Below are positions 1 to 64,000 of a stretch of DNA of 64,000 nucleotides, in pieces. The DNA is from Thermoguttaceae bacterium. GTDB lineage: Bacteria > Planctomycetota > Planctomycetia > Pirellulales > Thermoguttaceae. The DNA lies in NCBI GenBank assembly GCA_029975295.1, contig JARKPK010000120.1, positions 1 through 64,000 on the forward strand, written 5' to 3'. Below the pieces are notes generated by a model. That model did no database searches and was not told the origin of the DNA. It saw only the letters and a list, made by a program, of their open reading frames with translations. The stretch's first letter is position 1, and every line of letters starts with the position of its first letter. Position numbers and translations under genes: made by a program.

Positions 1-210
1 GGCCGCAACAGCATCGGCTGCGAAATCGACGCTCACTATTTCAACATGGCCGATCGTCGGCTCCGTGAAGAGACCGGCGGATTGTTCTCGACTGTCCAAA
101 TTCGCACACACGAAATTCCATCGAGCAGAGAAGATGCCGAAAACCTCACCTCCAGGTTGTCCCGGAGTTCCGCGGCGCCTCGTACGCGAAACGCTACGAG
201 CTTCTGTTGA
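1..210 (+). CDS. C-terminal end of a site-specific DNA methyltransferase (5' end outside the window)
   Basis: The frame is open from base 1 to TGA at 208-210 and gives the last 69 residues of a protein. It begins GRNSIGCEID and continues with a helix reading MADRRLREETGGLF. In N4-cytosine/N6-adenine methyltransferases this is the strand and helix that follow the SAM-binding FxGxGT motif, whose partner strand reads IGxExxxxY. The catalytic motifs lie outside the window, so specificity cannot be read. From about residue 45 the frame overlaps an out-of-frame remnant that resembles an XhoI-type restriction enzyme. The final ~25 residues may therefore be read-through into former restriction-gene DNA rather than the native tail. 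Family assignment is moderately confident; identity as the modification half of a type II system is inferred from the overlap. Confidence 0.6.
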   Translation, partial: GRNSIGCEIDAHYFNMADRRLREETGGLFSTVQIRTHEIPSSREDAENLTSRLSRSSAAPRTRNATSFC

Positions 211-377
211 CGAAAATGGTTCGAGATCGACTGTACGACGCGGCGTGTTTGATATTGTCTCGCAACAGCGACGGGCGGCACGGCGCGTACTCGGAACCGT
301 GCGACGAGTTGGGGTTCGCCAATTTTGCCGAGAGCCTGCTTGCGCGTGCCATGGCCTACGTGAGGGCCCACCGATAA
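144..377 (+). pseudogene. Remnant of an XhoI/PaeR7I-like type II restriction endonuclease
   Basis: A second frame, with no start codon and a stop at 66-68, reads like the C-terminus of an XhoI-family enzyme. It contains EFRGASYAKRYELL, then VRDRLYDAACLIL, then a Phe/Leu-rich end (FANFAESLLARAMAY), and stops at TAA 375-377. The N-terminal two thirds expected for this ~240-residue family are absent from every frame upstream, where the methyltransferase frame lies instead. The simplest reading is a deletion that joined the end of the methyltransferase to the end of the endonuclease. The family call rests on recalled sequence pattern and should be tested by profile search. A gene that is intact but begins by frameshift is less likely. 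Confidence 0.45.
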
Positions 378-519
378 ATCGACTTCGGCTTGGCGAAGTC
401 CATCCGATGATCGATTGACGGCTAAGGGACGGGTGGCGATCCTAGTTGGTCGCCATTGTTGTTTCTCAAGAAACGGTTCGTCTCAGGATTCCTTATTGGC
501 GTCGAGCGGGGGGAGTTCC

Positions 520-2043
520 ATGAAAGTTCAAATAGCGCTCGTGTGCACGGCGGCTTCGGTCCGAACCGTTGGCCTTTCCCCTGCGCTTGTTCGTCTCGTT
601 GCCGCGAGCCTGGCGGTGGTGATCGCCGCCGGTGCGGCCCGAGCGCAGGAACTGGATTTCACGGCCAGCCGCGTAGTTGTTGATTTCGGCAAAAAGATCC
701 GTCCCTGGGACGGATTCGGGTTCAATTACGTGGAAACCGCTCAGACGCGCGATTACCAAAAAGATCCGCAAGATTACGGCGGCTTTTCCCTTCTTTCGCC
801 GCAGCAGAAGGCGGAAATTCTCGACCGGGCTTTCGGGGACGACGGTTTGCGGGTCGGGCTGCTGAAGATGTTTCTCGATCCGTTCCATCAGTCGGCGCCC
901 GATGGGCCGTTCGATCATCGGACAACCACGGAGAACATGAGATTCTTCGCCCGCGAAGGACTGAAGCGGGCGCGCGCGGCCGGCCGCGATTTGACGATCA
1001 TCACCACGCTTTACGGCCCGCCGGCCTACATGACGCGGCAGAAGACATGGCGCGGACGCGACCTCGACCCGGCGCACAAGCAATCGCTGGCGTTGTATTT
1101 GGTCGATTGGGTGAAGTTCCTTCGTCAACGCGAGGGATTGCCCGTTCGTTTCGTCTCGCTGCACAACGAGGGTGAGGACTGGATGCGTTGGAATCGGGCC
1201 GGTGAAACGGATTACGCCGGCCACGATTTCAACATGTTCTGGCCGCCGGAACTGGTGGCCGAAATGATGGTGCTGGTCCGACGGGAATTGGACCGCGCGG
1301 GCCTGAAGGAAGTCGAGGTTACGCCCGGGGAGACTACGAACTGGTATCGCTTTGGGGCCTGGGGCTACGCCGAGGCGATTGCCGACGATCCGGCGGCGCT
1401 TGGCGCGATCGGGCTGATCACCTCGCACGGGTTCTATGCCGGCGGCTTCGGCCGATGGTTCGGCGAGCACCAGAGCGCCGGGATCGATCGTTTGCGCGGT
1501 TTGCGTCCGGAACTGCACGCCTGGGTGACATCGACCAGTTGGATCGCGATGGACGCCAAGAATGTCAAGGAGCATCACAACAACATCTACACGGCGAAGG
1601 TCAACGGGATCATCCCCTGGGCAGGCGTGCAACGGCCGACCAAGTGGGTCGGCGGCGACCCCAATCCCGGTTCGGCCTTTACGGTGCGAGAGGACGGCTC
1701 GTACGAGGTGCGCCGCGGGTATTACTTCTACAAGCAGGTGACGCGCGCCGGGCAGCCGGGCATGCAGGTTGCGCATGCCAGCGCCATGGATTCGGAACTG
1801 GCGGCCATCGCGTTCGCTTCGACCGACGCCGAGAACCCCGACGCGTTCGTGTTGATCAACCTCGGCAAGACCAAAAAGGCATGCGTTGTGCTGCGAGGCA
1901 CCGCGGCAACCGAGTTCGTCGCCTATCGCACCACCGACGACGGAAAAGACCGCTATCGCGAGGTGGGGAAGATCGCGGTGAACAACGGTCGGATGGTTTA
2001 CGAGGCGCCGGGCGGATCGGTTACGACGTTTTTCGCCCGATAG
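520..2043 (+). CDS. Secreted GH30-like glycoside hydrolase
   Basis: A 507-residue exported protein. The ATG at 520 follows a purine-rich GGGGGGAG at 508-515 and opens an N-terminal signal peptide that ends near the ARAQEL segment; an upstream start at 415 would bury that signal. The mature part looks like a clan-A (beta/alpha)8 barrel of the GH30 type followed by a small beta domain. The strand-4 acid/base motif is present as HNE (Glu217). At the expected strand-7 nucleophile, where GH30 enzymes have WxTE, this protein has W335-V-T-S338, so the nucleophile Glu appears to be replaced by Ser. It may be a non-hydrolytic homologue, or the nucleophile may sit elsewhere. It lies 63 bp upstream of another hydrolase and is probably co-transcribed for plant or algal polysaccharide use. 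Substrate unknown. Confidence 0.65.
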   Translation: MKVQIALVCTAASVRTVGLSPALVRLVAASLAVVIAAGAARAQELDFTASRVVVDFGKKIRPWDGFGFNYVETAQTRDYQKDPQDYGGFSLLSPQQKAEILDRAFGDDGLRVGLLKMFLDPFHQSAPDGPFDHRTTTENMRFFAREGLKRARAAGRDLTIITTLYGPPAYMTRQKTWRGRDLDPAHKQSLALYLVDWVKFLRQREGLPVRFVSLHNEGEDWMRWNRAGETDYAGHDFNMFWPPELVAEMMVLVRRELDRAGLKEVEVTPGETTNWYRFGAWGYAEAIADDPAALGAIGLITSHGFYAGGFGRWFGEHQSAGIDRLRGLRPELHAWVTSTSWIAMDAKNVKEHHNNIYTAKVNGIIPWAGVQRPTKWVGGDPNPGSAFTVREDGSYEVRRGYYFYKQVTRAGQPGMQVAHASAMDSELAAIAFASTDAENPDAFVLINLGKTKKACVVLRGTAATEFVAYRTTDDGKDRYREVGKIAVNNGRMVYEAPGGSVTTFFAR

Positions 2044-2106
2044 TCGCATTGCCGCCGACACGTAGTCTCGCGCGATCGCTTTTTGACCATCATCCGGAGT
2101 TCTGTA

Positions 2107-3555
2107 ATGACCGTTCGCCTGATTGTCCGTTTTTTTGTCGCGCCGGCGGTTCTTTGTTTGATTGCGGCGGGCGCGGCTGACGCGGCCCAGCCGCCGTCGC
2201 TGCCGCGGCTGAAGGTGGCCGAGAACAAGCGGTTTCTGGCCGACGACTCGGGCCGTCCGTTCTTCTGGCTGGCCGACACGGCGTGGCAACTGTTGCACGA
2301 TCTCGATGCCCAAGAGCAGGAGCGGTATTTCGCCGACCGGCGGCAGAAGGGCTTCAATGTGGTGCAAACCGTCATTCTGGTCGAACTGCGCAGCGACCGT
2401 CCCAACGCGTTTGGGCACCAGCCGATCGAGCCGCGCCGGCCCGACCGGCCGATCGTTGGCCCCGGTCCGGACGACGACTACTGGGACGACATTGCCCGTT
2501 CGCTCGCCTTGGCCGAGAAGCACGGGATCTATTTGGCGTTGCTTCCAACCTGGGGGAAGAACGTTACGAGCAATTGGCAAGACGGACTGGTCGACGGGTT
2601 CTTCACGGTGGAGAACGCCGAGGCTTACGGGCGGTTCGTCGGTTCGCGCTTCAAAGACCATACGAACATCGTTTGGATTCTCGGCGGCGATCGGGCGGCT
2701 CCCACCGACCAAGCCCGCGCCATTTGGCGGTCGATGGCGCGCGGCATCGTGTTGGGTTTGTGCGGCCGCGAGGATTACTCGGCCGCGCTGATGAGCTTTC
2801 ACACCAGCGGCCCGGGAAGCACGGCATGGTTTCTGAACAATGAGCCGTGGATGGACTTTCACGGCTTGCAGTCGGGCCATGGTCGCTGGGCGATGAATTG
2901 GATTTGGGTGGAGCACGCCTACTCGATGCGGCCCACCCTGCCCGTGATCGACCTGGAAACGAGCTATCCGGAGTTGCGGCACGGAAGACCGGCGACCATC
3001 GCCACCGACGACGACGCGAGGCGCGCCGGCTATTGGGCCCTGCTGGCCGGCGCGGCCGGCCACACCTACGGCCACCACAGCATTTGGCAGATGCACTCGC
3101 CAAAGTACCCGGGCGTTGCTCACCCGAAGGGGTATTGGTTCGAGTCGCTCGACGCCCCCAGCGCGCGCCAGATGGGCTGTTTGCGCCGGCTGTTCGAATC
3201 GCGGCCTTTCACTACCCAGCGCCCGGCCCAGGACTTGATCGCTTTCGAGCAAGATCGGCCGTGGGAGATGTGCCTGGCAATTCGCGGCGAAGGCTTTGCG
3301 ATGATCTATACGCCCACCGGGCGCTCGCTGAGAATCCCATTGCCCAAGCTCGGAGTTCCTCGTGCGACGGCGTGGTGGTTCGATCCGCGCCAGGGAACGG
3401 CCGTTCGCTTGGGGGAATTCGCCTGCGATCGGCAGCGCGATTTCGACCCGCCCGGCGACGAGCAGCCCGGCAACGATTGGGTGTTGGTTCTCGATCAGTC
3501 CGAGAAAGGCTACGGGCCGCCGGGCGAATCGGCAGGCGGAGGCGCGCGGCCCTAG
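2107..3555 (+). CDS. Secreted DUF4038 (GH140 apiosidase-like) glycoside hydrolase
   Basis: A 482-residue exported protein. The ATG at 2107 is preferred over TTG at 2083 because GGAG at 2096-2099 lies 7 nt upstream and a clean signal peptide follows (cleavage near ADAAQP). The body is a TIM barrel of the DUF4038 family, with FLADDSGRPFFWLADTAW at its start, the strand WILGGD (Asp195), and VIDLETSYPE (Glu284) as candidate catalytic acids. The last ~90 residues form the small beta-sandwich (putative collagen-binding domain) that normally follows DUF4038. Characterised GH140 members release apiose from rhamnogalacturonan II; exact specificity here is inference. It follows the GH30-like gene on the same strand, suggesting a small polysaccharide-degrading operon. 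Confidence 0.8.
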   Translation: MTVRLIVRFFVAPAVLCLIAAGAADAAQPPSLPRLKVAENKRFLADDSGRPFFWLADTAWQLLHDLDAQEQERYFADRRQKGFNVVQTVILVELRSDRPNAFGHQPIEPRRPDRPIVGPGPDDDYWDDIARSLALAEKHGIYLALLPTWGKNVTSNWQDGLVDGFFTVENAEAYGRFVGSRFKDHTNIVWILGGDRAAPTDQARAIWRSMARGIVLGLCGREDYSAALMSFHTSGPGSTAWFLNNEPWMDFHGLQSGHGRWAMNWIWVEHAYSMRPTLPVIDLETSYPELRHGRPATIATDDDARRAGYWALLAGAAGHTYGHHSIWQMHSPKYPGVAHPKGYWFESLDAPSARQMGCLRRLFESRPFTTQRPAQDLIAFEQDRPWEMCLAIRGEGFAMIYTPTGRSLRIPLPKLGVPRATAWWFDPRQGTAVRLGEFACDRQRDFDPPGDEQPGNDWVLVLDQSEKGYGPPGESAGGGARP

Positions 3556-3625
3556 GGGACGGTTGAACCGGCCACGTCTGGGGTGAATCGCCGCCCGGCG
3601 GATCGCCGTGCAATGGCGACCGTTG

Positions 3626-5791
3626 CTACGTCAGCGAACGGTCGTAGTTGAAGCGGAACCGCTCCCATCCCGGAAGCGGTACGTCGTGCCAATCGCCGAG
3701 CGGATCGGGCGAGCCGACCAAATCAACGACCAAGTGGCGCACCCGGATGCGTTCGTTCACCACGTTGCGAAGGTCGAAGGGCTCGTCGGGCCGAAACACC
3801 CACAATCCCGCTTCCTTTCGGGCGCGCAGCCGCACGCCGCGGCGGTCTTCCAGAATGGCGCCGCGCACCTGCTCGTCGGCAACCGCCACGCGCGAGACCA
3901 TTAGCGAGGGCCGACCGAACACCGTCAGCGAGCAGGGCAGGGGGCAGCAGGCGGTCAACTCCTCCCACTGGCGGCGGCCGGCTTCGAGGCTGAGCGTTAC
4001 CGATCGCATTCCCAACCGTCCCAGCTCGCGCGCCGCCAGGCTGTTCAGCACGGCCAATCCCGGGCCGGCCTCCATGCGCACGCGGGCCTTTCGGGCCAAA
4101 TGCCACCCGCCCCAGCTATTCACCTCGACCGTTGCGCCCACTCGGGCGCACGAGGCTAAGAGCCGTTCCACGCCGGGGATGTCGGCCTCGAAGAATACCG
4201 AAGGGAGAGCGACGATCACCGTCGCCGATCGGGCCGCCCCCAACACCCGGCGAAGCGATTCGGCCGAAAGCCCTTCGACCACTGCCTCGCCGATGGAAAC
4301 GTGCGTCAAGAACTCCGCCGCCTGCTCTTGGGCCAAGCGAACTCGCGTGGGGCGGTCGCCCAGGTGCAACCGGTTGAGGCTGTGCGGTTCGCGCTTTTCG
4401 AGCAAGGCCTGCAATTGGCTCGGCAACGGATGCCGAACCTGATCCGAGGGGCCTTTCGTCGCGCGACGCAACGCGGCCGACACCATGTCGAGCATTGCGT
4501 TGTAGGCGCGCGGCACAAGCAAGTAGTCGGGCTCATTGGTTTCGCCCAAGCCGAGTTCGAACCCGGCCAACGGCGCGGCTTCGAGCCGTTCGAACATGCT
4601 TCCGATGGCCACTGCCTTGTGCGGTCGCCGAACCACTGTTTTCGGCATTGTCCACGTCGTCGTTTGTCCCAAGCAGGTCAGGCGGCAGACGATCGACCGC
4701 TCCTCCACCCGCACTTCGAGGTCGTACTGCGGCAAGCCCTCCCCGTCGCCCGATGAATCATCAGCCCCTTGCGATGCGGCGGGATTTGGCGGCTGATCGT
4801 CGGCCTCGGCGGCGGCGGACGCCTTGGTCGGATCTGACGAAGGCGATGTGCGGCCGCGACCCAGGGCTGCGCCGGTAAGTTCGCTTCGTTCGGCGTCCCA
4901 GTAGCCGCAGGTCAACTGCCGACCCGCGTAGGCGGCCAACTCATCGGCGGCGGCACGCCATCGACCGGTGTCGCCGTTAGGCAAGTCGATCGCTTCGCGG
5001 TACAACGACACGGCCCGCCGCACCCATGCGGCGTTCTTCAGCCGCCCTTCGATCTTCAACGCCCGCACCCCGCAGGCCGCCAAGTCGCTGAGCCGATGCA
5101 CGCCGCACAGATCGCGCATCGAGAAGATCGTCGGCGCGCCGGCGCGGACGCCGCTCCACGGCACGCGGCAGGGGCTGGTGCATGCCCCGCGGTTGCCGCT
5201 GCGCCCGCCCGCCCAACTCGAAAGCAGGCAGCGCCCAGAAACACAGAAGCACAAGGCGCCTTGAACGAAGACCTCGGTTTCCACGGGGCCTTTCGAGGCA
5301 GCGGCGATTTCGCGCAAGGTCATTTCGCGGGCTAAAACGACTCGCGCCACCTGGAGTGCGCCGGCGGCAGCCACGTCGGCACTGTTGCAGATGGCCGCCT
5401 GAGTGCTGAAATGCACGGCCAGATCGGGCAACTCTCGGGCCAACGCCAAAACGGCCGGATCGCGGACCAGAACAGCATCGACCCCCAGCTCAGATGCCAA
5501 AGCGAGGATTCGGGCGGCTTGGCCGACTTCGCGCTCAGCCACGTCGATATTCAGCGTCAGGTACGCCTTCTTGCCGCGCCCGCGCACCTCGGCCAGGGCG
5601 GCTCGGAACTGTTCGACGTTGAAATTGACCGCGCGGCGCCGGGCGTTGAGGGTTTTCAGGCCGAAATACACAGCGTCGGCGCCGCTTTCCATCGCTGCGA
5701 CGAGCGCCTCGGGGTCGCCCGCCGGGGCAAGCAACTCCAAACGCCGCGCGTCGTCCGCGCCGCCGTCGGCCATTGTCCCATCGCCATCCAC
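3626..5791 (-). CDS. Peptidase U32 family protein with DUF3656 region (RlhA-like)
   Basis: A 721-residue cytoplasmic protein; an internal ATG gives an alternative start at 5773. Residues 18-330 form the U32 domain, opening with LLAPAGDPEAL and containing the family signature near 171-191 (EVFVQGALC...SGRC). Cysteines 181, 183, 188, 204 and 208 are in the positions expected of the iron-sulphur ligands in this family. The region after ~360 corresponds to the DUF3656 part seen in long U32 proteins. U32 proteins once called collagenases are now known in E. coli to act in RNA or quinone hydroxylation (RlhA modifies 23S rRNA C2501; UbiU/V act on ubiquinone). The length and DUF3656 tail favour the RlhA-like group. 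The gene is followed upstream by ppiC on the same strand. Confidence 0.8.
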   Translation of the reverse strand: MDGDGTMADGGADDARRLELLAPAGDPEALVAAMESGADAVYFGLKTLNARRRAVNFNVEQFRAALAEVRGRGKKAYLTLNIDVAEREVGQAARILALASELGVDAVLVRDPAVLALARELPDLAVHFSTQAAICNSADVAAAGALQVARVVLAREMTLREIAAASKGPVETEVFVQGALCFCVSGRCLLSSWAGGRSGNRGACTSPCRVPWSGVRAGAPTIFSMRDLCGVHRLSDLAACGVRALKIEGRLKNAAWVRRAVSLYREAIDLPNGDTGRWRAAADELAAYAGRQLTCGYWDAERSELTGAALGRGRTSPSSDPTKASAAAEADDQPPNPAASQGADDSSGDGEGLPQYDLEVRVEERSIVCRLTCLGQTTTWTMPKTVVRRPHKAVAIGSMFERLEAAPLAGFELGLGETNEPDYLLVPRAYNAMLDMVSAALRRATKGPSDQVRHPLPSQLQALLEKREPHSLNRLHLGDRPTRVRLAQEQAAEFLTHVSIGEAVVEGLSAESLRRVLGAARSATVIVALPSVFFEADIPGVERLLASCARVGATVEVNSWGGWHLARKARVRMEAGPGLAVLNSLAARELGRLGMRSVTLSLEAGRRQWEELTACCPLPCSLTVFGRPSLMVSRVAVADEQVRGAILEDRRGVRLRARKEAGLWVFRPDEPFDLRNVVNERIRVRHLVVDLVGSPDPLGDWHDVPLPGWERFRFNYDRSLT

Positions 5792-5834
5792 GAACCGAAC
5801 CCCTCACCAAACGAGCGTCGAAGACGCCGCCGTC

Positions 5835-6116
5835 TTACTTCGTCCGACTTGTCACTTCGACCAGATGATAACCGAACTGGGTGCGGACCGGACCCTGCAC
5901 CACGCCGACCGGCGCCGAGAACACCACTCGGTCGAACTCGGGCACCATCTGCCCGGGCCCGAACTCGCCCAGTTCGCCGCCGTCTTGGCCCGACGGGCAA
6001 AGCGAGTGCTTGCGGGCCAGATCGGCGAAATCGGCGCCAGATTCAATCTCTTTCTTCAATTGCTCACACGACTTTTGGTCTTCTACAAGAATGTGACGGG
6101 CGCTGGCTCGGGCCAT
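5835..6116 (-). CDS. ppiC: Parvulin-type peptidyl-prolyl cis-trans isomerase
   Basis: A 93-residue protein, the same length as E. coli PpiC. It starts at ATG 6116 with GGAG just upstream; longer frames in the same phase add only unconserved sequence. It is a bare rotamase domain: ARHILV at 6-11, GADFADLARKHS, the loop GGELGEFGPGQMVPEFD, and the C-terminal strand TQFGYHLVEV. No signal peptide or membrane anchor is visible, so it is expected in the cytoplasm. It catalyses isomerisation of Xaa-Pro bonds during folding. It lies 43 bp from the U32-family gene on the same strand, so the two may be co-transcribed. Confidence 0.9.
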   Translation of the reverse strand: MARASARHILVEDQKSCEQLKKEIESGADFADLARKHSLCPSGQDGGELGEFGPGQMVPEFDRVVFSAPVGVVQGPVRTQFGYHLVEVTSRTK

Positions 6117-6489
6117 CAGTGGTTCTCCACACGGAAACCGGGTTGGCCCGCCGCGTCGATCCCCGTGACCTTCGGCGTTTTGCAGGCCGGATGCGAGAAG
6201 TGTACGCCCAACGATCCGGCTTGACAAGTCGCGTGGTTCGACCGCTTCAAGCCGCTTGTAATCGTGGTGCGGTGGGCGGCGGGCCGCAGTGCCGTTGGCG
6301 GAAAAGCGCCCGCGACCATCGCTTGTCGCTTCCGTCCGCATAAGATATGGTTGAAGCGTTTCGCACTGCGCCGGGCCGGCGCGCGCAATCGGCGGCTGAG
6401 CAGGCAGCGGTTCCCCGCGATTCAAGACTGACCTTCGGGGCGCATGGAATTTTCGGCAAACGTTCACTCTGTCGTCAAAGGGCTCCGTC
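6117..6489. other. Intergenic region between divergent ppiC and quinone oxidoreductase
   Basis: This 373-base gap separates two divergent genes and should hold both promoters. TAAGAT at 6342-6347 is a plausible but weak -10 candidate for the rightward gene. No convincing small gene, hairpin or repeat was seen. Confidence 0.4.
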
Positions 6490-7476
6490 ATGAAAGCAGC
6501 ATACATTAAGAGCACGGGCGCTCCTTCTCGGATTATCTATGGCGACCTACCCAAGCCGAAGCCCACCGGCAAACAAGTGCTTGTCGAGGTTGAGGCTGTG
6601 AGCGTCAATCCGATTGACACCTACTTGCGGTCGGGCACGGTGAAGATGCCGTTGCCCAATCCGTACATCATCGGCTGCGACCTGGCGGGCGAGGTCGTGG
6701 CCGTGGGACCGGAAGCCACGCGATTCAAGAAGGGGGATCGGGTTTGGGGGAGCAACCAGGGCCTGCTGGGCCGGCAGGGCACCTTCGCCCAGTTTGCCGC
6801 TGTGGACGAGGATTGGCTCTACCCGCTTCCGCCCGACGTGTCGGCCGACTCGGCCGCGGCCGTTGCGCTGGTCGGAATCACCGCGCACCTGGGATTGTTT
6901 CGCTGCGCTCAATTGAAGGACGGCGAGCGGCTCTTCGTCTCGGGCGGGTCGGGGGGCGTGGGGTCGTGCGTGGTCCAAATGGCCAAAGCAACCGGGGCGC
7001 AGGTGGTGACAACCGCCAGCACCCCGGCCAAAGCCGACGTGTGCCGGCAGTTGGGGGCCGACCATGTGCTTGGCCTGCGGCAACGCAATTTCAAAGCCGC
7101 CTTGGGAGAGCTGGGGCCGTTTCATGTTTGGTTCGAGACGAGCCGGCAAGTCGATTTCGACCGCATCGTGCCGACGATGGCGATCGGAGGCCGAATTGTG
7201 GTGATGGCCGGGCGCGAAGCGCGTCCGAAGTTTCCCCTGGGGCCATTCTATGTTCACGACCTGAAGCTGTTCGGATTCGCCATGTTCAACGCCCCGCCCG
7301 ACGAGCAGCGCAAGTGCGCCGCCGATATCAATCGGTGGCTGGTTCGCGGTCGGCTGAAGCCGTTGATCGATCGGGTGCTGCCGCTCAGCAAGGCGGCCGA
7401 GGCGCATCGCCTTCAAGAAGAGAACACGCTGAAAAAGCCCGGCCTGCTCTGCGGAAAGATTGTGCTGAATCCGTGA
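6490..7476 (+). CDS. NADPH:quinone oxidoreductase-type MDR dehydrogenase
   Basis: A 328-residue medium-chain dehydrogenase/reductase of the zinc-free quinone oxidoreductase (QOR) type. The N-terminal GroES-like catalytic domain (about 1-125) contains VSVNPIDTYLRSG and GCDLAGEVVAVG. The Rossmann domain (about 126-290) carries the nucleotide-binding loop GGSGGVG at 152-158. The structural-zinc cysteines of alcohol dehydrogenases are missing, as expected for QOR enzymes. It probably reduces quinones or reactive alpha,beta-unsaturated carbonyls with NADPH in the cytoplasm. It stands alone, divergent from ppiC; hrpB follows 122 bp downstream. The specific substrate cannot be read. Confidence 0.85.
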   Translation: MKAAYIKSTGAPSRIIYGDLPKPKPTGKQVLVEVEAVSVNPIDTYLRSGTVKMPLPNPYIIGCDLAGEVVAVGPEATRFKKGDRVWGSNQGLLGRQGTFAQFAAVDEDWLYPLPPDVSADSAAAVALVGITAHLGLFRCAQLKDGERLFVSGGSGGVGSCVVQMAKATGAQVVTTASTPAKADVCRQLGADHVLGLRQRNFKAALGELGPFHVWFETSRQVDFDRIVPTMAIGGRIVVMAGREARPKFPLGPFYVHDLKLFGFAMFNAPPDEQRKCAADINRWLVRGRLKPLIDRVLPLSKAAEAHRLQEENTLKKPGLLCGKIVLNP

Positions 7477-7598
7477 GTCGACGATGGCAACGCCGCAAGG
7501 GCAAGCGGGAACGCATCGGTGGGCACACGTTCTTCTCGCCGCAACGGTCTTGCGCCGATCGGTCGGGCCGAGCTTGTTGTAGTCGGGGTCGATAGACA

Positions 7599-10145
7599 AT
7601 GGCCGCCCCGTTGACGCCTCTTCCGATCGACCGGGTGATTGACCGGGCGGTTGAATCGCTGGCTGCCGTCGGCGCGATCGTTGTTTGTGCGCCGCCGGGC
7701 GCGGGAAAGACGACTCGGATTCCGCCGGCGGTGCTCGATTCGGGCCTTGCCGCGCACGGCCGCATCGTTGTTGTGCAGCCGCGTCGATTGGCCGCCCGCA
7801 TGTGCGCGCAGCGGATCGCCGACGAGCGGGGTTGCGCGTTGGGCGACGAGGTCGGCTACCAAGTGCGTTTCGAGCGGCGGTGCTGTCGGGCCACGCGGCT
7901 GCTGATCGTCACCGAAGGGGTTCTGCTCCGCTTTCTTCACGACGACCCGTGCTTGGAAGAGTGCGCCGCCGTCGTCTTCGACGAGTTCCATCTTCGTCGG
8001 CTCGATACGGACGTGGCCGTGGCCATGGTGCGGCGAATCCGCGAAACGGTGCGTCCGGATCTGAAGGTGGTGGTGATGTCGGCCACCTTCGACGCGCGAA
8101 AAGCGGCGGCCTACTGGGACGATTGTCCAATCGTCGAATGTCCGGGCCGGACCCATCCGGTCTCCATCGAGTATTGCAACGACCCTTTACCGCGTGATCC
8201 GGCCGAGAAGGCCGCCTGGGGGGTGGAGCAACTGCTCGGCCGTGTTCGCGGCGACTTGCTCGTCTTCTTGCCCGGCGCGGGCGAAATCCGCCGTGCAATG
8301 CGATTGCTGGCCGAGCGGCGTTTGGGGCCCAATACCGACGTTTTCCCGCTTTATGCCGATCTCGATCCTTCTGCCCAGCAGGCTGCCGTTGCGCCCGGGC
8401 CGCGGCGGAAGATCGTCCTGGCGACGAATGTTGCCGAAACGTCGATCACCATCGACGGCATCGAGGGCGTTGTCGATACGGGGCTGGCTCGGGCCCCCGT
8501 GTTCGATCCCACGGTGGGTTTAGAGCGACTGGAACTGCAATGGATTTCGCGAGCGGCCGCCGATCAACGGGCCGGGCGCGCGGGCCGAACTCGGCCCGGC
8601 GCATGCTTGCGGCTTTGGCCGGCGCGATCCGACGAGCATCGGCCCGCCCACGACACGCCCGAGATCGCGCGAATGGACCTTAGCGGGACAATCTTGCAAT
8701 TGCTCGCCTGGGGAGAGCGGCCGGAGGAGTTGGCATGGTTCGAAGCGCCGCCGGCGGACTCGCTGGCCCAAGCACGAACGCTGCTGACTGCTCTGGGGGC
8801 GATGGACCAGAACGGGCGGCCGACGGAACTGGGCCGCACGCTGGCCCGACTGCCCGTGCAGCCCCGATTGGGCAGGTTGCTGCGCGAGGCCTGGTTGTTG
8901 GGGCATCCCGCGGCCGGAGCGTTGGTTGCTGCGTTGCTTTGCGAGCATGATCCGTTTGACGGCCCGGCGGCAAACGAACGATCGCTGCGCCCGCCCTCCG
9001 ACTCGAACAGCGACGTGTACGATCGCGCCGTCGCGTTGCGGCAGTACGAGAACGGCGGACCGTCGTTGCCGTGGCTCGGCCGAATCCGATCGGGCGCGGC
9101 TCGCTTCGTCCTGCGGGCTGCCCGTCAATTGCAGCGCGAGGTGAGCGACGCATGGGGCGAGGCCCCTTCCGCCCGCTGCGACGAAGAAGAGGCGGTGCTT
9201 CGCTCGTTGTTGGCCGGTTTTCCCGATCGTTTGGTGCGGCGATCGGAGCCGGGGAGCAGATTCGGCCGCATGGTCGGAGGCCTGGGGGTTCGCTTGGCCG
9301 AGCGAAGCGCCGTGGGCGAGGCGATGCTCTATTTGGCGGTCAACGTCGATCGCGGTTCGTCTGAGGCGGTGGTCCGTTGGGCGTCGGCCGTTCGTCGCGA
9401 TTGGCTGCCGGAAGGCAAGCGACGAGTAGAAGTTCAAACCGAGTTCGATCCGCAACTGCAACGAGTGTTTGCCCGACGCCGAGAGTATTTCGACGACCTG
9501 CTCATCGATCAATCGCCGACGACGGCCGCAGAGCCGGACGCGCGAAAGCTGCTCACCGAGGCTGCGCAGCAAGCCCCATTATCCGAGTTCTTTGCGCCGG
9601 ACGATTCGGCGGCCGCCCACTATCTGGCTCGGGTGCGGTTTCTCGCCGGCGCCCTGCCCGAGTTCGGTTGGCCGCCCCTTGACGACGACAACGTGCGGCG
9701 CCTAGTCGAACAGGTTGCGGCGGGCTGCCGTTCGTTTGCCGATCTTCGTCAAGCGGATTGGCTTACGGCCATTCGTTCGATGCTCTCGCCCGTTCAAATC
9801 CAGTGCGTCGATCGCGAGGCCCCGGCGCGGCTTGCCGTCCCCAGCGGAAGCATGATCGCGTTGAACTATCCCATCGGTCGGCCGCCGGTGCTTGCCGTGC
9901 GCATCCAGGAGATTTTCGGATGGCGGGCCACGCCGCGATTGGCCGCCGGACGCGTGCCGGTGCTGTTGCATCTTCTCGGGCCCAACGGGCGCACCGAGCA
10001 AATCACCAACGATCTGGAGAGCTTCTGGCGCAGCACCTATCATCAAGTTCGCAAAGACCTCCGCCGCCGCTACCCGAAACACTCGTGGCCGGAAGACCCC
10101 TTGACGGCCCAGGCCGAGCGACGGCCGCAACGTCGGCAGCGCTGA
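7599..10145 (+). CDS. hrpB: ATP-dependent RNA helicase HrpB
   Basis: An 848-residue DEAH-box helicase of normal HrpB length. Motif I (GAGKTT) is at 34-39, motif Ia QPRRLAARM at 60-68, motif II is DEFH at 128-131, and motif III SAT is at 161-163. TNVAETSITIDGI and DQRAGRAGRTRPG supply motifs V and VI. The C-terminal third, including PRLAVPSGSMIALNY and the end WPEDPLTAQ, matches the HrpB-specific domain. Motif II is DEFH, the form usual for HrpB, rather than canonical DEAH. The cellular role of HrpB is poorly defined; related HrpA acts on RNA and stalled ribosomes. Start ATG 7599 is the first in frame and directly precedes the conserved region. Confidence 0.93.
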   Translation: MAAPLTPLPIDRVIDRAVESLAAVGAIVVCAPPGAGKTTRIPPAVLDSGLAAHGRIVVVQPRRLAARMCAQRIADERGCALGDEVGYQVRFERRCCRATRLLIVTEGVLLRFLHDDPCLEECAAVVFDEFHLRRLDTDVAVAMVRRIRETVRPDLKVVVMSATFDARKAAAYWDDCPIVECPGRTHPVSIEYCNDPLPRDPAEKAAWGVEQLLGRVRGDLLVFLPGAGEIRRAMRLLAERRLGPNTDVFPLYADLDPSAQQAAVAPGPRRKIVLATNVAETSITIDGIEGVVDTGLARAPVFDPTVGLERLELQWISRAAADQRAGRAGRTRPGACLRLWPARSDEHRPAHDTPEIARMDLSGTILQLLAWGERPEELAWFEAPPADSLAQARTLLTALGAMDQNGRPTELGRTLARLPVQPRLGRLLREAWLLGHPAAGALVAALLCEHDPFDGPAANERSLRPPSDSNSDVYDRAVALRQYENGGPSLPWLGRIRSGAARFVLRAARQLQREVSDAWGEAPSARCDEEEAVLRSLLAGFPDRLVRRSEPGSRFGRMVGGLGVRLAERSAVGEAMLYLAVNVDRGSSEAVVRWASAVRRDWLPEGKRRVEVQTEFDPQLQRVFARRREYFDDLLIDQSPTTAAEPDARKLLTEAAQQAPLSEFFAPDDSAAAHYLARVRFLAGALPEFGWPPLDDDNVRRLVEQVAAGCRSFADLRQADWLTAIRSMLSPVQIQCVDREAPARLAVPSGSMIALNYPIGRPPVLAVRIQEIFGWRATPRLAAGRVPVLLHLLGPNGRTEQITNDLESFWRSTYHQVRKDLRRRYPKHSWPEDPLTAQAERRPQRRQR

Positions 10146-10564
10146 TCTCGAACGAATCGCTCGTCGGGCCGGCGCGATGTCGAGTGTCGATCGTGTCGCG
10201 CGGTGTTTGGTTCACGCCGTGCAACCAAACGTTAGAATTCCGCCTGCACGCCACGGAAATTGCCGACCACAATACCGCCGAGCCATCAAGAAAAAGAAAG
10301 CTCCCCTCGCAGCAGGGGGCAGGAGGGGAGCGTCGGCACAGTCAGGGGTTACGACTGTACGATTGATAATCTCATCGATTGCCGGTTTGGGGCCCAAGCC
10401 CTCGGCCGGCGCAAACCGCTTACGGCCCACAGCGGTTTCTAGGGTTGCCCGCTGTGTCGTCGCAGCCGTTTTCGGCGGCAAATTCATTTCTTTACGAGGC
10501 AGGCCGAGCTCGCCCGCTCGGGGCCGCCCATCCGCTCGCCTGCCTCGTCAAGGCGAGGGCGCGC
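10146..10564. other. Intergenic region between convergent hrpB and PEP-CTERM gene
   Basis: A 419-base convergent gap. It holds the leftward terminator hairpin at 10285-10331, described separately. It also contains one rightward TAGAAT hexamer (10233-10238) that is not followed by a recognisable gene. Nothing else was identified. Confidence 0.4.
10285..10331 (-). terminator. Rho-independent terminator for the PEP-CTERM gene
   Basis: Inverted repeat GCTCCCCTC (10300-10308) and GAGGGGAGC (10323-10331) forms a 9-bp perfect stem with a 14-nt loop. Read leftward it is followed at once by a T-rich run (complement of AAGAAAAAGAAA at 10288-10299), the classical intrinsic terminator layout. It lies about 230 nt beyond the stop of the leftward PEP-CTERM gene. 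Confidence 0.7.
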
Positions 10565-11995
10565 TTAGGCCCGCCGTCGCCGCCAGCAAACCAGCCCGCC
10601 CGCAGCGCCCATGATCAGCAGCGCCCATGTACTGGGTTCGGGGACGATCTCGAAGCCATTGATTGCCACGGCCGCGTCTTCGAGCCAATTTCCGTCTTCA
10701 TCGACGGGCAAGTAGTACAAGGTATAGACGCTGCTCAACTCGTTAGTTTCAAAATAGACGGTCGCCTCGGCCCCGAGCCAATCGGCGCCGGTGGTCGGAT
10801 CGATCAACGCCAGCACCGGGCCGGTCGGCGAATCGAGCGTTACGCGGATTTTCCCGTTCGGAGTTCCCGAAAGCAGGTTGTGATACGTCTTCACGACGAA
10901 GGGATCCCAGCTCAGCCCATCGAGGGTCAGTTTCAGGCCGCCGACGGCCTGCACGCCGTCGCGGCGCAACTGCTCGGCGACACCGCCCATCGCTCCGGCG
11001 TCGATCACGTCGGCCGGCGTCAACGGGTTGCTGTAGCCCTCGATCGTGGCGGTCATTTCGGTATGGGTCCACCCCAATTGCGATCCGGGAATCACGTTGA
11101 CAAACGACGCGCTGGCGTCCCACGCGATGAATCCCTCTTGAACGGCCTGCCCGGCGCCGCCGATGTCGAATCGCGCGGTAACGGTGTTCGACGATTGCTG
11201 GCCGATGCGCAGGTCGTCAATCAGCACAGGATCTCCGGGCGTGAGCGTGCTGCTGAGCGTAACGCTGTTGCCCAGGCTCAGCCGCTCTTGCGCGCCAAGG
11301 AACCCCAGGTCGCCCGTTGTCTGCAACACATAGTTTGGCGTGCCGTACACCTTGTAGTTGGTGAAGTCTTCATGTCCGGCGTTCACCCACAAGGTCAGCC
11401 GTTCTTGCAGGCCGTCGCCCAGCCCGGCCACGTTGAATTCGATCTGGCCGACCAGGTTGTACGGCGTGTTGACTTGAATCGTCGGCACGGCCGAGGTCAG
11501 GTAGCTGCCCGAGCCGAGGCGAAGGTAGAAGTAGCCGGTCTCGTCGATGCGCTTCAGTCCCACCTCTGCCGTCGGTGTGGTCGGGCTATCGTAGAAGGTG
11601 AGCCCCACTTGATGGTCGCCCAGCGGAGCCACCTCGGTCAGCTCCACGCTGAACCAGAACGGATGCCCCAACGGCGCATTGCCCGGGGCGCCCAACTGCA
11701 AATCGAACGGCCGGCTGACCGAGATCGGATCCGGCGTCGTGACGTAGATGCGGTTCTGATAGACGGTGAATCCGCTGTCGCCCGTCCATCCGTCGGTCCA
11801 GATGCCCGAAACGTTGTTGCCGCCGCCCTGTCCGGCCAGCTCGCCGGAGCTGTAGCTGAACGAGTCGATTACCGACAGGTGCTCTTGCGCCGCGGCCGGC
11901 GCACACAGCGCCAGCACGGCTGCCATCGCAACGCTCGCGGCCAACACGCCCCAGTAACTTTGGTGACGAATCAATGCAAATCGGTGTCGTTTCAT
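10565..11995 (-). CDS. PEP-CTERM sorting domain protein
   Basis: A 476-residue exported protein with start at ATG 11995, the methionine just before a signal peptide (MKRHRF... to about AAAQEH). The mature region is predicted all-beta, with a laminin-G/concanavalin-like lectin feel (FSYSSGELAGQGG, FWFSVELTEV, GYFYLRLGSG). The C-terminus has the full tripartite sorting signal: VPEPSTW, a hydrophobic helix of about 16 residues, then RRRRA. Such proteins are recognised by exosortase, cut and attached at the cell surface; no exosortase is encoded in this window. Ligand or role is unknown. A terminator hairpin follows at 10285-10331. Confidence 0.85.
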   Translation of the reverse strand: MKRHRFALIRHQSYWGVLAASVAMAAVLALCAPAAAQEHLSVIDSFSYSSGELAGQGGGNNVSGIWTDGWTGDSGFTVYQNRIYVTTPDPISVSRPFDLQLGAPGNAPLGHPFWFSVELTEVAPLGDHQVGLTFYDSPTTPTAEVGLKRIDETGYFYLRLGSGSYLTSAVPTIQVNTPYNLVGQIEFNVAGLGDGLQERLTLWVNAGHEDFTNYKVYGTPNYVLQTTGDLGFLGAQERLSLGNSVTLSSTLTPGDPVLIDDLRIGQQSSNTVTARFDIGGAGQAVQEGFIAWDASASFVNVIPGSQLGWTHTEMTATIEGYSNPLTPADVIDAGAMGGVAEQLRRDGVQAVGGLKLTLDGLSWDPFVVKTYHNLLSGTPNGKIRVTLDSPTGPVLALIDPTTGADWLGAEATVYFETNELSSVYTLYYLPVDEDGNWLEDAAVAINGFEIVPEPSTWALLIMGAAGGLVCWRRRRA

Positions 11996-13817
11996 CAGTG
12001 CAAACCCCTGAACTGAATGTGCCGAAATCACAATCAACAAATCGCTTCTCACGCAACCGACCGAACGCGGAGAACACCCCTGATTCGTTCTCGCATTCGG
12101 CTGCTCGCCGACGACAACCGCACGCCCTGCGCAGCCGATCGGTGATCGGTCCGCGCGTCGGCGGCGCTGGCCCTGCTAAGGGCGCACCCCGAGCCGCGAG
12201 CACCATCTCGGAGCCGTCAATCGCCCTGATCGCGACCCAACCTCAGCGGGCGCACGTCATCGGCCGTTCGCCTTGGTCAGGCCGATGAGCCTGCCTTTGG
12301 CCGGCATGGGCGCGTACCTTGTACGCCTTCGCCGGCAAAGCGACTCCGAACCTGACGGCTTCGGCAGCGCAAACCTTCTACGGCAACGCACGCCGAGGCG
12401 ATCGTGACAGGGCGAGACCCCCGACGCAAAGCGCAGCCCAAGACGCAAGACGCCCGCTTCGTGCATTGCTTCCGCAAATGCGCAGACCTTCCACGCCCAA
12501 GGGCGCACCCATTGTGGGAGCCGATCAAATTGCATCGCCCACTCGCGCTCAACCTGCAACACGACGTCAGCCATTCACCGTCGAGAACGTTGCAGATGCG
12601 CCGACCGATCTACGCCGATCAATAACGTCCCCGCGGCGTCGGCCGTCGCATACGACGGCGAGCCCAGGGGCGCGGCGCGGTCGTCTCGGACTAGGGGGCA
12701 GAGCTTCCTCGCTTCCAAACAACGCTTCTTGATCACCAAAGCACACCGACCGGCGAGGCAGGCTTGTCATAAAGCAAACCGCCCAGCCGTTGGTCGGCCG
12801 TGTCGGACGAGGGTGCCGGGTGTCAGTAGGCGTCGCTGGGTGAAGTCGCGCTCATCGGCCGCGCGCAAAAGCGCACGCGCTCAGGCCAGCTTCCGGTACA
12901 GCAATTCCCACGCGATTCCCGCTGATTGCTGGAAACCAAAAGAACGGGCCGAGACGGCCGATGCCCACAGCGTCCTAAGATACGAGGGGTCAAGCAGGAA
13001 CTCGCCAATCAGTGAAGATGGGGTTCTGTGCTTGATCTCGCAAACGCTGCCTCATGATGGGCAACAATATTCAGGCTGAGAAGGCCGCCCCCCAAACGAC
13101 TCGCCGGGAGGCAGCTCACACGTGTATGGTACTCAAACACTCCCGGAATTTCAAGCGTTTTACTTGTTAGTTGTCGAAAAAGATGGCGTGAAAACCCCAT
13201 TTTTCCAGATTTCTTGCTGTTCGTCACCACGGCGAACCGGACTGTGTTGGTGGATGACGAGGTCGATATCGGCGGACATCGCGCGGCAAAAGCGGCGCGA
13301 ACAACCCCAGAACGGGCGCACAGCCATGCCGGGCTGGTGTCGCCAGGCAGACGGCTCGGCGGACTGCAAAGCCAGGTGAACGGCAGACGCTGTTTGGGCG
13401 ATCAACTGCCTTGTGCTCGGCCTCATTATCCCTCATGTGTGCCTTTTGGGCCGTTTGAGTGATCGGCTGTGCAGCCGTCGGCCGAGGCGCGTTGTCCGTC
13501 GGTCTTGGTCGAAAACGCAAGCCGTCGGCAACGCAGGGCAGCCGTATTCGCGGCAATCGGTTCGCAGCCAGGGCAGCCGGCCTCGTACAGGGTAACTGGT
13601 TTCGATCGCCGGTCGCGGCTGTTGTCGCCCGTGTCGCGGGGTGGAAATCGGCGCGGCCGCGGAGTCCGGCCTATGCTCGCCCATGGCTTTGTTGTCTTGT
13701 CGGCGCGCCGCTTCCGCTGGTCGGCGGTTTCCTTTAGAATCGTCGGCGCCGTTCCAGCGGCCGCACTCGCGCTCGTCGCAACGCGCCTTTCTTCATGGCA
13801 CTCTTTGGAAACGCCCC
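11996..13817. other. Gene-free region of 1.8 kb upstream of pyrC
   Basis: No frame here has a credible start, a recognisable domain or coding-like composition, although several GC-driven open frames of 80-110 codons exist on both strands. The stretch 13010-13220 is locally more AT-rich than its surroundings. TAGAAT at 13735-13740 is a likely pyrC -10 box. The rest is unexplained; an old decayed gene or untranslated RNA cannot be excluded. Confidence 0.35.
13735..13740 (+). promoter_or_regulatory. Candidate -10 box (TAGAAT) of pyrC
   Basis: The hexamer TAGAAT, preceded by T, lies 78 nt before the pyrC start codon. The same hexamer sits at the -10 position of the tRNA-Pro promoter and upstream of the DUF1080 gene. 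No clear -35 match was found at the right distance, so this is tentative. Confidence 0.35.
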
Positions 13818-15092
13818 ATGCCCACGACGCTCATAACCAATGGCCGAGTGATCGATCCGAGCCGTCAAATCGATCGAGTCGCCAACGTGTTGATCCGCGA
13901 TGGGAAGATCGTCGGAATCGACCTGACCGACCCGCAAGCCGACGAAGTGATTGATGCGACCGGCAAGATCGTCGCCCCCGGACTGATCGACATGCACGTC
14001 CACCTGCGCGAGCCGGGGCACGAAGAAGACGAAACGATCGCCACGGGCACGGCCGCGGCGCTTTCGGGCGGCTTCACGTCGATCGCCTGCATGCCGAACA
14101 CCGATCCGCCGCTCGACACGCAAAGCGCCGTCGAGTTCGTCCACGATCAGGCGATGCGGGCCGACCAATGCCGCGTGTACGTTGTGGCCTGTGTGAGCAA
14201 GAACCGCGAGGGAAAAGAGCTTTCCGAAATCGGGCAGCTCGTTCAGGCCGGCGCGGTTGCCTTCAGCGACGACGGATCGCCCGTTTCCGACAACGAACTG
14301 ATGCGGCGGGCGTTCGAGTACTGCTTGATGTTTGACAAGGCGGTGTTGAATCATGCCGAGGTCAAGGAACTGACGCGCGGCGGAGTGATGCACGAGGGTT
14401 TGCAGTCGATGATTCTCGGCCTGCCCGGAATGCCCGCGGCCGCCGAAGATGTGATGACCGCCCGCGACATCAGCCTGGCCGAGGCCACCGGCGGCCGGCT
14501 CCACGTGCAGCACGTTTCTACGGCCAACACGGTCGAGGCCCTGCGGCGCGCCAAGAAGCGGGGCGTGCGAGTGACCGCCGAGGCGGCGCCGCACCATTTC
14601 ACATTGACCGACGAGCGCCTTTGCACCTTCGACGCCAATTACAAGATGAATCCGCCGCTGCGGGGCCAAGAACACGTCGAAGCGATTCTCAGCGGGTTGG
14701 CCGACGGCACGATCGACGTGATTGCCTCCGACCACGCCCCGCACGCCCGCGAAAAGAAGATGCAGGAGTTGGACCAAGCCCCGTTCGGGATCATCGGGCT
14801 GGAGACCATGCTGGGCTTGGTGGTCGTTCGATTGATTCAGCCGGGCCTGCTGAGTTGGTCGGACGCGCTGGCCAAGATGACCTGCAATCCGGCCGCTGTC
14901 TTGGGGATCGACAAGGGCACGCTCAGCCCCGGCGCCGATGCCGACATCACGATCATCAACCCCGACGTTCGCTGGACCGTCGGCCTCGACGACCTGAAGG
15001 GCAAAAGTGTGAACACTCCGTTCTTGGGTTGGGAGTTGACCGGGCGCGCTGAAACAGTGATCGTTGGCGGAAAGGTGAAATTTCGCCGCTGA
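13818..15092 (+). CDS. pyrC: Dihydroorotase
   Basis: A 424-residue amidohydrolase that closes carbamoyl-aspartate to dihydroorotate, the third step of pyrimidine synthesis, in the cytoplasm. The ATG at 13818 is chosen because conservation begins at once (TTLITNGRVIDP); the frame upstream is unconserved. Metal ligands are visible: DMHVHLREPG (His60, His62), Asp151/152 in FSDDGSP, His179 in LNHAEV, His232 in VQHVST and Asp305 in ASDHAPH. The Asp bridge and length place it in the type I (Gram-positive-like) class rather than the short E. coli type. The NYN-domain gene begins 9 bp after the stop, so the two are likely one operon. Confidence 0.95.
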   Translation: MPTTLITNGRVIDPSRQIDRVANVLIRDGKIVGIDLTDPQADEVIDATGKIVAPGLIDMHVHLREPGHEEDETIATGTAAALSGGFTSIACMPNTDPPLDTQSAVEFVHDQAMRADQCRVYVVACVSKNREGKELSEIGQLVQAGAVAFSDDGSPVSDNELMRRAFEYCLMFDKAVLNHAEVKELTRGGVMHEGLQSMILGLPGMPAAAEDVMTARDISLAEATGGRLHVQHVSTANTVEALRRAKKRGVRVTAEAAPHHFTLTDERLCTFDANYKMNPPLRGQEHVEAILSGLADGTIDVIASDHAPHAREKKMQELDQAPFGIIGLETMLGLVVVRLIQPGLLSWSDALAKMTCNPAAVLGIDKGTLSPGADADITIINPDVRWTVGLDDLKGKSVNTPFLGWELTGRAETVIVGGKVKFRR

Positions 15093-15101
15093 TACTCGAT
15101 T

Positions 15102-15914
15102 GTGGGGCGGGCGGTGACTCTGCTGATCGACGGGTACAATCTGATTCACGAGGGCGGCATCGTCTCCCGTCGCGCCGGGCCGGGCGATTTGCACCGCGCG
15201 CGAATGGCATTGGCCAACATTTTGGCGTTTTCGCTGCCGCCCGAGACGCTGCGGCAGACGATCGTTGTGTTCGATGCCGTCCACGCCCCTTGGGGCCTGC
15301 CCAGGGAACTGGTTCATCGGGGCGTCTTGTTGCGTTTCGCCGATCGCGGCCGCGAGGCCGACGATTTGATTGAAGAACTCATCTTGGCCGATTCCGCCCC
15401 GAAGCGGCTCGTTGTCGTTTCCAGCGACCATCGCTTGCATCGGGCCGCAAGGCGGCGCGGCGCCCAGGCTATCGACAGCGAACCGTGGCTGCGTCGCCTT
15501 TTCGCGGAACGACGCAACCGGCAAACGCCGGGCGGCGCCCGCACCGACGCCCCGGAAAGCAAGCCCATTCCGCAGCCCGACGACGTCGAGGGCTGGCTCC
15601 ATTGTTTCGGTGACGATGTCGAGGCCCTGCTGCGGCAAGCGGCGGAAATTGCCGGAGCGGCGGATGCCGCTGAAGGGGAGGAGGTCGCCGAAGCGGAGGA
15701 GAAAAAGGGCGCCCCGCCCGCAGAGCAACCGGGCGGACCCGGCCGGTCGGCTCGATCTGCTGATGTCAAGCGAAAACGTCCGACCCAAGGCCCGCCGCGC
15801 CGGCGGAAGCGGAATCGGCCCGAAGAGATTTCCGATAAGCCGTTCCTCGCATCGAAGGGCCCCGACGACATCTTCCCGCCCGGCTACGCCGACGACCTGT
15901 TGGAAGACGAATGA
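15102..15914 (+). CDS. NYN-domain (YacP/Rae1-like) protein
   Basis: A 270-residue protein starting at GTG 15102 (a second in-frame GTG at 15114 is possible). Residues 1-135 form a PIN-like NYN domain of the YacP family: LLIDGYNLIH at the N-terminus, VVFDAVHAP, EADDLIEELI and VVSSDHRL supply the acidic residues expected to bind metal. Bacillus YacP/Rae1 is a ribosome-associated mRNA endoribonuclease, so RNA cleavage is the likely activity. The last ~130 residues are low complexity, first acidic then very basic (RRRKR), and look disordered and RNA- or ribosome-binding; this tail is longer than in Bacillus. It is 9 bp downstream of pyrC. Confidence 0.75.
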   Translation: MGRAVTLLIDGYNLIHEGGIVSRRAGPGDLHRARMALANILAFSLPPETLRQTIVVFDAVHAPWGLPRELVHRGVLLRFADRGREADDLIEELILADSAPKRLVVVSSDHRLHRAARRRGAQAIDSEPWLRRLFAERRNRQTPGGARTDAPESKPIPQPDDVEGWLHCFGDDVEALLRQAAEIAGAADAAEGEEVAEAEEKKGAPPAEQPGGPGRSARSADVKRKRPTQGPPRRRKRNRPEEISDKPFLASKGPDDIFPPGYADDLLEDE

Positions 15915-15967
15915 ACGCGTCCGGTTGGCATGTGCGTACAAAGTTGCCGCCGGGAAGAGATGGGCTG

Positions 15968-17140
15968 CTAACGTTCAACGTTCTCCAACGCGACCTTCAC
16001 CTTGCGCTGGCCCTCTGGGCCCATCACGGTCAGTTCGACCGAATCGCCGACCGCCTTGTCGGCCAGCAATTCGAATAGATCGCGCGACCGCGCGACGGCA
16101 CGGCCGTCCACCTCGGTGATCACGTCGGCGATAATCCGATTTTCGTCGTCGCGTTCCAGGCCGCGCAGGCCCGCTCGGTCGGCCGGCCCTCCGGCCACCA
16201 CGCCGCCGACGATCACCCCGCGCACGCCCCAACGCTGGGCAATTTGATCGGGCACCAATTCGATGCCCAACGAGGGCCGAACGATTTTCCCGTGCCGGAT
16301 CAACTGCGGCACGACCCGATTGACCTCGTCCACTGGAATCGCGAAACCGATGCCGGCATAAGCCCCCGAGGGGCTGAAAATCGCCGTGTTCACCCCGATG
16401 ACCCGCCCGGCGCTGTCGAGCAGCGGCCCGCCCGAATTCCCCGGATTGATTGCCGCATCGGTTTGAATGACGTTCTTAATCGGCCGTCGCGTCACGGATT
16501 CGATTTGGCGGCCCAGCGCGCTGATCACGCCGGTTGTTAGCGTCTGATCGAGCCCGAAGGGATTGCCGATCGCGAACACCTTTTGCCCGACTTGCAGGTC
16601 GTCGGAATTGCCCACGGGAATCGGATGCAGTTGTTCTTTCGGGGCATTGATCGACAGGACGGCCAGGTCTTTGTCGGGGTATCCCCCCACGAACTTGGCC
16701 GGATAGCGGTTGCGTTTGCCCGATTGGGGATCGGCCAGGAAAACATCGACCGACGCGGCGTTTTGAATCACGTGGAAATTGGTGACGATATGTCCATCGG
16801 AGTCCCAAACGAACCCCGATCCCGCGCCTTGCGGCACCTTGAATACGTCGAGTGAAAACAGATCGCGGCGCAATCCGCTGGTTGTGATGTGAACCACCGA
16901 CTTCGACGCTTGGCGAAAGATTTCGATCGTTGTCCGCTCGTCGTCGGCCAGCTCTCCGCGCGGGGTGACGGCCCGCGGCTGAGCGTCGGGATCGACCCCC
17001 CGATTGCGCGGCGCCAACCGCACAACCAACAACACGCAAATCGCCAACAGCAAGATCAGTAAAACCCAGTGCCGACGCGGGGGGCCGGCCTCGTAGGGCA
17101 ACGCAGGGTCGTGGTCTGAAGACTGATAATGGGTCGTCAT
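15968..17140 (-). CDS. HtrA/DegS-like S1C serine protease
   Basis: A 390-residue membrane-anchored periplasmic protease. The ATG at 17140 puts a single transmembrane helix at about 25-42 behind a short cytoplasmic tail; earlier starts in the frame only add unconserved sequence. The trypsin-like domain has His123 (TNFHVI), Asp158 (DKDLAVL) and Ser236 (NPGNSGGPL). A single PDZ domain follows (about 285-388), giving the DegS/HtrA layout with one PDZ rather than the two of DegP. Family members sense or degrade misfolded envelope proteins. The gene is convergent with the pyrC-NYN pair and divergent from a Gfo/Idh/MocA gene. Confidence 0.9.
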   Translation of the reverse strand: MTTHYQSSDHDPALPYEAGPPRRHWVLLILLLAICVLLVVRLAPRNRGVDPDAQPRAVTPRGELADDERTTIEIFRQASKSVVHITTSGLRRDLFSLDVFKVPQGAGSGFVWDSDGHIVTNFHVIQNAASVDVFLADPQSGKRNRYPAKFVGGYPDKDLAVLSINAPKEQLHPIPVGNSDDLQVGQKVFAIGNPFGLDQTLTTGVISALGRQIESVTRRPIKNVIQTDAAINPGNSGGPLLDSAGRVIGVNTAIFSPSGAYAGIGFAIPVDEVNRVVPQLIRHGKIVRPSLGIELVPDQIAQRWGVRGVIVGGVVAGGPADRAGLRGLERDDENRIIADVITEVDGRAVARSRDLFELLADKAVGDSVELTVMGPEGQRKVKVALENVER

Positions 17141-17710
17141 CTTCCGTTCGCTTGTCGAAACCAGGTTTCCCGTGCTTCCGGCGCGCCGCAGAGGGCGATC
17201 GCCGCAGACGGGCAGTTCGACGGCCAATCCGTCGTGCCGTGCATTATACGGTGCGTCGGCAGCTTTCGGCACTGCGCCCGGCGGCTGGAGGCGGCAAGGA
17301 GGGCCATTCCCGCACTTGCAGGTCCGATGCGCTTCGAGCCAAGCCCCTGCTCCCGCGACGCGCCGATGTTTGCGGGACGAAATAGTTGCCACTGGGCATC
17401 GGCGGGGGTATCTTGAGCGCGCCGGCCCGCAAGGCAGGGCGACCGCAGGCATGGGCAACCCCAGCGCCCGCGCCACTTTGGATGGCCGCCTCAGCAAAGA
17501 ACCGCAGCGCGGCCCCAAGCGGGGCGCGCACGATAGGTCGGCGCAAGAGACGAAACGGCCGAAAACGCGGAGGTGGACGATTGCGGATTGTGGAGGATCG
17601 GACCGCTTTCGGCCTTCTGCGATTGTGACGAGGCTTCCGCCGAACTGGCGACACCGCGGTTTTGGTGGTCCGTGGTTCGGCCTTCCCGCCCACCTGCTGG
17701 AGAACCCGCC
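17141..17710. other. Divergent intergenic region, htrA-like and Gfo/Idh/MocA genes
   Basis: This 570-base region separates divergent starts and should carry both promoters. No strong promoter match, hairpin or credible gene was seen. Confidence 0.35.
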
Positions 17711-19096
17711 ATGACCCCGACCGGACGAAGCGTCTCGCGTCGCCAGTTTCTGAGCCAAGCGCGCCAGACTACTCTTGGCGTGGGAGCGGGGCTGTGCTTG
17801 GCGCCCTCGGGCGCGGTTGCGTCAACACTCGCGCAAGAGAGGGTGGGGCTCGCTCTGATCGGAGCGGGCGGGCGCGGCGGAATGTTGGCGCTCGATTTCA
17901 TCAGCCGGGGCGACTGCACGGTGCGGTATGTTTGCGATGTCGATGCCCGCAAGCGAGAAGACCGCGCCCGAGCCATTGCCGAGAAGCAGGGCGCCGCACC
18001 GCAGATTGCCGCCGATTTTCGCCGCGCGTTGGACGACCCCTCGGTTCAGGCCGTGATTGTCGCCACGCCCGACCACTGGCACGCGCCGGCGACGGTGTGG
18101 GCGTGCCGGGCGGGCAAAGACGTGTATGTGGAGAAGCCGTTGTGCCACAATCCGTGGGAAGGGCAGCAGATGATTGCGGCGGCCGCCAAGCATCGGCGCG
18201 TGGTGCAGGTCGGCTTTCAGAACCGCAGCTCGCAGTGCATGGCCGAGGCGCGCCGCTATTTGGCCGAAGGGAAACTGGGCCGCATCAACTTCTGCCGAAT
18301 CTACAACCAAAAGAGCTGGCCCAATTTTCCCGCCCAACCCGATGCCGAGCCTCCGCAGGGATTCGATTGGGACATGTTCAACGGCCCTGCGCCGGCGGCC
18401 GCCTACAACCCCAACTTCGTTCGCCAATGGCATCACTTCTGGCGCTACTCGAGCGGCGACATCATCAACGACGGCATCCATCAGATCGATCTTGCCCGCT
18501 GGTTGCTCCAGTTGGAGCATCCGCAGCGTTGCTACAGCACGGGGCGACGTTTTGAGCCCGGCGCCGCCGAAACGCCCGACGTACAGGTTGCCGTTTGGGA
18601 GTTTGCGTCGATGATCGTCAGCTTCGAGCTGACCCTCTACACGCCCTACATGCTGAAGATCGCGCCGAACATCCGCGCATCGCTGACCGAATTCCCTTAT
18701 TGGCCGCAGTGCGCCACCCGCATCGAGATCTATGGAACCGAGGGCGTCATGTACGTCGGCCGGCACGGAGGCGGATGGCAGGTTTTCGGGCGGCCGAAAC
18801 GCGAGCAACCCGTGGTGCTGGCCGAAGGCAACGGCAAGTTTCCCGATCCGGAGCATAAGCAGAACTTCATCGAGTGTGTCCGTTCGCGGCAGACCCCCAA
18901 CGCGCCGCTTCGCGAGGGACACATCAGCACGCTTTGGGCGCACTACGCAACAATGAGCCAACGATTGGAAGGCGCGCCGTTGAAGATCGACCCAAAAACC
19001 GAGCACGTCGATTCGTCCGACGCCATGAAGTTCTTCCGCCGCGAGTATCGGCGGCCCTGGGTGCTCGAACCGGAATCGCCCGAAAAAGCGGCGTAA
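17711..19096 (+). CDS. Tat-exported Gfo/Idh/MocA family oxidoreductase
   Basis: A 461-residue NAD(P)-dependent sugar oxidoreductase homologue. The start at ATG 17711 exposes a twin-arginine signal (SVSRRQFLSQA at 7-17, then a hydrophobic stretch to about residue 38), so it is folded in the cytoplasm and exported with its cofactor. The dinucleotide loop GAGGRGG is at 51-57, followed by CDVDARK, ATPDHWHAP at 118-126 and the EKP motif with catalytic Lys142. The C-terminal alpha/beta domain contains GDIINDGIHQIDLARW. Members of this large secreted group in planctomycetes are thought to oxidise or rearrange sugars in the periplasm, but the substrate is unknown. A small secreted protein follows 28 bp downstream. 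Confidence 0.88.
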   Translation: MTPTGRSVSRRQFLSQARQTTLGVGAGLCLAPSGAVASTLAQERVGLALIGAGGRGGMLALDFISRGDCTVRYVCDVDARKREDRARAIAEKQGAAPQIAADFRRALDDPSVQAVIVATPDHWHAPATVWACRAGKDVYVEKPLCHNPWEGQQMIAAAAKHRRVVQVGFQNRSSQCMAEARRYLAEGKLGRINFCRIYNQKSWPNFPAQPDAEPPQGFDWDMFNGPAPAAAYNPNFVRQWHHFWRYSSGDIINDGIHQIDLARWLLQLEHPQRCYSTGRRFEPGAAETPDVQVAVWEFASMIVSFELTLYTPYMLKIAPNIRASLTEFPYWPQCATRIEIYGTEGVMYVGRHGGGWQVFGRPKREQPVVLAEGNGKFPDPEHKQNFIECVRSRQTPNAPLREGHISTLWAHYATMSQRLEGAPLKIDPKTEHVDSSDAMKFFRREYRRPWVLEPESPEKAA

Positions 19097-19124
19097 GTCG
19101 ATTGTTGCTTGCAGAGAGTGTTGC

Positions 19125-19679
19125 ATGAGATTCAAACATCGTTCGACTGTTGCGGCCGTTGCGGCGTGGGCGGCGCTGTTCCAGATTGCGATTGCGGGAC
19201 ATGCGGCTGAGGCTGGGCCGGCCGAACTTGCCTACCAGATCACCGCCAAGCGCCCTGCCGATCGGGTCTCGGTGCAGTCCGGCGACCAACGCGTGGTGTT
19301 CACCGTCGAAAGCCCGAGCGGCATCGGCCAAGCCGAGATCGTTCGCCGCGACAGAGCCTGGCCGCCTTCGGTGACTATTCACTTGGCGTTGCGGGGACTG
19401 GAGCAGTTCCGAGTGAAGGCGGGCGACACCGAGTTGGGCGTCTCGGTGTCGTCTCATGACCAAGGGCGGCGCGTTCGCGTTTGGAAGGCGGCTGATGAAC
19501 GGGCCGCTTTGGCCGACGATGATCCGCTCCTGCCGCAAGTTCGGCTTCTGGATAAAGAGGGAAAGCCGACGGACAAAGGGCCTCCGGAGATCGCAGCGAT
19601 CGAGATTGTGCTGCCGGCGGCCTTGCTGAAGAGCCAACCCAAAACGATCGAGTTTTCCTGGATCGATTTCTATCGCTGA
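19125..19679 (+). CDS. Small secreted protein of unknown function
   Basis: A 184-residue protein with an N-terminal signal peptide (MRFKHRST, hydrophobic core, cleavage near HAAEA). No domain is recognised. The mature part is predicted mainly beta, with strands such as RVVFTVESPSGIGQAEIVRR and VTIHLALRGLEQF and an ending FSWIDFYR, suggesting a compact beta-sandwich. It follows the Tat oxidoreductase by 28 bp on the same strand and is probably co-transcribed, which hints at a shared periplasmic sugar-related role. It could be a small carbohydrate-binding or accessory protein; that is inference only. Confidence 0.7.
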   Translation: MRFKHRSTVAAVAAWAALFQIAIAGHAAEAGPAELAYQITAKRPADRVSVQSGDQRVVFTVESPSGIGQAEIVRRDRAWPPSVTIHLALRGLEQFRVKAGDTELGVSVSSHDQGRRVRVWKAADERAALADDDPLLPQVRLLDKEGKPTDKGPPEIAAIEIVLPAALLKSQPKTIEFSWIDFYR

Positions 19680-20149
19680 ATCTGGCCATCGTTGGCGAAA
19701 ACGGCCGGGCGAAACTGACGCGTTCGATGTCGCTTGGTCGTTTGTCGGCGGCAGGCGATTGAGCCGACCTGATGCCCGCAAAAGAATCGCGGCGAGGCCG
19801 ATGGGCGGACGGCCGGACTTTCGGCCGATGGTAGTGCGTTCGTAACGTCGCATTGGCATGCTGTGTCGTTCCATTGCATTGATGTTCTGTGGGGCAAGAA
19901 CGCTTGACATTGCGCCGGTCGGCGCGCAACCTTGATGGCAGCTCGACTCGGCCCGGCTGAAGCCTGCTGCGCCGATTGAGTCTCGGGATCGAACTGCAAT
20001 AGAGCCAACGGCCGGCCGACGTTCGCTTGCCGACCTCGCCGCCGCCGAGTTGCGTCGATTCCGAGGATCATTCATCGACGCCGCGGCCCCCCACGTTCTC
20101 CCTCCTGTTTCTTCCCGTTCTCTCCCGCAAAACGTAAGAGGTGTCAATC
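19680..20149. other. Intergenic region between the two Gfo/Idh/MocA units
   Basis: A 470-base gap on the rightward side of the small secreted protein. A TTGACA at 19904-19909 is a perfect -35 hexamer, but no -10 match lies 16-18 nt beyond it. Nothing else was identified. Confidence 0.35.
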
Positions 20150-21520
20150 ATGCAATCCAAGAAAGAAGCGATTCGTTCGCCGCATTTCGCCTCGTCGCGT
20201 CGTGGATTCTTGAAATCGGCGGCGGCAACGACGACGATGGCCCTTGGGACAACGGTTTCCGTTCCGGCGGTTCATGCGGCGGAGGAGAACACCATCCGGC
20301 TGGCGTTGATCGGTTGCGGCGGCCGAGGGAGCGGCGCGGCGGCCAACGCCTTCGAGGCCGAGGGCGGCCCGGTGAAGCTGTACGCCATGGCCGACTTGTT
20401 TGAGAACCGCCTGAGCGGCGCGCACGCCAATTTGAGCAAGCAATATGCCGAGAAGATGGACGTGCCGCCGGAACGCCGCTTCGTCGGCTTCGACGCGTAC
20501 AAGAAAGCCATCGATTGCCTCAAGCCCGGCGATGTGGCCATGCTGTGCGGATACTCGGGATTCCGACCGGCTCAGCTCGAATACGCCGTTGCCAAGGGGA
20601 TCAACGTCTTCATGGAGAAATCGTTCGCCGTCGATCCGCCCCAGGTTCGCCGCGTGATCGCTGCGGGCGAAGAGGCGAAGAAAAAGAATCTGAAGATCGC
20701 CGCGGGTTTGATGTGCCGCCATTCACCGAACCGCCAAGAGCTGATCCGCCGCATTCGCGATGGACAACTGGGCGAGATCTTGGCCGTGCGCACCTACCGC
20801 ATGCACGGCGCGATCGCCATGGGGCCCAAACCGGCCGCCGACGCCGAACTGCTTTTCCAGATTCGCCGGCCCTCGATGTTCTACTGGGTTTCCGGCGGAC
20901 TTTGGGCGGAAATGGATATTCATCAGGTGGACGAGATTTGCTGGGTGAAAGACGGCTGGCCTGTCGATGCCCATGGAGTGGGCGGCCGATTCTGGAACAG
21001 CAAGGACTACAGCCAGAATCTCGATTCCTATTCCGTCGAATGGACTTTCGCCGATGGGGCGAAAGGCTACAACGTTGTCCGCTACATTCCCAACTGCCGT
21101 GACGACTTTGTGACCTACGTTCACGGAACGAAATGCGCGGCCCAGTTCTCCGGCAACGTGCATGCCGGAACGGTGCATATCTACAAAGATCAGCGTTGCT
21201 TGCCCGACAACATCGCTTGGAAGGCTCCCAACGAGCCGTGCAGTCCTTGGCAAGCGGAGTGGAACGCGCTGCTCGCCTCGATCCGCAACGATCGACCGCA
21301 TAATGAGGCCCATCGCGCGGCCTGCGCCAACCTGGCGGCCATCATGGGCCGGGCGGCGGTCCACATGGGCAAAACGATTACTTGGGACGCGGCGATGCAG
21401 TCGAACTTCCAGTTCTGCGCGAACACCGATTCGTTGACGGCCGACAGCCCGCCGCCGGTTGTGCCCGACGCCGACGGGCGCTACCCCGTGCCGGTCCCCG
21501 GCTCGTGGGTGGAACTCTGA
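20150..21520 (+). CDS. Tat-exported Gfo/Idh/MocA family oxidoreductase (second copy)
   Basis: A 456-residue exported oxidoreductase. ATG 20150 is preferred over GTG 20141 because AGAGG at 20135-20139 is well spaced for it. The twin-arginine motif SSRRGFLKSAA is at 15-25, with processing near VHAAEE. The NAD-binding loop GCGGRGSG is at 55-62. The usual EKP is EKS here (156-158), keeping the Lys. The C-terminal domain contains SGGLWAEMDIHQVDEICW. It differs enough from the gene at 17711 to be a separate subfamily rather than a recent duplicate. Probable periplasmic sugar redox enzyme; substrate unknown. Confidence 0.87.
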   Translation: MQSKKEAIRSPHFASSRRGFLKSAAATTTMALGTTVSVPAVHAAEENTIRLALIGCGGRGSGAAANAFEAEGGPVKLYAMADLFENRLSGAHANLSKQYAEKMDVPPERRFVGFDAYKKAIDCLKPGDVAMLCGYSGFRPAQLEYAVAKGINVFMEKSFAVDPPQVRRVIAAGEEAKKKNLKIAAGLMCRHSPNRQELIRRIRDGQLGEILAVRTYRMHGAIAMGPKPAADAELLFQIRRPSMFYWVSGGLWAEMDIHQVDEICWVKDGWPVDAHGVGGRFWNSKDYSQNLDSYSVEWTFADGAKGYNVVRYIPNCRDDFVTYVHGTKCAAQFSGNVHAGTVHIYKDQRCLPDNIAWKAPNEPCSPWQAEWNALLASIRNDRPHNEAHRAACANLAAIMGRAAVHMGKTITWDAAMQSNFQFCANTDSLTADSPPPVVPDADGRYPVPVPGSWVEL

Positions 21521-21886
21521 AGCAAGCCGCGAAAGACGAAGAACGACGCAAAAAGGCTTGCAGCGGCACTGCCGGGGCGTTGCCAAGCGGGCCAGCGGTG
21601 TCGGCAGTTGTCGTTTCAACAAGTTGCGCGTCAGCAACCCGAGCCGGCCCTTGCCGCTGGGCAAAGCCGTTGGCGAAGCGCGCTTTTGCCGCCGGTTCGG
21701 CCCGGCCCCGACGGGCAATTTCCGCAGTTGTAAGCCGCCCGGTACGCCCGGGTAGAGGCCTTTTCGTTTTTGGCGGGTTCTTTAAGGCTGGAAAGCCGCC
21801 TCTGGCCGATGGCCCTCGCGGCGCGTTAGAATAGATGTTTCGGCTTGGCTTTCCCAGTGTTACCTGCAACGTGGAGGATGTGAGCG
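21521..21886. other. Intergenic region upstream of the DUF1080 gene
   Basis: A 366-base gap. It carries a TAGAAT candidate -10 box at 21827-21832, 55 nt before the DUF1080 start codon. No other feature was seen. Confidence 0.35.
21827..21832 (+). promoter_or_regulatory. Candidate -10 box (TAGAAT) of the DUF1080 gene
   Basis: TAGAAT preceded by T, 55 nt upstream of the ATG at 21887. It repeats the hexamer of the tRNA-Pro promoter. The upstream -35 region is GC-rich and has no good match. Confidence 0.35.
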
Positions 21887-22576
21887 ATGAAGCGCGCTTG
21901 GTCGTTGATGTTGGGCGTTGTTGTTCTCGGGGCGCTGGCGGCTCGGGCGGATGAACCGAACACTCTGACGCCTGAAGAAAAGGCGGCCGGTTGGCGGTTG
22001 CTGTTCGATGGCAAGACGACGGAAGGCTGGCGCAACTACCGCAAGGAATCGATCAGCCCCAATTGGAAGGTGGTTGACGGGGCGCTGACTCGGGTCGGCG
22101 GGGCCGGCGACATCATCACCAAAGACCAATTCGAAGCGTTCGAATTGGTGCTCGAGTACAAGATCAGCAAGGGCGGAAACAGCGGCGTCATGTTCCATGT
22201 CACCGAGGAGGAAAACACCCCTTGGATGACCGGACCGGAAATCCAAATCCAAGACAACAAAGACGGCCACGACCCGCAAAAGGCCGGCTGGCTGTACCAG
22301 CTCTATAAGCCGGAAATCGACGCCACCAACCCGGCCGGCGAGTGGAACCAACTGCGGATCATCATTTCGCCCGCCACGAGCGACGTGTATATGAACGGCA
22401 AGAAGTACTACGAATTCGTCAAGGGCAGCGACGACTGGAACCAACGAGTGGCCAAGAGCAAGTTCGGTTCGATGCCCAAGTTCGGCAAGCCGACGAAGGG
22501 GCACATTTCGCTGCAAGACCACGGCAACGAAGTGGCTTTCCGCAACATCAAGATTCGGGAACTGAAGAGCAACTGA
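21887..22576 (+). CDS. Secreted DUF1080 protein (3-keto-glycoside hydrolase-like)
   Basis: A 229-residue exported protein: signal peptide at 1-21 (cleavage near ARADEP), then one DUF1080 domain. Family landmarks are visible, namely GWRLLFDGKTTEGW near the start, NSGVMFHV, GPEIQIQDN, NQLRIIISPATSDVYMNGKK, and GHISLQDHGNEVAFRNIKIREL at the end (shown in parts). The fold is a concanavalin-like beta-jelly roll. Characterised relatives hydrolyse 3-keto-disaccharides, which would fit the neighbouring secreted Gfo/Idh/MocA dehydrogenases that can make 3-keto sugars. That pathway link is inference. ATG 21887 follows a GGAGG-like site (GGAGGATGTGAGCG). Confidence 0.85.
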   Translation: MKRAWSLMLGVVVLGALAARADEPNTLTPEEKAAGWRLLFDGKTTEGWRNYRKESISPNWKVVDGALTRVGGAGDIITKDQFEAFELVLEYKISKGGNSGVMFHVTEEENTPWMTGPEIQIQDNKDGHDPQKAGWLYQLYKPEIDATNPAGEWNQLRIIISPATSDVYMNGKKYYEFVKGSDDWNQRVAKSKFGSMPKFGKPTKGHISLQDHGNEVAFRNIKIRELKSN

Positions 22577-23043
22577 TTCGCGGCAAAGACGACGCGCGAT
22601 CGATTGCGCGTTCTGCTCGCGCGGTCGGCGTTCCGCCGGTCGGCCTCGTTGCCGATTTCGGGCAAGGGGCGGTCGGTCGCCGCGAGGAACAGAGAGTGCC
22701 GAAGCCCGGACTTCAGCATACCGTAACATTGCGATTCGCCCCGGCCGGCCACCTCGTCAGGACGCGGGCGAATACAAACAGCGGCCGCGGCCCCCATTTG
22801 CCTGAACGTGCGCGTCCTGTTGCGGCCGGGCGGACGTTTTGAAAGACTGAACCTCAGGATGGCTCGATGGCAACGAAGCCGACGGGCGGGGGGCCGGCTT
22901 CGGCGGGCGGCTGCGCCGTCGCGGGGTTGCCTGGGCCTTTTGAGAGACAGTCGACGTTTGCCCGGTCGCGCAGGTGCGTGCATTCGGCGCGCCGTCCGGC
23001 GCAGTTGCCGCGAGTTTCGTTTGTGAAGGAGGGAATGCCTTTG
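22577..23043. other. Intergenic region
   Basis: A 467-base gap. Open sequence in frame with the next gene reaches back to 22867 but is unconserved-looking and Arg/Ala/Pro-rich, so it was not included in that gene. It ends with the strong ribosome-binding site at 23026-23033. Confidence 0.35.
23026..23033 (+). promoter_or_regulatory. Ribosome-binding site deciding the start at 23044
   Basis: AAGGAGGG is a near-perfect Shine-Dalgarno sequence. From its GGAGG core the ATG at 23035 is only 2 nt away, while the ATG at 23044 is 11 nt away, so 23044 is the better choice although slightly long. Such a strong site is uncommon in this window. Confidence 0.5.
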
Positions 23044-23787
23044 ATGAATCCCTACGGGGCCTTGTGCGACGACTTCTACGTGAATCTGAATCTCTCGACC
23101 GAAATGGAATTGCCCACCAATCGGGAGACGGTGCTGCACTATTTCGACCGATTGCAGAAGACATACCCGTCGATGCGCAATTTCTACGCGCGGGAGCCCA
23201 ACGGTTTTGTGTTGGAAGAAGACAAAGATCAAGGGCGATACCGTTGGTGTTCGATCGAGCCGCGGCGGCTGTGTTCGGGCGTGGTCAATCCCGAGTCGGT
23301 CGGCTCGGCCATGGAGCAGCACCAATTGGTGCTCGATGTGGCTCCCTATGCCCTTTCAGTCAGTACGATGGACTGCGAGGCCCTCGACCTGCTTTTCGGT
23401 TTCGATTTTCTCTATCGGGGGAATCACAATCAGCTGATCGCGGAAACCCTCGGTGTCGGAACGTCGCTGGAGCGGTTTTTCGAAACGCCCGGCTCGAAGG
23501 TGGTGAACTACGAACCCTCGCTAACGATCGCTTTAGACGATGATTGCCGGCTGCAAGTTCGGGTGAGCTTCGAATCGCGGACCACGGCTTATCAAATCCG
23601 CACCGGCGAATTTCCGGAAGAGCAGTTGAGCGTGTACGTCATCGCCCGTCAGTACGGCAGCTTATCGAGCGAGCAAACGTTCGTCGAAACCGTGCAGCGG
23701 CTGCGCGACGTATGTCAGACGACCGTTGATCGCCATGTGGCCGAAACGATTCTGCAACCGTTGGCCCGCGCCATCTCGCTAAAGTAG
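23044..23787 (+). CDS. Conserved protein of unknown function
   Basis: A 247-residue soluble protein beginning MNPYGALCDDFYVN. No signal peptide, membrane helix or recognised domain is present. It looks well-folded and coding throughout: mixed alpha/beta, with YPSMRNFYAREPNG, RYRWCSIEPRRL, DLLFGFDFLYRGNHNQLI and a helical C-terminus. The sequence style suggests a conserved planctomycete family, but no function can be assigned. The next gene on the strand, a HAMP-like membrane protein, starts 504 bp later and may be functionally paired. Confidence 0.7.
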   Translation: MNPYGALCDDFYVNLNLSTEMELPTNRETVLHYFDRLQKTYPSMRNFYAREPNGFVLEEDKDQGRYRWCSIEPRRLCSGVVNPESVGSAMEQHQLVLDVAPYALSVSTMDCEALDLLFGFDFLYRGNHNQLIAETLGVGTSLERFFETPGSKVVNYEPSLTIALDDDCRLQVRVSFESRTTAYQIRTGEFPEEQLSVYVIARQYGSLSSEQTFVETVQRLRDVCQTTVDRHVAETILQPLARAISLK

Positions 23788-24291
23788 GCCCGCTTGCTGT
23801 TGCGGGCCCGATCGGAGGGCCGACGGTTTTTGCGCTTCGTTGGTCGTTGGTTGGCCCGTTGGTCGGCCGTGTCGTAGCACTGTGGCCGGCGGACCAGTCG
23901 GCAGACCGTTCCGGCCGGCTGGCGCAATCGTTCTCAGCGGCACAACCGGCCCGTGTTTTGCGCGGCCCAACGGGGAGCAAATGGGCTCCGATTGTTTGGT
24001 TCTTCTCGCCAATTCTCGGCGTTTCAACGGCTTAGATGCGTTGAATCGACCGGCGGCCACCGGGGGCCGGCCGACGCGCTGACGCGCCCGATTCGACACA
24101 ATGAGCTAACTTTTTTATGAGTGACCCGGGGTTCTCCACAATGCCGCCCGGCGTCCCACAAGCTCGCGCCGATGCGGCCCGTCCACTTCGAAAACCAAAG
24201 GCATCAACCCGTCGCACCGGCAGTCGGATTCGATGAGTTGGTAAACGCGCGCTCCGTCGCCGGGCGCGATGTGGAAAGGTGGTGGTGGAAG
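23788..24291. other. Intergenic region
   Basis: A 504-base gap. The open frame leading into the next gene begins at 24121 but has no coding character. No promoter, hairpin or small gene could be supported. Confidence 0.35.
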
Positions 24292-24804
24292 ATGATCGAC
24301 AAGAAACCGCTGCGGAAACACCTGTTCGTCGACCCGAAGGTACAAGGCGCCCTGGCAACTCGGGCCGTGCTCTATTGGTTCCTTTGCCTGCTGACCGTCG
24401 CGCTGATGCTCTTGTGTTGGCAAATGATCACCGGCCCGGCCCGGCTGTTCTATACGCACTTGGACGTCATCTGGTACTACTACGGCCCGGCATTGATCGC
24501 TTCGACGATCTTGCTGCCGCTGGTGGTGATCGACGTGTTTCGGGTGAGCAATCGATTCGTCGGCCCGATTCTGCGATTACGTCGGTCGCTTCGCGCGCTG
24601 GGGCGGGGCGAGCATGTCGGCACGATCGAGTTCCGCGATGGCGACTTCTGGCAAGAATTCGCCGATGAATTCAATGTCGTAGCCGACCGCGTGGAGCAGT
24701 TGGAGCAGGAATTGCAGCGGCTCCGGCAAGAGAGCGACAAGACCGGCAACGGCGAGCTTGAAACTGCGGCGTGCAAGTCGGCTCAGCCGGTATCTACCGT
24801 TTGA
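24292..24804 (+). CDS. Two-helix membrane protein with HAMP-like segment
   Basis: A 170-residue membrane protein; the start at ATG 24292 (after GGTGGTGGAAG) gives a short basic N-terminus. Two transmembrane helices lie at about 24-45 and 63-86, flanking a short external loop. The second helix runs into a HAMP-like linker (a Pro, then LRLRRSLRALGRGEHVG and FRDGDFWQEFADEFN). A coiled coil rich in Glu, Gln, Leu and Arg follows at about 130-152, then a short polar tail. HAMP domains relay signals across membranes, but no kinase, cyclase or receiver domain follows, so it may signal by protein contact. Function is unknown. Confidence 0.7.
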   Translation: MIDKKPLRKHLFVDPKVQGALATRAVLYWFLCLLTVALMLLCWQMITGPARLFYTHLDVIWYYYGPALIASTILLPLVVIDVFRVSNRFVGPILRLRRSLRALGRGEHVGTIEFRDGDFWQEFADEFNVVADRVEQLEQELQRLRQESDKTGNGELETAACKSAQPVSTV

Positions 24805-24931
24805 TGCCGTCCCGTTGCGTCATAGCGCGCAACGAGAAAAGCGGCAGAGCAGGAGGCAACAGGGGCGCTGTCGGTCCGGATGTCCATCGGGTTTATGCGG
24901 GCTCGTTGGCTCGATAGGTCCCGCGGTGGTG

Positions 24932-24961
24932 TTGACGGTTGCCCCCGGCCCAGTTTAGAAT
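24932..24961 (+). promoter_or_regulatory. Promoter of tRNA-Pro
   Basis: TTGACG (24932-24937) and TAGAAT (24956-24961) are separated by 18 nt, a good match to the housekeeping sigma-70 consensus. Transcription would start near 24968, leaving a ~60 nt leader before the tRNA. Confidence 0.65.
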
Positions 24962-25028
24962 GCCATGCAGTCGAACGGCGTTGCCGAGGGCCGATGATCG
25001 GCCCGGCGGGGCGTTGTTTCGACCGGCT

Positions 25029-25104
25029 CGGGGCGTGGCGCAGCCTGGATTAGCGCGTCTGAATGGGGTTCAGAAGGTCGGAGGTTCGAATCCTCTCGCC
25101 CCGA
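25029..25104 (+). tRNA. tRNA-Pro, anticodon GGG
   Basis: The sequence folds as a complete cloverleaf. Acceptor stem CGGGGCG pairs with CGCCCCG (25097-25103) with A as discriminator. The D stem is GCGC/GCGC, the anticodon stem TCTGA/TCAGA with loop ATGGGGT gives GGG at 34-36, and the T arm is GGAGG-TTCGAAT-CCTCT with one G-T pair. The 3' CCA is not encoded and must be added. The strong promoter at 24932-24961 and hairpin at 25335-25372 suggest a single-gene transcript. Confidence 0.95.
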
Positions 25105-25637
25105 CTGAGTGTCGGTCGTCGGAAGGGAAAGGCAAACTGGGGTTTACGGTTGCCACGGCAGGTCGGCTGCTTTGCGTGGATCGATCTGTCGTCTTTCTAA
25201 CTAATTCGAGGATCGCCGAGAACGTTTGCGACTTGCGTGTTGGCGGCGCGCCTTGCGGCAGGGCGAGCGCCGGCAGTGAATCGGCACAGCGGTTTCCCCG
25301 TTGGCCCGCAATGAAGTGCCGCACAATCCACACAAAAGACCTCGACGCGGCAGCCGGCCCCGTCGAGGTTTTGCATTGCGCTTTCACGCGCAATCGGGAT
25401 GAAAAGCACCACGCTCCGTTGCGGTCTGTCGCGGCAGGCGTTTTCGTTCAGGAAGCCGCGCCGGACCGGGCCGGCTCAACTCGAAACCTGACGGAGCGAA
25501 CGCAGAAGAATCACGCCGGCCTGTCTTGCGTCGGATCGATCTCCGGTTGGACGGCCGTGTCGTATCGTCGCCCGAGGGAGAACGGACGCCATTGGCGGCG
25601 AACGGCATGTCTTTGTCTTGGAGAAAGGGGCTGCTCC
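25105..25637. other. Region downstream of tRNA-Pro
   Basis: A 533-base gap between the tRNA and the zinc-ribbon membrane protein. It contains the terminator hairpin at 25335-25372. No gene is supported. Confidence 0.35.
25335..25372 (+). terminator. Intrinsic terminator hairpin after tRNA-Pro
   Basis: A 12-bp stem with one G-T pair (ACCTCGACG at 25339-25347 against CGTCGAGGT at 25361-25369, extended by A-T pairs) encloses a 13-nt loop and is followed by TTTT. The flanking A and T runs make it potentially bidirectional. It lies about 230 nt past the tRNA, somewhat far, so it may also shield the next gene. Confidence 0.55.
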
Positions 25638-26525
25638 TTGCCGATCGAATTCTCGTGCATGTGCGGAAGGAAGTTGCGCGTCAAGGACGAGCACGCGGGC
25701 CGAAAGTTCAAGTGTCCGGGCTGCGGCGCGGCAACGCAGGCGCCGGCGCCGAAGGCGGCTGACGATCTGCTCTCCGACGATCTTCTGACAGCGGCCGAGT
25801 CGTTGCCGGCCATCGCTTCTCCCAATCGCCAAAGCGCCGAGCGGCGGCGCAGTGCGTCGTCGGCGAAGCCCGACGTTATCGTTCGCCGCATCGGTGGGCT
25901 GCTGGGAATCTTGGCCGATCGGAACAAGACGGTGGCCAGCCGCCCGGGGCAGATGCGCGTGGATCCGCTCAAGCACATGCTTTGTTACCAGGGCGAGTGG
26001 GCCCTCTATGCGCTGATGATGATCGGATTCCTCATCGTGGGTTTCTATTTCGCCGAACAGGGCGACGACAAAAAATCCATTAGCGCGTTCGTGGCGGTTG
26101 GAGTTGCTGCGTATTTGCTCTATTTTCACTACGTTGGCGTCCGTGTGCGCTTCGTTTACGGCGACATCAACCCGGGCGTGATCGTCAAGAAGAATCTCGT
26201 TGCGGTGCTGACCAACCTGGGCATCGACGGCAGAGAGTACTACGCTCTGAAAATCCTCGCCCAGCCGGTGCGGAACATGACCGGCGGCACGGGCGAACCC
26301 GGCGAGCGCGTGGCCGCCGCGTGCCAGTATTCGGGCCATCTTTCGGGCAGTCATTGGCGGGATTTCGACTTCGAACTGGTTCAGTGCGCCACGCGGAACG
26401 AGGCCACGGTTGAGCGGGTGATGCGCACTATTCCCGAAGAGGAATGGCAAGCGTTGAAAGACGCTGTTGCCAACGTCGAAGGGCGACTGTGGAGCGGCCG
26501 ACTCATCCCCTTGGAAGTGCGTTGA
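25638..26525 (+). CDS. Membrane protein with N-terminal zinc ribbon (DUF3239-like)
   Basis: A 295-residue protein. The start is taken at TTG 25638, 7 nt after AAAGGGG, because it places a zinc ribbon at the very N-terminus (Cys7, Cys9, Cys26, Cys29 with HAGRKFKCPGC). A flexible linker follows to about 80. Two transmembrane helices lie at about 122-140 and 150-166. The C-terminal ~120 residues are cytoplasmic, beginning RVRFVYGDINPGVIV and containing YYALKILAQP, and resemble DUF3239. The function is unknown. The first CxC spacing is shorter than the usual CxxC knuckle but recurs in planctomycete zinc ribbons. Confidence 0.7.
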   Translation: MPIEFSCMCGRKLRVKDEHAGRKFKCPGCGAATQAPAPKAADDLLSDDLLTAAESLPAIASPNRQSAERRRSASSAKPDVIVRRIGGLLGILADRNKTVASRPGQMRVDPLKHMLCYQGEWALYALMMIGFLIVGFYFAEQGDDKKSISAFVAVGVAAYLLYFHYVGVRVRFVYGDINPGVIVKKNLVAVLTNLGIDGREYYALKILAQPVRNMTGGTGEPGERVAAACQYSGHLSGSHWRDFDFELVQCATRNEATVERVMRTIPEEEWQALKDAVANVEGRLWSGRLIPLEVR

Positions 26526-26725
26526 ATCCCGCAAAGCCGCCCGCTGCCGCACCGGCGGAACGCGGCGCCGGCGGGCGAGCGGGGGCGTGTGCAGCGGCAG
26601 AAACGACGGCAACGGGCTCGCCCCGTTCCGCCCGGCGGGCGGGCAAGGGGTTGTCGGGCCGCGCAATCGAGCATGCCGATCCATTCGGCAAACGGCATCA
26701 CACCGGCGGTCTATGCCGGACTCGT

Positions 26726-28573
26726 TCAGCGGGTGAGCTTTGATCGCTGCATTCGCTCGAACTCCATCATTTGTTCCGCCGGCGCGGCCGCCGGCTGGCC
26801 CGGTTGGGCGGCGCCGGGCACGCTGACGGCCAACTGCCGGTCGAAGGCGACAGAGTACCCGTATTCTATGATCCGCGCCTTCTGGCCGATCGCCGCGGCC
26901 GGAATTTCGATGTCCCATCGCAATAGGTTCTTGGGCCGTTCGGTGCGCAGGTAGAGTTCGTCGCTGCTGAGGGCGTCTTTCATGTCGCCGAGTTTGATGT
27001 GCCTTTCGTTCGGGCGGTCGTGGTAGGGCATGCGGTCGAACAGCCGCAAAGCAATGGCTTCGTTCTTGAAGTTTTCGACCACCAGCCGATAGCGGAAGCT
27101 CAGCTCGCGGTTGCCGCCCTGCACGGCCTCGGTGCGGCTGACCAGTTCACGTTGGGCGCGGGCCTGGGGATCGGCGCCGAAGCCGACGACGAACGTTTGG
27201 CCCCGCGCCACGGTCGGGATTTCGCCGCGGCCGACGAAGCGGCCTTCCAGATAAACATTGATCGGGCCGCCGAGCAGATCGTCGCTGCCGCTGTTGGTCA
27301 ATTCGGCCTCGCGATAGACATAGCTGGTCAGCACGGGCACGGCCACGTAGTAGAAATCGCTTTTGAAGCTCGTACGCATGATGCGGACCATCTGCTGATC
27401 AGCGCGGCTCGCCAAGCTCACGCCGTTGGGCAGGGGATAGCTGAGGCTCGGGCCTTCGACGTCGTGCGAGGGCGCGGCCGTGCGGAGCACGTCTTTGCCA
27501 ACGGCCAACTCGATCGACTGATAGTCGTTGGCCGCCGTGTTGGCCGTCCAACTCGAGGTGATCGCTTCTTCCAGCTTCATCGCGTTGCGCGTTTGGGCGA
27601 TTGCCGCCGATTGCCGGCCGCGGATGGCCTCGATTTGGCTCAGCACGTCCTTCTCCGACATTCGGCCCACCTGGCCGGCCGGGGCCAGCGAAACCTGAAA
27701 CGGCCCCAATCCGGGGCCGGCCGCGCTGAGGGCCGGCGAGGCCGTCGAAAGCACCAGCGACACGTTGGTCCAGTTCTCGCCGCTCATTTGTTGGATCAGC
27801 GCGCTGAGTTCAACCTCGACCTCCTTGCGGTCTTTGCCGGCGCGGAAGGTGTAGGTGGGCGACCAGCCGCAGCCGCCCACCAGATAGTTCAGGCGAACGG
27901 TTTCCGGACCGTCGCCCGTCTTCTCGACAAAGAGAACGGCCTCGCGCACGGCCTTCTGCGCGCCGGCGGTCAGCTCGCCTCGCTGACGCTGCAACAGCGC
28001 CAATCGCTTGTTGATCTCCTTAGCCGCCCTTTCGAGTTCCAGCGACTTTTCCGCAATCGCCTCGCGCTGCTTGAAGGAGAACTGGGTGATCTGTTCCAAC
28101 GCCTTGGCGTCGAGGAAGCCGCGGGCCAGGTCGGTCTTGGCCGTAGGCACGGCGAAACTCTCCATTTGATCGAGGTAGGCGATCTGTTTGGCGACGACTT
28201 GCTGCTGCTTTTCGTTGGCCTTGAGTTCTTCGTTGGCCGCCTCGATCTGATCGTCGAGTTTGCGGACCTCCTCGCGCGGCTCCTCGCCCACCGCCCGTGT
28301 GCGAAAGCGGACGGCGCGGATATCGACCCCTTCGTTTCCTTCGGCGAAGAGGGTCTCGGGCATCACCTGTTCGGGCAGATCGCCGACAACCACTTCCGCC
28401 CCGCCTTTGCCGCCTTCGACAGGCACGACGCGAGTCACCATCGCCTGCCCGCGGTAGAGCGTAACCTGCACGACTTTGCCGGCCACCGGCTTGGCCTCTG
28501 GCGCTGCGGCCCATGCGGAAGGTGTTGCAACACCCATAAAAACTGCGGAAAAGACAACCATGATCCGGCTCAT
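26726..28573 (-). CDS. Secreted DUF4139 (mucoidy inhibitor A-like) protein
   Basis: A 615-residue exported protein. ATG 28573 follows AAGGA and opens a signal peptide (cleavage near AWAAAPE). The N-terminal DUF4140-type segment (about 30-110) has VTLYRGQAMVTRVV. A long coiled coil occupies about 85-215. The DUF4139 beta domain fills the rest, with LNYLVGGCGWSPTYTFRAG and NWTNVSLVLSTASPA as family landmarks and an ending RIIEYGYSVAFD. The family is named for a fungal/bacterial mucoidy phenotype, and its biochemical role is not settled. The gene stands alone on the leftward strand. Confidence 0.85.
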   Translation of the reverse strand: MSRIMVVFSAVFMGVATPSAWAAAPEAKPVAGKVVQVTLYRGQAMVTRVVPVEGGKGGAEVVVGDLPEQVMPETLFAEGNEGVDIRAVRFRTRAVGEEPREEVRKLDDQIEAANEELKANEKQQQVVAKQIAYLDQMESFAVPTAKTDLARGFLDAKALEQITQFSFKQREAIAEKSLELERAAKEINKRLALLQRQRGELTAGAQKAVREAVLFVEKTGDGPETVRLNYLVGGCGWSPTYTFRAGKDRKEVEVELSALIQQMSGENWTNVSLVLSTASPALSAAGPGLGPFQVSLAPAGQVGRMSEKDVLSQIEAIRGRQSAAIAQTRNAMKLEEAITSSWTANTAANDYQSIELAVGKDVLRTAAPSHDVEGPSLSYPLPNGVSLASRADQQMVRIMRTSFKSDFYYVAVPVLTSYVYREAELTNSGSDDLLGGPINVYLEGRFVGRGEIPTVARGQTFVVGFGADPQARAQRELVSRTEAVQGGNRELSFRYRLVVENFKNEAIALRLFDRMPYHDRPNERHIKLGDMKDALSSDELYLRTERPKNLLRWDIEIPAAAIGQKARIIEYGYSVAFDRQLAVSVPGAAQPGQPAAAPAEQMMEFERMQRSKLTR

Positions 28574-29133
28574 AGAACGTTCCTTAACAAAAAAGGGGGA
28601 AATACCAACCCAAGATTAGACGAAACGGCCGCGGGCGGGGTTCCGTGCTCACGGCCTTTTCACGATTCGCCGCAAACCGCGAGCATCGGTGCGCCGTTCG
28701 CTTCCAGATGTTTGCACTCGGCAAATTCCACGCAGACAGCCCGACCTATGGCTGGCCACCGGAAGGCCATTTTGGGGCGACAGAAAAATGCCAGCCATGA
28801 GCGACATCGTTCGACTGAGGATCGATTGGCCTTGGACAGCGGTTGATCCGTTCGGTGTGCGCGGCCTGCTGCTTTGCCGTTGATGGCGGCCGCTCGCTTC
28901 GATCGGATTCGCTATTTGGGCAAAAAGCCGGCCTGCTCGTTGTCCGCAGTGGAAACGGCGCCCTTGCCGCAAATTGGCTGCCGCCAAGCGGTTGCTGCGA
29001 AGCCGCGCAGAGGGCAGCGTTTGCCGTTTTTTGCGACGCGCAGAGCCGAAGGGCGATGCGGCGCCGCACAAACCTCCTTGCCACGTGGACGACGAGACTT
29101 GGAGACAGACGCCGTTGGCAAACGAGGCTGAGA
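28574..29133. other. Intergenic region
   Basis: A 560-base gap between two leftward genes. It includes the promoter region of the DUF4139 gene and the 3' side of the esterase gene. No hairpin followed by a T-run, and no coding frame, could be supported. Confidence 0.35.
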
Positions 29134-30066
29134 CTATTCGACCGCTTTGTTCTCGATGAGCTTCTTCATGGCCTTTCCCATGGCCTCACCGATCAGGTAG
29201 TACGTTTCGGCGTTGCTGTTCCAGTGGTAGCCTTGCCCGGTGGGCGAAACCTCCTTCTCTCGCCAGAGGGCGCGCGTGCCGACAAACGCCACGTTCCCCC
29301 GAAACTCGGGATACTCGGCCACGGCCGCCTGCGCCTTCATCAGGGACAAAGCGCGAGGGTTCTTCTCTTCGAATCCGGTCATGCCGGTTTCGGCGATGAC
29401 AAAGGGCAGGTCCTTCACCCCGAGGTCTTTGCGGATATCGCGGATGAAGTTCGCCATGTTGCGTTCGTATTCGTCGTTGAAGGCCTGATTGATCCGATCG
29501 TTCCATCCTTGGTGCCAGCCGAAACCGGCCAGTTGGCAACCGCGGTCGCCGAACTCCGGAAACTCGATTTTCAATTGGGAGAGAATCTCTTCGGTGCGTT
29601 GCACGATTTCGGTGTAGTACGGGCCGACCTCTCCGCCCGAGCTTGGCGGTCGGAAGTCTTTGGCGAGGCTCTTTCCGCCCCAAGCCAGTTTGATCAGCAG
29701 GACGGGGGCGTCGCAGGCGTCGCCGATCACATGCCCGAACCCCAGCTCCGGCCCGATGCGATCGGGCTGCGCACCGTAACCGACAGTGAGTTTGCCCTTG
29801 CGCGTCAGGTAGTGAATCCACACGTCATCGCGGACGACCCATTGGCCGTTCTTGTCGATCAGGTGCGGGAACTTTTCGGGAGCGACCTGTTCCAGGCTCC
29901 CTTTGCCGTTGTTGCGTTTAGGGTCGGCCTTGATGAAACCATGCCCTTCCATATTCGACTGCCCGGCAAGGACGAACACCTGCACCGGCTTCTCTGCCGC
30001 CTCGGGGGCAATCGACCCAGTGAAGAAGATTGCGGCAAACACCGCGAAAGCTTTGCAGTGCGTCAT
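29134..30066 (-). CDS. Secreted SGNH carbohydrate esterase (sialate O-acetylesterase-like)
   Basis: A 310-residue exported esterase. Signal peptide at 1-24, then the block I motif LAGQSNMEG with nucleophile Ser37. Other family blocks are visible: LIKLAWGGKSL, FGWHQGWND, and a C-terminal GYHWNSNAETYYLIG with the probable catalytic His281. The domain is the SASA/DUF303 type that removes acetyl groups from sugars. It lies 49 bp downstream of a Tat FAD oxidoreductase on the same strand, so the pair is almost certainly one transcript and probably acts on the same sugar. The substrate cannot be read. Confidence 0.85.
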   Translation of the reverse strand: MTHCKAFAVFAAIFFTGSIAPEAAEKPVQVFVLAGQSNMEGHGFIKADPKRNNGKGSLEQVAPEKFPHLIDKNGQWVVRDDVWIHYLTRKGKLTVGYGAQPDRIGPELGFGHVIGDACDAPVLLIKLAWGGKSLAKDFRPPSSGGEVGPYYTEIVQRTEEILSQLKIEFPEFGDRGCQLAGFGWHQGWNDRINQAFNDEYERNMANFIRDIRKDLGVKDLPFVIAETGMTGFEEKNPRALSLMKAQAAVAEYPEFRGNVAFVGTRALWREKEVSPTGQGYHWNSNAETYYLIGEAMGKAMKKLIENKAVE

Positions 30067-30115
30067 GTTGACGACCTCGTTGAGTTGTAACGCCGACTTG
30101 GAACAGGCCCGATGA

Positions 30116-31936
30116 TCAGGCCGAGGGTGCGTAACCGATCAAACGCCGCAGTTCGCCGATATGCTTCTGACCGACTTCGCGCGGCAACGCGCGGTGCTTT
30201 TTGCAAAGCGCGGCCGCATAGCCGGTGGCGATGCCCATTTGTCCGCAGGTTTTCATCACCCGCGGCCCGCACAGGCCGATGTGCGAGCAACTGAAGCAGC
30301 GGCCGGCCATCATCAGGTTCTCGATGTTCTTTGAGTACAGGCTGCGGAAGGGGATGTAGTAGAGGCCGCCGGTGGGAAGGAACAGCGCCTTCGAAAGGAA
30401 GTCGAGCGGCGAACCAGTCTCGGCCAGTTGATAATGGGCGTCGATCTCGCGTTTCTCCTCGACCACGGCATCGGGAAACTGGCGCCGTTCGGTCATGTCT
30501 TTCATCGTGTAGATGTAGTCGCCCATGATTCGGCGCGACTCGCGCTTGCCGCCGACGAACGCCACGAACTTCAAAGCGACATCGGCGTTCTTCGGGTCTT
30601 TCTTGGCGTTGGCGAACGAACCGTAAATGGCCCGAAGCATGTGGTCGCGGATGCGTTCGGCGTCGTCGATCTGGTTCAGATCGTTGGCCGAATACTCCCA
30701 GTACCACTCGCCGTTGATTGCGGAATGGGTTTTGGCCACGGGCATGGCCCAGGGCACTTCGGGGAAGGCGGTTGGTTGGCCGGCATCTTCGGAGTTCCAC
30801 AGCAGGCTTGTGCCCATCACGCGGTTGTCGGCCGAGGCGGGGCTCCACAGGTCGCCGTGTTTGTCCCAGGCCTCGCCGAACTCGCGGTGCGATTCGCGCC
30901 CATAGCGGCATTCGGCCCCGGCCCAGAAGCCCAACCAGCCGTCGCCCGTGGCGTCGATGAATACCGGCGCGCGAAACCGCGTGATCACACCCGAAACGGC
31001 ATGGCGGGCTTCGACGCTCGCGATGCGTTGGCCCACTTTTTCCAAACCGATGGCGATGTGCAACGGGAACAGATCGGTCCCCGAGGCTTTCATCGAGGCT
31101 TCGCGCTTTTGCTGGGCCTTGATGGCGTCGGCATGGCCGTTGGGGTAGTGAGGGGTATCGATCAGCTTGAGAATCGCTTCGCCCTTGCCCGAGATGCCGA
31201 TCGTATGGACACGAATCTCCTCGCTGGCATTGCCTCCGAACAGGGGCCGATCTTGGATCAGCGCCACGCGCAAGCCCTGCGACCGGGCGGCCAGGGCCGC
31301 GGCGCAGCCGGAAATTCCGCCGCCGACGATCACTAAGTCGTATTTTTTCTCGGCGATCGGCTTGTCGGCCCGTCCGCTGAGTCGGTCCTTCCAGGCGGCC
31401 AACTGGCGGAGGTCGTCGTTGGGAAGCTGCGGCGAACGCTGCCGGCTGAAATAGACGGCGTCGCATCGACCGTCGAAGCCGGTCAGGTCTTCCAGTTCCA
31501 GCAGGACGTTCTTTGAATCGGCGATTTCGACCGCGCCGCCGTACTGCCAGTGCCAGGCCGCGCCTTCCGCCCCAAAGGTCGGCGCGAGCTTCGCGCCGTT
31601 GACGCTGACGCGAAACCGGCCCGGCGAAGGCCAGTTGCCCGGGCACCAATCGCGCGTCCGCACCCAAACATGCCATGTGCCCGACTGCGGCAGAGCGACT
31701 TTCGTCTTCGCATTGGCCACCGGTTTGCCCAGGCCGTGCGCGAGCAGGTAGCAGCCGCCCATCTGATGATAATGCTGCGTATCGAGCTGCCATCCTCCGC
31801 GATCGGCGAACGCGGCCGCTTCGACCAGCACGCCCGAGGCTTCTGGCTCGGCCCCGATCACGTATTGGAAGGGGACGGCCGAGGTCAGCCCCACACCGCC
31901 GACGACGCGAAGGAAGGTTCTTCTGCTGAACGCCAT
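30116..31936 (-). CDS. Tat-exported FAD-dependent oxidoreductase
   Basis: A 606-residue protein. ATG 31936 exposes a twin-arginine signal (AFSRRTFLRVVGG), so the enzyme is exported folded. Residues ~35-165 form a beta-rich domain resembling a carbohydrate-binding module (GTWHVWVRTRDW, FRVSVNG). The FAD domain starts at ~198 with the Rossmann loop GGGISG at 205-210, then NASEEIRVH, FIDATGDGWLG and a C-terminal MAGRCFSCSH...GQMGIATGYA element. It belongs to the FAD-dependent family widespread in planctomycetes and Bacteroidetes next to sugar genes. Substrate is unknown, but the binding module and adjacent esterase point to a glycan. Confidence 0.87.
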   Translation of the reverse strand: MAFSRRTFLRVVGGVGLTSAVPFQYVIGAEPEASGVLVEAAAFADRGGWQLDTQHYHQMGGCYLLAHGLGKPVANAKTKVALPQSGTWHVWVRTRDWCPGNWPSPGRFRVSVNGAKLAPTFGAEGAAWHWQYGGAVEIADSKNVLLELEDLTGFDGRCDAVYFSRQRSPQLPNDDLRQLAAWKDRLSGRADKPIAEKKYDLVIVGGGISGCAAALAARSQGLRVALIQDRPLFGGNASEEIRVHTIGISGKGEAILKLIDTPHYPNGHADAIKAQQKREASMKASGTDLFPLHIAIGLEKVGQRIASVEARHAVSGVITRFRAPVFIDATGDGWLGFWAGAECRYGRESHREFGEAWDKHGDLWSPASADNRVMGTSLLWNSEDAGQPTAFPEVPWAMPVAKTHSAINGEWYWEYSANDLNQIDDAERIRDHMLRAIYGSFANAKKDPKNADVALKFVAFVGGKRESRRIMGDYIYTMKDMTERRQFPDAVVEEKREIDAHYQLAETGSPLDFLSKALFLPTGGLYYIPFRSLYSKNIENLMMAGRCFSCSHIGLCGPRVMKTCGQMGIATGYAAALCKKHRALPREVGQKHIGELRRLIGYAPSA

Positions 31937-32355
31937 TTTGTTGTCTCCCAAATCAAACCGTGGAACAAGCAATGCCGGCTTGGGCACGAAAAATCTGCCG
32001 GCGGCAAAATGGTTGCGATCGAGTCGAGGTCGTGTTGGAGGGAACTATTCGTTGTGCGTGCGCCCCAGGTTGCTGGTTCGCTGCGTTCAATCATTGTGCC
32101 TAACAAAGCCGCTCATCACAAGAAGAAACCGCCGATCTTGTCGGGCGCGGTTGTTGGGGCGGCAACGGTCCGGCGTCCGTCGTTGCCCAACCCGATTGCC
32201 GCCGCAAACCGCAGCGAGATTGGTTTGCAAGCTTTGGCCGACTGCCGTTTCGCCATGCAGGCTGCGATCTGGAGAACGACAGAAGTTGGAGAACAATGCG
32301 ATGGGCAGGACAATGGGCGGCGCGCCAATAGTAAACCTAACGACTTAGTCCCCCA
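31937..32355. other. Intergenic region
   Basis: A 419-base gap between the leftward MFS transporter stop and the start of the leftward FAD oxidoreductase. It must hold the promoter of the oxidoreductase-esterase pair. No clear motif was found. Confidence 0.35.
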
Positions 32356-33741
32356 TCATTCCTTCATCCACATCCGCTCGATCTCTTCCAGCGACCGTCC
32401 TTTGGTTTCCGGCACCATTTTCCAAACGACCACCACCAGGACGACGCAAAACGTCGCGTACAGCAGGAAGGGAAATCCATGATGGAATCGCTCGACGAGC
32501 CAGGAATTCTCGTCCATCATCGGGAAGGTTTGCGAAACGACATAATTGGCCACCCAAAGCAAGAAGGTGGCGATGGCCATCGCTCGGCCGCGAACCTTTG
32601 TGGGAAAGATCTCCGACAAGATCACCCACGTTACCGGGCCGATCGACAATGCGAAACAGGCGATATAGCCGAGCATGAACAGGAGCAGCCACGGCCCGAT
32701 GGCCTCGGCCATGGCGGCCAGTCCGATGGCCGTCAGGCAGAGGCCCATGCCCGTTGCGCCAATGATCATCAGCGGCTTGCGTCCGACGCGATCGACGATG
32801 CCGATCGCCAGCACCGTAAAGACCAAATTGACCGCGCCGACCAAGACCGTTTGCAGCAGCGCGACGTCCATTTCGCTGCCGGAGATCGACTTCAAGATTT
32901 CCGGCGCATAGTACAGAAAGACGTTGATGCCCGTCACCTGTTGAAGCACGGCCAACGCGATTCCGATGATCAACACCACCCGCATCCCGGGCTGAAGGAG
33001 CTGCGCCAGCGAGGCGCTTTCCACGGCCAACGATTTTTCGATCTCGGCCATTTCGCGTTCGGCGTGCGCCGCGCCGGCCACTCGGCCCAGGATGGCCCGC
33101 GCCCGGCCGCTTCGGCCTTGCTTGGTCAGCCATCGCGGGCTTTCAGGCACGAAGAACAGGCAAACCAACAGCAACAAGGCAGGGACCGCCTCCGAGCCGA
33201 ACATCCAACGCCAGCCGATTTGGGTGTTCCACAATTCGTCGCCGCATCCCTGGATGAAATAGTTGACGAAGTACACCAACAGCATGCCGAAGACGATGGC
33301 GAACTGATTGATGGAAACCATTCGCCCACGGATGCGGGCCGGACTGATCTCGGCGATGTACATCGGGCTGGTCATCGACGCTGCGCCCACGCCCAGCCCG
33401 CCTAGGATGCGATAGAACACAAACTCGTTGAGTGTCCGGGGCAGGGCGGTTCCCACCGCAGAAACGAAGAATAGGATCGCGGAAACGATCAGGGTGTTGC
33501 GCCGTCCGAACCGATCGCTCAGCTCGCCAGCCAACGCCACGCCGATGAAACAGCCGACCAGCGCGCACGAGGCCGCCCATCCCTTTTCGGCCGGACTGAG
33601 CTGAAAGTGCGATTGCAGATACCCAATCGCTCCGCTGATCACCGCCGTATCGTAGCCGAAGAGCAGCCCGCCCAGCGTGGCCACCAAACAGACAAGCGTC
33701 AGGTAGGCAATCGATCCTTGCTCGCCGCTTTGTTGACGCAT
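32356..33741 (-). CDS. Sugar-porter family MFS transporter
   Basis: A 461-residue inner-membrane transporter with 12 predicted helices. ATG 33741 follows GGGGG. Sugar-porter signatures are present in order: GYDTAVISGA in helix 1, DRFGRRN after helix 2, ILGGLGVGAAS, PESPRWL in the central loop, QQVTGINVFLYY in helix 7 (the sugar-contacting motif), and PETKGRSLEE after helix 12. It is close to the XylE/GLUT group and probably imports a hexose or pentose with protons. It lies just downstream of the FAD oxidoreductase-esterase pair on the same strand and may import the released sugar. Confidence 0.92.
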   Translation of the reverse strand: MRQQSGEQGSIAYLTLVCLVATLGGLLFGYDTAVISGAIGYLQSHFQLSPAEKGWAASCALVGCFIGVALAGELSDRFGRRNTLIVSAILFFVSAVGTALPRTLNEFVFYRILGGLGVGAASMTSPMYIAEISPARIRGRMVSINQFAIVFGMLLVYFVNYFIQGCGDELWNTQIGWRWMFGSEAVPALLLLVCLFFVPESPRWLTKQGRSGRARAILGRVAGAAHAEREMAEIEKSLAVESASLAQLLQPGMRVVLIIGIALAVLQQVTGINVFLYYAPEILKSISGSEMDVALLQTVLVGAVNLVFTVLAIGIVDRVGRKPLMIIGATGMGLCLTAIGLAAMAEAIGPWLLLFMLGYIACFALSIGPVTWVILSEIFPTKVRGRAMAIATFLLWVANYVVSQTFPMMDENSWLVERFHHGFPFLLYATFCVVLVVVVWKMVPETKGRSLEEIERMWMKE

Positions 33742-34112
33742 CGCATCCCCCTTCGTTCGACCTGTGTCGCCGCCCGATCGAGCGACCGCGGCCCAAGCAG
33801 CCTGGGGCAAAAAGCAGCCTGAGGCCCGGCGGCGGCCGTCGTTCGCAGGCTTCCGCGCCCTGGCGACAATGTACTCGATCCAACGTCGCGTCGAAACCGA
33901 CCGGCGATGCCGCCGGCGACAAAGGCGGGATTATCGGCTGCGACCGGCGATGGGGGGCCGCACGCTTTGCGATGATTATTGATGCGCAGAACAACAGTGG
34001 ACAGCGGCCCGGCCGCGGAAGGCCGCCGCGGCGGACGGCCTGGAATTCCGCGGTTGCATCCTTTCGGGCGATCAATGTCCGAGGGGGCCGACGTGTTTGC
34101 CCGCAGCGGGCA
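33742..34112. other. Intergenic region
   Basis: A 371-base gap between two leftward genes. No gene, repeat or convincing terminator was seen. Confidence 0.35.
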
Positions 34113-35693
34113 TCACGAGGTGAAGCCGGTGGGCACGTCGATGGGCGCCGGTGGCAGCGTAGCGGGCAGTCCTTGCGGCGGATCGACGCGAAGTTTCATG
34201 CCCGGATCGTGCTCGGTTGCCAAAGTTTTTGCATCGGCCGTCGCGGGTTCGCCGACGCCCTCTACGCCGGCTTCGCGGAGCGAGGCCAGATAGGCCTTGG
34301 CTTCGCCACTGGTCGGTTCCACCTGCAACCATTCGAGCAGCACGGGGTAGGCCGCGTCGATTTGCCCGTTGGCCAGGTAGGTGGTAACGAGCCATCGCAA
34401 ACAGAGGGGATGACGCGAGCCGTTCAGGTAAGCGATCTGCAAATGGGCCAGGGCGCTGGTCCAGTCGCCGACCGATGCGTCGCAGGCGCCTTGCACCGCT
34501 TCGTGGAGCGGGCCGATCTCGTCGTCGGCCACGGGGAGGCGATCGGCGGCAGCCAAGGCCTCGGTGCGCCGATTCTGCTTGACATAAAGATCGAGCAACG
34601 CGCGCAGCAACCGCGGCGACTCACTCTTGGCCAGCGCTTCGTTGAGAATTTGCTCGGCGTCCGATTCACGCCCTTGCAACTGAAGCACCACTGCCAGGCA
34701 GACGACCGAGACCTCGGGCAATTCGGCCAAATGCCAGGTGCTCAGATCCACGCGACCGAACTTGACCGCCATGTCGAAGCTGCGGGCCGCCAGGGCCAGC
34801 CGATTGCGCTGTTGCATCACGTTGCCCAACGTCAGCAGAAGTTGCGCATCGAGCGGGAACTCTTCGAGGGCATGGAGACAAGCGTCAAGCAGGGCGTCGC
34901 CGGCGCTTGGCTCGGCCGACAACACCGCCAGCCGGCCGTAGTGGGCCTCGAGCCGTTCCGCGGAACCGGGCTCGGCGGCGTTTTCCGCCTCTTCGTAGGT
35001 CTTCAGCGATTGTTCGCTTCGGCCTAATTCGGCCAAGGCTTCAGCCGCGGCCAGCAGGGGACGAGCGGCGCGCACGCCGATGTCGGCCATTTCGCGTTCG
35101 GCCAACGCCAGATTCCTCCGGGCTCGGGCCAAGCGGCGTTCGGGCTGTTGGTCGCGGCCGTGGCGCTCGATCAGCCCCGGAGCCAAAGCAACGGTCATTC
35201 CGGCGGCGGCTACCGCCGGGAGCAGTGTCTCGCGGACTCGGCCCACGAACGTCAGGTCGCTGCGGCGAGGCATCAACCGCGGCACGGCGATCTGTTCGCC
35301 GGAGCAGCTCGGGTCGGTCGAATCGAGTTCGATCAGAACCGAATAAACCGAATCGCTGCGGGCCGCCGTCTCGATGAACTCGCGGAGCTTGGCGGCCGAC
35401 CCGTCGGCCAGTCGTTCGCCGGCATCGAGCCAAAGAATCCAATCGCCCTGCGCCTCGCTCAGCCCGCGGTTGCGCGCCGCGGCGAAGTCATCGGTCCAAA
35501 CGTGCTCGATCACCCGCGCGCCCCGGCGGGCGGCCATCTGCCGGGTGGCGTCTGTCGAGCCGGTGTCTACGACCAGGATTTCGTCGGCCAGGGCCGAAAC
35601 GCTGTCGAGCGAGCTTTCGAGAACGTCGGCCTCGTTGCGCACGATCATAGCCACCGTGACGCGGCAGCGGCCTTTTGCTTGCGATGCGTTCAT
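34113..35693 (-). CDS. Family 2 glycosyltransferase with TPR-like repeat region
   Basis: A 526-residue cytoplasmic protein. ATG 35693 is preferred because GGAG lies 10 nt upstream; ATG 35768 would add 25 residues and lacks a ribosome-binding site. Residues 11-120 form a GT-A domain of the GT2 type: AMIVRNEADVL, ILVVDTGSTDAT and ARNRGLSEAQGDWILWLDAGE. The metal motif is usually DAD and is D90-A-G92 here. From about 190 the protein is all alpha with TPR-like helical pairs to about 480, then a Pro-rich tail. Such proteins are thought to add sugars to surface glycans or proteins. It follows the tolC-like gene but may be separately expressed. Confidence 0.78.
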   Translation of the reverse strand: MNASQAKGRCRVTVAMIVRNEADVLESSLDSVSALADEILVVDTGSTDATRQMAARRGARVIEHVWTDDFAAARNRGLSEAQGDWILWLDAGERLADGSAAKLREFIETAARSDSVYSVLIELDSTDPSCSGEQIAVPRLMPRRSDLTFVGRVRETLLPAVAAAGMTVALAPGLIERHGRDQQPERRLARARRNLALAEREMADIGVRAARPLLAAAEALAELGRSEQSLKTYEEAENAAEPGSAERLEAHYGRLAVLSAEPSAGDALLDACLHALEEFPLDAQLLLTLGNVMQQRNRLALAARSFDMAVKFGRVDLSTWHLAELPEVSVVCLAVVLQLQGRESDAEQILNEALAKSESPRLLRALLDLYVKQNRRTEALAAADRLPVADDEIGPLHEAVQGACDASVGDWTSALAHLQIAYLNGSRHPLCLRWLVTTYLANGQIDAAYPVLLEWLQVEPTSGEAKAYLASLREAGVEGVGEPATADAKTLATEHDPGMKLRVDPPQGLPATLPPAPIDVPTGFTS

Positions 35694-36113
35694 CGGACTG
35701 ATGCTCCGGAACAAGCCGAGGGGCAGTAGTTCGTCCTCGCAGATCGAGGGCGGTTTCGTTACGCTCATTGCGGGAAGGGGCGGCAAGTGTACTCGAACCG
35801 CCTCGCGGGAATAAAGCCCGGTTTCCCGACCGAACCAGGCCGACACGGCATCGGGCGGTCGGCCCGATGTCGCTTGGGTCGCGCCGGTGTACCCGGCAAC
35901 ACGGCCGAGCATTCAACGGCCGGAGGTGATTCCGAGCCTTTAACCGCCGCGGGAATCACCGTGTAGATAAAATCGGATACCTCCGGGCGGGTAGTCTACA
36001 CAAAACAGGGAAGTGGGGGCGGCGGTGCGGGCCGAGTGCAGCGAGAGCCGCTATAGGTGCTGTAATCGGCACAAACGGCGTGGCGGAAGCGGATGGTCCC
36101 GGGGACCTCGGGG
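35694..36113. other. Region between the glycosyltransferase and the TolC-like gene
   Basis: A 420-base gap that contains an in-frame upstream ATG for the glycosyltransferase at 35768 and the perfect inverted repeat at 35925-35960. No gene is supported in the rest. Confidence 0.35.
35925..35960. repeat. Perfect 9-bp inverted repeat
   Basis: GGTGATTCC (35925-35933) and GGAATCACC (35952-35960) pair perfectly across an 18-nt loop. No T-run follows on either strand, so a factor-independent terminator is not supported. It lies after the efflux operon and before the glycosyltransferase, and could be an attenuator or a protein-binding site. Confidence 0.4.
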
Positions 36114-37433
36114 TCAGCCGCCCGGAGACCAGTGATCTTCCAGCGTCAGTCCGGCGATGTCGCAGGCCGCCGACCACAGCTCATGCAGGGCACGCAAGTA
36201 TTCCAATCGCGATTCGGCCACCGCCCTTTGGGCTTGCAGCACGCGGAGGTACTCGAACTGACCGCCCTGGAAAGCGGCCAGCGCCAACCGGTAGGCCTGA
36301 TCGGCGTCGGGCAGAATGGTGTCGCGATAGCGGATGGCCCGACGCCGCGCCGCGTCGTACTGGCCGAAGGCGGTGGCCGCTTTGGCGACCAGCGAGTTGC
36401 GGACCGAATCGATTTCGGCCCCCGCCCGATGGACTTCAGCGGCTGCGGCCTGACGGTTGCCTTGGTTGCGATTGAAGATCGGCAGGGGCATCGACGCTTG
36501 TAGCGTCCAGCAGTCCTCTTTGGCGAAGTTGTCGCGTTCGTAGCCTGCCCCAAGGGTGATGTTCGGCACAACCTCGGCCGCCGCCCGTTTCATCTCCCAT
36601 TGCGCCTTACTTAGCTCGGCGTGCGACGCTCGCACCTCCGGATGAAGCTCGCCCAGTTGCCGGACCACTTGGTCGAACTCATAGCTGGGCCACGGGGTGT
36701 CCAAGGAGCCGGCCACGGGCCTCTCGGTCAGCTCGGGCGATCCGATCACGGCGGCCAATCGCCGCCAGGCGGCCGTGCATTGCTGACGTGCGGCTTCGAG
36801 GTCGGCCTCGAAGCGGCCCTTCTCGACGCGAATTTGCACCAAATCGAGGGGCGCAGCCTGACCGCCTTTGACGAGGGTCTCCGTTGTCCGTTGCGTTTCG
36901 CCGGAAAGGCGCGCCAACTCGGCCAGAACCTCGACGCGATGCTGAGCGGCAAGCGTGTCGAAATAGCCCTTGCGCACCGCAGTGAGCACTTCGTACCGCT
37001 TCGCGGTGAACAGGGCACGGGCTTTTGAAGTCTCGCACTGGGCCGCTTGGCGGCCGGCGCCGAGTTTGTCGCCGATAACGATCTCCTGCCGAAAGACCGG
37101 GGCTTTGACCATTCCGCCGGGAGCCTGGGGGCTTCCCAGTTGCGACCCCTCGATGGAGACTTCGGGGTTGGGATAGAGCCCGGCTTGCACCGCCCGGCCC
37201 GAAGCGACCTCGACGACGTGCCCTGCCTGCCGAAGCTCGGGGCTGCGGTTCAGGGCGATGGCCTCAAGTTCCGCCAAGGGAATAGGGCTTTCGGGCATCG
37301 GCACGGCGATTGGCTCGGCCGTGGGAAGAATGAGTTCGGCGCGAGGAGGCTGCGCAACGGCAGACGGCGCCGCCATAGAAGCAACCAACAGCCAGAGCAT
37401 CAACCAACTGGGACGCCGACCTTCCTTGGTCAT
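36114..37433 (-). CDS. TolC-family outer-membrane efflux protein
   Basis: A 439-residue exported protein with a signal peptide ending near AVAQPP. The two OEP repeats are visible: the first about 50-235 (LEAIALNRSPELRQA, then GLYPNPEVSI) and the second about 245-430 (LGELHPEVRASHAELSKAQ, LGAGYERD, PLPIFNRNQG). Each gives two long helices and two strands of the trimeric channel-tunnel. It resembles CusC/CzcC-type metal efflux channels in style. It is the last gene of the leftward efflux operon, 28 bp after the permease at 37462, and provides the outer-membrane exit duct. Confidence 0.88.
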   Translation of the reverse strand: MTKEGRRPSWLMLWLLVASMAAPSAVAQPPRAELILPTAEPIAVPMPESPIPLAELEAIALNRSPELRQAGHVVEVASGRAVQAGLYPNPEVSIEGSQLGSPQAPGGMVKAPVFRQEIVIGDKLGAGRQAAQCETSKARALFTAKRYEVLTAVRKGYFDTLAAQHRVEVLAELARLSGETQRTTETLVKGGQAAPLDLVQIRVEKGRFEADLEAARQQCTAAWRRLAAVIGSPELTERPVAGSLDTPWPSYEFDQVVRQLGELHPEVRASHAELSKAQWEMKRAAAEVVPNITLGAGYERDNFAKEDCWTLQASMPLPIFNRNQGNRQAAAAEVHRAGAEIDSVRNSLVAKAATAFGQYDAARRRAIRYRDTILPDADQAYRLALAAFQGGQFEYLRVLQAQRAVAESRLEYLRALHELWSAACDIAGLTLEDHWSPGG

Positions 37434-37461
37434 GGCACGCCTCCACGATCGCTCACGCGAC

Positions 37462-38598
37462 TTACGAACTGCGCAAGGCCTCGACGATGTCGGAACGGGC
37501 CGCCTGCCACGCGGGGAAAACCCCGGCCGCTAGGCCAATCACCATAGCTACCGTTAAGCCGATAGCGACCAGCCCTCCCGATGCAGAAAATGCCACGCTC
37601 ACGCCTTCCGTCGCCAGCGAAAGCCCGCCCCAATTAAGCACAGCCGCGGCCGCGGTCACGCCTAAAGCGCCGCCCAGACCGCCGAGAACCGCACTCTCCG
37701 CCAGCACGAGACGGAACACTCCATCCCAGGATATGCCAATAGTTTGCAGAACGGCGTACTCGCGCGCACGATCTTGCACGGTCATCATGGTGGTCGAGCT
37801 CACCAGGGTCAAGACCAATACAATGCAGGCGTAGCCTAAGTAGCCTGCCAGGCCCACCAACTCCGCCAAGTCGCCCACGGCAAACGATTCGAACACCCCC
37901 TTGGCCCTCGTATCGGTTTGTACGCGATCGGCCCGGAACGACTCGTCAATGGCCCGAGCGACGGCGACCGGGTCGGCCCCGTCGGCCACTTTCACCTCGA
38001 ACTGGGTGACCATTCCCACCGAGTTCAGGCCTCGCCCGTATTGCAGGAACTCCAGGGGCGTGTAGATCGTGTTCTCCACCGCCGGATTCGACGCCGAAAA
38101 GACGCCGGCCACGGTTACGGTCAGTTCGCCTACGGTGAACTTGTCGCCCACGCGCAACCGCCGGCGATCGGCGACCGTCCGCCCGACCAACGCCGCATCG
38201 CGTCGGGTTTCGAACTCCGAGAAGCTGCCGGCCACGAGCGACAGGTCGCGGAAAGCCCGCAACTTCTGCGGTGGAACGCCGTGCAAGACGATCAGATCGA
38301 GCGTTGCGCCGCAGTTGTTCATAAACACCCGCATCGGCAGCACGTCGGCCACGCCGGGCAGGGCGGCAATCGTTTTGCCGTAGGCCTCGGGCAGCCGGCT
38401 CGTCTCGGGGCAGAAGCGGTGAATCTGAAAGACGATCAGCGAGCGTTCGTTCCAGCCGCTGCTAATTTGATCCATGCCGCCGCGGACGCCGCCGACGAAG
38501 GTGAACACGAACAACGAGACCGCCGCGCCGCCCACGGTCAACAGCGACCGCGTGCGATGCCCCCACAGGCTCTTCAACACGTAGCGGAGAAACCGCAT
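37462..38598 (-). CDS. FtsX/MacB-like ABC transporter permease (permease 1)
   Basis: A 378-residue membrane protein. ATG 38598 overlaps the TGA of the upstream ATPase gene by one base (TGATG), a sign of translational coupling. Topology is the FtsX type: one N-terminal helix (about 18-40), a large periplasmic domain (about 45-250), and three C-terminal helices. Family motifs are DRAREYAVLQTIG in the coupling region and FPAWQAARSDIVEALR at the end. With the ATPase it should form a mechanotransmission-type transporter that drives extrusion through the HlyD adaptor and TolC channel rather than moving substrate through the inner membrane. Confidence 0.88.
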   Translation of the reverse strand: MRFLRYVLKSLWGHRTRSLLTVGGAAVSLFVFTFVGGVRGGMDQISSGWNERSLIVFQIHRFCPETSRLPEAYGKTIAALPGVADVLPMRVFMNNCGATLDLIVLHGVPPQKLRAFRDLSLVAGSFSEFETRRDAALVGRTVADRRRLRVGDKFTVGELTVTVAGVFSASNPAVENTIYTPLEFLQYGRGLNSVGMVTQFEVKVADGADPVAVARAIDESFRADRVQTDTRAKGVFESFAVGDLAELVGLAGYLGYACIVLVLTLVSSTTMMTVQDRAREYAVLQTIGISWDGVFRLVLAESAVLGGLGGALGVTAAAAVLNWGGLSLATEGVSVAFSASGGLVAIGLTVAMVIGLAAGVFPAWQAARSDIVEALRSS

Positions 38599-39311
38599 CA
38601 CTCGTCCTCCGTGATAGTCGCCACGTGCGCCGGGCAATCGCGGTCGAGCAGCTTGCCCTTTTCCAGCCGAAGCCGGCGCTGCGCAATCCCCGCTGTGCGC
38701 GGGTCATGGGTCACCACCAAAAACGTCGTTCCCAGTTCGGTGTTCAACCGCATCAACAGTTCGAGAATCTGCTCCGTGCTCTCGGCATCGAGGTCGCCGG
38801 TGGGTTCATCGGCCACGACCACCAGCGGATCGGCGACGATGGCGCGAGCGATTCCCACGCGCTGTTCTTGACCTCCGGAGAGCTGCCGCGGGTAATGATC
38901 GGCCCGATCCGAAAGGCCGACGGCCTCCAAGGCCAGCGCCACGCGCTTGCGCCGCTCGCTTCGAGAGAACGGCAGCAACAACAGCGGCAATTCAACGTTC
39001 TCAAACGCCGTGAGCACCGGAATCAGATTGTGCGTTTGAAACACATACCCGATGTGCGCGGCGCGCCAATGGGCCAACTGCCGCCGCGAAAGCCGAGTGA
39101 TGGCCGTGCCGTTGACGATCACCTCGCCCGAGGTGGGGCGGTCGATTCCGGCGATCAGGTTGAGCAAGGTGCTCTTGCCCGAGCCGCTCGCCCCCATCAA
39201 CGAAACGAACTCGTGCCGTTCGATCTCGAGCGACACCTCGTCCAAGGGCCGAATCACATGCTCGCCCTTGCGGTATTCTTTCACCACGTCAATCACTTCC
39301 ACCAGCGCCAT
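38598..39311 (-). CDS. ABC transporter ATP-binding protein (MacB/LolD type)
   Basis: A 237-residue ATPase starting at ATG 39311. All motifs are intact: Walker [10 protein letters not shown] at 40-48, Q-loop Gln92 in YVFQTHNL, signature LSGGQ at 144-148, Walker B VVVADEP with Glu169, and switch His in VVTHDPR. The [10 protein letters not shown] segment after the signature is typical of the MacB/LolD group. It is the only ATPase in the efflux operon and is translationally coupled to permease 1. It probably powers both FtsX-like permeases of the operon. Confidence 0.9.
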
Positions 39312-39551
39312 GTTCGTTTCTCGCAGAGAGGTTTGTCGCCGCGGCAACGGCTGTTGACCGCGGGTCGTTTTTCAGTCCAAAGTCCACGGGTTGCGGCCGC
39401 GGTTTTCGATCTTCAGGAAATCAATATGCCCTTGCGACAGTCGCCTTGCTCGCAGCAATCGGCCGGCGGCCGGTTGGCCGTGTTTTCTGTTTGATCCGAG
39501 TCTGGCCGGGAGAATCGGTTCACGTCGCATCCGCCGACGACGGTCGTGTTT

Positions 39552-41303
39552 TTAGCCCTGGGGCGCGACCGGCTGCTGCTCCGGCTGAGGGCGTGCATTC
39601 GGCGGAGCGACGAATCGCTTGATGCCGCGGCCCGAATTGCGCGATCCGCCCGCTTCCACGCCCAACGTGGCGTCTTCGCCCGTCACGCGAATGCGCGCGC
39701 CTTCGGTAAGCCGTTCGCGTCCGGCGACGATCACTCGGTCTGCCGGCCCAAGTCCTTCGATAATCTCGATCATCCCCCCGCCGCTGATCGGACGGCCGGG
39801 CTTGACGATTCTCGATCGAGCGCGCGACTCGACCAGATCCGCCACCCACACGCGCGCCTGCCCCGCTTCGGCCTGCTCGATCAACACCTTGGGCAGAACC
39901 AAACGGACTTGCTGTTCGGCCGAGTCCGATGCTGCCGCCCGTTGCGGGGCGAAATAGGTGACGCGCGCGAGCATGTCGGGGCGCAAGTCGCTGGGCGGTT
40001 GGTGAATCGCCACCTTCACGTCGAGGGTGTTCTTCTGCATGTCGGTGAACGCCGTTTTGAAGAGCACCTCGCCGGTCAGCCCGTCGGCGGCAGCCTCTGT
40101 TTCGATGCGCACGGGTTGCCCCGGCTGCACGTGGCGGACTTGGTCCAAGGGCACATCGGTGCGCAATTGGAGTTGCGCCGGATCGTACATCGTGGCGACC
40201 ACTCCCGACTCCTTTCCCCCTTCGCTTCCCGCGGAACCGACGCGAGCCCCCGGCTGAGCCAGCAGTCGCCAAATTCGGCCTTGCTGCGGCGCGCGCACCA
40301 CCATCCGCTCTAGGCGGAGCCTCGCGGCGCCGACGGCCGCTTTGGCCTGGGCCACCGACGCTTCGGCCGCCTGCACGGCCGCCTCGGCCTCCTCCGCTTC
40401 GCGGGTGTCTTCGATCTTCATTTCCAATTGTTTCGCCAGCAGATCCCGCCGCGAGGTCAACAGATCGCGTTCTTCCTCGAGTCGGCGTTTTCGGTCGCGA
40501 AGCTCCGCCACGGCGGCGGACGCCACGTCGAGCTCGCTTTGCGCTTGGTCGAGCAATCGCTGCGAAAGGGCTTCGCGCGCGGCAAGTTTGCCTTGGAGAT
40601 CAAGCCGCGAAAACCGTTCCCGCGCCTCGGCCGCTTCCAACTGCTTCGGCAGCGCCGCCAATTCCGTGTTCAGCTTCGCTAGCATCGACTCCGCCTCGCT
40701 CAGCGGATTTTGCAGGTGCAGCGGGTGCGCGATGCGCGTCCGCGCCGCAGCGGCCCGGGCTTTCGTCCGCGTCCATTCGGCCTCGCGCAGGCGGAGTTCC
40801 GCCTCGGCGGATTCCAAGGCCAGACGAGCGTCGGCATCGATCAGGTAGGCCACCGGCTCGCCCGCTTCGACCGCCTGGCCCTCGACGACCAGAAGACGCT
40901 CGACCACACCGTCGGCCAAAGCCGTGACCGAAATCGGCGTAGGCCGCGGCTCCACCCAACCAGCGCACTGGAACAAGGGCGTGCCGCTTTGCACAACCTC
41001 GGCCCGCATCGTCATGACAGGCATCACGGTCACCGGCTCGCTCGGCAACAGGCTGGCCCGCGCCGTCCAAACAATCATGGCCGCAAACGCCGAAATGACG
41101 GCCAGCGGGGCGACGTATCGAGCCCAAACCCGCGACGAGATCGCCAAACGGCGCCGCTGCGTCTGGCTGGCCGGGCCGCGACGCACGGCCAACTGCCGCA
41201 AATCGACCGGCGTCCGCGGCGATTCGGGGGATTGGGGCGAACGGGGTTCGTCGGTTGGCGACGAATGCCGCCGCGCACGTTCTGCTGTTGATTCCGCCAT
41301 CAT
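39552..41303 (-). CDS. HlyD/MacA-family periplasmic adaptor subunit
   Basis: A 583-residue protein; ATG 41303 follows GAGG by 5 nt (ATG 41300 is also possible). A Pro/Ser-rich cytoplasmic tail precedes one transmembrane helix at about 62-80. The lipoyl half-motif is at about 122-160 (VTALADGVVERLLVVEGQ). A long alpha-helical hairpin of about 165-320 rich in Ala, Glu, Leu and Arg follows, then the second lipoyl half (MVVRAPQQGRIWRL) and beta-barrel. It links the inner-membrane permeases to the TolC channel. The hairpin is longer than in MacA, suggesting a tall periplasm or direct contact with TolC. It lies within the leftward efflux operon. Confidence 0.85.
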   Translation of the reverse strand: MMAESTAERARRHSSPTDEPRSPQSPESPRTPVDLRQLAVRRGPASQTQRRRLAISSRVWARYVAPLAVISAFAAMIVWTARASLLPSEPVTVMPVMTMRAEVVQSGTPLFQCAGWVEPRPTPISVTALADGVVERLLVVEGQAVEAGEPVAYLIDADARLALESAEAELRLREAEWTRTKARAAAARTRIAHPLHLQNPLSEAESMLAKLNTELAALPKQLEAAEARERFSRLDLQGKLAAREALSQRLLDQAQSELDVASAAVAELRDRKRRLEEERDLLTSRRDLLAKQLEMKIEDTREAEEAEAAVQAAEASVAQAKAAVGAARLRLERMVVRAPQQGRIWRLLAQPGARVGSAGSEGGKESGVVATMYDPAQLQLRTDVPLDQVRHVQPGQPVRIETEAAADGLTGEVLFKTAFTDMQKNTLDVKVAIHQPPSDLRPDMLARVTYFAPQRAAASDSAEQQVRLVLPKVLIEQAEAGQARVWVADLVESRARSRIVKPGRPISGGGMIEIIEGLGPADRVIVAGRERLTEGARIRVTGEDATLGVEAGGSRNSGRGIKRFVAPPNARPQPEQQPVAPQG

Positions 41304-41381
41304 CCGCACCTCGACATGCCAGGGGGCCGCACGCTCAACCGTCTTCGTCGGAACGACCGACGTTGTCTCATCCGCCTCAGG

Positions 41382-42092
41382 CTAGTGAGAATCATGCTGA
41401 TGGCCGGCGTGGTCGCCGCCTTCGCTGCTGTGGTCGTCGTCGGCCCGCACCGGCGTGCGCTGCCGCTCTTGAACAAAGACGGCCTGCCCGCGGAGCCAGC
41501 ACGGCGCGCCCTCGCCCGACGATTCGAGCACGCCCCGAACACATACCGACGAGCCCTCTTGCAGCCCCAGCGCCTCGCGCACGTCGCCCGAGACGGTTCG
41601 CCCCTGTTCGTCGACGAACTTCACCATCAGCAGATTCGGCAGCAACACGTCTTTGGCCACACAGCAGTAGGAATAGGGCGTTTTGCTGCACGCGGGGGCG
41701 GGCAAGTCGAGATCGATCAGCGTGAACGCCCAACGCCCGCGCACAATCGGCTCTTCGCTGCCTGCCACCCAACCACGCACCACCACTTCGTCGCCGGGTT
41801 TGCCCTCGGCCCGCACCGAGGCAACCCCTTTTGCATCAGCGGGCGATTCCTTGAGGATCAAATGGACCGCTGTTGGGCCGGCCGACGCCGCCGACTCGCC
41901 GCCTCCGGGCTTGGCCGCAAGTGAGCCGCCGCAGCCGCTCATCGCCGTCAAGGCGAAACCAGCAGCCAAGCAGGTCAACGCGACACGAAACACGGCTGAG
42001 TGCGACGCGACGCAGCCGGCGGCGCGGGAGAGCCGCTCGGCCTGCGTTCCATTACCCGCGGTTTCAGTCGAAATCAACGCGACACGCAGCAT
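41382..42092 (-). CDS. Lipoprotein with His/Asp-rich C-terminal tail
   Basis: A 236-residue protein. ATG 42092 follows AAAGGA; an earlier start at 42149 is less likely. The N-terminal ~50 residues end in a lipobox-like MSGC, giving lipidated Cys54, though the leader is unusually long. Residues 75-215 are predicted beta and may form an OB-like barrel (GDEVVVRGWVAG, RWAFTLIDLDL, SSVCVRGVLES). The last ~19 residues are packed with His and Asp (DDDHSSEGGDHAGHQHDSH), a likely metal-binding tail. It sits between two efflux genes, so it may deliver or buffer metal ions for export. Function is inferred from composition and context only. Confidence 0.7.
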   Translation of the reverse strand: MLRVALISTETAGNGTQAERLSRAAGCVASHSAVFRVALTCLAAGFALTAMSGCGGSLAAKPGGGESAASAGPTAVHLILKESPADAKGVASVRAEGKPGDEVVVRGWVAGSEEPIVRGRWAFTLIDLDLPAPACSKTPYSYCCVAKDVLLPNLLMVKFVDEQGRTVSGDVREALGLQEGSSVCVRGVLESSGEGAPCWLRGQAVFVQERQRTPVRADDDHSSEGGDHAGHQHDSH

Positions 42093-42257
42093 GATGACAT
42101 TCCTTTGCTTGAACGGACGAAAAAACCAAATCAATGCAAATCTCAGCAATTCTTGCCCCTAAACGGCCGAATCGTCCCGAATATGTTCGTTGCGGATTCG
42201 GAAGTCGCATCGGTCGGGCGAGGCCGCTGCAACTTGATCGCCGGTTGTCATGTCTCC

Positions 42258-43421
42258 TCAAATGGCCTTAAGGCTCTCGCCGATCGGCATTCGCATCACC
42301 CGCAAGGCGGGCGTCAGCGCGCCGACGACGCCCAGCGCCAGCGCCACGGCACAGCCGGTCGCGACGGCAACGCTGTCCATTCGCAGCACGAAGGCGCCCA
42401 TCGTGAAACGGATGGCCGTTCCGTCGATGGCCCACAACGCCATTGCCGCGGCCATCAATGCCGAAATCGCGGCGATAAGCATCCCTTCCTGAATCACGCT
42501 CAGCACCAGCGCCGTCCGCGAGTAGCCCAGCGTTTGCAGCATCGCCAGTTCGCGCACTCGGCCGAGAACATTGGCGTACATCGTATTCAGGCCGGCCAAC
42601 ACACCGGCGCCGCTGACCAAGGCGACGATCGACCAGATCAGCAATCGGATGGGCCGATAATGCGCTTGGAGGTTGCCATAGAAAAACGTTTCCGGAGTGG
42701 CCTGAAGTTCCAGATCGAGCCGCTCTTTGCAAAACTCGTCGATCTCGCCGAACTCGCCGCCCGGCCCGAGTGTGACCGCCAGGAGCGAAACATCTTGCCG
42801 CTTTAGGGCCTGCTGGAATTCATCGAGCGGCCCCCAAATCTCCGCTTCCAGCGCCGAACCGACTGCGGCGAATCGGCCGCTGACGCGCCACCGTCGGCCT
42901 TCAATCATCACGGTTTGCCCCACGGCAAGCGCCTCGTCGGGCCGCCCGAGCTTGACGGCGGCCAAACGCCCGACGGCCACCTCGCCCAACTGGGGCCAAC
43001 GCCCTTCAATCAGTTGCACTTGTTGGCGGACGAGCAGCGCCGTCGGGGCGACTCCTCGGATCACGCCCAGCGCGCCCTGTTCGTCGCCGTCGACATACAC
43101 GCGAGTTGTCAAGTGCAATTCCGGCGACACGTAAACCTGACCGTAGCGACGCTGAATGCCCGGAATGCTTGCCGCCACCAACGCGGCCGATCGCGCCGGA
43201 ATGGACGAGCTTTCCAGGTTCTCGCCCCCGCCTACTGAGTGAATCAACACAACGCGCGGATCGGCGCTGATGGCCAACGACAGGTTCAAACCGCGAACAA
43301 AACTCAGTGCCGCGAACACCATCAGCAGCACCAGCGTCAGCGCAGCAACGGTAAGCGCCGTCCGGCCGGGACGGCGAAACAGGTTTCTGACTCCGTACTC
43401 CCAAGGCAGAAGTCGCAGCAT
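42258..43421 (-). CDS. FtsX/MacB-like ABC transporter permease (permease 2)
   Basis: A 387-residue membrane protein. ATG 43421 is preferred to TTG 43436. It has the FtsX layout: N-terminal helix about 19-42 (RTALTVAALTLVLLMVF), a periplasmic domain with about 215 residues, and three C-terminal helices. RVRELAMLQTLGYSRTALV is the coupling segment and the end reads PALRVMRMPIGESLKAI. It is clearly related to but distinct from permease 1, and no ATPase of its own is adjacent. The two may pair as a heterodimer on the single ATPase at 38598. Confidence 0.86.
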   Translation of the reverse strand: MLRLLPWEYGVRNLFRRPGRTALTVAALTLVLLMVFAALSFVRGLNLSLAISADPRVVLIHSVGGGENLESSSIPARSAALVAASIPGIQRRYGQVYVSPELHLTTRVYVDGDEQGALGVIRGVAPTALLVRQQVQLIEGRWPQLGEVAVGRLAAVKLGRPDEALAVGQTVMIEGRRWRVSGRFAAVGSALEAEIWGPLDEFQQALKRQDVSLLAVTLGPGGEFGEIDEFCKERLDLELQATPETFFYGNLQAHYRPIRLLIWSIVALVSGAGVLAGLNTMYANVLGRVRELAMLQTLGYSRTALVLSVIQEGMLIAAISALMAAAMALWAIDGTAIRFTMGAFVLRMDSVAVATGCAVALALGVVGALTPALRVMRMPIGESLKAI

Positions 43422-43896
43422 TTCTCGCTTCCCCAAAAGGGCTTCAAGCAGGGGTACAAACCGTTGCGGTTGCCGCGGCGGCCCAGTCCCACCGACGGAG
43501 GCATCGCGAAGACCGCGAAACGCACCAGCGGGCGGCGCTCTCGGCGTCGCAAAAGGGCGGCGCGGCTTTGCCGATTTGGCATAGCGGCCGGCCCCAGTCG
43601 TTAGCGGCGCCGTTTGGCCGAACGGGGCGATTGGATGATCTTGCGATCATCGTTGCGAATCGAACGCGTGCTCGATCGCAAAAACGAGAAATCGCGAGAG
43701 CCAATCATCCGATGCAGCAGCGGCAACGCAATCTCGCGGCCGTGCGCGGACGGCCTTTTCAAGATGGATTGCCCGCTGAATCCGCACCGCGCGGAACAAC
43801 GCACCCGCAGTGTGCGGTGAGCGGCCGCGAGCACGGCGAAGCATCCGATTGCGCGAATCACGCGCTAGAACCGCTTGCCATTGCTCGCGGTTTCAT
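43422..43896. other. Intergenic region
   Basis: A 475-base gap between the Cys-rich protein gene and permease 2, both leftward. It probably contains the promoter for the efflux genes. No clear motif or gene was found. Confidence 0.35.
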
Positions 43897-44460
43897 CTAG
43901 GCAATCGGCGGCCGCAAGAGATCGTGAGAAGCGCCCTCAACCGGCGCGAACCAGAGATCGGCGGTCACCCAGCCAACACACTGGGGAATCGGCCGCCACG
44001 CGTTGCTCAAGATGACGACGACCACTTTCCCTTGCCCGCAAACAGGGCAATGCCCCGGACAGAAGGGAAAATGGCTGTGATCGGACTGGCCTTGCCCGTG
44101 GCTTGGGCAATGATCCGTCATGCGGAAAGAATCGGAACAGCAGGCGGCGTGGTCGGAGCTTGATCCGGCAGCCACCATGCCGCATTGGTCGGCTGATTTC
44201 ATGCCGGTGATTTCAACTTCCGACGCGCAGCACGAGCCGCGGGCGGCGCTTTGGCCGGCGGCGCTGGCTACCGTTGCCGCGGCGCCGCGTTCGAAGCTGA
44301 TCGAGCTGCCATCGACGTCGCAGCAGGCGGCCGGATCGCCCAAACAGACCTTGGCGACGCACATCAGGTCGGCGCCGGCATAATGCAATGAAACACCGCC
44401 TGCGAGCAGGTAGCTCACAAGAATCGCAAGGGCGATCGTTGATCGATGCCGTCGCATCAT
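43897..44460 (-). CDS. Exported Cys/His-rich protein, possible metal binder
   Basis: A 187-residue protein starting at ATG 44460 (44457 also possible), where a signal peptide or anchor begins (MMRRHRST, hydrophobic core to about residue 27). The mature part contains 14 Cys, including three CC pairs, and clusters of His (DHCPSH, DHSHFPFCPGHCPVCGQGK, shown in part). This composition is far from that of any neighbour and suggests metal binding, perhaps copper, zinc or mercury. It is not matched to a named family. It lies upstream of the leftward efflux operon, whose lipoprotein also has a metal-binding-like tail, suggesting a joint metal-efflux role. Confidence 0.65.
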   Translation of the reverse strand: MMRRHRSTIALAILVSYLLAGGVSLHYAGADLMCVAKVCLGDPAACCDVDGSSISFERGAAATVASAAGQSAARGSCCASEVEITGMKSADQCGMVAAGSSSDHAACCSDSFRMTDHCPSHGQGQSDHSHFPFCPGHCPVCGQGKVVVVILSNAWRPIPQCVGWVTADLWFAPVEGASHDLLRPPIA

Positions 44461-44676
44461 GGCGCGGTGGTCTTGGTCTTGGCGTTCTCGACGTTGCTCA
44501 TTTGCCATGCGAACCAAACGATTCGCACTTACGACCATCGGCAAAGAACAATCGGCCGGGATCAGGTCCGATGTCGTGGTCTGCGGTCGCCACGGCCGCG
44601 GGTTGGAATGCGGTTGGCCCGGCTGCGCCATCGCGTCTGCCTTCAGACAACCGCTCGATCGGCCTGATCTTGTGGA

Positions 44677-44682
44677 ATTCTA
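44677..44682 (-). promoter_or_regulatory. Candidate -10 box (TAGAAT) of the Cys-rich protein gene
   Basis: TAGAAT preceded by C on the reverse strand, 217 nt upstream of the Cys-rich protein start. It matches the -10 of the tRNA-Pro promoter. No strong -35 partner was recognised. Confidence 0.25.
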
Positions 44683-44875
44683 GCTCCGCATGCGACTTGC
44701 GGCAACAGTGAAACTGCGGCTGCGTCGGCGGCCGATTCTCACCACCGCCGCCGGAAAAGACCACGCAATGGGTTGACCGCGGGCGGCGCAATCGCTTTTG
44801 CACACTTGTGTTATGGTCGGTCTCCCACGTAAAGTGCGCCCCCGCACCGACGCTGCACCAACCTGCGTTTTCCCC

Positions 44876-44911
44876 CACTTGGCAAGCTACTGGCACTTGG
44901 CAAGCTACTGG
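44876..44911. repeat. Two perfect tandem copies of an 18-bp unit
   Basis: The unit CACTTGGCAAGCTACTGG occurs twice with no spacer (44876-44893 and 44894-44911). It is a recent-looking duplication in noncoding DNA. Confidence 0.8.
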
Positions 44912-45001
44912 GGATGGCGGCGGCAGCCGGCGCACTGGGCGTGTGATTCCGCCAATCGAGCCGTGAACCAGCCGGAAGCTGTGATGCCGCACGGCACGGG
45001 C

Positions 45002-46036
45002 TCAGGCCATCCAAGGACGTTCCCGGTTTTGGTACTGCCGGATCAACTTGCAAGCGATTTCGCAGTTCTCCTTCACTTGGAAATCGAACATTCCCACAGC
45101 GGTGAAATCGGCCCCGTTCTTAAAGGCGTAGGCGAGACCCTGCCGCGGCAAGAAGGCCCCGGCCGCCAGCACTTTGAAGGCGACCCACGGCTTGCGCACC
45201 TCGCGCATAAAGGCGATGGTCTCTTCCGGGTTGATGCACCACATGTTGTCATACCAGCCCGGTCCGCCATCGAGCCAAATGAACTCCTTGCGCAGTTCCT
45301 TGGGCGTGGCCGAGGGGTAGTCGTCGCTGTGGAGCGTTTTCACGTAGAAGTCGTTGGGGCATTGCCGCTTCTCGCACTCGATCGGCACGAGCAGCGAATG
45401 GCTGCCCACGCCCACGGGCAAGTCGTGCTTCTTGGCCAATTCCACCGCCCGCACAATCTCGTCGGCCCGTCCGGCTTTTACCAAATTGTCCGCTGCAACG
45501 CCCCATACGTAGAGGGCCACGGCGCCGAGATCAACCTGCTGCTTGATGTGATCCTTCAGCGACTGCTCGCCCTGGCCGAGTTCGACTCTGATATGCGGGA
45601 TGAACTGCATTCGCCCCTGAAACCGCTCGTTGTACTTGGCCACGAATGCCGCGCCGGTCTCGAACACCGTATTGATCCCGTGCTCTTCGGCAATGCGAAA
45701 GGTTTCGAAAATCTTCTCTTCAGTCACATAAGCGCGAAACAGGCGATTCACATAGCGCAGGTCGCGGGCGTGCATGAAGCCCGAGACAAGATTGCCGCCC
45801 AACATGATACGGCTGATCTTCGCCTTACCGATTTGGCCGCAGGGAACCTTTTCGGCCGATTCGGCCGCGGCTGCGGCGGGGGCGGCGGCTCCGGCCGCGT
45901 CCGACGATTGCGTTGACACCGACGCTGGCGATTCCGCGGCCGTGGTTGTTTGGGCCGATGCGCCTGCCACCGAAGCCGCCCCGGCGACCGCCACCGACCG
46001 ATTAAGGAACTCGCGCCGCGTTACGTGACTGCTCAT
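45002..46036 (-). CDS. Tat-exported protein with TIM-barrel-like domain, unknown function
   Basis: A 344-residue protein. ATG 46036 follows AAAGGGAAA and exposes a twin-arginine signal (VTRREFLNRSVAVAG). A long Ala/Ser/Thr-rich linker runs to about 65. The rest looks like a (beta/alpha)8 barrel of the aldo-keto reductase superfamily type: ISRIMLGGNLVSG at the first strand, AEEHGINTVFETG at strand 2, and VGVGSHSLLVP. The canonical Tyr and Lys of aldo-keto reductases could not be placed, so activity is unknown. The Tat signal implies a cofactor or metal bound before export. It is divergent from pstS with 193 bp between them. Confidence 0.72.
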   Translation of the reverse strand: MSSHVTRREFLNRSVAVAGAASVAGASAQTTTAAESPASVSTQSSDAAGAAAPAAAAAESAEKVPCGQIGKAKISRIMLGGNLVSGFMHARDLRYVNRLFRAYVTEEKIFETFRIAEEHGINTVFETGAAFVAKYNERFQGRMQFIPHIRVELGQGEQSLKDHIKQQVDLGAVALYVWGVAADNLVKAGRADEIVRAVELAKKHDLPVGVGSHSLLVPIECEKRQCPNDFYVKTLHSDDYPSATPKELRKEFIWLDGGPGWYDNMWCINPEETIAFMREVRKPWVAFKVLAAGAFLPRQGLAYAFKNGADFTAVGMFDFQVKENCEIACKLIRQYQNRERPWMA

Positions 46037-46229
46037 GGTCGATTTCCCTTTCCGGCGGCCGGCGGTCGATTGCTTGTGCCATTTCCCGCCAACGCCCGCC
46101 TGCGCCGCAACTCGTGCTAGGATAACGCCGAACAGGGCGCGTTTCAACGCCAAACAGCCCGCAGGGCTTGACGATGGGCTAACCTTTTGCTCACATAACC
46201 GAAACGTGCTAATACGGAGTCGTCGGCCA

Positions 46230-47144
46230 ATGGAGCGTCCCGTGACGATTCGAACCATTCCTTGGGCGTTGGCGTTGCTCTGTGCGGCTGCCCTTGTGCA
46301 TCTCGGTTGTGGCGGAGGCTCTGGCTCGGGGTCGCGAACGATCCGCATCGAAGGCTCCGACACGATGGTCAACCTGGCTCAGGCTTGGGCCGAGCGCTAT
46401 CACCGCGAGCATCCGGGCGTGAGCGTCCAAGTGCAAGGCGGCGGCTCAGGGGTCGGGTTTGCCAGCATGACGGACGGGAATTGCGACATCGCTGCTTCGA
46501 GCCGCGAAATCCGCCCCCGCGAGCGCGAGCGGATTGCCGCCCAACGGGGCCAGCCCGAAGAGCATATTGTGGGTTTCGACGCCCTGGCGATCTACGTCCA
46601 CCGCAGCAATCCGTTAGAAGAGATCACCCTCGAACAATTGGCCGAAATCTACGGGGAAGGCGGCACAATCACCCGATGGTCGCAACTGGGCGGTCCCGAC
46701 ATCGAAATCACCCGCGTGAGCCGTCAGAACAATTCGGGAACATACGCCTATTTTCGGGAGGCCGTGTTGGGCAAACAGCGCGAGTACAAGCTTGGGTCGA
46801 TCGACCAGAGCGGCTCGAAAGACGTAGTGGCCCTCGTGGCTACTACGCCCGGGGCCATCGGCTACAGCGGAATGGGCTACGCCACCGACGAGATCAAGCT
46901 TCTCAAAGTGGCCCGGGCGAAAGGAGAACCGGCCTACGCTCCGACCGTGGAGAACGTGCTGGCCGGCAAATACCCGATCACACGGCCTCTTTACCTTTAC
47001 ACCTGCGGCGAACCCCATGACGACGTGCTGAAGTTTTTCGAGTGGATCGACTCTCCCGAAGGCCAGGCCATTGTCGTCGAGCTCGGCTACATTCCGCGCG
47101 ATCGTGGAAAGAGCGGTTTGGGGCCGCAGCGGCCGCGGAGCTAG
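46230..47144 (+). CDS. pstS: Phosphate-binding lipoprotein PstS
   Basis: A 304-residue periplasmic phosphate receptor. ATG 46230 opens a lipoprotein-type signal ending VHLGC (Cys27). The phosphate-contact segments of the PstS family are visible: IEGSDTM at the N-terminus, GGGSGVGFASM, AASSRE, and SRQNNSGTYAYF. Its position as first gene of the pst operon supports the call. It is expected to be induced by phosphate limitation, but no clear Pho box was recognised in the upstream region. The 167-bp gap before pstC could hold a processing site that raises PstS level. Confidence 0.92.
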   Translation: MERPVTIRTIPWALALLCAAALVHLGCGGGSGSGSRTIRIEGSDTMVNLAQAWAERYHREHPGVSVQVQGGGSGVGFASMTDGNCDIAASSREIRPRERERIAAQRGQPEEHIVGFDALAIYVHRSNPLEEITLEQLAEIYGEGGTITRWSQLGGPDIEITRVSRQNNSGTYAYFREAVLGKQREYKLGSIDQSGSKDVVALVATTPGAIGYSGMGYATDEIKLLKVARAKGEPAYAPTVENVLAGKYPITRPLYLYTCGEPHDDVLKFFEWIDSPEGQAIVVELGYIPRDRGKSGLGPQRPRS

Positions 47145-47311
47145 TCTCGACCGACGCCGGTGTCGCTCCGAACCAGGTTCGCCTTGCGTGGGCGCGGTCG
47201 AAGGCCCTTGATGATTGACAAGTCGATTGTCTTGGTCCGCGGCGTCCTGTTTGGTCGGCAAAGCACTTCTCGCCTTTCACAACTCGAAGATAGAATCGCC
47301 GCTTCCCGACG

Positions 47312-48616
47312 ATGACCAAGGCTTCTTCGGTGCAACACCAGCTTCCCCTGCCGGCCCCGCGTCGTTGGCCGGCCCGCTTGCGCCGTTGGGGCGAGGCGCT
47401 CATCGAGCTGGCGATCGTCGTTTGCGGCTGGAGTTCGATTCTCTTTGTTTTCGGCATCTTTTTTTTCGTTTTTCGCGAGGCGGTGCCGGTGCTTTGGGGG
47501 CAGCCTTCGCACGCGGTGCTGGCCATTCCGGGAGCGAACAACGACTTGATGATCGAAGCGGTCGAGGCCGGCCCGGAGAATAACGATATTCGCGTCGGGC
47601 TGACTCCGGCGGACGACGGCGAGGTCCGAATCGACTTCGACGAGCATGAGGGGCTGATTGTCGTTCGTTACGTTCAGGGACGCACTACGGCCGCAGACGT
47701 GTGTCAGGCGTTTGCCGCGTCGCCGCTGGGGCAGCGGTTCCGAGCCAAGTTCGCGCCCAACCGGCGCGAGCGCGGATCGCCGGACTCGGGCGCGGCCGGC
47801 TCGGGCGCGATCACCGCCGCACCCCGCGAGGCCGTGTTGTCCGAAGGGCGTTACGGGCTGGACCTGCGGGAGTTCTTTACCAGCCCGAATTGGCGTCCGG
47901 CGTCCGAGATGCAGCCCCAGTACGGCACGCTGGCTCTTCTGGTCGGTTCCTTGGCCGTCACCCTTTTGGCCATGGTTTTGGCTGTGCCGCTTGGGCTGGG
48001 GGCGGCGGTGTTCGTTTCGGAGTTCTGCCGCGGCAAGACGCGGGAAACGCTGAAGATCGTCATCGAGCTGTTGGCCGCTGTTCCTTCGGTGGTGTGGGGC
48101 TTCATCGGTTTGGCCGTCCTAGGGCCGATCATCATGACATTGACCGGCGCAACCGTCGGAATCAACCTGCTCAACGGCGGCATCATCCTGGCGTTGATGA
48201 GCGTGCCGATCATCGTCTCGGTCGGGGAAGACGCGTTGAAGGCTGTTCCCGATTCGTACCGAGAAGCGGCTCTGTCATTGGGCGCGAATCGCGTGGAAAT
48301 GGTCTTTCGCGTGCTTTTTCCCGCAGCCAAGCACGGTTTGCTCGCGGCCGTTCTATTGGGAGTGGGACGGGCGATTGGCGAGACAATGGCCGTGCTGATG
48401 GCCACCGGGCACGCGGTGCAGATTCCGTACAGCATTCTCGACCCGATCCGCACCTTGACGGCCACGATTGCCGCCGAACTGGGAGAAACGGTCAAAGGCG
48501 ACGAGCACTATCGCGTGCTCTTTCTGATCGGCGTCGTTCTTTTCGCCGTAACCTTTGTGATCAACTTCACCGCTGACGTAATCGTCAAGGGCATTCGCAG
48601 TGAATCGCGCGACTGA
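47312..48616 (+). CDS. pstC: Phosphate ABC transporter permease PstC with extra periplasmic domain
   Basis: A 434-residue inner-membrane permease, ~115 residues longer than E. coli PstC. TM1 is at about 31-55, and the conserved permease core resumes at about 200 (YGTLALLVGSLAVTLLA). The EAA coupling loop is DSYREAALSLGANRVEM. Between them, residues ~65-185 form an inserted soluble domain in the first periplasmic loop, with VRIDFDEHEGLIVVRY and AADVCQAFAASPLGQRF plus a Gly/Ser-rich segment. The insert's role is unknown. The stop overlaps the pstA GTG start by 17 nt, indicating coupled translation. Confidence 0.92.
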   Translation: MTKASSVQHQLPLPAPRRWPARLRRWGEALIELAIVVCGWSSILFVFGIFFFVFREAVPVLWGQPSHAVLAIPGANNDLMIEAVEAGPENNDIRVGLTPADDGEVRIDFDEHEGLIVVRYVQGRTTAADVCQAFAASPLGQRFRAKFAPNRRERGSPDSGAAGSGAITAAPREAVLSEGRYGLDLREFFTSPNWRPASEMQPQYGTLALLVGSLAVTLLAMVLAVPLGLGAAVFVSEFCRGKTRETLKIVIELLAAVPSVVWGFIGLAVLGPIIMTLTGATVGINLLNGGIILALMSVPIIVSVGEDALKAVPDSYREAALSLGANRVEMVFRVLFPAAKHGLLAAVLLGVGRAIGETMAVLMATGHAVQIPYSILDPIRTLTATIAAELGETVKGDEHYRVLFLIGVVLFAVTFVINFTADVIVKGIRSESRD

Positions 48617-49889
48617 AGCGACAGATTCGGCCTCGTCCTCTCTGAGGTACGCGGTTGTCGACCGGCTCGACACGATTGATCGCGCTGCGCAATTCGAGCC
48701 GCTTGCCGCCGCTCTGAACCGATTGTCTTCGATCGCCGGTCCCGCCGAAGGCCGACCTCCCGCAACCGCAGTCTATTTGATTAGCACCCGGGATGGGCAT
48801 GAAAGCCGATCCGGCCCGTGGAAGGTTCGTCGCGAGTACTTTGTCGATCCTCGCACCGGCGACAGCAGCGGAGACGGATCGGAAGAATCGCCCTGGGACG
48901 GTTGGACGACCGTTGCCGCCGGGATTGCCGAAGCCGTTGCTCAGGGACGCCTCCGGCTGGCGGCTGGTCAGGCGTTGCGCATCGTGGTGCGCGAGCCGTT
49001 TACTGTCACGCGGCACGAATGCCGCCGCAACAGGCGCGAGAATGTCGTTCGCGCCGTATTCGCTGTGATGACCGCCGCGCTGGTCCTCCCGGTGGCGGCG
49101 ATTCTGATCTATCTGTTCGCGCGGGCCTGGCCGGTTTTCGGATGGGAATTCTTCTTTTCCAATCCGAAGGAGTATATGACCGCCGGCGGCATCTGGGCGC
49201 CGCTGGTCGGCACGTTCTTCCTGGTGGTCTTTTCCCTTTTGGCGGCCGCGCCGATCGGAGTGTTGGCAGGCGTTTACCTGAACGAATACGCGCGCGACAA
49301 CTGGTGGACGCGGCTGGTCAACTTGGCGGTGGTCAACTTGGCCGGGGTTCCGAGCATCGTTCATGCCTTGTTCGGCGTGGGCGCGTTCGTCTTGTTCGCC
49401 AAGCTGGGCCGTTCGCTGACGGCGGCCTCGCTCACCTTGGCGGTGATGACTCTGCCGGTGATCATCACCAGCACGCGCGAAGCGCTGGCTTCGGTTCCGA
49501 TGTCGTTTCGCGAAGCCTGTTGGAACATGGGCGCGACCCGGTGGCAAACGATACGAACGATCGTGCTTCCCAACTCGATCAGCGGCATTCTCACCGGCGT
49601 GATCTTGCAGGTGGCCCGCGCCGCCGGGGAAACGGCCCCGATCCTCTTTACAGGCGCTGTCTTTTTCGTCCCTGTGGCCGATCACGGGTGGGCTTCGTTT
49701 GTGCCCTACGGTCCGCACGATCGCTGCATGGCGCTTTCGATGCATCTATTCACGCTGGCAACGCAGGTCCGCGGCGTTTCGGCTGAAATGCAGTATGGCG
49801 TGGCCGCCGTGTTGATCGCCCTGGTCTTGGCGGTCAACAGCCTCTCTATCGCGGTGCGGGGCTACTTGAGGTCGCGAAAGAAATGGTGA
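48600..49889 (+). CDS. pstA: Phosphate ABC transporter permease PstA with long N-terminal extension
   Basis: A 429-residue permease. The GTG start at 48600 overlaps pstC. The first transmembrane helix begins only at about 149, so ~145 residues precede it, against ~20 in E. coli PstA. Within the extension, YFVDPRTGDSSGDGSEESPW (80-99) followed by LAAGQALRIVV resembles the opening repeat of right-handed beta-helix (DUF1565-like) proteins. The core is a normal PstA: GTFFLVVFSLLAAAPIGV, the EAA loop MSFREACWNMGATRWQTI, and AGETAPILFTG. The stop overlaps the pstB1 start by 7 nt. Confidence 0.92.
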   Translation: MNRATEATDSASSSLRYAVVDRLDTIDRAAQFEPLAAALNRLSSIAGPAEGRPPATAVYLISTRDGHESRSGPWKVRREYFVDPRTGDSSGDGSEESPWDGWTTVAAGIAEAVAQGRLRLAAGQALRIVVREPFTVTRHECRRNRRENVVRAVFAVMTAALVLPVAAILIYLFARAWPVFGWEFFFSNPKEYMTAGGIWAPLVGTFFLVVFSLLAAAPIGVLAGVYLNEYARDNWWTRLVNLAVVNLAGVPSIVHALFGVGAFVLFAKLGRSLTAASLTLAVMTLPVIITSTREALASVPMSFREACWNMGATRWQTIRTIVLPNSISGILTGVILQVARAAGETAPILFTGAVFFVPVADHGWASFVPYGPHDRCMALSMHLFTLATQVRGVSAEMQYGVAAVLIALVLAVNSLSIAVRGYLRSRKKW

Positions 49890-50650
49890 CGGACGCAACC
49901 GACATTCATGTGCGCGTGGAAGACCTTTCGGTCCATTTCGGGCCGAAGGCCGCGTTGCGCAATATGACGCTCGCCATTCCGCGACGGCAGATTTTCGGCA
50001 TTATCGGTCCGGCCAATTCGGGCAAGACGACATTGCTTCGGGCAATCAATCGGACTTTGGACTTCATTCCTCGCTCGGTGGTGCGCGGCACGGTCGAGAT
50101 CGACGGCGTCGACGTGCTGCGGTTGCGCGACCCTTGTTCGCTTCGTCGCCGCGTGGGGATGGTGTTTCCGCTGCCGGTGGGCCTGCCCCTTTCTGTTTAC
50201 GAGAACGTCGCTTACGCCCCCCGTCGCGCCGGGGTGCGCGACCGCCGCCTGCTCGATGAAATCGTGGAACGTTGTCTGCGCCAGGCCATGCTGTGGGATG
50301 AAGTGAAGGACCGGCTCGACCTGCTGGGCACGCGGCTTTCCGGCGGCCAACAGCAGCGTTTGACCTTGGCTCGCGCCCTATCGATGGAGCCGGAACTGCT
50401 GTGCCTCGACGAGTTCTCGATCGCCATCGACCCGGTGACGACGATGAAGATCGAAGACATTTTGCTCGACTTGAAGAACACGATGACGATTGTTTTGGTC
50501 ACCAATCTGGTGCAACAGGCCCGCCGTTTGGCTGATCGCACGGCGTTTTTCAGCGCCGGGGCGTTGGTCGAGGAGGCTGCCACCGAGCAACTGTTCAGCA
50601 ATCCGTCGCAAAGACTGACGGAGCGATACGTCAACGGAGATTTCGGCTGA
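49883..50650 (+). CDS. pstB: PstB1, PstB-like ATPase with degenerate Q-loop and H-loop
   Basis: A 255-residue PstB paralogue. Walker A is GPANSGKTT at 42-50, with the Lys kept. The signature LSGGQ (152-156) is perfect. Walker B is LLCLDEF (172-178), with catalytic Glu177 kept but DEP changed to DEF. The Q-loop, normally MVFQxPxPxP, reads MVFPLPVGLP, so the Gln is Pro96. The switch His, normally VTHNMQQA, is Asn208 in VTNLVQQA. The D-loop SALD is IAID. These residues sit at standard PstB spacing and the reading frame is intact, so this is divergence, not a sequencing error. It is predicted to need a partner for ATP hydrolysis. Confidence 0.9.
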   Translation: MVTDATDIHVRVEDLSVHFGPKAALRNMTLAIPRRQIFGIIGPANSGKTTLLRAINRTLDFIPRSVVRGTVEIDGVDVLRLRDPCSLRRRVGMVFPLPVGLPLSVYENVAYAPRRAGVRDRRLLDEIVERCLRQAMLWDEVKDRLDLLGTRLSGGQQQRLTLARALSMEPELLCLDEFSIAIDPVTTMKIEDILLDLKNTMTIVLVTNLVQQARRLADRTAFFSAGALVEEAATEQLFSNPSQRLTERYVNGDFG

Positions 50651-50718
50651 TCGTATTGCCGGCCGATCGCTCAGCCACCATCCAACCACACAGCACCGCC
50701 AACGCCCATTGCCTGCCC

Positions 50719-51510
50719 ATGTCCGCCGCTCACGCCGCAAGCCCGAATGACGTCGCCGTCCGCACCCGCGGGCTGAGCCTCTGGTACGGCGAGTTCCAGG
50801 CGCTGAAGAATGTCACGGTGGAGATCAAACCGCGGCTGATCACTGCGCTGATCGGCCCCTCGGGCTGCGGCAAGACGACGCTGTTGCGATGCTTCAATCG
50901 CATCAACGAACGGTATGAGAATGTGCGCACCGAGGGCCATGTGGAGATCCTGGGAAAGAACATCTACGATCCCGACGTTTCGCTGAGCGAACTGCGGAAG
51001 AATGTCGGCATGGTGTTCCAACGGCCCAACCCGCTGCCGATTTCCATCTACGAGAACGTGCTGTTCGGCATTCGCACTCATGCCGCAAGGTCGGCCATCC
51101 CGCGGCCGCGCTGCGACGAAATGGTCGAACGATCGTTGCGGGCCGTCCAACTGTGGGACGACGTCAAAGACCGTCTCCACCGAAAGGCGACCAAGCTTAC
51201 GCTCGAACAGCAGCAGAAACTGTGCATTGCGCGGCTCTTGCCGCTGAAGCCGCGCGTGATCTTGATGGATGAGCCGTGTTCGGCCCTCGATGCCGAAGGC
51301 ATTGAACGGATTGAAGAACTCGTGGAGGAACTCCGTCACGCTTTCACGATCATCATCGTCACGCACAACATGGGGCAGGCGCGGCGGATCAGCCAAGAGT
51401 GCATTTTCATGCACTTGGGCGAGATCGTCGAGCATGGTCCGACGCGGGACATTTTCATGACGCCTCAGCGGCGCGAGACGGAGATGTATGTGACCGGCCG
51501 CTACGGCTGA
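50719..51510 (+). CDS. pstB: PstB2, PstB-like ATPase with degenerate signature motif
   Basis: A 263-residue PstB paralogue, with ATG 50719 preferred to TTG 50656. Walker A is GPSGCGKTT (46-54), Q-loop MVFQRPNPLP has Gln101, Walker B ILMDEP has Asp184 and Glu185, the D-loop SALD is at 188-191, and switch His216 is in VTHNMGQA. All are canonical PstB. The signature, normally LSGGQQQR, reads LTLEQQQK at 160-167, losing the Ser and both Gly that contact ATP. This pattern is the mirror of PstB1, 68 bp upstream. The pair could form a heterodimer with one complete composite ATP site. Confidence 0.9.
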   Translation: MSAAHAASPNDVAVRTRGLSLWYGEFQALKNVTVEIKPRLITALIGPSGCGKTTLLRCFNRINERYENVRTEGHVEILGKNIYDPDVSLSELRKNVGMVFQRPNPLPISIYENVLFGIRTHAARSAIPRPRCDEMVERSLRAVQLWDDVKDRLHRKATKLTLEQQQKLCIARLLPLKPRVILMDEPCSALDAEGIERIEELVEELRHAFTIIIVTHNMGQARRISQECIFMHLGEIVEHGPTRDIFMTPQRRETEMYVTGRYG

Positions 51511-51548
51511 GTGGTTAGGCACGGATTGAGCGACCGAGGAATTGGGAA

Positions 51549-52208
51549 ATGTCGGTGCATTTGCAGCGTGAATTGAACAGACTGAAAGCCGATCTGCTGG
51601 CCAACTGCGCGATCGTCGAAGAGCAGGTGCACCTTGCCGTTCAGTCGGCCCTGCGCCGCGACGAAGAGACGGCGCACAAAGTCGAGCTCCGCGACGCGGA
51701 GGTGGACCGCCGCGAGGTCGACATCGAAGAGCGCTGCCTGGCCGTGTTGGCGTTGTATCAGCCGGTCGCAGGCGACTTGCGGATGGTTGTCGCCGTTCTG
51801 AAGATCAACAATGACTTGGAGCGAATCGGTGACTTGGCGGTTAACGTGGCGCACAAGGCCTTGGCTTTGTGCAAACAACCGATTGACGAGGCGCCCGCCG
51901 AGCTGGAAATGATGGCCGAGCGGGCGCAGCAGATGCTCCGCGACGCGATCGACGCGATGGTGAATCTTGACGCCGCGCTGGCCCACGACGTTTGCCGCCG
52001 CGATGACGAGGTGGACCGCATGAAGCGAACGATCCGATGCGCTCTGGAAGAACGGATTCTTCGTCAGCCCGAGTTGACTCGTCCGTTGATGCGGCTATTG
52101 GCCGTGAGCCGCAATATCGAGCGGATCGCCGATTGCGCGACGAATATCGCCGAAGACGTGATCTACGTCACGCAAGGCCGCATTGTGCGTCACAGCGAGG
52201 GCGACTGA
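51549..52208 (+). CDS. phoU: Phosphate transport system regulator PhoU
   Basis: A 219-residue all-helical protein with the two three-helix PhoU repeats. The paired metal-binding signatures are visible: NNDLERIGDLAVNVAHKA in the first repeat and SRNIERIADCATNIAEDV in the second. PhoU couples the Pst transporter to the phosphate-sensing histidine kinase and limits phosphate uptake. It is the last gene of the pst operon, 38 bp after pstB2. No phoR/phoB genes are in the window. Confidence 0.93.
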   Translation: MSVHLQRELNRLKADLLANCAIVEEQVHLAVQSALRRDEETAHKVELRDAEVDRREVDIEERCLAVLALYQPVAGDLRMVVAVLKINNDLERIGDLAVNVAHKALALCKQPIDEAPAELEMMAERAQQMLRDAIDAMVNLDAALAHDVCRRDDEVDRMKRTIRCALEERILRQPELTRPLMRLLAVSRNIERIADCATNIAEDVIYVTQGRIVRHSEGD

Positions 52209-52483
52209 CGCCGCTGTCGGCCGAACGCCGCCCGCTGATGATCCGGCTTCGGGGGCAGGGCGATCCCGGTGGTTCTTCGGAGCCCGGGCTTAGGGCGGGA
52301 GCCATTGCGGCCATTGTCGGCTTTTGGCCCCCGGGGCGATCTCATTCCCGTGCCCGCACGTTCTCGACGGCTCGGGGGGCCATTTCACGGCTCCCGGCGC
52401 GCTTGCTCGTCGCCGGTCGGGCGAGTACGATGAATCGCCGCGGCGGGGAAAACCGATACCAATCACCCTGAGGAGTTTGCACC

Positions 52484-53263
52484 ATGCGTGCCGCCGTTCG
52501 TGCCGTTCTTTTTGTCGGATTGATCGCCATGCGCTTGCCCGTTGCCGCTGCCGCCGTGGAGGACGACTTCCAGCCGCACGTCTTTCGCAATGCCCAGCAG
52601 CGCGAGTTGAACTACCGCCTTCTTGCCCCGGCGGAGATCAAACAGGGCGAGAAGTACCCGCTGGTTCTGTTCTTGCACGGGGCCGGCGAACGCGGAAGCG
52701 ACAACAAGGCGCAGTTGAAGCACGTGGTTTCGATCTTCGTCGATGCGGAAAACCGCCGGCGGTATCCGTGCTTCGTTCTGGCGCCGCAATGCCCAGCCAA
52801 TGAAAAATGGGTCGATGTGAACTGGTTCTCCAAAACCCACGAAACCCCGGAAAATCCGGCCGCGGCGATGGCCCTTGTGCTGGAGGTGATCGAACAACTG
52901 TGCAAAGAGCGGCCGATCGACGCGCGGCGATTGTACGTGATGGGGCTGTCGATGGGCGGATACGGCACTTGGGACTTGGTCGTCCGCAAACCCGAGATGT
53001 TCGCGGCTGCCGTGCCGATATGCGGCGGCGGCGACGAGACGAAGGCCGAGAAACTCGTCGGCCTGCCGATTTGGTGTTTTCACGGCGACAAGGACACGGC
53101 CGTGCCGGTCGCTCGATCGCGGAACATGATTGAGGCGATCAAGAAGGCGGGCGGCCAGCCGAAATACACCGAATACCCGGGCGTGGGCCACGATTCTTGG
53201 ACGCCGGCGACCAAGGAACCCGAACTTCTTCCGTGGTTGTTCGGACAGAAGCGCGGCGGCTGA
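52484..53263 (+). CDS. Secreted alpha/beta-hydrolase esterase
   Basis: A 259-residue exported hydrolase with a signal peptide at 1-24. The fold is the dienelactone-hydrolase/prolyl-oligopeptidase-like type. The oxyanion segment is LFLHGAGERG, the nucleophile elbow GLSMGG has Ser156, Asp204 is in HGDKDTAVP, and His236 is in GVGHDSW. It resembles planctomycete polysaccharide-associated carboxylesterases with the compact single-domain size. ATG 52484 follows GAGG by ~7 nt (GAGGAGTTTGCACC). Natural substrate unknown, probably an acyl ester of a carbohydrate. Confidence 0.87.
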   Translation: MRAAVRAVLFVGLIAMRLPVAAAAVEDDFQPHVFRNAQQRELNYRLLAPAEIKQGEKYPLVLFLHGAGERGSDNKAQLKHVVSIFVDAENRRRYPCFVLAPQCPANEKWVDVNWFSKTHETPENPAAAMALVLEVIEQLCKERPIDARRLYVMGLSMGGYGTWDLVVRKPEMFAAAVPICGGGDETKAEKLVGLPIWCFHGDKDTAVPVARSRNMIEAIKKAGGQPKYTEYPGVGHDSWTPATKEPELLPWLFGQKRGG

Positions 53264-53360
53264 AAGGGCGAGGGCGTTCGCCCATGCCGCGGCCGGCCGA
53301 CGCGCTCTTCGGCCTGTTCATTTCGGAGAACGCTGCTTTCAACGAGCTCACTGATTGATT

Positions 53361-53366
53361 AGGAGG
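53361..53366 (+). promoter_or_regulatory. Ribosome-binding site deciding the PfpI-like start
   Basis: AGGAGG lies 8 nt before ATG 53375 but only 2 nt before the in-frame GTG 53369, so ATG is chosen. Confidence 0.7.
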
Positions 53367-53374
53367 AAGTGCCG

Positions 53375-53968
53375 ATGGCTACTCGTTCGGGCAACGCCGC
53401 GAAAGGCAAGAAGATATTGATGCTTGTCGGCGACTACGTCGAAGACTACGAAGTGATGGTGCCTTTTCAGGCGTTGCAGATGGTGGGCCACAAAGTGCAT
53501 GCCGTCTGTCCGGGCAAGAAGTCGGGCGAAACGGTGCGGACCTCGGTTCACTACTTCGACGGCGCTCAGACCTATCAGGAAAGCCGCGGCCACGACTTCA
53601 CGCTCAATGCCACGTTCACCATGATCAAGGCCGACGACTACGACGCCTTGGTCATCCCTGGCGGCCGGGCGCCGGAGTATTTGCGGACCAATGACCGAGT
53701 GTTGGAGATCGCCCGCCACTTTGCCAACAAACAGAAGCCGATTGCGGCGATTTGTCATGGGCCGCAGATTCTCGTAGCGGCCGAAGTGATCAAAGGCCGA
53801 CGTCTGACTGCCTATCCGGCGGTCGGGCCGGAATTGAAGGCCGCCGGGGCGACGTTCGTTCCGCTGGAGGCGGACGACGCGATTACCGACGGCAACCTGG
53901 TCACCGCCCCCGCGTGGCCCGCCCATCCCAAATGGTTGGCCGAGTTCCTGAAGTTGCTGGCGGACTAG
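53375..53968 (+). CDS. DJ-1/PfpI family protein
   Basis: A 197-residue cytoplasmic protein of the DJ-1/PfpI superfamily. [15 protein letters not shown] supplies the conserved Glu23 region, [13 protein letters not shown] precedes the elbow, and AICHGP carries nucleophile Cys127 with His128. The length and the AICHGPQIL motif match the PfpI/YhbO branch, whose members are described as proteases, glyoxalases or protein deglycases that repair glycated proteins; the activity is debated. The motif spacing is complete, so it should be active. It stands alone between the esterase and msrB. Confidence 0.9.
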
Positions 53969-54079
53969 TCGAGTCCGGCAGACGAATCGCCTGCCGCGGC
54001 GAGCGAAGCCGATTCGTCGGCGATGACTGTTCGGTTGTTATACGCGCAGCCGTGTGCAACGCATCAACAGCGGGCGAAG

Positions 54080-54814
54080 TCATCTCTTCGGAGCGGACTT
54101 GTCGGCCTTGGGTTTTTGGGCATCCGGCTGTTCGGCCTTGGGCTTCCCCGCGTTCCGCTTATCTGATGAATCGGCTGGGGCGGGCGTCTTTTCTTCGAGC
54201 TTTAGCGAGGCCGAGTTGATGCAGTAGCGCAGACCGGTGGGGCGCGGGCCGTCGTTGAACACGTGCCCCAAATGCGCGCCGCAGCGGCGGCACATGACCT
54301 CGGTGCGCACCATGCCGTGGCTGCGGTCGATGGCCGACTCGATCCGCTTGTCGTCGGTTGGGGCGTAGAAGCTGGGCCAACCGCAGCCCGAGTCGAACTT
54401 CGTGTCGGAGGTGAACAGCTCCGCGCCGCAACACACGCAGCGGTACACCCCTTCCTTCGTACAATTCCAATACTCGCCGGTGAACGCCCGCTCCGTGCCC
54501 TTCTGTCGCGTCACCCGGTATTGCTCGGCCGTGAGGAGCTTCCGCCATTGGGCGTCGGTTTTCACCACGGGCTGCGAGTCGTCCGGCTCGGCTTGATCGG
54601 GATTCTTTTGCGACATCGGGTTGACCTCCGCTCGATTGCTTTGGACCACCGGCGCGGCTGCCGCCCGCGGCGAAGCCTTTTCGGCCCGAGCCGGCGCTGG
54701 GTTGCGCTGAAGCGGTTCGCTGCCGCGGCACCGCGAAACCGGCGCGATCCAAATGCCTGCCAACACCAAGAACGAACCTGCGACAGCTCCCATCAGACAT
54801 GTTTTGTGACTCAC
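54080..54814 (-). CDS. msrB: Exported peptide-methionine (R)-S-oxide reductase
   Basis: A 244-residue protein starting at GTG 54814, which follows GGAGG by 5 nt. Residues 8-27 form a signal peptide or anchor, and a Pro/Ala-rich linker leads to the MsrB domain at about 85-208. The zinc site is CxxC twice: Cys126/Cys129 in YRCVCCG and Cys175/Cys178 in MCRRCG. Catalytic Cys198 is in [17 protein letters not shown] and [10 protein letters not shown] are present. A Lys/Pro-rich tail follows. It repairs oxidised Met-R-sulfoxide; the leader implies it does so outside the cytoplasm. Confidence 0.92.
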
Positions 54815-55099
54815 GGCGACCTCCGGCGATTGCTCTTGAAACGCAATAAGTGGTGGGGCGGCTGCGGGCTGTGCGGACCGGCGCGCTGAACCGGAGAACA
54901 CCGCTGGGAACCCGATCACCCTAAGTTCCGGGGTATCGCAAACCGGCGAACTCAACACGGCCTGTTTATTGTTTATCGTACCACCGTCGTCAAGCGACTT
55001 GGCACGGCAAAAGCCGGTCCGACGGATCGAGGCGAGCGGTTGTTGCAGTCTCGGATTTTCCACGCGCGCGAGCCCGAAACGCTTCGAGCTGCGACACGG

Positions 55100-56248
55100 C
55101 TACGGTCGGGGGGGGCGTTCGGAAGGCCCAAAGATGGGGTGAGCGGCCGGCGCCGACAGTTGCGAGGGCGCATCGGGCACGGCCGCCGAAATGCCGTCTT
55201 CGCCGCCCCGTCGTTGCAGGAGCTTCGAAACGTCAAAGTACGCATGCTGGCCGCCGTTCTCGCGGGCCAGCCGCACCAGGAAATTGTCTTCGGCCACGCG
55301 CGGGCCATAACCGAACTCGATCGTGTTGATCGTAATGCCGTTGGCCATGCGATGAATCCGCTGCAACTGGGCGGGGTAAAGCTTCGGTTCGTCAGCGTCG
55401 GTGAGGAAGAAGATGACATCGGGCCGCAACCGAATCGCGGCCGACAACGCGGCCTCGTGCTGGGTGCCGCCGTCGGCGGTGATCGTCGCCAGAAATCGGG
55501 CGGCTGCTTGCTTGTTTTGTTCGTTGGCGAAGACCAGCCGGTCGGGATCGCCGGTCGGATTGAACTTGGTGACCTGATCGTTGTAGAAGATGATTTGAAA
55601 CTGGTGCGTCTGACTCAACGCCCGCAGGCTGGCAAGCAATTCGGCTTTGGCGGCCTCCAATGCGTTTCGTCCCGAGCCGCCCATGCTGCCCGAGCGGTCG
55701 AACACATAGACGAACTTGTAGCCTTCGCCCGACGTGCCGAACACCCCAACCACCGCCTTGCCGCCCAAGGCGCCAACTGCCTGGGACCGCGCGCCGCCCA
55801 CTGCGCTGCGCACATCGCCGACTCCGGATTCGCCGCTGGAACCACCAACCGCGGGCGCCGCCGGCAGCGCGCCGCTGGGATCGACCGACACAGGCCCGCC
55901 CAAGGCGTCGGCCAACGTGCGAACCGGCTGGCTGCTCGACGAGGCCGAGGCGGCATCGGCCGCCGATGGATTCACCGGCGAAACGGTCAGCTCCACTGGG
56001 AGCGTTTCGGTGGGATCATCGGCCGCGCCTTCGGTAAAACCCATCTCCCAGGAAAGCGATGCCGCTGCGCCGGCCGGCGGCCGCTCGAGCGATAGGGCCA
56101 ACAAGATCAGGGCGGCAAAATGGACAGCGGCCGAAAGCAGCCAACTGGGCGTCTCGGCCCGAAAGCAAAGGACGGCCCACGAAGCGGGGCGCTGCCTGCT
56201 CGACCGGCCGTCGGCCGCGTTGCGTCGGGGAGGCACAGGCATCGCCAT
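55100..56248 (-). CDS. Membrane-anchored VWA-domain protein
   Basis: A 382-residue protein; the start at ATG 56248 is the best guess, though no good ribosome-binding site precedes it and the frame runs upstream to 56467. One transmembrane helix is at about 36-54. A low-complexity Ser/Ala/Pro linker follows to about 170, and then a von Willebrand A domain: FVYVFDRSGSMGGSG supplies the metal site D184-x-S-x-S188, and FFLTDADEP the distal Asp. It binds protein partners through the metal site. It resembles planctomycete VWA proteins found with BatA/TolR-like genes, though none is adjacent. Role unknown. Confidence 0.8.
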   Translation of the reverse strand: MAMPVPPRRNAADGRSSRQRPASWAVLCFRAETPSWLLSAAVHFAALILLALSLERPPAGAAASLSWEMGFTEGAADDPTETLPVELTVSPVNPSAADAASASSSSQPVRTLADALGGPVSVDPSGALPAAPAVGGSSGESGVGDVRSAVGGARSQAVGALGGKAVVGVFGTSGEGYKFVYVFDRSGSMGGSGRNALEAAKAELLASLRALSQTHQFQIIFYNDQVTKFNPTGDPDRLVFANEQNKQAAARFLATITADGGTQHEAALSAAIRLRPDVIFFLTDADEPKLYPAQLQRIHRMANGITINTIEFGYGPRVAEDNFLVRLARENGGQHAYFDVSKLLQRRGGEDGISAAVPDAPSQLSAPAAHPIFGPSERPPRP

Positions 56249-56823
56249 TGGAGGAGTTCTCGATCTCGAGAGAGAAGCGGCGGCATTGGGGAACCGGCTT
56301 GTAACGATGCGTACGTTCTGGCGCACGCCAATCTCGGCCGCGAGCAGCGGGGCTGTGGCCAACGAGCCGACCCCCTGCGCCCATTGCCCGCCAGGCTCGG
56401 CAGATGCCCCGGCTTGTCCCGGGGGGAACAACGCCGGGCCTTCGGCCGCACGCACCGGGCACCCCAAAGGCCGGAAACGCCGAAAACATCAACTGGCCAA
56501 GCACTTACACCGAACGCACCGGAATTCTAGGCCGAGCGATTGCCGGCGTCAATGTCGCTTTGGCAGTGCGGCGAGACGCGGGACGGCGAGCTGGCGCCAG
56601 AGGAAGAAACAGAGAACGCAGGGGCCAATCGCCCTGCCGCAGAGCAAAGGCCGCAAGCAGGCTGAGGCCGATCCATCGCTAAGCAGAAGAACAGGGCAAC
56701 GCGGCCTTCGTTTGCGCGGCCGACTTTCGTGATTCGGGCGACCTTCGAACCCCGGTCTCCCTCGTTGTCGTCGGACGACCGAGAGAACACCGTCTGTCGC
56801 GGCGCAACACCGCAGAGTGAATG
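56249..56823. other. Region upstream of the VWA gene
   Basis: A 575-base gap between two leftward genes. An open extension of the VWA frame covers 56249-56467 but lacks coding character. A leftward TAGAAT at 56524-56529 is a possible VWA promoter element. Nothing else was found. Confidence 0.35.
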
Positions 56824-58209
56824 CTACTTCGTTGCCGCAGCAGCCGGTTGAGGTTCGCCGAACATCCGCTCGTCGTAAAGCACCAGCGCATGGAGGGCGT
56901 GCATCACCGAGGCCAGCTCGCGGCTGTTGAGCGATCGCAGGGCGGCCGACTGATAGCGCTGTCCGGCGAGCAGGCCCAAAAGGTATTCGATCCCGCGCAC
57001 CATTCGCGGTTCGCCGAGGCGTTCGTCGGGCAGTGAGAAGCACAGCCATTCCATGATTCGGCCGTTAGAGGCCAGTTGCGCGGCGGCATCGCGGCTGCTT
57101 CCCCGCGAGGCGAAGTAGTTGGGGCTCCAACTGCCGTCGCTGCCCTGCAATTCGAGGGCGAACTGCTGAAAGTCGCTGGTGAACTTCAGCGCGCGGGCGA
57201 AGTGGCCGTCAATCGGCTGCGACCTTCGGGCGCGGTCGAGCACGGCCGCGCTGAGGGCCATCAACCGCATCGTTCCGCCTTCGGGCGCTTCAACGATCGG
57301 CCGCGACAGCTCGATGGCCACCATCCGCTCCACCGACCACTCATCTCCCAAACCGTTCTTCCAGGGCGCATCGTTCGTGTAGAACGAAAGGCCGAGCAGC
57401 CGCATCGATTGCTCTTGTTCTACTCGGCACGCCCGCTTCTCGTATTCCACCAGATCGGCCACGGTGCGAACGTCTTCGCCAACGCGCATCGGGTAGTTGG
57501 CCGGCACGCGAGCCAAAGCGAACACGCCCAGCATTTGTCCGGGGTAGTACTGTCGGCCGTAACCGATGCGGGCGGCAATTCGGCCCTCGGCCAACACCAG
57601 CGGCTCGTAGCCGCCGCAGGCGAAGTTCCAGCACAGGCAGGTGACCGCATTGACGCGGGCGCCGCCGCGAATCACTTCTGCCCGGCAGCCGAAGGCGCGG
57701 CAAACGCCGAGCACGTCGGCCACATCGACGCTTTCGACCGGCAAGGGCTGGGCCCGATAGCTTGCCGTTGTTCGTCGAATCCGATCGCGCAAAGCGCTGA
57801 GCGCCGGGGTCAGTTCACGAACGATGGGCGTTTCTTTCTCGCGGACAGCTTCGTTTGCCGAGCCCTTCGGCGGGGTGCTCGAATCGGCCGGTTTCGTCTT
57901 CGATGCGTCGGCCTGCTCGTTTCCGGCAGACGTTGCGGGCGGATGGTCGGTCGGGCGTTCGGCGGCCGACGACTCGCCGGTCGGCGGCTGAGGTCCACGG
58001 TCGGCGGGCTTCTCCGAAACATCGTCGCCGTATGACGGCATGGGCGTTTGGCGAACCGGGCCATCGACCGTGGGTCCGCCGTCCGCCTTGGAAGCCTCGA
58101 CCGGGATCGGGGCGTCGTCGCGGATTTCCGGTTCGGAGGTAAGGGCCGATTGGCCCGCCCAAAGCATGACCGACGCGCAACACATCCACCACAAAGGCCT
58201 CTTGCCCAT
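56824..58209 (-). CDS. Exported protein with alpha/alpha-toroid-like domain, unknown function
   Basis: A 461-residue protein with a signal peptide (MGKRPLWWMCCASVMLW, cleavage near QSALTSE). Residues ~30-125 are disordered, rich in Pro, Ala, Asp and Thr. The rest (about 130-455) is helical with repeats reminiscent of terpenoid-cyclase-like toroids: NYPMRVGEDVRTVADLVEYE, GDEWSVERMVAIELSRP, LELQGSDGSWSPNYFA (a squalene-cyclase-like QxxDGSW) and MEWLCFSLPDERL. It is unlikely to be a cyclase; the fold may bind a protein or peptide. It lies between the VWA and repeat-protein genes, all on one strand. Confidence 0.7.
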   Translation of the reverse strand: MGKRPLWWMCCASVMLWAGQSALTSEPEIRDDAPIPVEASKADGGPTVDGPVRQTPMPSYGDDVSEKPADRGPQPPTGESSAAERPTDHPPATSAGNEQADASKTKPADSSTPPKGSANEAVREKETPIVRELTPALSALRDRIRRTTASYRAQPLPVESVDVADVLGVCRAFGCRAEVIRGGARVNAVTCLCWNFACGGYEPLVLAEGRIAARIGYGRQYYPGQMLGVFALARVPANYPMRVGEDVRTVADLVEYEKRACRVEQEQSMRLLGLSFYTNDAPWKNGLGDEWSVERMVAIELSRPIVEAPEGGTMRLMALSAAVLDRARRSQPIDGHFARALKFTSDFQQFALELQGSDGSWSPNYFASRGSSRDAAAQLASNGRIMEWLCFSLPDERLGEPRMVRGIEYLLGLLAGQRYQSAALRSLNSRELASVMHALHALVLYDERMFGEPQPAAAATK

Positions 58210-58405
58210 CTCGGTTCACTCCCTTGGTTCGCACCGCCGAAGGCCGGCGCCGCCACGGCCGCCGCGATGCCGCCCCGTTCCCTCATCAAACTCAACCCGC
58301 AATCGCTTTTCGTTCGCTCCGCCGGCTTGGGCCGCCCGGCGCCGGGCCTTGCCGCACAACCATTGCGAAGCAGCGCTGCGCCCCGCTGTTGCGGCGCGGA
58401 TGGGG

Positions 58406-61108
58406 TTACTGGTTTGTCGCGCCGGCCACCGCGTTGGGAGCGGAATCGGTCACTTCGTCGCGCCGAGGCCGATCGATCAGGAAACCGCCGTCCGCCCCGC
58501 GTTGAATGTACGAATTGTTCTTCGCGCCGCAGCCGTACTTGTCGTTGCCGCCGTAGTCGATGCAGAAGCTGAAGTTGCCGCCGCAACCGGGCATGTCGTG
58601 ATAGCTGATGCTCGGCGAAGCGTATCCTTGGCCGTAGCCGCGGTAGTTGTCGTCGCCGTTGTAATCGAACAGCACGCCCAGGCTGGCCTGCGCGCCGGTG
58701 CCCTGTGTCAATCCGCCGGCGGCTTCGTAGCGATCGTCGCCGGCGAAATCGAAGAGGAATCCGATGGCGCAATCCCAGGCCATGCCCGTGCCCATGATCG
58801 TTCCCTCGTACACATCGTTGCCGGCGTCGTCGATGCAGAATCCGACCGCGTAATGGCAGCCCCATCCGCAACCGAATCGCTGGAACTTCGGCTCGGTGCG
58901 CGATCCGCGCGCATAAGATGTGCGCGTGATCAACCGCTGATCGCTGCCGCCGAAATCGCGGGCGAAGCCCACGCCGCACCAATAGCCGCCGCCGTGCGCC
59001 AGATAGTCGAACTCGTAAACATCGTCGCCGCCGCCGTCGAGAATCACGCCGATCCCGCCGTTGGCCACTTGCCGAATGCCTGCGCCAACCCCCTGGCCCC
59101 AACCTTCCAACCCGGGCGTTTCTTCATACGAATCGGGCCAATGGCCGCCGCAGAAGTAATGGTCTTCGCCTTCGATGTCGTCGAGCATTCCAAACCCCAG
59201 CGGCCCGCCGAACCCTTGCCCCCACATGGCCGCGCGATAGTCGTCGCTGCCGGCGCGGTCGATCAGAATCCCCACGCCGCCGATCGCTTGCCCTTGAACG
59301 CGCCGCAATCCCAAATACTCGTCGTTGCCGGCGTAGTCTATCAACATTCCCACGCCGCCGATCGCTGATCCTTGGGCAACGTCTTGGGCCTGGTACTTGT
59401 CGTCGCCCGCAAGGTCGAGAACCATGGAAACGCCAAGGACGGCCGCCCCCTGCACGCCGGGCTTGGCGCTGCGGTAGATGTCGTTGCCGTCCAGGTCGAT
59501 CAGCACCAGCACGGGCCGTTGCAGCGATGTGACGCCGTCCACGTAGCCGTCGTTGCCGCCCAAGTCGATCACGCAAACCACATCGGTGAGCCGGTCGAGT
59601 TGATACACGTTCGATCCCTTGCCGCCGATCAGGATCGTTCCGGCCGGCGTGGAAATGCGAGCGACCACCGGGCCGGTGACGCCGTCGACGGTCAGCCTTG
59701 CGTCGTCGGGCAATTGTCGCAACTGCTTGAGCAGTTCCGGATCGGTTAGCACAACAAGGCGTTCGGCGCACGCCCAAAGGGCATCGCGGTCCATTCTTTC
59801 CAAGAGATCGCACATGCGCCGGCCCGTGCCGCGATCTTGAAGCGTGTGCCCGACGCGATTTTGCGTGACCAGCACCGGCACCAGCGAATTTTGCAATTCA
59901 CGAATCTCGCTTCGCGACAGGGGACCCATGGCGGCGGCAAAGAGCGATTGGGTATCGATCAGTGCCGACTTAACCGTGTCGAGCGCCTGCTGCGGCGAAG
60001 TGATTGGCGGGAAGAGCGCCGGATCGCGGCGAGGCAGGTCCATCCGCGGGGCGACCATCGCCAACGCCCGAGCAAGGCCGTGATGATGGGCCAGAACGTT
60101 CTTGTGCAGCTCGCGCGTGAACTTCTCCGCTTCGGCCGGCGCTTCCAGCGGGTGACGCAAGAGATAGTCGTACCAACGCAATCGGCAATTGCCGGTCAAT
60201 TCCGAACCCGTATAGCGCCCGGCCGTCGCATCGAGCCGCGAGGCGGCATATTGTTCGAATCTCAGGTATTTCGCCGCAATGCCGCGATTTTTCAGCGCGC
60301 TTTCAATCTCCTGCCGCATGATCGCCAGCATGCCGGCGGCCAGCGGTTCTCCAATCGACGCTTCCTCGACGGCTTCCTTTTCCTTGGGTTGTTCGGCATC
60401 GGGCGGGGCGGGCTTGGCCCCTTCAGACGGAGGCTGCACAGCGGGCTTGGCAACTTCCTTTGTGTCGGGCTTTGCCTCAGGTTTCTTCTCGGCCTTCGGG
60501 CCCTCGCCTTCACTTTTTTGGCCGCCCTGCGGTTTGCGGCTGTCGGCATCGCCGGCCGGTTCGCCTTGCGACGGTTTTTCCAGGGGCGGAGACGTCTGGG
60601 CCGATGGATCGGGCTTCGAGTCTTCGCCCGAGTTGTGGCCTTTGTTGGGTTTGGCATTTTCATCGGTTGCCGCCGGCAGGCCAAGCGAGGGACCGGCAGG
60701 CGGTTGAGAACCAGACGAAGCGGACCGCTCGGTCGCGGGGGGCTTGCCGGTTTCGGCCTGCCCTTGGGAGCGATGGGCGTCTTGGGAGCGATGGGCGGAG
60801 CCGGGTTCGTCCGCCGCTTCCTTGGGGACGGGCTGCAACAAGGCCGGTTCGCCGGGAGAAAGCCCAAGCGGGCCAGCCTCGCGCTGCGCGCTGCGCAGTC
60901 GATCGATCAGGGCGGGCCCAGCCTCGGCCGCGTGACTGCGCGAAGGGTCTGCCGTTGCCATCAACGCCGCCCGACCGCTCGAAATCGATGTGCGTGGCGC
61001 CGAGCCGTACGAAGCGGCCTCGGACGCGTTGGCCACTGCCCCGCCGAGCAGAACCACCAACAGAACTTCACCACGAATCACTTGAAACATCGTGGCCGAG
61101 AAGTGCAT
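58406..61108 (-). CDS. Large secreted protein with twelve DGNDxY-type repeats
   Basis: A 900-residue exported protein. ATG 61108 follows AAAGGG and opens a signal peptide (about 1-30). Residues ~40-235 are low complexity (Pro, Glu, Ser, Gln, Lys) and include a duplicated AHRSQ segment. A helical domain follows at about 240-490. From about 510 to 865 there are ~12 repeats of about 30 residues, each ending in a G-[GDN]-[ND]-D-x-Y turn (GGNDGY, DGNDIY, AGDDKY, AGNDEY, AGSDDY and so on), with GGVGILIDYAG-like strands between. This resembles a calcium-binding beta-solenoid. Cell-surface or adhesion roles are plausible; no named family was recognised. Confidence 0.75.
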   Translation of the reverse strand: MHFSATMFQVIRGEVLLVVLLGGAVANASEAASYGSAPRTSISSGRAALMATADPSRSHAAEAGPALIDRLRSAQREAGPLGLSPGEPALLQPVPKEAADEPGSAHRSQDAHRSQGQAETGKPPATERSASSGSQPPAGPSLGLPAATDENAKPNKGHNSGEDSKPDPSAQTSPPLEKPSQGEPAGDADSRKPQGGQKSEGEGPKAEKKPEAKPDTKEVAKPAVQPPSEGAKPAPPDAEQPKEKEAVEEASIGEPLAAGMLAIMRQEIESALKNRGIAAKYLRFEQYAASRLDATAGRYTGSELTGNCRLRWYDYLLRHPLEAPAEAEKFTRELHKNVLAHHHGLARALAMVAPRMDLPRRDPALFPPITSPQQALDTVKSALIDTQSLFAAAMGPLSRSEIRELQNSLVPVLVTQNRVGHTLQDRGTGRRMCDLLERMDRDALWACAERLVVLTDPELLKQLRQLPDDARLTVDGVTGPVVARISTPAGTILIGGKGSNVYQLDRLTDVVCVIDLGGNDGYVDGVTSLQRPVLVLIDLDGNDIYRSAKPGVQGAAVLGVSMVLDLAGDDKYQAQDVAQGSAIGGVGMLIDYAGNDEYLGLRRVQGQAIGGVGILIDRAGSDDYRAAMWGQGFGGPLGFGMLDDIEGEDHYFCGGHWPDSYEETPGLEGWGQGVGAGIRQVANGGIGVILDGGGDDVYEFDYLAHGGGYWCGVGFARDFGGSDQRLITRTSYARGSRTEPKFQRFGCGWGCHYAVGFCIDDAGNDVYEGTIMGTGMAWDCAIGFLFDFAGDDRYEAAGGLTQGTGAQASLGVLFDYNGDDNYRGYGQGYASPSISYHDMPGCGGNFSFCIDYGGNDKYGCGAKNNSYIQRGADGGFLIDRPRRDEVTDSAPNAVAGATNQ
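60763..60798. repeat. 18-bp tandem duplication inside the repeat-protein gene
   Basis: Two adjacent copies of CTTGGGAGCGATGGGCGN encode the doubled AHRSQD/AHRSQG in the low-complexity region. The copies differ only at the last base. The length equals that of the duplication at 44876-44911 but the sequence differs. Confidence 0.8.
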
Positions 61109-61706
61109 GATGACCCTTTCCCCTTTCGGCGTGCTGGCCTTATCTGCAAGTCGCAACGGTCAACAGCACATTACGTTAAACAGATCCGCGGAAAAGCGAA
61201 AGTGGCGGCCCGTGAAAACCACTACCCAAGGCATTTCTTGCGCAGTGTACGCCTATCTCGCTTTTCTCGGGGCTTCCTAATCGCCGCAAAGTCCGCAGAG
61301 TCGCTGGTCGCGCTTGATCCAACGACTGGCAAGGGCATACCCTTTGCGCAGGCCAGCTTGCTCCGCGCTCAAAGCGCAGAATCCCCGCCCGCGCCGAGTT
61401 GTCCGGCGATTCGATACACCCGCTAGAATCGGCACAATCCGACCATAGGCTTGAGGGAGTTGGATTTGATTCAGACGCGACCGGAGTATTTACGCCTCCA
61501 AGGGCGGGCGCTTTTCGGGGATTTATTTGTTCCCGCGGAATGAGTTGGCTATATTGGCCAGCGACAGTTGGTTGATCTTTCTCTGGGCGGGCGGGCGGAT
61601 TTGATGCGTGCGGAACGCGGTCCGTCTCTGCCGGAATCGTCGCCCGGCTGCACCCCGTCTCGCTTTCGGCAAACCGTCGAACCCCTCCTCTCGAAAGGCG
61701 ACCCTA
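61109..61706. other. Divergent region between the repeat protein and the fusion gene
   Basis: A 598-base gap between divergent genes, so it should contain both promoters. TTGTCC (61399-61404) and TAGAAT (61424-61429) with a 19-nt spacer form a weak rightward promoter 278 nt before the fusion gene. Nothing else was identified. Confidence 0.4.
61424..61429 (+). promoter_or_regulatory. Candidate -10 box (TAGAAT) of the right-edge fusion gene
   Basis: TAGAAT preceded by C, 278 nt before ATG 61707, with a weak TTGTCC -35 partner 19 nt upstream. The long leader makes this uncertain. Confidence 0.3.
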
Positions 61707-64000
61707 ATGACATCTTCGCGCTGGTGGAAACGGTTGTCGCTGGGAATCGTCCTGTTGTACTCGCTTCGGATCGGCGTCGCGGCGGTTGATGGAGCCGAGA
61801 CGCCGGCCGCCGCGGGCGCGCGGCCGCAATCGGCGCAGAGCGGGCCGGGCGACGCGAGTCGGGCTGTGGCCGATCCTCAAGCGGCAGGGATTGCCAGTGG
61901 ACGGATCGCCGGGCCCCCCGGCGACCCGATCAAACCGACAGCGGGCTCCCTGCCGCTGAGCCCGTTGGTGCGCACGACCGACCTGCTGACGCTCTTGGAG
62001 AAGCACAGTCGGCCGACGGCCGATCCGAAAGCCTTCGGCATCCTTTTCGAACGGTTGCTTGCTCCGGCGGGTTTCGCCAGTTCGGAGGTGGTTGCATTTG
62101 AGGAGAACGCGGTTTTTTCGTACGCCGTGGCCGACGCGTATCGCCCCGATCTGACCGGCAAAGAGCCGCTGGGCGGATTGCGCCGGCTGACGCGCCATGT
62201 GCTGTTGTTGAAGCCCGATTGCCTGGTGATCGACGACGTTTGGGCCACGGCAGCGGCGGGGCCCAAGTCGGGCGAGTTCCGGGTGATCGGCGCCGATGGC
62301 GCCGATGTCACCCGCAGCTACTCGTTGATGGATCAAGGGCACCGTCTGGACTGGTTGCTGCTGCCCACCGGCGGGCCAAGCGCGCACGATCGGCCTTGGC
62401 CGAGCTTTCATCGCGAATCGCGGGCCACCTACGTGTTCATCTACTCGACAGCGGCCGACAAGCCGCTGGCCGTGTCGGTCGAGGGGCAGAAGCTCTCCGT
62501 CGGCCAGCGGGTTTACGAACTCAGCCTTTCCCGCTGGCCGGCTTGGCTCTACGGCAACAGCGCGCTGGCGGTCAGCGGACCGAAGGGCGAGGCGATTCTG
62601 GCGAAGCGGGTGTTGCCCACCGGCGTTCTGCCGCACGACGAAGAGGGACTGCGGTTGCTGGAGCGATGGGACGCGGCTTATCGCGGAGCAGGGCAGCCGA
62701 GTTGGGAGATCGACCGAGCGTCGAGCGACTTGGCGGCTGCGGTCGAGTCGGGCGAGCTGCGGCCCTGCGGGGTGATTGAACTCGGCTGCGGCAGCGGCGC
62801 CAATGCCGTATTCCTTGCCAAAAAAGGCTTTCAGGTAACAGCCATCGACATTGCCCCCGGCGCGCTGCGCCGCGCCGAAGAGAGGGCCAAGCGGGAAGGG
62901 GTTCGCGTCGATTGGCTCTTGGCCGACGTCTTGCGGTTGCCCTCGCTGCCGCCGGCGGAATTGATCTACGACCGGGGTTGCTATCACGGCGTTCGCCGCA
63001 CTGCGGCCGCCGGCTACGTCGAAGCGGTTGGGCGGTTGACGTTGCCCGGCGCGCGCGTGCTTTTGCTGGCGGGCAACGCCGAAGACAGATCGCCGGGCGG
63101 ACCGCCCCGCGTTACGCAACAACAGCTCCAGAACGACTTCGGCGCGCTCTTCTCGGAACAGTGGCTGCGCCGCACGAAGTTCGATCAAGCCGAACGCGAT
63201 GCAGCGGGCGTTGGGGCGTGGTCGGCGCTTTGGGTGCGAAAACCCTACCCGCCCCCGAGCGAACTGCCGAAGCTGAGCGGCTTGCCCGACCCGTTGACCT
63301 TCGTCGATGGTTCGCCGGTGCGCACCCCCGAAGACTGGTACGCCCGCCGCCGTCCGGAGCTTAAGGCGTTGTTCTCGCAGTATGTGTACGGCTATGCCCC
63401 GCCGCCGGCAGCGTTGACGGCTCGAGAGGTCCACAAGGACGAGAATGTGTTCGGCGGCAAGGCGGTGCTGCGCGAAATCCAACTGACGCTTCGCAAGCGG
63501 CCCGATGCCGGCCCGGCGCGTGGCGGTTCCGCGCCGGCCGATGGGGCGGATTCGCCCGTGGCGGTCGTTCATTTGGCGCTGTTCACGCCGAAACAGGCCG
63601 ATCGCCGCTTCCCAGTGTTCCTGTCGCTCAATCAGTGCGGCAATCATGCCATGACCGACCACCCGACCGTTCGGTTCGACGCCGAGGCGTTTCGGTCGCC
63701 CGATTGTTTGAAGAAGGGCGATCAGATCGGCCGCGGCGGGCAGAAGGATTTCTGGTGCGTTGACTACCTGATCGAGCGGGGATACGCGTTTGCCGCCTTT
63801 CACCAGAGCGACATTGCCCCCGACGTTCACGATTTCACCAAGGGAATCCATGCACGTTACCAATTGCCCCAGCAGAAAGAATCGTGGTGGGGCACCATTG
63901 CCGCTTGGGCGTGGGGATTGCAGCGGGCGGTGGACTACTTGATCGACGATCCGCAGATCGATCCCCGGCGGATCGCCCTGATCGGCCATTCGCGGCGGGG
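61707..64000 (+). CDS. Secreted fusion of heparinase-like domain, SAM methyltransferase and CE15-type esterase (3' end outside window)
   Basis: One uninterrupted frame runs from ATG 61707 to the window edge, at least 764 codons. A signal peptide covers about 1-30. Residues ~80-320 resemble the C-terminal beta-sandwich of heparinase II/III-type lyases (FSYAVADAYRP, RLTRHVLLLKPDCLVIDDV, shown in part). Residues ~330-512 form a complete class I methyltransferase: WDAAYRGAGQPSWEID, motif I VIELGCGSGAN at 356-366, then AIDIAP, LLADVLRLP and YDRGCYHG. From ~520 it is a glucuronoyl-esterase (CE15) domain: RTPEDWYARRRPEL, LNQCGNHA, GTIAAWAWGL, and nucleophile Ser762 in GHSRRG. CE15 cuts ester bonds to glucuronic acid in plant cell walls. 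Why a methyltransferase is exported with it is unknown. Confidence 0.85.
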   Translation, partial: MTSSRWWKRLSLGIVLLYSLRIGVAAVDGAETPAAAGARPQSAQSGPGDASRAVADPQAAGIASGRIAGPPGDPIKPTAGSLPLSPLVRTTDLLTLLEKHSRPTADPKAFGILFERLLAPAGFASSEVVAFEENAVFSYAVADAYRPDLTGKEPLGGLRRLTRHVLLLKPDCLVIDDVWATAAAGPKSGEFRVIGADGADVTRSYSLMDQGHRLDWLLLPTGGPSAHDRPWPSFHRESRATYVFIYSTAADKPLAVSVEGQKLSVGQRVYELSLSRWPAWLYGNSALAVSGPKGEAILAKRVLPTGVLPHDEEGLRLLERWDAAYRGAGQPSWEIDRASSDLAAAVESGELRPCGVIELGCGSGANAVFLAKKGFQVTAIDIAPGALRRAEERAKREGVRVDWLLADVLRLPSLPPAELIYDRGCYHGVRRTAAAGYVEAVGRLTLPGARVLLLAGNAEDRSPGGPPRVTQQQLQNDFGALFSEQWLRRTKFDQAERDAAGVGAWSALWVRKPYPPPSELPKLSGLPDPLTFVDGSPVRTPEDWYARRRPELKALFSQYVYGYAPPPAALTAREVHKDENVFGGKAVLREIQLTLRKRPDAGPARGGSAPADGADSPVAVVHLALFTPKQADRRFPVFLSLNQCGNHAMTDHPTVRFDAEAFRSPDCLKKGDQIGRGGQKDFWCVDYLIERGYAFAAFHQSDIAPDVHDFTKGIHARYQLPQQKESWWGTIAAWAWGLQRAVDYLIDDPQIDPRRIALIGHSRR

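Follow-up and report, generated by a model that had tools for sequence, protein, structure and literature searches.

Tandem PstB paralogues with mirror-image motif loss: a predicted obligate heterodimeric phosphate ATPase with one working ATP site

Herein, we describe two adjacent genes, pstB1 and pstB2, in a pst operon of a Thermoguttaceae bacterium, whose products lack complementary ATPase motifs and are very probably obligate partners, forming one working ATP site (the Walker side of PstB2 with the signature of PstB1) and one degenerate site. The operon lies in a window of 64,000 nucleotides, which is the whole stretch of DNA analysed. The Pst system is the standard importer for high-affinity phosphate uptake, and its ATPase subunit PstB is generally regarded as homodimeric. 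We infer the heterodimer, its single working site, and its coupling from the sequence, the operon, co-inheritance, dN/dS, and milder relatives of the pair. No earlier description of mirror-image PstB pairs was found among the titles and abstract openings listed by searches of openly licensed PubMed Central literature.

RESULTS

The pst operon in the window

The operon is complete and lies on the forward strand in the order pstS-pstC-pstA-pstB1-pstB2-phoU. The ORF of pstS, the phosphate-binding protein gene (46230..47144), opens at 46035, with a likely start at 46230; the longer ORF matched TIGR02136 (E value of 1.2e-69), and PF12849 was also found. PstC (47312..48616) and PstA (48600..49889) are separate BPD_transp_1 importer permease subunits, each with a long N-terminal extension, and scored over the cut-offs of TIGR02138 (259.4 bits) and TIGR00974 (248.6 bits), respectively. 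The pstA gene overlaps pstB1 (49883..50650) by 7 bases, pstB2 (50719..51510) follows after a gap of 68 bp, and phoU (51549..52208) scored 195.7 bits with TIGR02135, over the cut-off. PstB1 is an intact ORF of 255 aa and PstB2 one of 263 aa from the ATG at 50719; the automatic ORF call for PstB2 took the upstream TTG at 50656 and gave 284 aa. The ORFs and the pst gene order thus bear out the sequence-only reading, which had both pstB genes intact and inside the operon, and related loci also had a pst operon context. A comparison of EAA coupling loops between the permeases, aimed at finding whether PstC or PstA holds PstB1, showed those of PstA to be distinctive in pair operons; it does not assign the partner of PstB1.

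TIGR00972 was the top-scoring NCBIfam family for both PstB1 (282.9 bits) and PstB2 (335.4 bits), and neither reached its curated cut-off of 343.2, so that such proteins may be misnamed or missed. The AlphaFold2 monomer of PstB1 (pLDDT 89.9) has a predicted fold like that of E. coli PstB, its top PDB matches being 9k3s (TM 0.90) and 9k3x (TM 0.92) at 40% identity. The PstB2 monomer had a pLDDT of 91.0, and its likeness to PstB was compared by sequence profile only.

Complementary motif loss in PstB1 and PstB2

PstB1 carries an altered Walker A, GPANSGKT in place of GPSGCGKS/T (50006..50029), and a Q-loop of FPLPVG with Pro96 instead of Gln (50165..50182). Its signature LSGGQ is intact (residues 152-156, 50336..50350). 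At the Walker B end and D-loop, DEFSIAID (50408..50431), DEP has become D176-E177-F178 and SALD has become I180-A-I-D183, and Asn208 (50504..50506) replaces the switch His. The Walker A Lys, Walker B Asp, and catalytic Glu are retained. PstB2, in turn, keeps Q101, DEP, SALD, and H216, whereas LTLEQ replaces LSGGQ; its degenerate signature and following residues read LTLEQQQK (51196..51219), with Lys instead of Arg three residues past the signature. The acidic residue stands at the second Gly of the signature, which is the position of CFTR G551D. Reading both ORFs confirmed every residue that the sequence-only reading had given for this mirror-image loss: the Q-loop Gln, LSGGQ, DEP, SALD, and the switch His never occur together in one chain, and each protein lacks what the other has.

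The same states were tabulated across distinct sequences, with identical rows merged and those whose motifs contained a gap or X omitted. The Q-loop Pro, the intact LSGGQ, and the Asn were each present in all 128 distinct PstB1, and the PstB2 motifs GPSGCGK, FQRPNP, DEP, SALD, and VTHN were found in 124 of 124, so the motifs of the complete site are invariant in these sequences. Some positions of the degenerate site vary: the fourth-position Gly of Walker A was replaced in 121 PstB1 and kept in 7, and the D-loop read IAID in 82 and IAVD in 46. Assignment of rows to PstB1 relied on DEF and to PstB2 on LE/LD, which makes these items circular in this table. Over the loci read, the degenerate motifs themselves were mostly constant.

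T1246 and R555 bond across the interface of CFTR (PMC4956468, in part). Their counterparts were Ser/Arg in 23 of 23 canonical PstB, Ala/Arg in 127 of 130 PstB1, and Ser/Lys in 126 of 126 PstB2, in a second table that left out sequences gapped or ambiguous (X) in Walker A or the signature; the Lys count is circular because Lys also served to label PstB2. The second Gly of the PstB2 signature was Glu in 125 and Asp in 1 of 126 distinct sequences of this second table, again with LE/LD among the labels of PstB2. The split of these residues is in line with one complete and one degenerate site. Against this explanation, the Ser was retained in two of six milder Verrucomicrobiota PstB1.

Distribution and co-inheritance of the pair

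An unbiased count of pairs came from a motif-blind TIGR00972 scan of 246 Planctomycetota genomes, with adjacency marked by eye from the match tables. Among 34 tandem pstB pairs, 33 showed the mirror-image split (21 of the window type and 12 milder), one was canonical in both genes, and none had both losses on the same gene. In a milder pair, Ala replaced the Q-loop Gln, Asn the switch His, and LSAEQ the signature. The question raised by the sequence-only reading, whether the Q-loop/His loss and the signature loss fall on separate genes, is thereby answered in the affirmative for all but the canonical pair. As both sets of changes recur together in the relatives examined, and less severely in further pairs, the pattern is more than chance. 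Tandem controls comprised three loci read from the 60 of 140 plasmid-search matches that were listed; two Firmicute tandem loci had canonical motifs in both genes, and the haloarchaeal control locus had a single pstB. Canonical tandem pairs thus exist in Firmicutes and, once, in the Planctomycetota genomes scanned, and a tandem pstB alone does not imply the split.

Similar pairs occurred, among the matches listed, under contig labels of Verrucomicrobiota, Poribacteria, Acidobacteria, and others, in environmental bacteria of several groups. In Verrucomicrobiota, 20 of 194 genomes matched, and the best 10 of these 20, when read, were all mirror-image. In the family sample, all 18 PstB1-bearing genomes carried PstB2 downstream, within 140 bases except in two (0.7 kb in G004 and G058). 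In the phylum sample, PstB2 was downstream of PstB1 in 28 of 28; the contig ended within PstB2 in two of these, once ahead of the signature. A further scan selected named loci for containing GGQQQRLT and DEFSIA[IV]D, so PstB1 motif states are ascertained there; PstB2 accompanied PstB1 in 79 of 80 loci among the matches listed, and the 80th PstB2 ran off the contig. Every downstream partner in the phylum-sample and named-locus listings with its signature inside the contig had LxLE or LxLD together with the Lys. Contig ends aside, no genome read had one pstB gene without its partner.

In a tree of a chosen subset (113 rows, each 235 aa or longer, which excluded one milder PstB2), PstB1 types fell on one side of a 100/96 branch and PstB2 types formed a 100/99 clade.

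Proposed mechanism and alternatives

On the preferred reading, PstB1 and PstB2 would be the non-identical ATPase subunits of a single Pst importer, paired head-to-tail beneath the PstC-PstA permease. The Walker A/B, Q-loop, and His of PstB2 would combine with the LSGGQ of PstB1 into a complete site that hydrolyses ATP. The opposite site, built from the Walker A/B of PstB1 and the LxLEQ of PstB2, would not hydrolyse ATP at a useful rate, given that it has no Q-loop Gln, no switch His, an altered D-loop, and an acidic signature, and its role in the machine would be fixed or regulatory. Two copies of the same subunit would give a dimer with both sites broken, which would make the pair obligate. 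In favour of this reading, the Q160K mutation of E. coli PstB, which corresponds to Q140K in the MalK signature, abolished phosphate transport (PMC5775613, in part).

The genome also encodes a canonical PstB, which could in principle pair with PstB1 or PstB2. It might instead power both permeases by itself, leaving PstB1 and PstB2 as non-hydrolysing accessory regulators, for example in PhoU docking; one tandem PstB of E. faecalis has an accessory role (PMC12096839, in part), and a canonical PstB was present in 9 of the 18 family-sample genomes with the pair. However, the other 9 had no other PstB at E<=1e-40. No other PstB over the TIGR00972 cut-off was found in 12 of 22 genomes of the phylum sample or in 9 of 14 genomes labelled as other groups, which we chose from the 80 named loci among the matches listed, and in 10 of 12 milder-pair genomes no PstB apart from the pair scored over this cut-off. 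These genomes are mostly incomplete bins, in which single absences are weak, and the named and unnamed sets overlap (L118 and L012, for example, are one contig), so that they do not add up to independent totals. Among the 14, a Poribacteria chromosome 1 record of 5.06 Mb carries a third degenerate paralogue in addition to B1 and B2. The sequence-only reading had named a canonical third pstB serving the operon as grounds for refutation; such a gene does exist here, but it sits in its own pstS-pstC-pstA-pstB-phoU operon. With half of the family sample lacking one, the pair does not in general depend on a third PstB for its function, and service by it was rejected as a general account. As a complete catalytic site is also preserved across PstB1 and PstB2, we consider the accessory-regulator account very unlikely.

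It is extremely improbable that one of the two proteins works alone as a homodimer while the other is a slowly decaying duplicate, even though PstB2 by itself retains all but the signature. Both pstB genes are under purifying selection, as the check on each gene proposed in the sequence-only reading revealed: the median dN/dS was 0.076 for PstB1 and 0.044 for PstB2, compared with 0.099 for canonical PstB, in comparisons that share sequences, include duplicates, and are in many cases near saturation at synonymous sites. Together with the constancy of the degenerate motifs, these values led us to reject decay of one gene; in addition, the two genes occurred together in the genomes read, contig ends aside, and the E. 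coli signature-position mutant did not transport. A nearly symmetric, tuned motor, in which both sites are active and the degenerate one is slow, is unlikely. The three catalytic residues retained in PstB1 make some hydrolysis at the degenerate site possible, and ABCC1 tolerates mutation of the H-loop His in its degenerate site (PMC7756269, in part), but here Gln to Pro, His to Asn, the D-loop change, and the acidic signature all converge on one composite site. The obligate heterodimer with one working site therefore remains the preferred reading.

DISCUSSION

If the proposed heterodimer is correct, a two-gene branch of ATPases with one working site exists under several phylum labels, with milder forms still living. 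The role of a degenerate ATP site could then be asked directly in an importer tied to PhoU/PhoR signalling. In E. coli, the conformation of the Pst ATPase has been linked to such signalling (PMC5775613, in part). A more speculative and rather unlikely extension is that the degenerate site is devoted to signalling. Nucleotide bound by PstB1 and facing the acidic signature would then act as a charge-operated gate that informs PhoU of the transport state, with one ATP site of the importer serving transport and the other phosphate signalling. In Poribacteria, where the operon also has a third degenerate ATPase and a second permease, this logic may go further.

Heterodimeric exporters of the TM287/288 class have an exporter-type permease domain fused to the NBD. 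By analogy, PstB1/PstB2 would work like this class without being a member of it, since the permeases PstC and PstA are separate. In TM287/288, TmrAB, TAP, and CFTR, deviations on both NBDs leave one composite site degenerate and the other complete (PMC7756269, in part), and two NBDs with deviations in opposite motifs and one complete composite site were likewise found here. Those proteins, however, are exporter-type or a channel, whereas the present pair belongs to a phosphate system with BPD_transp_1 importer permeases, and PstB1 differs from them in keeping the catalytic Glu and having lost the Q-loop Gln.

Among importers, E. coli PstSCAB has the same operon type, fold, and kind of permease, but its single PstB carries all motifs and was modelled as a homodimer (PMC5775613, in part), whereas here they are divided between two proteins. 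The tandem PstBA/PstBB of B. subtilis has been modelled as a pair with one copy of each (PMC11466899, in part). In Firmicute tandems such as pstB1/pstB2 of E. faecalis (PMC12096839, in part), both genes are canonical, unlike PstB1 and PstB2 here. The B. subtilis importers RbsA and NupO also have one site judged degenerate from sequence, but they are Type II importers outside the Pst family, in which a single chain holds both NBDs and the second Walker A has no Lys (PMC11466899, in part).

Motif losses and operon of the tandem PstB proteins

The window's genome (5.0 Mb, 190 contigs, 99.99% complete) carries a complete pst operon, pstS, pstC, pstA, pstB1, pstB2, and phoU, at 46-52 kb of the window, with PstB1 at 49883-50650 and PstB2 at 50719-51510 on the + strand. 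The sequence-only reading had taken the two as an obligate heterodimer with one complete ATP site, and the residues on which it relied were all borne out: Pro96, LSGGQ (152-156), DEF, IAID, and Asn208 in PstB1, and Gln101, LTLEQ, DEP, SALD, and His216 in PstB2. In addition, the Walker A of PstB1 is GPANSGKT versus the usual GPSGCGKS/T, and a Lys replaces Arg three residues past the PstB2 signature; these two additional items also fit the motif split. Although PstB1 (282.9 bits) and PstB2 (335.4 bits) scored below the cut-off (343.2) of the NCBIfam PstB model, PstB was the top-scoring NCBIfam family for both. In single-chain structure prediction each protein was well folded, and the closest match of the PstB1 model was E. 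coli PstB.

PstC and PstA (47312-49889) have long N-terminal stretches ahead of the conserved permease domain, the best model matches beginning at residues 186 and 148, respectively. PstA (48600-49889) and its counterparts in related loci also have a distinctive coupling (EAA) loop in operons with the pair, EACWN, in which the C, the W, and the N were each present in 98% of loops (60 loops from 81 loci); the majority letters in canonical operons were EGSYA (9 loops).

The split is constant among relatives

A PstB1 orthologue was found in 18 of 81 family genomes, always with PstB2 downstream and always with the split, the motifs being FPLPVG, LSGGQ, DEFSIAID, and TNLVQQA in PstB1 and FQRPNP, L[TS]LEQ, DEPCSALD, and VTHNM in PstB2. 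PstB1 was recognized by score in 24 of 296 genomes of the order sample, where 23 of the 24 loci read showed PstB2 and the remaining PstB1 stood at a contig end; 10 additional matches had canonical-like PstB scores, and the six of these that were read were all canonical. In the phylum sample, PstB1 occurred in 28 of 392 genomes, each with an adjoining PstB2 (two cut by the contig end).

A pattern scan of species genomes yielded at least 514 relatives. Among the best 80 of these, which were read, PstB2 with LxL[ED] lay downstream in 79 and ran off the contig in the 80th; since the loci were selected by PstB1 motifs, the scan is informative on PstB2 only. The labels of these 80 were Planctomycetota, Verrucomicrobiota, Poribacteria, Acidobacteria, KSB1, Kiritimatiellae, Gemmatimonadetes, and Deltaproteobacteria, any single label being weak evidence because the record titles call these genomes MAGs. 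The pstB1-pstB2 gap was 0.7 kb in two genomes of one genus (L022, L028) and ~1.3 kb in one Poribacteria locus (L168).

A third PstB is often not found

A canonical PstB elsewhere in the genome that serves the operon had been named by the sequence-only reading as one possible refutation of the pair. Such a gene is present on another contig of the window's genome, but in its own operon, pstS-pstC-pstA-pstB-phoU. It does not refute the pair reading, since all 18 family genomes with PstB1 have PstB2 and in nine of them the search at E<=1e-40 gave no other PstB. Among 22 pair-bearing genomes of the phylum sample, a third PstB over the cut-off was present in nine, not found in 12, and ambiguous in one, whose match is truncated. 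No PstB over the cut-off outside the pair itself was found in 10 of 12 genomes with the milder pairs described below, nor was a third one in nine of 14 genomes traced from named loci. As most genomes are incomplete, a missing third PstB is weak evidence in any single case.

A motif-blind search recovers the same division

We searched 246 phylum genomes by the PstB family model alone, without motif selection, and rescanned all genomes with at least two matches (74 plus the window's genome). There were 34 adjacent tandem pstB pairs, of which 21 were of the window's type, 12 of a milder type, and one canonical in both genes. The expectation that the Q-loop/switch losses and the signature loss fall on separate genes thus held in 33 of 34 pairs, and none of the 34 had both losses on one gene. 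In the tree described below, both members of the canonical pair (L205, genome G489) fell within the canonical PstB proteins.

In pairs of the milder type, the upstream gene keeps LSGGQ and DEP, with Gln replaced by Ala (11) or Ser (1), His by Asn, and, in 10 of 12 cases, SALD by SGLD. Its downstream neighbour keeps Gln and DEP, as well as His in all 11 with that stretch in the contig; its signature is LSAEQ (6), LLPDE (2), LSLEQ, LSPEQ, LPPEQ, or LSGEA, and its D-loop SALD in 10 of 12, with SSLD and STLD in the others. In Verrucomicrobiota, the PstB1 profile matched in 20 of 194 genomes, and the best 10 of these 20 matches were all mirror-image pairs, four strong and six mild. As a control, two Firmicute tandem pairs were canonical in both genes, and canonical motifs in both genes are also reported for the E. 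faecalis pair (PMC12096839).

In a midpoint-rooted maximum-likelihood tree of 113 proteins, 37 PstB1 and 12 milder upstream proteins fell to the same side of a branch supported at 100/96; 37 PstB2 with 11 milder downstream proteins formed a 100/99 clade, and strong PstB1 and strong PstB2 each formed one group (100/99 and 100/100). The simplest story is a single duplication in which one copy lost the Q-loop/switch residues and the other its signature, the strong type having changed further later. In comparisons that are not independent, the median dN/dS was 0.076 for PstB1 (range 0.025-0.233, 160 comparisons), 0.044 for PstB2 (0.014-0.175, 106), and 0.099 for canonical PstB (0.081-0.175, 8).

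Proposed complete and degenerate ATP sites of the pair

In ABC ATPases, the Walker side of one subunit and its partner's signature together make up each ATP site. Across 128 distinct PstB1 and 124 distinct PstB2 proteins, the positions of the complete site were invariant, and the variable ones were the PstB1 Walker A and two PstB2 signature positions. We placed the CFTR residue pair T1246-R555 on PstB by CFTR numbering and the spacing of motifs; the residues at these positions are Ser/Arg in canonical PstB (23/23), Ala/Arg in PstB1 (127/130), and Ser/Lys in PstB2 (126/126). It is therefore the residues meeting at the degenerate site that are altered. In the milder type, Arg was retained in 12/12 and Ser lost in 12/12 Planctomycetota pairs, whereas Ser was lost in only four of six milder Verrucomicrobiota pairs. 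The position of the second signature Gly, Gly551 in CFTR, was acidic in 126/126 PstB2 and 12/12 milder partners.

According to PMC4956468, T1246 and R555 bond across the CFTR interface, site 2 hydrolyses ATP and site 1 is catalytically inactive, and in the G551D mutant bound ATP becomes an inhibitory ligand because its charge and that of the signature repel each other. Human transporters that have a degenerate site carry deviations on both NBDs, and those of CFTR all cluster at one site (PMC7756269); PstB1/PstB2 sort their deviations in the same way. E. coli PstB Q160K and E179Q gave no phosphate transport and signalled opposite states (PMC5775613). These results support the view that a broken signature would keep a homodimer from transporting, and also that PhoU/PhoR read the conformation of the ATPase. 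We infer a PstB1-PstB2 heterodimer, hydrolysis at a single site, and any signalling role the pair may have.

Tandem pstB genes (PMC12096839) and degenerate ATP sites generally (PMC7756269) are already known, as are importers with degenerate sites and the modelling of the B. subtilis pair as two distinct PstB chains (PMC11466899). Our literature searches found no description of a Pst importer that divides its ATPase motifs between two genes, occurs in records labelled as several phyla, and also survives in milder forms.

Additional genes in some pair operons

In the Poribacteria locus L164 (5180-9431), an ion-channel gene (PF00520, TTVGYGD) sits between pstA and pstB1. This and 19 other Poribacteria loci have genes for a weak second permease and for B3, a third PstB-like ATPase, between pstB2 and phoU. 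B3 has Asn for His, Arg for Gln in 13 of 20, and an LSxGQ-like signature, and four B3 proteins formed a separate group in the tree. In the Verrucomicrobia-labelled locus L197, pstB2 is followed at 7280-8299 by the gene of a third ABC protein that is strongly degenerate (LNNRQ, DKP, TND); in the tree, this protein fell on a very long branch among the upstream group.
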